20,169 bases of DNA from a virus. The stretch covers positions 1 to 20,169 of the IMG/VR virus record IMGVR_UViG_3300027969_000501; one strand, written 5' to 3'. The notes under the pieces are model-generated. The model did no database searches. It saw only the letters and a list, made by a program, of their open reading frames with translations, and had not been told where the DNA came from. How positions within the stretch are numbered: position 1 is the stretch's first letter; the number at the start of each line of letters is the position of its first letter. A program made the position numbers and the translations under genes. Positions 1-20,169 of the stretch are shown here, one piece after another.

Positions 1-210
1 AGTGTTAGTGGAAACGTAGTAGCATCCGGAGTAGTAACTTCAACTGGTACATTTAGACTGCCTAGTTTTACTTCATCACAACGAGATGCGTTATCAGCTG
101 TAGAAGGAGATATGATTTATAATTCAACATTGAAAAAAATACAAGCATATCAAGCAGATGCAACCAACACCGTAACTTGGGTAAGTCTAAGTGTGTCTAC
201 ATACCAGTAA
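1..210 (+). CDS. C-terminal end of a tail-fibre-like virion protein (partial)
   Basis: This is an open frame from base 1 to a TAA at 208-210, giving 69 residues; the start lies outside the window. The segment contains FRLPSFTSSQRDAL followed by EGDMIYNST and a terminal WVSLSVSTYQ. An 'LPSFTSSQRDALSA.EGD.IYNS' pattern ending in a W-V-S-L strand is typical, as I remember it, of the C-terminal tips of phage tail-fibre and receptor-binding-type proteins. The next gene starts 12 bases downstream on the same strand, and the next two genes also look like virion proteins, so a tail or baseplate role is the likeliest reading. The exact component cannot be told from this fragment. Confidence 0.6.
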   Translation, partial: SVSGNVVASGVVTSTGTFRLPSFTSSQRDALSAVEGDMIYNSTLKKIQAYQADATNTVTWVSLSVSTYQ

Positions 211-221
211 TGGAATAACTC

Positions 222-2990
222 ATGACAGCACAGCCCGTTTGGATTACTCCTTCAGGTAGTTTAGGTGTTGTACCAGAAGGTACATTCTATCAAGTACCGT
301 TGGAGGTGGTAGATACTGTTACTATTAAAATTAACAGTATTAGCGGAAATGGTTCTAAAGTAACAGCTACATTTTACACTCAACCTACTGCTACTTTTCA
401 ACCGGGTGATTCAATTGTTGTCGCAGGAGTCACGCCTTCTAATTACAATGGCACATTTATTGTGATTAATTGTACTAAAACTCAAGTTACCTATACTAGC
501 TCCGCTACTGGTACATGGAATGGCGATGGTACTATTTCTACAATTCCATCTTCTGTATACTTTACTGCTGTTGCCGGATCATTGCCATCGGGCATAGAAT
601 GTACTGCAGACGGAGTTATTCAAGGTGTACCAGATAATGTAGTCGCAGTCGAAGATACTGCAATAGTGACCGGAGTTAATGTAACTAGCAAATTTGCTAT
701 TCGTGCATATACAACAAAAATTGTTGGATCGGTCACAGTTATCAATAGACTAGCTGACAGAACATTTACAATAACAGTTGCTGGTCAAAATTTACCTAGC
801 TGGATTACTCCACCTGGTGAAATAGAACAATTATTTGTTGGCGAATTATTACAACCAGGAATACAACTTGAGTATACAAACGATAATACAAGTGGAATAC
901 CTCCTGCTATTAGTTTATACTCCGGACAGCTACCACCCGGGTTATCTATAAGCAGTACAGGATTAATATCAGGATATGTTGAACTAAATCCTGATATATC
1001 AGCTACCCCCGGATTTAGTGTTAATGGGCAGGGATTTAGTTCTTATCCATTTGATTTTGATGTTGATACACAAAACGCAAACTATGAGTTCACATTGCGA
1101 GTTACCAACGGTCGTACTTCTGCTCTACGGACATTTAGTCTTTATGTATGGAGCACACAGACATTCAATGCTTCAACTACCTTAATTACCGCAGATGATA
1201 CTTACTTAACTGCTAGTATATCCACTGCTAACGTGCCTGTGATAACAAACCCACAAGGCAGTATTGGAACTGAACCTAATAACACATTCTTTGCGTATCA
1301 ATTCTTAGCAAAAAATATTGCAGGAGATACGATTGGATTTACTGGCACCGGAATACCATCTGGGCTTACACTTGATTCTACTACAGGATGGTTAACAGGA
1401 TATCTTCCTACAGTAGGATTAACAGAAGTAACTTATAATTTTAGTGTCACAGCATTTATAACAAATACACCATCAGTTATTAGTACTGCTTACAATTATA
1501 GTTTAAATGTAACTGGTCCGTTAACAACCGATATTACATGGCTTACTTCATCTGAGCTTGGCAGTATTAGTAATGGGTCTACTAGTATGTTTTATGTTGA
1601 GGCATCTAATACTCTTGGATTGCCATTACAATATCGCTTAGTATCTGGAAGTGATTCAAGATTGCCGCAAGGATTGACATTATTATCAACAGGCCTTATT
1701 GTTGGACGTGTAAGCTTTAATACATTTGCACTAGATACCGGCACAACTACATTTGATCGTGGTACTACTACATTTGACTTAGATTATACATTTACTGTAA
1801 ATGCATACAGTAGAAATGGTTATATTAGTGTTAATAAGACATTTACTATTAACGTATTAAAAGTATATGATAAACCATATCAGAATTTATACATTGAATG
1901 CATGCCTCCTGTGAATGATAGGCAGTTAATTACTAACTTCCTACAAAATGTAAATATTTTTACTCCGTCATTGCTATATCGTGCTGACGATCCAAACTTT
2001 GGATTAAGTAGAAATGTAGTATATTATCATGCTTATGGATTAAATGCAGACAGCATAGATACCTATGTTGAAGCACTACAACTTAACCATTATTGGAAAA
2101 ACTTGTTATTAGGCAGTATTAAAACAGCACAAGCAATTGATCCTATAACTGGCAACATAGTATATGAAGTTGTATATTCAGATATAGTAGATACTCTGGT
2201 TAATAATAGCGGAACTAGCGTAGGAAAAGAAGTAGTTTTACCATATGCAATTGAAAATCAAACTATAAATGTTGTTTATCCAAATTCACTTGATAATATG
2301 CGAGATCAAGTTATTGATGTAGTAGGACAAGAAAGTAATATGTTGCCCCTATGGATGTTATCTACACAAACTAATGGACAGGTATTGGGATTTACTCCTG
2401 CCTGGGTTATTGCATATACAGTACCTGGCGCATCTGGACAGATTCAATATAATATAAAAACACAATTTGGTATACAGCTAAATCAGGTTGACTTTACTGC
2501 TGATCGTTATGAGATAGATAGCGCACTGACTGTTAACTGGGATGGCGATACACAAAGTTGGATTCCAAGTCCTCCAGAATCTGTCACATTTGACATTAAT
2601 CACCATTATGATGTTGCTATAGGATTAGCCGGAACCGGATATGAGGTGGGTGATCAGATTAAGATTCTAGGCACATCATTGGGCGGAGTAACTTCAGAAA
2701 ATGACTTATTAATTACTGTTAATACGGTAGATGAAACTGGAGCGATACTTGGTATATTCTATTACGGTACAGCAAGCATATTAGCAGCTGATAATTCATA
2801 TGATAACTTAGCAGGAGTAAATGTAATCGGCACAGGCACTGGTGCCAACTGGGATATTACAGTAGTTTCAGGTGTTCAGACTGTATTTGACGGCGGAAGC
2901 GTTACATTTAATAGTCCGGCTGACATTAATACAAATAGTAATTCTTATGATAGATACCTAATGTATCCGAAAAGAAATATATTGGTATAA
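222..2990 (+). CDS. Large virion/tail protein with repeated putative Ig-like (He_PIG-type) modules
   Basis: This 922-residue protein is rich in Thr, Ser, Asn and Gly and should be mostly beta structure. A recurrent motif of the form (L/I)P-x-G-(I/L)-x-(C/I/L)-x-(A/S)(D/T)-G-x-(I/L)-x-G occurs about four times, near residues 120-135 (LPSGIECTADGVIQG), 237-251 (LPPGLSISSTGLISG), 377-392 (IPSGLTLDSTTGWLTG) and 481-495 (LPQGLTLLSTGLIVG). This is the signature of putative Ig domains (He_PIG family) in surface and phage structural proteins. Two 'W(I)TP.G' modules (near residues 7 and 193) precede such units. The region after about residue 560 lacks the motif and forms a different C-terminal module. 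A short internal duplication GTTTFD-x-GTTTFD lies near residues 507-520. The start at 222 has a GGAA element about 7 bases upstream. The role is probably a long tail fibre, whisker or baseplate-associated adhesion protein; this is inference from composition and position. Confidence 0.7.
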   Translation: MTAQPVWITPSGSLGVVPEGTFYQVPLEVVDTVTIKINSISGNGSKVTATFYTQPTATFQPGDSIVVAGVTPSNYNGTFIVINCTKTQVTYTSSATGTWNGDGTISTIPSSVYFTAVAGSLPSGIECTADGVIQGVPDNVVAVEDTAIVTGVNVTSKFAIRAYTTKIVGSVTVINRLADRTFTITVAGQNLPSWITPPGEIEQLFVGELLQPGIQLEYTNDNTSGIPPAISLYSGQLPPGLSISSTGLISGYVELNPDISATPGFSVNGQGFSSYPFDFDVDTQNANYEFTLRVTNGRTSALRTFSLYVWSTQTFNASTTLITADDTYLTASISTANVPVITNPQGSIGTEPNNTFFAYQFLAKNIAGDTIGFTGTGIPSGLTLDSTTGWLTGYLPTVGLTEVTYNFSVTAFITNTPSVISTAYNYSLNVTGPLTTDITWLTSSELGSISNGSTSMFYVEASNTLGLPLQYRLVSGSDSRLPQGLTLLSTGLIVGRVSFNTFALDTGTTTFDRGTTTFDLDYTFTVNAYSRNGYISVNKTFTINVLKVYDKPYQNLYIECMPPVNDRQLITNFLQNVNIFTPSLLYRADDPNFGLSRNVVYYHAYGLNADSIDTYVEALQLNHYWKNLLLGSIKTAQAIDPITGNIVYEVVYSDIVDTLVNNSGTSVGKEVVLPYAIENQTINVVYPNSLDNMRDQVIDVVGQESNMLPLWMLSTQTNGQVLGFTPAWVIAYTVPGASGQIQYNIKTQFGIQLNQVDFTADRYEIDSALTVNWDGDTQSWIPSPPESVTFDINHHYDVAIGLAGTGYEVGDQIKILGTSLGGVTSENDLLITVNTVDETGAILGIFYYGTASILAADNSYDNLAGVNVIGTGTGANWDITVVSGVQTVFDGGSVTFNSPADINTNSNSYDRYLMYPKRNILV

Positions 2991-3001
2991 CTATTAAACA
3001 A

Positions 3002-3009
3002 GCTAAATA
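3002..3009 (+). promoter_or_regulatory. T4-type late promoter element (GCTAAATA)
   Basis: The core TAAATA lies in the short gap between the 922-residue gene and the next gene. If T4 geometry holds (element from -13 to -6), transcription would start near 3015. That leaves an 18-base leader containing an AGGA Shine-Dalgarno before the ATG at 3033. The core alone is expected by chance in AT-rich DNA, so intergenic placement is the main support. Confidence 0.4.
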
Positions 3010-3032
3010 ATATCAACTAGGAACGACAGAAC

Positions 3033-3929
3033 ATGACCTCACAAATTAACGCAAATAACATCAATGGCGCATATCCGGTAGCCGGACAAGACAACAATAG
3101 TGAAGGATTTCGTATAAATTTTACCAACACTTCAACTAACTTTGACTACGCTGCCCAGGAAATTACAGATCTTCAAAGTAAAGTTATTGTAAACTCACAG
3201 CTAACTGGCGGAGCTGCGCTAACAACTCAGAATAACATGTTGAATTCACCGTTGACTAATGCGTTAGTATCTAATTTTGCTTATACAACAGCTAGCATTG
3301 GTACAGTTAGCGGAACATTTACCGTTAACTATACTGCCGGTCATTATCAAACTGTTACTCTAGGTGCAAGTTCAAGTTTAGGATTTTCTAACTTTCCTAT
3401 TTCAGGGCAGCTTGGAGTTGTAAATTTACAAGTAACGGTATCTAATACAGCATATACATTAACACTTCCTTCTTCTGTTAGTGTGAACACAACTGGGGTG
3501 CAAGGATTAGACCCTGATACGAATATAATGGAGTTTTCTGCAACTGGCGTTTATGGATTTACATTTACTACTAGCAGTGGCGGCACAACTATTGTATTAT
3601 CGCAGGTAAATCAAGTGTTACAACCATTTAATGCTAGTAGTAACAGCGTGGCTTCTGCTGCCGCTGCCGGTGTAGAAACTACCACTAGCTATTTTACCAC
3701 TGCTGGCACAGCTACATTAGCTGCAGGAGTAGAGGGACAAATTAAGGTCTTTACTCAAACCGCAGCATCAGTTTCTATGGTAGTTACGGTTGCTGACGCA
3801 GGTTGGAAAGCATCTACCCCAGGTACTTCTGGCACTATTACTTTAGCCAGCAGAGGCACAGGTTGTACATTACAGTATACAAATTCTGTATGGTATTGTA
3901 TTGGCAATAATGGTTGTACATTTGCCTAA
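3033..3929 (+). CDS. Virion structural protein, T4-like marine phage type
   Basis: This 298-residue protein is dominated by Thr, Ser, Ala, Asn and Val. It opens with MTSQINANNINGAYPVAGQD and then a GFRINFTNTSTNF segment. I associate this N-terminus (Q-I-N-A-N-N-I-N-G-x-Y-P-V-A-G-x-D-N-x-S-x-G-F-R) with structural proteins of T4-like cyanophages and pelagiphages; this is recollection, not a search. The middle is low-complexity beta-type sequence. The C-terminus has three cysteines (GCTLQ, WYCIG, GCTF). It starts 42 bases after the large Ig-repeat gene, with AGGAAC upstream of the ATG, and follows a TAAATA late element. It is probably a tail-fibre or baseplate-associated component; the exact role is unknown. 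Confidence 0.6.
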   Translation: MTSQINANNINGAYPVAGQDNNSEGFRINFTNTSTNFDYAAQEITDLQSKVIVNSQLTGGAALTTQNNMLNSPLTNALVSNFAYTTASIGTVSGTFTVNYTAGHYQTVTLGASSSLGFSNFPISGQLGVVNLQVTVSNTAYTLTLPSSVSVNTTGVQGLDPDTNIMEFSATGVYGFTFTTSSGGTTIVLSQVNQVLQPFNASSNSVASAAAAGVETTTSYFTTAGTATLAAGVEGQIKVFTQTAASVSMVVTVADAGWKASTPGTSGTITLASRGTGCTLQYTNSVWYCIGNNGCTFA

Positions 3930-3938
3930 CCAAAATCT

Positions 3939-3967
3939 TTGAATTCTTGTCTTTATTTCTATATAAT
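3939..3967 (+). promoter_or_regulatory. Sigma70-type promoter, TTGAAT-N17-TATAAT
   Basis: The -35-like TTGAAT is at 3939-3944 and a perfect -10 TATAAT at 3962-3967, with a spacer of exactly 17 bases. The predicted start of transcription (about 7 bases beyond the -10) falls on the ATG at 3974, so the message would be leaderless. No Shine-Dalgarno is visible. Confidence 0.6.
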
Positions 3968-3973
3968 ATAGAC

Positions 3974-4198
3974 ATGGAACATCCACTTATTCCCAACATA
4001 GATAATCTTAGCACTGATGAACTCAATGCTAAGATTTCTGAACTAAACAAAAAACTTAGTATTGCCTGGCGCCTAGGCAATCATCACTTGTGCAATCAGC
4101 TAAGAATGGCTATTGAGACCTATCAAAACAAGTATATAGAAAAACTTCGTGCTAGTCAAACTAGCACTGATACTGATGGAATAATTGACATATCATGA
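3974..4198 (+). CDS. Small helical protein of unknown function (74 aa), probably leaderless
   Basis: I place the start at 3974 (MEHPLIPNIDNLSTDEL). A longer frame is open back to 3914, but it would overlap the previous gene and run through the promoter. The protein is 74 residues, with a charged, probably coiled-coil stretch (ELNAKISELNKKLSIAWRLG) followed by HLCNQLRMAIETYQNKY and a polar tail. I do not recognise a named family; I have a general impression of similar short proteins in T4-like aquatic phages. It has its own promoter with a perfect TATAAT, and its stop overlaps the start of the next gene (ATGA), so the two are probably translationally coupled. A small helical protein behind a host-type promoter could be an early regulatory or adaptor factor, but that is a guess. 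Confidence 0.65.
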   Translation: MEHPLIPNIDNLSTDELNAKISELNKKLSIAWRLGNHHLCNQLRMAIETYQNKYIEKLRASQTSTDTDGIIDIS

Positions 4199-4788
4199 AC
4201 GTTAGAATAAAATTTCCAATTACTTTTACAGCTGGTATTTTTTACAATAATGAATTACAGATGAATAACTATATGGTTAATTTGTCTATGCTAACCAATA
4301 GTAATGATGGTGCTACTAATAATATCGCTCTTGACAGAATAAAGTACTTTATCTATACTGAAATAGAAAGCAGTGTTTTTATTGACTCTGCCGATGTTGA
4401 CAGATGTAAGAAATTTATTGATGCCGGAATCAAAATCACAACAATTCCTGATACTCCAGTTGACCAGTTAATTGGTATAATGTTACACTATAAATTGTCG
4501 GCAATTACAGAAGAAAGGCTTCTAATTGAAGAAATAGAAATAAGTTCTAGCATAGGCGAAGGATTAATTTACGTACATGGTGAACATGAAAATGTCGATG
4601 ACCTAGCTGTACCAGCATGGTGGAAGACAGTTGATCTAGTTCATTGTGATGCTGAATTGATTGATACTGATGAAATCGTTACCCTTGCTGATCTTACTGT
4701 TTGGCGTGATCTAAATTTAGACTGGCCAACAGAAGAGGAATCAGAATCTGAAAACACTGTTGTATTTAAATTAGATGATCACAAATAG
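4195..4788 (+). CDS. Conserved-looking hypothetical protein (197 aa)
   Basis: The ATG at 4195 overlaps the preceding TGA in an ATGA arrangement. The protein is 197 residues and acidic, opening with RIKFPITFTAGIFYNNELQM. It contains ALDRIKYFIYTEIESSVFI, which looks like a helix flanked by beta strands, and PVDQLIGIMLHYKLSAITEERL. An acidic tail follows (WPTEEESESEN). There is no transmembrane segment, signal peptide or metal motif. I do not recognise a named family. It sits in a run of four co-oriented genes leading towards the replication and chaperone genes, and the following gene begins inside its last 14 bases. Confidence 0.6.
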   Translation: MNVRIKFPITFTAGIFYNNELQMNNYMVNLSMLTNSNDGATNNIALDRIKYFIYTEIESSVFIDSADVDRCKKFIDAGIKITTIPDTPVDQLIGIMLHYKLSAITEERLLIEEIEISSSIGEGLIYVHGEHENVDDLAVPAWWKTVDLVHCDAELIDTDEIVTLADLTVWRDLNLDWPTEEESESENTVVFKLDDHK

Positions 4789-5296
4789 TTACGGCGAAAT
4801 GATATTCAATCAAGATGATGTCACAAACTTGCTTATGCAAGGGCGTGAGTTAGATTCATTGAAAGGCATGCTAGTAGATGATACAGTTGATATTGAGAAA
4901 ATAGTCAGATTTGTTGAACATTTTCCTAATACATTTATTCCATATAGATGTCTCCCAGATTCTACCTCTATTCCCAATTGGGATTATGAAAAGCAACAAA
5001 CTTGGCATATGCCACAATCTTATAAAGATATGGACATAGCAGAGTATATTTTGAAACTTTGTGATACAGACGCTGAGCTACAGCGGTGTGGTGAAGAATT
5101 ACTATTGTACCAACAGCATGACTTATTCAATCTTCTAAGATATTTGAAATATCTAGTGGATGTAATGAAAGAAAATCACGTTATTTGGGGAGTGGGTCGC
5201 GGTAGTTCAACCGCTTCATATATATTATATAAATTGGGAGTCCATAAAATTGACTCTCTATTCTATAATTTATCCATCACCGAATTTTTACGTTAA
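4775..5296 (+). CDS. DnaE-fragment-like protein: PolIII alpha GRGS segment without the catalytic core
   Basis: This is a 173-residue protein. Its C-terminus, residues 138-173, reads WGVGRGSSTASYILYKLG and then a segment ending ID-SLFYNL-x-x-x-E-FLR. It aligns by eye with the segment of bacterial DNA polymerase III alpha subunits written G-x-GRGS-A-A-G-S-L-V-x-Y-x-LGI-x-x-ID-P-L-x-Y-x-L-x-F-E-R-FL. The protein stops exactly where DnaE would continue into its PDIDxDF catalytic motif, so it cannot polymerise. The upstream part (RYLKYLVDVMKENHVI) also resembles the helix preceding that motif. It is far shorter than DnaE, which is about 1100 residues. The start at 4775 overlaps the previous gene by 14 bases; an in-frame ATG at 4799 is an alternative. 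The role is unknown. The assignment rests on one motif region, and no continuation was found downstream in any frame. Confidence 0.6.
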   Translation: MITNSYGEMIFNQDDVTNLLMQGRELDSLKGMLVDDTVDIEKIVRFVEHFPNTFIPYRCLPDSTSIPNWDYEKQQTWHMPQSYKDMDIAEYILKLCDTDAELQRCGEELLLYQQHDLFNLLRYLKYLVDVMKENHVIWGVGRGSSTASYILYKLGVHKIDSLFYNLSITEFLR

Positions 5297-5299
5297 ATA
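5292..5299 (+). promoter_or_regulatory. T4-type late promoter element (GTTAAATA)
   Basis: The TAAATA core (5294-5299) shares its TAA with the stop codon of the DnaE-fragment gene. T4 geometry would put the start near 5305, giving a leader of about 16 bases that contains the AGGAG Shine-Dalgarno of the gene at 5321. Confidence 0.35.
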
Positions 5300-5320
5300 T
5301 AATAAATTCAGGAGAATATT

Positions 5321-5767
5321 ATGACACAGAAAATTTATAGAACAGCCAAAGGAAAATCAATTGATTTTGGTTCACTGCGCTTACAGAATGAACATGTAAG
5401 AGCAGTTGGAAATATGGGAGTCAACACCAGAGGTGATAGAATTGATGTCAATGGTAATGTAATTGATTCTGCTAATGACCAATTACAAAGACGTATACAG
5501 AGGCAATCAAACGTATCTGATGGCACAGTACATTCAAGCACAAGAGCGCATCAAGCTGAAAAAGCTGCGATGGCCACAGCCGCCCCAGCTCCTGTTGCAG
5601 TTGATCCTATAGCTGCTATAGTTAATACTCAAACATCTAAAACAGCTACTACTGAAGAAACAGAAAATGAATTAGCAGCAGCAATTGCTCGCTCAAAAGC
5701 AGTTAAACAAGAATTAGAAAAGACAGCCAGTGAAAAACCGCAAACCCAACCTGTGAGAAAGATTTAA
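5321..5767 (+). CDS. Hypothetical protein with ordered N-terminus and Ala/Thr-rich tail (148 aa)
   Basis: A strong AGGAG lies 8 bases before the ATG at 5321. The protein is 148 residues. The first 60 or so (KIYRTAKGKSIDFGSLRLQN, then AVGNMGVNTRGDRID and a QLQRRIQRQ stretch) look ordered. The remainder is a low-complexity Ala/Thr/Glu/Lys tail, probably disordered. I have a general memory of similar 'IYRTA-x-GK...LQNE...AVGNM-x-VN-x-RGD' proteins in T4-like aquatic phages but cannot name a function. The stop overlaps the ATG of the co-chaperonin gene (TAATG), so the two are likely co-translated. It could be a scaffold-like or chaperonin-client protein, but only proximity suggests this. Confidence 0.6.
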   Translation: MTQKIYRTAKGKSIDFGSLRLQNEHVRAVGNMGVNTRGDRIDVNGNVIDSANDQLQRRIQRQSNVSDGTVHSSTRAHQAEKAAMATAAPAPVAVDPIAAIVNTQTSKTATTEETENELAAAIARSKAVKQELEKTASEKPQTQPVRKI

Positions 5768-6156
5768 TGAAAGCACAGTACGCACCACATAAAGTAGAAA
5801 AACAACAACTTAAAGCACTACAAAATACAGTACTGGTATCAGATATGATATTTGATGAACGTATCAGTACAGGCGGTATTGTACTATTAAACGACAATGG
5901 CAAGGGAAATGGTATTCGCCCACGTTGGGGTCGTGTATATGCGATTGGTCCAGACCAAAAAGATGTTAATGTGGGAGATTGGGTATTAGTAGCACATGGT
6001 CGTTGGACTAGGGGCCTAGATATTGAAGACGAAACAGGCAAATTAACTATTCGTAAGATTGATCCGAAAGATATTCTATTAGTATCAGATGACGAAGAAT
6101 GTCCTACTGTGGAAGGTATTAGTTCTGCCGTACATATAGATAAAAAAGAAATGTAA
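5767..6156 (+). CDS. GroES-like phage co-chaperonin (gp31-type)
   Basis: This 129-residue protein has the GroES beta-barrel pattern. It shows LQNTVLVSDM (the 'xPL.DRVLV' strand), then a mobile-loop-like segment DERISTGGIVLLND matching the TxGGI(V/L)LP GroEL-binding loop. It continues with WGRVYAIGPDQKDVNVGDWV (matching the 'G-x-V-x-A-V-G-x-G...V-x-VGD-x-V' part) and ends the fold with DILLVSD. Bacterial GroES is about 97 residues and T4 gp31 is 111, so this is slightly long, mainly from a polar C-terminal tail. In T4, gp31 replaces GroES on GroEL to fold the major capsid protein; the same role is inferred here. It follows a TAATG overlap with the upstream gene. No GroEL is present in the window. 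Confidence 0.8.
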   Translation: MKAQYAPHKVEKQQLKALQNTVLVSDMIFDERISTGGIVLLNDNGKGNGIRPRWGRVYAIGPDQKDVNVGDWVLVAHGRWTRGLDIEDETGKLTIRKIDPKDILLVSDDEECPTVEGISSAVHIDKKEM

Positions 6157-6171
6157 GATTGACCATTATTC

Positions 6172-6210
6172 TTGTATAATACTAATCATTAGTGTATAAT
6201 ACTAGTATTA
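6172..6210 (+). promoter_or_regulatory. Clamp-loader promoter: duplicated TATAAT boxes with two palindromes
   Basis: The 12-mer TGTATAATACTA occurs twice, at 6173-6184 and 6193-6204, so TATAAT boxes lie at 6175-6180 and 6195-6200, 20 bases (about two helical turns) apart. The second box has TTGTAT at 6172-6177 as a -35-like element with a 17-base spacer. A palindrome ACTAAT-C-ATTAGT sits at 6181-6193. A perfect 14-base palindrome TAATACTAGTATTA at 6197-6210 covers the end of the second -10 and the likely start site. This layout suggests an operator-controlled promoter for the gene at 6226. Confidence 0.5.
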
Positions 6211-6225
6211 CATAAGGAAAGATAG

Positions 6226-7152
6226 ATGCAACAAGCATGGGCAGATGAATATAGATCAGATACACTTGACGAATATGTTTTTACCAATGATAAACAGCGT
6301 GAGCTAATAACTCATTGGATTAAACAAGGCAGTATTCCACATTGTCTGTTCAGCGGTAGTTCTGGTACTGGCAAAACAACGTTAGCCAAACTGTTAATCA
6401 AAGAATTAAAAGTAGATGAGTACGATATACTTGTAGCTAACGGTTCAAAAGAAGCAAGAAGATTTGAATGGGTTGACACATTAATCAATTTTTGTAGTAC
6501 AATGCCATTTGGTGATTTTAAAATTGTACTGATTGATGAAGCTGACTATATGAATATTCATTCTGTGCAGCCTGCACTTCGTAATCTTATGGAAGATTAT
6601 GTCAGTACTGTTAGATTTATTTTAACATGTAACTATCCTAACAAAATCATGCCTGCTATTCATAGTCGTTGTGAACAGGGACGATTACATATTGAAAAAC
6701 TAGACAAGAATGAATTCATGGCTAGAGTCGCAACAATATTAGTGACTGAGAATATAGAATTTGATCTAGATACATTAGATATTTTTGTTAATGCAAAATA
6801 TCCAGATCTACGAAAATGTATCCATATGGTTCAGGCAAATTCAAATACAGGCAAGCTAGTAGCTCCTAGTGATAGCATACAAGACAGCAAAGATTGGATG
6901 TTAGACGCAGAAGCATTATTTAGAAAAGGTAAGTTTAATGACGCACGAGCACTTATGTGTAGTCAAGTAACTCCTGACGATATACAAAGCATGTTTACGT
7001 GGATGTATAATAATTTAGATTTATGGAGTGATACCCCAGAAGGGCAAGACAAAGCAATTATTATTATTCGTAATGCTATTGCAACTTCTGCGCTAGTCGC
7101 AGATCAAGAAATTAATTTAAGTGCTGCTTTTGCTGAATTAGGACAACTATGA
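6226..7152 (+). CDS. 44: Sliding-clamp loader ATPase subunit, gp44-like
   Basis: This 308-residue AAA+ ATPase matches T4 gp44, the large clamp-loader subunit that opens and loads the gp45 sliding clamp for the phage replisome. It shows the N-terminal W-x-x-EYRS-x-TLDEYV motif typical of clamp loaders. Walker A is GSSGTGKTT (about residues 44-52), Walker B is IVLIDEAD (about 100-107), the sensor region is FILTCNYPNKI, and the SRC motif is at 147-149 (HSRCE). T4 gp44 is 319 residues, so the length fits. AAGGAAAG lies upstream of the ATG at 6226. The next gene starts in an ATGA overlap with its stop. The small subunit gp62, which follows gp44 in T4, is not recognisable here; the 100-residue gene downstream is much shorter than gp62 (187 residues). 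Confidence 0.9.
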   Translation: MQQAWADEYRSDTLDEYVFTNDKQRELITHWIKQGSIPHCLFSGSSGTGKTTLAKLLIKELKVDEYDILVANGSKEARRFEWVDTLINFCSTMPFGDFKIVLIDEADYMNIHSVQPALRNLMEDYVSTVRFILTCNYPNKIMPAIHSRCEQGRLHIEKLDKNEFMARVATILVTENIEFDLDTLDIFVNAKYPDLRKCIHMVQANSNTGKLVAPSDSIQDSKDWMLDAEALFRKGKFNDARALMCSQVTPDDIQSMFTWMYNNLDLWSDTPEGQDKAIIIIRNAIATSALVADQEINLSAAFAELGQL

Positions 7153-7451
7153 GATACCTGTTAATTACATATATTAAGAAACCTGATGGTCAGGTTGATG
7201 AAGCAACAACCATTACAACATCACTTAAACGAAAAGATCTGGCTACTGCCAGCGTAATTCTTGACTTTAAAGAAAAGAAAATTGTTAAAGCCAGCTTTAG
7301 TGGCACTCTAGCTGAAAAGAATTGGGATAGAATTAGAGATTTTTATTACGAGTTTTACCCAAAATACATTGACCTGCTAGAAGCAGCCTATCAAACTATA
7401 GAAGAGATTCAAAATGAAGTATCTACCGAAACAGAAAATAATCCTAACTGA
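7149..7451 (+). CDS. Hypothetical protein following the clamp loader (100 aa)
   Basis: The ATG at 7149 overlaps the clamp-loader stop (ATGA), with AGGA upstream. The protein is 100 residues. It has an N-terminal strand MRYLLITYIKKPDGQVDE, a central DLATASVILDFKEKKIVKAS and a helical end (NWDRIRDFYYEFYPKYIDLL). It is mixed alpha/beta, cytoplasmic and not recognised. Its position after gp44 and the tight coupling suggest a replication-associated accessory function, but the sequence does not show one. The next gene begins 38 bases before its stop, in another frame. Confidence 0.6.
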   Translation: MRYLLITYIKKPDGQVDEATTITTSLKRKDLATASVILDFKEKKIVKASFSGTLAEKNWDRIRDFYYEFYPKYIDLLEAAYQTIEEIQNEVSTETENNPN

Positions 7452-8019
7452 TTGTGACGGAGTATGTTTAGATTGGGAGTGGGCATTCAATGTTTGGATG
7501 CAACAACATGGATTTGAAGAAGTTCCCGGTTCCAAACTAAACTATGACATGTCTGCTCGCTACGGTATTCCACGAGATCAGGTAGTTAAACTAATACGCA
7601 TCTTCAATGAAAGTGCCGCTATTGGATTTCTACCTCCTATGCGTGATGCTATGTATTACCTCAAACGACTTCATGAAGAATTTGGTTATAAGTTTCATGC
7701 TATCACTTCGTTAAGTTTAGATTCCAATGCTCAAAAACTACGGGAAATGAATCTTCATAAGTTATTTGGTCCTACCGCATTTGAGCGTATTGTATGTTTA
7801 GATACTGGTGCTGATAAAGATGAAGTATTGGCAGAATATAAAGATTCCAGATATTACTGGATTGAAGATAAGTGGGCCAATGCTGAAGCCGGCTATAAAG
7901 CCGGCCTCAGTTGTATCGTGTTAGAACATGGTCATAATATGTACGAGTATCATCCAGAAATTACTATCTTAAAAAACTGGAAATCAATATTTGACCATAT
8001 TACCGATCAGTCGGAATAA
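7414..8019 (+). CDS. HAD-superfamily phosphatase/hydrolase
   Basis: This 201-residue protein has all four HAD motifs. Motif I is ILTDCDGVCLDW, with nucleophile D13 and acid/base D15. Motif II is the threonine of HAITSLS (T98). Motif III is a lysine around residue 135 (GADKDEV). Motif IV is the acidic pair of WIEDKWANAEAG (E151, D152). The motif IV form and the small cap suggest a 5'-nucleotidase or polynucleotide-phosphatase-like HAD, but the substrate cannot be read. It overlaps the upstream hypothetical by 38 bases, has weak purine-rich sequence before its ATG, and overlaps the stop of the convergent homing-endonuclease gene by 13 bases. A role in nucleotide salvage or nucleic-acid end processing would fit its neighbours (inference). 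Confidence 0.8.
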   Translation: MKYLPKQKIILTDCDGVCLDWEWAFNVWMQQHGFEEVPGSKLNYDMSARYGIPRDQVVKLIRIFNESAAIGFLPPMRDAMYYLKRLHEEFGYKFHAITSLSLDSNAQKLREMNLHKLFGPTAFERIVCLDTGADKDEVLAEYKDSRYYWIEDKWANAEAGYKAGLSCIVLEHGHNMYEYHPEITILKNWKSIFDHITDQSE

Positions 8020-8639
8020 AGGTGTTTACATTTATCACCGTGCCAGCGATAGAAGTTGGCACGATTGGATATCTTGCCACAATGCTTACATTCTATATCC
8101 GGTCCACGAATACTATCTAAAGATGCTGGATTGTGTTTTTTACCCCACATTGGATGTTTATCTCCATTTTGATTTTCAATAAGCCATTCTTTAGTTCTCG
8201 TTACACCATACATTCCATTATTTGCCCCGCTTCTTTTACCAATAGTATTTTTTCTTATTAGTTCTTTTGATTTTTCTGAGTGTTTTTTATTAAACATAGG
8301 ATTATTAGCACCCTTAGTGTCTGGAAATAAACCACCACCTGACGATGTATTATACCCATTTGTAAGAGAGTCGTATTCGCCAATGAAAAAATCTTCCATT
8401 ACAGTTAGTGTGTGAGACTGATTAGCTTTAACTGATTCTTTGGCAAGATAGATTTCATCCCAGACAAATTTATCCCAGCCATAACTACGAATCGCATCAT
8501 AAAATTTATTCTTACATTCATCAGTAAAGCACCTATGTTTATGCGACGAAATTCGTGTTTTTAATTTTCTTGAAGTAAACCCAATATAGACTTTGCCAGT
8601 GATAGTATTAGTAGCTCTATATATCGTATAAATATTCAT
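8007..8639 (-). CDS. GIY-YIG homing endonuclease with NUMOD3 repeats and C-terminal zinc finger
   Basis: A free-standing homing endonuclease of the SegA/I-TevI kind. The nuclease domain opens MNIYTIYRATN and has K-V-YIG at residues 16-20, with arginines at 24 and 29 and a later acidic residue in MEDFFIGEYDS. Three NUMOD3-like DNA-binding motifs follow: GANNPMFNKKHSEKS, GANNGMYG and GDKHPMWGKKH. A C-terminal finger has CKHCG and, 14-20 residues on, WHGDKCKH. I chose the start at 8639 because GGAG lies about 10 bases upstream. The frame is open to an ATG at 8696, but those 19 residues are not GIY-YIG-like and cover a hairpin. It is a mobile gene that makes a site-specific break and spreads by repair. 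It lies just downstream of phoH on the same strand. Confidence 0.88.
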   Translation of the reverse strand: MNIYTIYRATNTITGKVYIGFTSRKLKTRISSHKHRCFTDECKNKFYDAIRSYGWDKFVWDEIYLAKESVKANQSHTLTVMEDFFIGEYDSLTNGYNTSSGGGLFPDTKGANNPMFNKKHSEKSKELIRKNTIGKRSGANNGMYGVTRTKEWLIENQNGDKHPMWGKKHNPASLDSIRGPDIECKHCGKISNRANFYRWHGDKCKHLYSD

Positions 8640-8664
8640 GCTGAATGCTCTCCAAAGCGTTAGA

Positions 8665-8694
8665 GTCCCTGGGTGTTGGTTCACCGCGAGGGAC
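8665..8694 (-). promoter_or_regulatory. 5' hairpin upstream of the homing-endonuclease start
   Basis: Read on the minus strand: GTCCCT (8694-8689), CGC, GGTG (8685-8682), loop AACCAA, CACC (8675-8672), C, AGGGAC (8670-8665). The outer stem is 6 bp and the inner stem 4 bp. The hairpin begins where a transcript from the late element at 8707-8700 would begin and ends 15 bases before the GGAG of the endonuclease gene. A 5' mRNA stabiliser or expression control is plausible. Confidence 0.5.
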
Positions 8695-8699
8695 ATCTT

Positions 8700-8707
8700 T
8701 ATTTAGT
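8700..8707 (-). promoter_or_regulatory. T4-type late promoter element (ACTAAATA) overlapping the phoH stop
   Basis: On the minus strand, TAAATA at 8705-8700 contains the TAA stop codon of phoH. T4 geometry puts transcription start near 8694, exactly at the base of the following hairpin. It could give the homing-endonuclease gene its own late transcript. The element is short and could be coincidental. Confidence 0.35.
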
Positions 8708-9437
8708 CAGCGTACATTTTTAATACATGACTAATAATGGCGTGACGTTGTATATCACGATTATCCATTCCACAAACAGCTATTCCTTTAACACCTCCTT
8801 TCAACGCTCTTTCGCAGACATCTGCCAGGCCGTTGATTCCTTTTTTGTGGTCGTTTTGTTCTATATCACCAGTGATAACTATCTTGCTGCCTTCACCGAT
8901 ACGAGTTAATAACATCTTCATTTGAGCAGGTGAGCTATTCTGCATCTCGTCAGCTATAATGTATGCGTTCTTGAAGGTTCTTCCCCTCATAAACGCCAGC
9001 GGTGCTATTTCTATTTTTTGATCCTCTAACATACCAGCAATATCTTGCTGTCTATAATATTCACGAAGAATATCAGTTAGTGGTCTTACCCATGGATCCA
9101 TCTTTTGGTTTAAATCTCCAGGAAGAAATCCATGCTTTTCGTCCTCCACGCCAACTGCTGGTCGTGTTAATATAATGCGATCAACCTCTCCTTCACGAAA
9201 TGCCTTGACAGCTGCTAGCATGGCCAGATAAGTTTTACCTGTGCCAGCTGGGCCTGCTGTGATTACAATATGTTGGCTTTCATCTTGCAATGCCAATACC
9301 AACCGCTCTTGATTTCGTGTTCTAGGCACTATATCAATGGAACGTTGTTTTACTGGTTTTGTTTGAGTGAAATTTATTGTGTTTTCTTGAAATACCGTAT
9401 CACGGCGTTGTGATTTTACTGCTCTGTGTCTACTCAT
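8703..9437 (-). CDS. phoH: PhoH-like ATPase
   Basis: This 244-residue P-loop protein matches the phage PhoH family. Walker A is GPAGTGKT (residues 62-69). A conserved GFLPGDLNQKMDPWVRPL block lies around 103-120. Walker B is AYIIADEMQN (D163, E164), and a TGDIEQND sensor-like block is near 189-196. About 40 polar residues precede the ATPase domain (RTRNQERLVLAL opens it). The start at 9437 has AAGAGG about 6 bases upstream. PhoH homologues are common in aquatic myoviruses; suggested roles are RNA metabolism or phosphate-stress response, and the true substrate is unsettled. The stop overlaps a TAAATA element for the downstream endonuclease gene. Confidence 0.9.
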   Translation of the reverse strand: MSRHRAVKSQRRDTVFQENTINFTQTKPVKQRSIDIVPRTRNQERLVLALQDESQHIVITAGPAGTGKTYLAMLAAVKAFREGEVDRIILTRPAVGVEDEKHGFLPGDLNQKMDPWVRPLTDILREYYRQQDIAGMLEDQKIEIAPLAFMRGRTFKNAYIIADEMQNSSPAQMKMLLTRIGEGSKIVITGDIEQNDHKKGINGLADVCERALKGGVKGIAVCGMDNRDIQRHAIISHVLKMYAD

Positions 9438-9608
9438 AAAGCCTCTTGTAGAAGTTAGATTACTGCTAACAGCGCCTTGCTGTCTATAATATTTACAATA
9501 TACAAATTGTTTATTGTATGAGTACTATAATATTTGCCAGAAATCATAAATATTTCTCTAGGCCTCATATTTTTCAATTTTTCAATTTTATGTCATATTA
9601 AGATTTGT
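9438..9608. promoter_or_regulatory. AT-rich divergent intergenic region with nested repeats
   Basis: This is the longest non-coding stretch (9438-9623), lying between the divergent phoH gene and the gene at 9624. CTATAATATTT is present twice as a direct repeat (9484-9494 and 9525-9535, 41 bases apart). Between the copies lie nested inverted repeats: ACAATA (9495-9500) with TATTGT (9512-9517), ATACAA (9500-9505) with TTGTAT (9514-9519), and ACAA-A-TTGT at 9502-9510. A late-like CATAAATA is at 9545-9552. An 8-base unit ATTTTTCA is tandemly repeated at 9569-9584. It presumably holds the promoters of both flanking genes, but I found no good -35/-10 pair for phoH. Confidence 0.45.
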
Positions 9609-9616
9609 ACTAAATA
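9609..9616 (+). promoter_or_regulatory. T4-type late promoter element (ACTAAATA) abutting the start codon
   Basis: The TAAATA core is at 9611-9616. Transcription would start near 9622, two bases before the ATG at 9624. No Shine-Dalgarno lies before this ATG, so the message may be leaderless. Confidence 0.4.
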
Positions 9617-9623
9617 CATTACT

Positions 9624-10238
9624 ATGGCAAATAAAGCATTCGACTCAGAAATATTCAAAGATCATAGCGATTATTGGCAGGTCGCTAAAAACATCAAGGA
9701 CATCTATATGTCCGAAGGAACCTTACTAACATTGCTTGATTTTGAGCGTGTTTTGGATTCCATGGATATATACGCATTTAAAAACTGGGAATTAGGTGAA
9801 CTTGTCCAAGGGCCCACTGTCACAAAATATAAGGTTTCTTGTATATTTCTTTGGCCAGAAAACTTAATGCCAGACCCACGCGGTGGTCGTAGATTACTGC
9901 CATTTGACTGCGAAGTAAAGTACAAACGTACTAACATGAAAATTCCTCTTAAAATTGAGGATCCTAAAGATTATCGTCCCGGCACCAAGATAGCTAGAAT
10001 CATTGAGAAAAAGATTTGGCTAGTGGAAATTACCATGCCTAAAGCATTGATGAGCGATATTCGCACAGGCAGTGTTGAGCTAGAAGAACAAGAACTTGAA
10101 TTAGATGAATTAGACAAAGAATATTATCAAGACCAAGATGAATCTGAAATTCAATCTGGCGCTGATCAAAACGCGGAAACACCTCCAACTGACCAACCAA
10201 GTGGCATAGAAAATGTACAAGCACAACCTCAACTCTAA
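9624..10238 (+). CDS. Hypothetical protein with acidic C-terminal tail (204 aa)
   Basis: I start the gene at 9624 (MANKAFDSEIFKDH). The frame is open upstream to 9534, but that extension is hydrophobic, translated from AT-rich intergenic DNA, and would span the late element. The protein is 204 residues. It has an ordered region with NWELGELVQGPTVTKYKV, a proline/arginine-rich DPRGGRRLLPFD and KIWLVEITMPKALM. The last 50 residues or so are acidic and polar (LEEQELELDELDKE and a Gln/Pro-rich end) and probably disordered. I do not recognise a family. The late element directly at the start codon suggests late expression, so a virion or assembly role is possible. The following gene starts inside its last 26 bases. 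Confidence 0.6.
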   Translation: MANKAFDSEIFKDHSDYWQVAKNIKDIYMSEGTLLTLLDFERVLDSMDIYAFKNWELGELVQGPTVTKYKVSCIFLWPENLMPDPRGGRRLLPFDCEVKYKRTNMKIPLKIEDPKDYRPGTKIARIIEKKIWLVEITMPKALMSDIRTGSVELEEQELELDELDKEYYQDQDESEIQSGADQNAETPPTDQPSGIENVQAQPQL

Positions 10239-10770
10239 TCTTATATTTGAAACTTTAGGTTATAAAGACATGGAAGGCTTATTAAAGCCTACTATTCACG
10301 TTGATGAATTTACATCTAAAATGGGCGATGATGATGACATCATTGTTTTATCATTCTTTGTTCGTAATCCTGATGCTGCTAAAGACTTAATGAACTGGTT
10401 TGAGCGTGGATATGATTTTGTCATTGATGCTGATCGTAGTCCAGGTGAAATTAAAACAAACCGCTATCTAGTGTTTGTTGAAATTCGTCGCCGTAGTACA
10501 GCAGGTGCACATGTAAATCAATTACTAGATGATTTGTCTACCCTAACTGAATATGAACCAAAAGATTGGACAATAGTCTATGAAGGCGAAGATGTGCCAT
10601 TTACACAAGAAGATTTTGAGCGAATTGTTCCATTATCACCTAAGGCATATCGTGAAGCTCACGATAAAGATTTGAATGAAGTCCGTATTGCAGCAGGTTT
10701 ACCAGTAAAAAGTTTTTACGAGAAAGATGACGATATCAAGTCTATCCAATCTGCAGCCGGTATATTGTAA
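10213..10770 (+). CDS. Hypothetical protein with an Asp run (185 aa; start uncertain)
   Basis: The longest frame starts at 10213, overlapping the upstream gene by 26 bases. An ATG at 10270 (MEGLLKPTIHVDEF) has an AGG about 10 bases upstream and would give 166 residues; I cannot decide between them. The core reads HVDEFTSKMGDDDDIIVLSF, FVRNPDAAKDLMNWFERGYD, DADRSPGEIKTNRYLVFVEI, then a helical and acidic region EPKDWTIVYEGEDV. The alternating strand/helix pattern suggests a small alpha/beta domain. No family is recognised. It forms a pair with the preceding gene and ends one base before the stop of the convergent o-spanin gene. Confidence 0.6.
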   Translation: MYKHNLNSNLIFETLGYKDMEGLLKPTIHVDEFTSKMGDDDDIIVLSFFVRNPDAAKDLMNWFERGYDFVIDADRSPGEIKTNRYLVFVEIRRRSTAGAHVNQLLDDLSTLTEYEPKDWTIVYEGEDVPFTQEDFERIVPLSPKAYREAHDKDLNEVRIAAGLPVKSFYEKDDDIKSIQSAAGIL

Positions 10771-10771
10771 T

Positions 10772-11029
10772 TTATTTTACTGAATCAAATATTTTCTTTT
10801 GTTCTGTATACCAGTTATTCCACGCATCTACTTTGTAACTACATTCATGGTATTTGCCATAATTTGTAGTTACACTAGATATTAAAACACTTAGTTTATC
10901 AGTTATAGGCGCAGCGGTAAGTTGCTCACATGCTGTTGTTAATGACACAGGCGCATCTGGAAAATTTCTTGCTACTGGTGTTGCGACACATCCTGTCAAT
11001 AATAAAGATAAAATTATAACTGATTTCAT
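10772..11029 (-). CDS. o-spanin: outer-membrane lipoprotein (Rz1-like)
   Basis: This 85-residue protein starts with a lipoprotein signal: MKSVIILSLLLTGC with lipobox L-T-G-C, lipidated Cys14. The mature part has a Pro-containing segment (VARNFPDAPVSL) and ends in a helical WNNWYTEQKKIF. With the i-spanin gene immediately upstream (ATGA overlap of stop and start), it should form a two-component spanin. The pair bridges inner and outer membranes and disrupts the outer membrane in the last step of lysis. Spanin genes diverge fast, so the call rests on the lipobox, size and position after an inner-membrane coiled-coil protein. GGGAG lies upstream of the ATG. Confidence 0.75.
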   Translation of the reverse strand: MKSVIILSLLLTGCVATPVARNFPDAPVSLTTACEQLTAAPITDKLSVLISSVTTNYGKYHECSYKVDAWNNWYTEQKKIFDSVK

Positions 11030-11463
11030 TTCTTAACTCCCACTAATGCTGCTTGATTTAATATGTCAATAGCCACAGGATCAACTTTACAAGTTAAGTC
11101 AAGTTTAGCAGCATTCTTGTTAATACGATTTTGAACTACATATTGAACTTCTTTCACAACTTTAATACGATCTACATATACAGTTTCAATTTTACTATTA
11201 GCTTCAGCAGCAGCTTTTTCTGCCTTTGCTACTTTTATCTCAAGCTCAGCGACACGAGCTTTCCACTTGGCTTCATTGACAATTCCACCTTCCATCCAAA
11301 CTGAAAATATCATCACCACTACACTGATCACACGAATAATTTCTACATTTGCTGAAATAAACGGTACCATTTTAAGAATATAACAAGCACCAAATGCTAG
11401 TATACTAGATAATAGTAGTAAGTGATAAACAAAGTCCGGAATAAAAGATAACAACCACATCAT
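11026..11463 (-). CDS. i-spanin: inner-membrane coiled-coil lysis protein (Rz-like)
   Basis: This 145-residue protein has hydrophobic segments near residues 11-33 (YHLLLLSSILAFGACYIL) and 43-58 (VISVVVMIFSVWM). A long charged coiled coil follows (KWKARVAELEIKVAKAEKAA and on), and then CKVDPVAIDILNQAA. The D-x-x-A-(I/V)-x-x-LN-x-A ending is seen, as I recall, in Rz-like phage proteins. It is inserted in the inner membrane with the coiled coil in the periplasm, where it pairs with the o-spanin. The start at 11463 (MMW) has GGAG upstream. The endolysin stop is two bases away and the o-spanin start overlaps its stop, so the three are co-translated. Two membrane segments instead of one is a small oddity. 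Confidence 0.75.
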   Translation of the reverse strand: MMWLLSFIPDFVYHLLLLSSILAFGACYILKMVPFISANVEIIRVISVVVMIFSVWMEGGIVNEAKWKARVAELEIKVAKAEKAAAEANSKIETVYVDRIKVVKEVQYVVQNRINKNAAKLDLTCKVDPVAIDILNQAALVGVKK

Positions 11464-11465
11464 TA

Positions 11466-12095
11466 CTATGCTCCTAAAACTTCTAATGCGTGATTATAAT
11501 GTTTTTCTCTATCAGCAAGACCAATTACTCCACCATTAATACGTTTGGTCATATTCAATATGTCACCCGAATCTGCGTACTGATTGAGGTTATTTGTTTC
11601 CCAAAACCAGCAAGCACTTTGCACAGCACCTTCGAATGTTGCTAGGTATTCTGGCAATTGCTCGACAGGAGTTTCTATACTTTCAGCAAATCGTGTATAA
11701 TTTTCTTTGCCTGTTAATTGAATAAGACCCTTACCTGCGTAACGCCATCCATCACCACTAGATTCTGGGCCGTTACCCATTCTGTCACAATACGCACGAT
11801 TAGCTATGCGTTCCGGATTATGTGCATATTGTTCTGCTATATCAGGCGGAAAACGACTAGGCCATACTCTGGTCAATGATGCTGCTGTATAATTTAAGTT
11901 TTCTTTTAATGCTGTGAAATTAGCACTTTCATGGGCACATTGTGCTAGAAAAGCAGCCACTCTAGGTATTGTGTTGATTTCATAATCAGGCAATATGCGT
12001 GATAAAGCATTATACCAGTCTGTTACGTATGGATTATTAGGTATAATCTGTGCCAGTTGCTCTGGCGTAAAGTTGAATGCAAATCCTTGACTCAT
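11466..12095 (-). CDS. Endolysin, glycoside hydrolase family 19 (chitinase-like lysozyme)
   Basis: This 209-residue protein is a GH19-type peptidoglycan hydrolase that cuts the glycan backbone. The catalytic region is FLAQCAHESANF followed by LKENLNYTAASL, with the likely catalytic glutamates E56 and E65. It continues with IANRAYCDRMGNG, SGDGWRYAGKGLIQLTGKENY and a late WFWETNNLNQYAD, all typical of phage GH19 endolysins. There is no signal peptide, so it relies on the holin for release. AAAGGAAA lies upstream of the ATG. It sits between the secreted peptidoglycan-binding protein and the spanin pair. Confidence 0.9.
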   Translation of the reverse strand: MSQGFAFNFTPEQLAQIIPNNPYVTDWYNALSRILPDYEINTIPRVAAFLAQCAHESANFTALKENLNYTAASLTRVWPSRFPPDIAEQYAHNPERIANRAYCDRMGNGPESSGDGWRYAGKGLIQLTGKENYTRFAESIETPVEQLPEYLATFEGAVQSACWFWETNNLNQYADSGDILNMTKRINGGVIGLADREKHYNHALEVLGA

Positions 12096-12105
12096 TTAAT
12101 TTCCT

Positions 12106-12462
12106 TTATTTTTTAGATGCTAAATTACCAAACTCGGCTTCGGCACGACGAGTAGCTGGACCAGTAATACCGTCTGCTGTAATCTTAGCTCCTGCAGCGA
12201 TTAGCTCTCGTTGACGTTTTTGAACAGCAGGATCAAATCCATATGGTTTAGCAGCAGGTTTAGTAGGAACCTTGGTAGGTACTGGTGTGCCGTCATATTT
12301 CTTGTGTACTTTAATAGTACGGCAAGTCTGCTTAGTTGTTCCGTCTTTATTTAATACAACATGCCCAGATTTGTCTTTAACTGGAGTACATACTTGTTTT
12401 ATTTCAGCAGCATTGACAGAAGCTGTTATGCCTAATATAATTATTGCTAATAGAGTTTTCAT
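12106..12462 (-). CDS. Secreted peptidoglycan-binding-like protein in the lysis cassette
   Basis: This 118-residue protein has an N-terminal Sec signal peptide (MKTLLAIIILGITASVNAAE, cleavage after about residue 18-19). A basic, Pro/Thr/Lys-rich linker follows (VPTKVPTKPAAKPYGFDP). The C-terminal helix pair reads VQKRQRELIAAGAKI then ADGITGPATRRAEAEF. The last part matches the 'Q-x-x-L...G-x-x-x-x-DG-x-x-GP-x-T-x-x-A-x-x-x-F' signature of PG_binding_1 domains. Two cysteines (CTPV..., QTC) may form a disulfide in the periplasm. No catalytic domain is present, so it may anchor to or condition the cell wall. AAGGAA lies before the ATG. It sits between holin and endolysin, which is unusual. Confidence 0.65.
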   Translation of the reverse strand: MKTLLAIIILGITASVNAAEIKQVCTPVKDKSGHVVLNKDGTTKQTCRTIKVHKKYDGTPVPTKVPTKPAAKPYGFDPAVQKRQRELIAAGAKITADGITGPATRRAEAEFGNLASKK

Positions 12463-12471
12463 TGTTATTCC

Positions 12472-12810
12472 TTATAGTGGAGAATCTACTTGTGCTGCCG
12501 GACCCGGTTTGTTTGTATTCATTCCATTATTAATGCCCGCTAATTTTTCTTGGGTACGTCCAAATGCGGTAACTCCCATTATGGCACCCATTGAGATGTG
12601 AAATAGACCAGCTCCTTGTAGAGTGATGGGTTGCCATTGCGTTGATACATTGCCGTTAACTAATGCTTGCATTACACTCCATAAGATTGGAAATAAAACA
12701 AAATCAAATGTACATACAAACATATACATCCATCCCATCATAGGACGCCATTTTGAATTTATCCAGTTTTCTTTTTTCGTTTCACTCTCAGATTGCAATA
12801 TTTCTGACAT
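12472..12810 (-). CDS. Putative holin (three-helix type)
   Basis: I start the gene at 12810 (MSEILQSESETKKENW), with AAGGA upstream. A longer frame reaches a TTG at 12855 but would cross the late element. The protein is 112 residues. After a polar N-terminus comes KWRPMMGWMYMFVCTFDFVL and then FPILWSVMQALV, a hydrophobic hairpin. Next is WQPITLQGAGLFHISMGAIM with a further hydrophobic helix, then the polar FGRTQEKLAGINNG and a hydrophilic tail. The K-W-R-P-(L/M) motif before the first helix and the 'W-Q-P-L-T' segment are seen in three-helix phage holins. It is first in a minus-strand lysis operon with endolysin and spanins, which supports the holin role: forming inner-membrane holes at the lysis time. 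Confidence 0.75.
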   Translation of the reverse strand: MSEILQSESETKKENWINSKWRPMMGWMYMFVCTFDFVLFPILWSVMQALVNGNVSTQWQPITLQGAGLFHISMGAIMGVTAFGRTQEKLAGINNGMNTNKPGPAAQVDSPL

Positions 12811-12832
12811 ACTATATCCTTGAATATAAACA

Positions 12833-12840
12833 TATTTATC
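12833..12840 (-). promoter_or_regulatory. T4-type late promoter for the lysis operon (GATAAATA)
   Basis: On the minus strand GATAAATA lies 22 bases before the holin ATG. T4 geometry puts the start near 12827, giving a 17-base leader that contains the AAGGA Shine-Dalgarno. It matches 7 of 8 bases of the T4 late consensus and is the only promoter-like element seen for the five co-oriented lysis genes. Confidence 0.55.
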
Positions 12841-12843
12841 TAT

Positions 12844-12857
12844 TTTTGGTGCCAAAA
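12844..12857. promoter_or_regulatory. Palindrome next to the dnaJ promoter (operator candidate)
   Basis: TTTTGG-TG-CCAAAA has 6-base arms with a 2-base centre, ending two bases before the -35 of the dnaJ promoter. It lies between the divergent lysis and dnaJ promoters, so a bound regulator could affect either. Confidence 0.4.
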
Positions 12858-12859
12858 GC

Positions 12860-12888
12860 TTGACATAAATATCGTTATACTATACAAT
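12860..12888 (+). promoter_or_regulatory. Strong sigma70-type promoter for the dnaJ-like gene, TTGACA-N17-TACAAT
   Basis: A perfect -35 TTGACA is at 12860-12865 and a -10 TACAAT (5 of 6) at 12883-12888, with an exact 17-base spacer. The predicted start is near 12895, where an ATG opens a 10-codon frame overlapping the dnaJ start. Confidence 0.75.
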
Positions 12889-12919
12889 AGACCCATGACT
12901 ACCTTATATACTATTACAT

Positions 12920-13708
12920 ATGAGTGATCCTTACGAAACACTTGGTGTTCCAAGGAACGCCACCCAAGACGAAATCAAAAAAGCATACAGGAAACTTGCT
13001 AGTGCAACACATCCGGATAAGGGTGGTGATACTAAAAAGTTTCAAGATATCCAATCGGCATATGCTATATTGAGTGATGAGCAAAAACGTGCTCAATATG
13101 ATAATCCAGCTCAGAACGTAGAGTTTAGCTTTGGACCAGGTGGATTTGACTTCAATACCATTTTCAATATGTTTGGCGGTGGGCAAGGAGCTCCTCGCCC
13201 CGGACAGCAGCCTAGGCAAACTCAAACTCGCATGAGTTTATGGATTACATTACAAGATGTAGCAAAGGGTGGAAATCGCACAGTAAGCGTAGGCACTCAA
13301 CACGGCACTTCCAACATTGAAATTGAAATACCACTGGGTATTAATGATGGAGACAATGTTCAATATGCTGGCATTGGGCCTGGCGGCACAGATTTGATCA
13401 TCAATTATCGTATACATCCTAATCCAAAATGGCAAAGAAGTGGACTAACTGTAGTAACTGAACATACAGTATCTATCTGGGATTGCCTAGCTGGATGTGA
13501 TGCCGAAGTAGCAGATTTACTAGGTACTCAATATACTGTAAATATTCCTCCATTAACTCCACCTGGCAGTTTGATGAGATTAAAAGACAAAGGATTGCGT
13601 AATCGGCAGGGAAAATCTGGCGATTTGTTAATAAGAGTACAAGCTAAAATGCCTAGTACAATCAGCGAAGAATTACTAACTTTGATTAAAGCAGCACAAA
13701 TCAAATAA
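12920..13708 (+). CDS. DnaJ/CbpA-like J-domain co-chaperone
   Basis: This 262-residue protein is a class B J-protein. The J domain covers residues 1-65: [20 protein letters not shown], then the HPD motif at 31-33 that stimulates DnaK ATPase, then [18 protein letters not shown] Gly/Phe-rich linker follows ([17 protein letters not shown]). The C-terminal substrate-binding domains begin at [14 protein letters not shown] and include a DVSW-type counterpart [11 protein letters not shown] and [16 protein letters not shown]. There is no CxxCxGxG zinc finger, as in CbpA, and it is shorter than CbpA (306). No Shine-Dalgarno precedes the ATG at 12920; a 10-codon frame from 12895 overlaps it. No DnaK is visible, so it would act on host DnaK. 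It is paired with a Clp unfoldase downstream. Confidence 0.88.
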
Positions 13709-13720
13709 TCATATTATTTG
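13702..13720. promoter_or_regulatory. Perfect palindrome overlapping the clpA -35 (operator candidate)
   Basis: CAAATAAT-cat-ATTATTTG has two perfect 8-base arms. The left arm contains the dnaJ stop codon, and the right arm shares TTG with the -35 box of the clpA promoter. It could be an operator or a weak transcript-end hairpin; it is too AT-rich for a good terminator. Confidence 0.45.
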
Positions 13721-13746
13721 ACTTTCCCATTAACCAACTATATACT
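13718..13746 (+). promoter_or_regulatory. Sigma70-type promoter for the Clp-like gene, TTGACT-N17-TATACT
   Basis: The -35 TTGACT is at 13718-13723 (5 of 6) and the -10 TATACT at 13741-13746 (5 of 6), with an exact 17-base spacer. The predicted start near 13753 gives a leader of about 14 bases containing AAAGGA before the ATG at 13767. Confidence 0.7.
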
Positions 13747-13766
13747 AACAGTACTAAAAGGAATTT

Positions 13767-16046
13767 ATGCAGAATAACAAAGAAATTGAACTTATTGTCA
13801 ATCAGTCTATTAAGATAGCAAGAGACAAACATCACGACTATGTTCTTACTGAACATGTGTTGCTGGCGCTAATTCGACATGAGCCTTTTCGCAAGGCATT
13901 GGAAGGATTCGGCACCAGTGTGGATCTAATGGATCTAGAATTGGACTCATATCTTAACGGTCTTGTCAGTATTGCCAGTAAGAAAAAAGAAGTTAACCCA
14001 CGCAAAACTAATGCCCTTGAGCGTTGTTTTAATCGTGCTATGACAGCAGTATTATTTCAAGGTCGTCGCACTATGACTACCTATGATTTATATCTTGCTA
14101 TGACTAGTGAACACAACAGTCATGCTAATTATTTTCTTATGAAATATGGCGTGAAAAAACAAGAGTTCAAAGATTATTGGGATGCCAATTACAAATACGA
14201 AGAAGCTGAAATTTCATCGTCCGAGGCTGATGAAATTCTCAATGAATACTGTGTAAATCTAACTAAATTAGCTACTGAAGATAAGTTAGAACCAATGATT
14301 GGTCGTTCGTCTGAGTTAGACGAAATCATCACTGTATTAGCTCGTAAGTTTAAAGCTAATGTATTAATGGTGGGTGATCCGGGTGTTGGTAAGACTGCTA
14401 TCGCAGAAGGGCTTGCTCAAGAAATTGTAAAGAACAATGTACCTACATTTCTTAACGGACATGAAGTATGGAGTTTGGAAATAGGTTCATTGCTTGCCGG
14501 CAGTAAGTATCGCGGTGAGTTTGAAGAAAAATTCAAACAGGTTATCGGCGCATTAGAAGCCAAGAAGAATTGTATTTTGTTTGTTGATGAAGCACATACA
14601 ATGAAAGGAGCTGGCGCAAGTTCGCAATCATCATTAGACTTTGCCAATATGTTAAAGCCTGCTATTACCAAGGGTTATCTTAAAGTAATCGCAAGTACTA
14701 CATGGGAAGAATACTACGAATCATTTGAAAAAGATCGTGCCCTAATGCGCCGTTTTCATCGTGTGTCTATTGATGAACCTAATGCAGAAGTTACAGAACA
14801 GATTCTTATTGGACTGTCGCCACGACTTGAAACATTCCATAACGTACTGATTGATACTGATGCGATTAAGGCAGCTGTAGATCTATCCGGTCGTTACATT
14901 CATGATCGCAAGAACCCAGATAAATCAATTGACCTGTTAGATGGTGCTTGTGCTAAAGAACGTGTCAAAGACAAAGGTAATGTTACTATTACTAAAGAAA
15001 TGATCATGGCACAGTTGAGCCGTGTTACTGAAGTTCCAATGGATCGTCTACAAAATGAGCGGTCAACTAACATTGTTGGACTTGAAAGTAATATTAAAGA
15101 AAAGCTGTATGGACAGGATGACGCAGTAGATTCTGTACTTGAACGTGTATACATTAACTTCTCAGGCATTGGCAACGAAAATCGTCCTATTGCCAGCTTC
15201 TTATTCTTAGGACCAACTGGCACAGGTAAAACTGAATTAGCCAAGCTATTGTCACAACATCTTGATATGAAATTGTTAAAGTATGACATGTCAGAATTTG
15301 GCGAGAAGCATACGGTTAGTTCATTAATTGGTGCTCCACCAGGTTATGTTGGCTTTGAAGATGGTAACATTGGTGGTGGTAAACTTATTAGTGATATCAG
15401 TAAGAATCCATATTCAATCTTGTTGTTTGATGAAATTGAAAAAGCTCATCCAGACGTTATTAACATTATGTTACAAATGCTTGATGAAGCACGTATTACT
15501 GGTGCTAACGGTAAAACTGTCAATCTCAAGAACTGTATCATTATTATGACCAGTAATCTTGGTGCTCGTGATAACGAATCTAATAACATTGGTTTTGGTA
15601 AATCACTTGAAAAGACAGGATCAGAAGACAAGGCAATGAAAGACTTCTTTAAGCCAGAATTGCGTAATCGTATTGATCAAATTTGCCGATTCAAGAAACT
15701 AGATACATTAGCTATTAAGAAAATTGTATTGAAGTTTGTTGAGCAGTTGCAAACAAGTTTGTCTGCCAAGAACATCAAACTCAACTTAACAGAAGCAGTG
15801 ATTGATATGTTGGCTGATAAAGGTTATGATAATAAGATGGGTGCTCGACCATTAAATCGTAAGATTGATGAACTTATTCGTGTGCCACTTAGTAAGAAAA
15901 TCTTGTTTGAGCGCCTAGATAACTGTATTATCAATGCTATTATGACTGATGATAAGATTGAATTTACCATTATTCCTACCGCACAAGTAGCTACTGTAGA
16001 TAATTCTGGTATCATCATGTTAGGTGGTGAAACACCAGCAGTTTAA
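13767..16046 (+). CDS. ClpA/ClpC-like AAA+ protein unfoldase
   Basis: This 759-residue two-ring-domain Clp ATPase is about the length of E. coli ClpA (758). A Clp N domain occupies residues 1-140 (IARDKHHDYVLTEHVLLALI). D1 has Walker A GDPGVGKT (203-210), pore loop GSKYRGEFEEKF and Walker B CILFVDEAH. D2 has Walker A GPTGTGKT (482-489), pore loop GAPPGYVGFED, Walker B ILLFDEIEKAHPD, TSNLGA and RNRID sensor/finger segments, and a C-terminal KMGARPLNRKID box. No ClpB-type middle coiled coil separates D1 and D2, so it is an unfoldase rather than a disaggregase. An IGF tripeptide at 608-610 sits where ClpA has its IGL ClpP-docking loop. The gene has its own promoter and an AAAGGA Shine-Dalgarno. 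It should thread proteins into host ClpP or remodel them. Confidence 0.92.
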   Translation: MQNNKEIELIVNQSIKIARDKHHDYVLTEHVLLALIRHEPFRKALEGFGTSVDLMDLELDSYLNGLVSIASKKKEVNPRKTNALERCFNRAMTAVLFQGRRTMTTYDLYLAMTSEHNSHANYFLMKYGVKKQEFKDYWDANYKYEEAEISSSEADEILNEYCVNLTKLATEDKLEPMIGRSSELDEIITVLARKFKANVLMVGDPGVGKTAIAEGLAQEIVKNNVPTFLNGHEVWSLEIGSLLAGSKYRGEFEEKFKQVIGALEAKKNCILFVDEAHTMKGAGASSQSSLDFANMLKPAITKGYLKVIASTTWEEYYESFEKDRALMRRFHRVSIDEPNAEVTEQILIGLSPRLETFHNVLIDTDAIKAAVDLSGRYIHDRKNPDKSIDLLDGACAKERVKDKGNVTITKEMIMAQLSRVTEVPMDRLQNERSTNIVGLESNIKEKLYGQDDAVDSVLERVYINFSGIGNENRPIASFLFLGPTGTGKTELAKLLSQHLDMKLLKYDMSEFGEKHTVSSLIGAPPGYVGFEDGNIGGGKLISDISKNPYSILLFDEIEKAHPDVINIMLQMLDEARITGANGKTVNLKNCIIIMTSNLGARDNESNNIGFGKSLEKTGSEDKAMKDFFKPELRNRIDQICRFKKLDTLAIKKIVLKFVEQLQTSLSAKNIKLNLTEAVIDMLADKGYDNKMGARPLNRKIDELIRVPLSKKILFERLDNCIINAIMTDDKIEFTIIPTAQVATVDNSGIIMLGGETPAV

Positions 16047-16047
16047 G

Positions 16048-16055
16048 TATAAATA
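16048..16055 (+). promoter_or_regulatory. Exact T4 late promoter consensus TATAAATA
   Basis: The full 8-base T4 late consensus lies in the 16-base gap after the Clp gene. Transcription would start near 16061, two bases before the ATG at 16063, and no Shine-Dalgarno is present. It is the best late promoter in the window and marks a switch from a host-type promoter block to a late block. Confidence 0.65.
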
Positions 16056-16062
16056 ATAGACT

Positions 16063-16431
16063 ATGACAACTTTCACAAACGAAGCATTACTACCAGCCAC
16101 TACATACGGAACTCCATCAGGCAACTATGATGGATCTAGTACCAGTTTTATTGGTAATGCTATTCCGGCTGCTAACTATTATGGTGGTCAGGGTTCAGCC
16201 CAGACTGCTATAATTCAATCAACCGGATTTGTGGGAGTTGTTACTATTGAAGCAACACTAAATGATTGGACACAGCAAGCACTATGGTTTGAAGTTGAAA
16301 CCTATGGTAATGCCAATGTTGCTACTACTGATACACAAGCAATTAACATGCTAGGCAATTTTGTATGGCTACGAGCTAAAGTAACCGACTTTACTGCCGG
16401 TTCATTAAACTCAGCTAATGTGGTTTATTAA
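16063..16431 (+). CDS. Small beta-rich virion-type protein (122 aa)
   Basis: The 122 residues are rich in Thr, Ala, Asn and Gly with no charged helices. They open MTTFTNEALLPATTYGTPSG, continue with STGFVGVVTIEATLNDW and WFEVETYGN, and end NFVWLRAKVTDFTAGSLNSA. The pattern (GF-x-G-x-V-x-(I/L)E-A-T-L...N-F-VW-(L/I)RA-x-V-x-DFT-x-G) suggests a small jelly-roll or beta-sandwich protein, such as a head decoration or tail-tip component. I recall similar short proteins in T4-like aquatic phages but cannot name one. It is preceded directly by the exact late promoter and is probably leaderless. The stop TAA shares a base with the next ATG. Confidence 0.6.
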   Translation: MTTFTNEALLPATTYGTPSGNYDGSSTSFIGNAIPAANYYGGQGSAQTAIIQSTGFVGVVTIEATLNDWTQQALWFEVETYGNANVATTDTQAINMLGNFVWLRAKVTDFTAGSLNSANVVY

Positions 16432-17255
16432 TGAAAACTTTAGTAATTTATCCGGGCAGATTTCAACCCGGACACCTAGGACACAAATCTAGCTACGATT
16501 ATCTTGTTGATAAATTCGGAGAAGAAAACGTATATGTGGCCACTAGTGATGTTACTGCGCCAGTTACTAATCCATTCAATTTTGATGATAAAGTGCAGGT
16601 ATTGACCAAACTAGGCATTCCTGCTAGTCATATTGTCAAGGTGCGTAATCCGTATCAAGCACAAGAAATAGTTAAAGATGTTGCTGAGCCAGATGACACA
16701 GTATTAATTTTTGCTGTAAGTGAAAAAGACATGGATGGTGATGCTGCTAGATTTAAGTTCGGCATCAAGAAAAATGGCGAAGCTAGTTATATGCAGCCTT
16801 ATCCAGAAGGTGGTAAAAAGTTAAAATCAATGGTTAAACATGCCTATGTCATGATAACTCCTACTGTTGATTTTAAAGTAATGGATGAAGATGTTAATAG
16901 TTCTAGCACTATTCGTGATTTATACACAAATGGTAATGATAATGATCGTGGATATATTATTCATGATTTGTATGGCATGGATGATTATGCTATCAGGGAA
17001 TTGTTTGATAAGAAACTTGGTGTAGCTAAAAAATTAGCTGATATCGTAGTTCAAGAACCAAGTCTTGATGGCGATGTAATAGATCAACCTATGCCCGTAG
17101 TACGAAATGAAAACAAACAACACAGAGCGAAACTGGCAAAATTACTAGAATCAACCCTAGTTGCCGAAAGAGACGCAAATTTAAGCTATAGCATAATTAA
17201 AGAAGACTTAGTTCCCAACTATATTGACGAAAAAACAGGCAGAAAATTTTACTAG
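16431..17255 (+). CDS. HxGH nucleotidylyltransferase (NMN adenylyltransferase/cytidylyltransferase-like)
   Basis: This 274-residue protein has a Rossmann-type nucleotidylyltransferase domain at residues 1-165. It shows VIYPGRFQPGHLGHKSSYDY with the HxGH motif at 15-18, a nucleotide-binding VYVATSDV strand, and SSSTIRD at 157-163, which matches the (I/S)SST-x-(I/V)R phosphate-binding motif. Such enzymes transfer AMP or CMP to a small phosphorylated substrate (NMN, phosphopantetheine, glycerol-phosphate and so on). The substrate is not readable. About 110 further residues have no recognised fold and end in a polar tail. There is no nicotinamide phosphoribosyltransferase nearby, so an NAD salvage role as in KVP40 is only one option. 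The start overlaps the preceding TAA by one base. It is followed by a glycosyltransferase gene. Confidence 0.8.
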   Translation: MKTLVIYPGRFQPGHLGHKSSYDYLVDKFGEENVYVATSDVTAPVTNPFNFDDKVQVLTKLGIPASHIVKVRNPYQAQEIVKDVAEPDDTVLIFAVSEKDMDGDAARFKFGIKKNGEASYMQPYPEGGKKLKSMVKHAYVMITPTVDFKVMDEDVNSSSTIRDLYTNGNDNDRGYIIHDLYGMDDYAIRELFDKKLGVAKKLADIVVQEPSLDGDVIDQPMPVVRNENKQHRAKLAKLLESTLVAERDANLSYSIIKEDLVPNYIDEKTGRKFY

Positions 17256-17268
17256 TCATGTGCGATAG

Positions 17269-17276
17269 CGTAAATA
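17269..17276 (+). promoter_or_regulatory. T4-type late promoter element (CGTAAATA)
   Basis: The TAAATA core at 17271-17276 lies in the 47-base gap before the glycosyltransferase gene. The predicted start near 17282 leaves a 21-base leader holding the GAGGAA Shine-Dalgarno. Support is positional. Confidence 0.35.
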
Positions 17277-17302
17277 TCTGTACATAATTTAATGAGGAAT
17301 TT

Positions 17303-18238
17303 ATGACAACTACACAACAAGCCGATACATCAGCGGCACCTACTACTGAAACACCAACCGCTGCGGCTGCTCCAGTAGATCAAGCTCCACAAGCAGGTCA
17401 AGTACAAGTCAACGTTGACTTCTTAAAAACAACAAGAGTACATATCTGTATGCCATGCTATGGTGGTATGCTTACTGAATCTACTTTCATGAGTTACATC
17501 AAATGGGCTAACACAGCACGACAGTTAGGCATTGATTGGACTATGGAAACAATGACAAATGAATCATTGATTTCTCGTGCTCGTAACACACTTACGGCTA
17601 AGTTTCTCTCAAATCCAGATTCAACCCACTTAATGTTTATTGATGCTGATATTGGCTGGGAGCCATGGCATTTGCTAGTCATGTTAAATCGTGACGTAGA
17701 CGTTATCGGTGGATTATATCCTATGAAATCGTTACCAGTTAAATGGTGTGTCAACGGATTTGACGGCGCAGAAGAAGGTCCAGATGGTCTACAAGAAGTT
17801 ACCAAAACTGGCACTGGCTTCTTGTTAATGAAGCGTCATGTATTTGAGAAGTTGAACGCTCATCCTGCTGTTAAGCCATTCAATAGTGATATCGGTCTAC
17901 CACCAGAATTGAATGTTTACATGAAAACATACTTTGATACAGCTGTTCGTGAGAATCGTTACTATTCAGAAGATTGGACATTCTGTGAAAATTGGCGTGA
18001 TTTAGGCGGTAAGATTTGGGTTGATAAACGTGTATTATTGCGTCACACTGGCACCTATGTGTTTGACTATGCTACACAAGATCAGTTGTATAAAGATTTA
18101 CATGCGTTAGCTATGCAGAATCAATCACAGTCTGTTGTTCAAGCTGCTCCTGCAGTAGCTGATACTTCACCACCACCAGCACCAGAAGAACCAGTGGCAA
18201 AAGTGGTGGCATCAAGCAAAGGCAAAAAAAATAAGTAA
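17303..18238 (+). CDS. GT-A-fold (family 2-like) glycosyltransferase
   Basis: This 311-residue protein is a predicted sugar transferase. After an Ala/Thr/Gln-rich N-terminal stretch of about 40 residues, the GT-A core begins with VHICMPCYGGML. It continues with SLISRARNTLTAKFL (N-terminal to the metal site), HLMFIDADIGWEPWHL with the DxD-type metal motif at D114-D116, VIGGLYPMK, a TGTGFLLMKRHVF segment and SEDWTFCENWRDLGGKIW. The S-(R/E)-D-W-x-F-C block is like the acceptor/catalytic ED motif of GT2 enzymes. The tail is Ala/Pro-rich and ends in GKKNK. GAGGAA lies before the ATG. Possible targets are phage DNA (as in T4 glucosylation), a virion protein or host surface glycans; the sequence does not decide. 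A terminator follows. Confidence 0.8.
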   Translation: MTTTQQADTSAAPTTETPTAAAAPVDQAPQAGQVQVNVDFLKTTRVHICMPCYGGMLTESTFMSYIKWANTARQLGIDWTMETMTNESLISRARNTLTAKFLSNPDSTHLMFIDADIGWEPWHLLVMLNRDVDVIGGLYPMKSLPVKWCVNGFDGAEEGPDGLQEVTKTGTGFLLMKRHVFEKLNAHPAVKPFNSDIGLPPELNVYMKTYFDTAVRENRYYSEDWTFCENWRDLGGKIWVDKRVLLRHTGTYVFDYATQDQLYKDLHALAMQNQSQSVVQAAPAVADTSPPPAPEEPVAKVVASSKGKKNK

Positions 18239-18256
18239 TCAGTAGTTTTATAAGGA

Positions 18257-18290
18257 AAAAGCCGTCATAGTTGATTCCGTGACGGTTTTT
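18257..18290 (+). terminator. Rho-independent terminator after the glycosyltransferase gene
   Basis: Stem: AAAA-G-CCGTCA (18257-18267) pairs with TGACGG-T-TTTT (18280-18290). That is six GC-rich pairs, one G-T wobble and four A-T pairs. The loop is 12 bases and the stem runs directly into a T-run. It starts 19 bases after the stop at 18238 and ends the block that begins at the exact late promoter. Confidence 0.85.
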
Positions 18291-18297
18291 GCTTTTT

Positions 18298-18305
18298 GAT
18301 AAATA
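18298..18305 (+). promoter_or_regulatory. T4-type late promoter (GATAAATA) abutting the start codon
   Basis: It matches 7 of 8 bases of the T4 late consensus and lies just past the terminator. T4 geometry puts the first transcribed base at 18311, which is the A of the ATG. There is no Shine-Dalgarno, so a leaderless message is predicted. Confidence 0.55.
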
Positions 18306-18310
18306 TATTA

Positions 18311-20169
18311 ATGAACATCCATCAATTAGAATCCTATAACTTAGCAGATGCTGTAAAGTTTCATGACTGCCTGAATCCATTACTATGGGATCGTCGTGAG
18401 AATTTACATCCTGAAATACGTGATCAATTGATGGCAATTGCCTCTGATTTTAGTGACTTTTTAGGTGTCAAAGATCTAGATCTCAAGGATATAACTATAT
18501 CCGGTAGTAACGCTGCCTATTCATATACTCCGTATTCCGATATTGACTTACACTTAATTGTTGATTTATCTAACGTAGAACATGAAGATGTGTATAGAGA
18601 GTTGTTTTCTGCCAAGAAGTCTATATACAATAAAGAAAATACTATTACCATCAAAGGTATTCCGGTTGAAGTATATGTACAAGATGCCACACAAGAGCAC
18701 CATAGCCAAGGAATTTACAGCGTATTAAATGGCGACTGGATTGAAATTCCTCGCAGGATTCAAGCTGACATAGATGATATAAGTGTTCGCAGCAAATATG
18801 AAGATTTAAGCAAGCGCATCAAAAAGGTTATCAAATCAAACGATTTGTCTCAGATGAATGCACTTATGGACAAGATTAGACAGATACGAGGTGTTGGATT
18901 AGCTGAAAAGGGCGAATTTGGACCTGAAAATCTAGCATTTAAGTTACTTAGAAATACAGGTGATCTTAAGAAATTACAGGCTGCTAGACAAACAGCAAAA
19001 GACCAAGAATTAAGTTTAAAAGAGCGAGTTCGCAATAGTACAAAATATGGCTATGGCACAGATTACATTGAAGAAGTTGGAATGACACCTGATGGAACAA
19101 ATCCTACTACTGCTCAATTTACCAATGAAGAAAAAAGTGATCATAAAAGTATGATCAAAGATTTCATGGAGTTTTGTGCTGATGAATTAAGCATAGACAA
19201 AGATATTAATTTAAGAATTCGACAGGACCCACAGTGGTCGGTACGTAATAAAACATTTGGCAGATACAATGATGGTACTAATGAATTAGAAGTTGGTATT
19301 GGCGGCAGACATATTATGGATGTGTTACGAACAGTGGCGCATGAATTAGTACATCAAAAACAAAACCAACACGAACAAATGCCGATGGATGCAGGTGAAG
19401 ACGGTAGCAAATATGAAAATGAAGCTAACGCACAAGCTGGAGTGCTGATGCGTAAGTATGGCAAATTACATCCTGAATTGTTTGCGGCAGAGTCGGATAC
19501 CCAGGATGTATTAGAATCAGAACAACGTGTGATAGCACATGGTTATGAGTATAATCGTAGAGATCAGCGTATAGCATGGACTAAAGAATTTGGTAGCGAA
19601 GCAGAGGCTAAAGAATGGGCTCGTCGTCGTAACGCTACTGTGCTAAGTATTGTTCCAAAACAACAGTTAGCAGAAAGCGCAAAACAAATAAACTGGATTA
19701 AGCCCAACTTTGATTTTGAATGGCACGAAGTTGAAGAACAATCTAAGATGAAGCAAGTACCGCCCGAAGTAAGAAAATATTATCAAAAACATTTTCCCAA
19801 CAAAGCCGCATGGCTTGCCGCAGTTCAAAATGGTAGAGCAGTTGTTGTGCCGCCTGATCATTCGTATGAGATTAGAAATGCCCCCCATGATAAGAAATCA
19901 CTACTGCAAGTCTTGGCTCCTACTTCTCATGAAGGCGCTATTGGACCTGCCAAACAGAAAAGGGTCAACGCACTATTTTCTAAAGGTGGTCCGATAGAAA
20001 TGCCTATCATACTAAAAACAAGTAAAGGTTTGTGGTTAATTGGTGGTAAGACCAGACTAGGAACCGCAAATTACATCAAAGGAATTCCTGCTAAAGTATG
20101 GATGATTGACGGTGACCAAGATGTGACGAAAGGTTTAAAAGAAGCATCCGGATACATTCCAACGGCCGC
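18311..20169 (+). CDS. Multidomain protein: nucleotidyltransferase fold + HExxH metallopeptidase + ParB/Srx-like segment (partial)
   Basis: The frame is open from the ATG at 18311 to the window end (619 residues, no stop yet). Domain 1: GSNAAYSYTPYSDIDLHLIV at residues 65-84, the GS...DxD signature of the polymerase-beta-like nucleotidyltransferase fold, with D77 and D79 as metal ligands. Domain 2: VAHELVHQKQNQ, an HExxH zinc site at 344-348, with a probable third ligand E371 in YENEANAQAG, 23 residues later; the spacing fits gluzincin-type peptidases. Domain 3: about residues 560-600, PIILKTSKGLWLIGGKTRLG then GIPAKVWMID, which resembles the G-x-TR-L motif and flanking strands of ParB/sulfiredoxin-like folds. 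Between domains 1 and 2 is a charged helical region. The start is set by the late element and agrees with a leaderless message. Confidence 0.75.
   Translation, partial: MNIHQLESYNLADAVKFHDCLNPLLWDRRENLHPEIRDQLMAIASDFSDFLGVKDLDLKDITISGSNAAYSYTPYSDIDLHLIVDLSNVEHEDVYRELFSAKKSIYNKENTITIKGIPVEVYVQDATQEHHSQGIYSVLNGDWIEIPRRIQADIDDISVRSKYEDLSKRIKKVIKSNDLSQMNALMDKIRQIRGVGLAEKGEFGPENLAFKLLRNTGDLKKLQAARQTAKDQELSLKERVRNSTKYGYGTDYIEEVGMTPDGTNPTTAQFTNEEKSDHKSMIKDFMEFCADELSIDKDINLRIRQDPQWSVRNKTFGRYNDGTNELEVGIGGRHIMDVLRTVAHELVHQKQNQHEQMPMDAGEDGSKYENEANAQAGVLMRKYGKLHPELFAAESDTQDVLESEQRVIAHGYEYNRRDQRIAWTKEFGSEAEAKEWARRRNATVLSIVPKQQLAESAKQINWIKPNFDFEWHEVEEQSKMKQVPPEVRKYYQKHFPNKAAWLAAVQNGRAVVVPPDHSYEIRNAPHDKKSLLQVLAPTSHEGAIGPAKQKRVNALFSKGGPIEMPIILKTSKGLWLIGGKTRLGTANYIKGIPAKVWMIDGDQDVTKGLKEASGYIPTA

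Follow-up and report, generated by a model that had tools for sequence, protein, structure and literature searches.

The window analysed here is a virus record of 20,169 bp (IMG/VR IMGVR_UViG_3300027969_000501), a fragment of a large bacterial virus. Pfam and PHROG searches identified T4-like genes in it (a clamp loader, PhoH, a GroES-like protein and virion proteins), and the best cultured match of the clamp loader is in the PA5oct group, at 46% identity. Two adjacent genes on the plus strand, dnaJ (12920..13708) and clpA (13767..16046), encode a DnaJ-like J-domain protein of 262 aa and a ClpA-type HSP100 unfoldase of 759 aa. An earlier account of this DNA, made from the letters and open reading frames alone (the sequence-only reading), had described the two adjacent genes at 12920-16046, with both Walker pairs and both pore loops in the unfoldase, and all of these are present as described.

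The DnaJ-like protein (PF00226, PF01556, PHROG 14336) consists of a J domain (aa 3-61 by Pfam), a G/F-rich linker and a DnaJ_C domain (aa 104-245 by Pfam). We found no Pfam match to the zinc-finger domain in it, and the DnaJ models match it in two stretches. It lacks the zinc finger that defines class A (full DnaJ) and has the HPD-bearing J domain, the G/F linker and the DnaJ_C domain of class B (CbpA-like), to which we assigned it. The HPD motif that the sequence-only reading had noted is at residues 31-33 (13010..13018, plus strand) and is invariant in the 31 aligned phage homologues, including those of Atu_ph07, Phosso and PA5oct. The same reading expected the protein to act with host DnaK. 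This fits most relatives, which lack a DnaK gene, but two of the 24 searched encode their own, each time full length and about 1 kb from clpS (G008:223318-225111, the record of L047, and G013:142268-144061, the record of L008). A phage DnaK as the general partner was rejected, because it is present in these two relatives only. On the minus strand upstream of dnaJ lies a lysis-type cluster (10772-12855) made of small membrane-protein-like ORFs and a GH19 endolysin (11466-12095).

The pairing of the two genes extends well beyond the window. DnaJ is encoded upstream in 79 of 80 Clp loci, and Clp downstream in 79 of 80 DnaJ loci; these counts include homologues down to about 30% identity, some contigs are in both lists, and each of the two exceptions is at the end of a contig. 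A gene of about 150-175 aa separates dnaJ from clpA in roughly one in three loci (57/159), and in those tested it encodes a peptide deformylase (L033:4571-5017, L092:5791-6285 and, in Phosso, L161:4454-4972). This gene is absent from the window. We regard the DnaJ-ClpA pair as real, conserved and functionally meaningful. The two genes had been described as adjacent but separately promoted, which stands as a statement about the sequence: sigma-70-like promoters precede dnaJ (TTGACA-17-TACAAT, matching at 11 of 12 positions; 12860..12888, plus strand) and clpA (TTGACT-17-TATACT; 13718..13746, plus strand). With at most two mismatches, such a promoter is found before dnaJ in 65% of 62 relatives (4% of shuffles) and before clpA in 26% of relatives (3% of shuffles), which would indicate expression by the unmodified host polymerase. 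A T4-late-like TATAAATA lies just upstream of the next gene (16063), a match too short to be significant by itself. We also considered TATATACTA as a phage-specific promoter motif before both genes and rejected it: the one-mismatch count was 16 against 14.3 expected, i.e., no enrichment, and its occurrences are accounted for by sigma-70 -10 elements.

The unfoldase (PHROG 4871, E 4e-233) comprises an N domain, D1, D2 and D2-small, and matches the Pfam domains Clp_N, AAA, AAA_lid_9, AAA_2 and ClpB_D2-small. Its Walker A motifs are GDPGVGKT in D1 (residues 203-210, 14373..14396, plus strand), mostly invariant in 36 relatives, and GPTGTGKT in D2 (residues 482-489, 15210..15233, plus strand), and the Walker B motifs end in DE at residues 274-275 and 555-556. 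The pore-1 loops, identified by the motifs KYR and GYVG (PMC9663308), are KYRG in D1 (residues 247-250, 14505..14516, plus strand) and GYVG in D2 (residues 526-529, 15342..15353, plus strand). Further motifs are an arginine-rich segment (residues 324-330), NRID (634-637) and GARP (692-695). Across the 36 relatives, nearly all of these motor motifs are invariant.

The best NCBIfam match of the unfoldase is the ClpA model TIGR02639, aligned in a single unbroken stretch (E 1e-235). Its score of 784 bits lies below the curated equivalog cut-off of 993, and hence, by the NCBIfam rule, we regard the protein as a member of a divergent phage ClpA-type clade and not as an ortholog of bacterial ClpA. 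In the maximum likelihood tree, a branch with SH-aLRT 99 separates every phage protein from bacterial ClpA, ClpC and ClpB. The question raised by the sequence-only reading, whether the protein groups with bacterial ClpA or with phage proteins, is answered by its position in a phage-specific ClpA-type clade, in a tree of 89 sequences made by a quick method, in which long branches lead to the cultured phages and make their exact placement unsure. The top Foldseek matches of the structure model, which has a low pTM (0.45), are ClpC-ClpP, ClpA and ClpAP-ClpS structures. A J protein adjoining an HSP100 motor, together with a DnaK in two relatives, could suggest a disaggregase of the ClpB kind, with DnaJ and DnaK as its partners. 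However, the ClpB models match the protein in two stretches, whereas the ClpA model and PDB 1ksf align with it continuously. Neither these unbroken alignments nor the structure model revealed the hidden middle domain that the sequence-only reading had named as evidence for a ClpB-like function. Given also the ClpP loop described below, we rejected the disaggregase as very improbable.

The loop predicted to dock ClpP spans residues 606-619 in the large subdomain of D2 (15582..15623, plus strand). It is modelled as flexible (pLDDT <50) and aligns with the IGL loop of E. coli ClpA, which is itself flexible (residues 610-628; PMC9663308). It carries the single IGF tripeptide of the protein (residues 608-610, 15588..15596, plus strand), which agrees with the ClpP-docking motif [L/I/V]G[F/L] (PMC6773864, PMC5540906); at the aligned position, E. 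coli ClpB has GEL. The sequence-only reading had put this tripeptide at the place of the IGL of ClpA, and the register proved to be exact. Among 117 distinct phage sequences, the tripeptide is IGF in 112, VGF in four and IGM in one (phage 121Q), i.e., [IV]GF in 116 of the 117 homologues. Column by column, the tripeptide has entropies of 0.21, 0 and 0.07 bits; most neighbours in the loop have about 1-2.9 bits. Selection for ClpP docking has its strongest evidence in this near-invariance amid variable neighbours, which makes the predicted docking of ClpP by the unfoldase well supported.

The N domain (approximately aa 1-140, 13767..14186, plus strand) suggests how substrates may be delivered. 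In the alignment of the phage homologues, the window residues D24, E29, T81 and R86 correspond to E23, E28, T81 and R86 of E. coli ClpA, which contact ClpS (PMC12493166). These contacts are conserved in most of the 117 phage proteins: E23 in 98 (with D in six), E28 in 114, T81 in 115 and R86 in 114. E. coli ClpB lacks the contacts E28 and T81, another point at which the phage proteins depart from a ClpB-like disaggregase. ClpS itself is encoded by 22 of 36 IMG/VR relatives and by all four cultured phages, and four aligned phage ClpS sequences keep both the N-degron pocket (N34, D35, T38, V43, H66) and the ClpA-contact residues (E79, E82, K84). Conservation on both sides of the interface supports a putative working phage ClpA-ClpS pair. 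A ClpS-type adaptor is better supported than DnaJ as the deliverer of substrates, and the linkage of the genes is what suggests a hand-over from DnaJ to ClpA. We found no leucyl/phenylalanyl transferase, a further part of the N-end rule, in 22 phage records.

The conservation of the docking loop and of the ClpS contacts also bears on the possibility of a chaperone function for ClpA and DnaJ during virion assembly, in which they would remodel proteins without ClpP. Neighbouring genes in the window serve the virion or its assembly (PHROG 12928, PHROG 13138 and the GroES-like gene), the flanking genes in PA5oct encode virion proteins proven by mass spectrometry, and a survey of jumbo phages proposed that ClpA is a translocase or an aid to assembly (Iyer et al. 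2021, PMC7824862). Yet a motor independent of ClpP would not need [IV]GF in an otherwise variable loop, nor the ClpS contacts, and the sigma-70-like promoters of dnaJ and clpA are unlike the T4-late-like element before the gene at 16063. We consider such a role in assembly improbable.

The 20-kb window contains neither a ClpP nor a ClpS gene. Each of the four cultured relatives searched with PF00574 (PA5oct, Atu_ph07, Phosso and 121Q) has a ClpP gene, as do 25 of the 47 environmental IMG/VR relatives; most of the remaining absences are explained by contigs that end before the usual position of the gene. In the clade of the window, this position is about 45-75 kb upstream of clpA. There, a ClpP-family gene is present in each of the 18 records that extend 63 kb or more upstream of clpA (canonical in 16 of the 18), and those with less than 56 kb have none, except for one or two probably circular maps. 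With just 13.8 kb upstream of clpA, the window is not expected to include one. The same sort of truncation is seen in the closest long relative (L002, 177 kb, Clp 97% identical), in which no ClpP or ClpS was found and where the contig has 15.8 kb upstream of clpA. In L008 (Clp 84% identical), ClpP is at 63 kb and ClpS at 82 kb, with a full DnaK adjoining ClpS. In another clade, one phage (G034/L135) has ClpS and no ClpP across the 104 kb upstream of clpA, and phages like this one may rely on host ClpP.

These data also bear on the proposal of the sequence-only reading that the unfoldase docks host ClpP. The docking of ClpP was upheld, but the host partner was not: relatives encode their own ClpP and ClpS, so host ClpP need not be the partner and is probably a secondary one. 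In the full form of this proposal, the phage unfoldase would redirect host proteolysis, with substrates supplied by DnaJ and host DnaK. An IGF loop should fit ordinary ClpP, ClpP is missing from the 20-kb fragment and from the 104 kb of G034, and DnaJ must use the DnaK of the host in most relatives, which have none. We nevertheless find it unlikely, since ClpP is present in all cultured relatives tested and in every sufficiently long contig of the clade of the window.

In the canonical phage ClpP, Ser97/His122/Asp171 are intact, as are most positions of the docking pocket (L23, L48, F/Y49, Y62, F82, L114 and I/V/L189). A second type, about 28% identical to ordinary ClpP, also keeps Ser, His and Asp and has lost the pocket (Met62, Ser82, Thr114, Ser189; E. 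coli mature numbering). Apart from 189, the pocket positions agree with the list for the Neisseria ClpP (PMC6853987); at the site equivalent to E. coli Leu189, the replacement of a hydrophobic residue by Thr is what made Chlamydia ClpP2 unable to dock (PMC6773864). Many genomes hold both types, separated by about 2-4 kb (3374-3994 and 5590-6165 in L172; 5647-6237 and 2548-3126 in L173), and two records hold only the divergent type without the pocket. As a positional marker, we tried the 526-aa gene that separates the two ClpP genes and set it aside, its conservation being too low. The second type has Ser or Thr at positions 82, 114 and 189 of the pocket, and a mixed phage ClpP made of both types, which would offer ClpA a docking face on one side only (compare Chlamydia ClpP1P2), is a reasonable hypothesis. 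A role of ClpP as the protease of head maturation is weakened by the T4-type prohead protease S77, which is separately encoded in six of 16 records, including all those above 300 kb, so that ClpP would not be needed for this function. It is possible, if doubtful, that these large T4-like phages form a lineage with an entire N-degron proteolysis pathway of its own, comprising deformylase (where the locus has it), ClpS with its binding pocket, ClpA, an asymmetric two-type ClpP and clients supplied by DnaJ.

Overall, it is likely that the two genes of the window belong to a ClpA-ClpP-ClpS protease encoded by the phage, clpA supplying its unfoldase subunit and dnaJ its J co-chaperone. Because the relatives carry ClpP and ClpS, these phages probably bring their own protein-destroying machine and do not use only that of the host. 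A hexamer of the 759-aa protein would thread unfolded polypeptides through the pores of D1 and D2, while its IGF loops would insert into hydrophobic pockets on a ClpP ring; this ring would most likely be that of the phage, though host ClpP should also fit. The N domain would take substrates from phage-encoded ClpS. The J protein would drive DnaK (that of the host, or of the phage in a few relatives), thereby keeping clients unfolded or soluble, and the same stream of clients could be fed to folding or to ClpA. We infer the assembly of this complex and its clients, as well as the presence of ClpP and ClpS in the phage from which the 20-kb fragment derives.

Phage ClpA, DnaJ, ClpP and ClpS are already known from Agrobacterium phage Atu_ph07, whose authors listed ClpA (gp292), DnaJ (gp293), ClpP and ClpS as Clp-like genes and suggested roles in assembly, replication or the clearance of aggregates (PMC6102473). 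Its gp293-gp292 pair is adjacent, in the same order and on the same strand as in the window, and its Clp protein is of the same family (38% identity). Atu_ph07 has its own ClpP (gp676) and ClpS (gp708) and, unlike the window, also ClpX and ClpB; we found no peptide deformylase match in it. In Pseudomonas phage PA5oct (Arenbergviridae), dnaJ and clpA are adjacent (EST35_0297-0298), the order of clamp loader, PhoH, virion genes, DnaJ and ClpA is that of the window, and ClpP and ClpS are both encoded; ClpA is 40% identical to that of the window, and DnaJ is shorter and divergent (29% identity). Sinorhizobium phage Phosso encodes DnaJ, peptide deformylase and ClpA consecutively, besides two ClpP genes and ClpS, and differs from the window by the intervening deformylase. 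The E. coli ClpA-ClpP-ClpS system resembles the window protein in domain order, loop register and adaptor interface, but E. coli ClpA is 39% identical to it, has IGL instead of IGF, lies outside the phage clade, and its gene neighbours clpS rather than dnaJ. Another phage-encoded J-domain protein is Rki of phage RB43, which is reported to be an ORFan without generic co-chaperone function and which is expressed early and acts on host DnaK (PMC3486835); the DnaJ of the window has, beyond this, a full DnaJ_C domain and a linked clpA. The jumbo-phage survey cited above noted ClpP, ClpS, ClpA and DnaJ in phages separately. In the literature searched, we found no report of a conserved DnaJ-(deformylase)-ClpA cassette, of a docking loop under selection or of a paired ClpA-ClpS interface, and the phrases 'phage-encoded ClpP' and 'phage ClpP' occur in no paper among the full texts searched.

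The usual view is that phages borrow the Clp proteases of their hosts or block them. Here, dnaJ and clpA are strictly linked, the hook for ClpP is conserved, and ClpP and ClpS are encoded in the same genomes, which suggests that regulated proteolysis is part of the equipment of a whole lineage of large phages. This raises the question of what is destroyed, whether host defence proteins, host regulators or spent proteins of the phage itself, for which cultured models exist in PA5oct, Atu_ph07 and Phosso.

Three other ORFs of the window deserve mention. The GroES-like gene (5767-6156, plus strand; PHROG 931) encodes a GroES/gp31-like co-chaperonin and is the third chaperone gene within these 20 kb. 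A 229-aa ORF adjoining phoH (8007-8696, minus strand) has a GIY-YIG-like start resembling that of homing endonucleases. Finally, a 173-aa ORF (4775-5296, plus strand) matches PHROG 11127 ('DNA polymerase') over its full length and has a DnaE-like GRGSS motif; by these features, it belongs to a predicted family of stand-alone fragments resembling polymerase III alpha.
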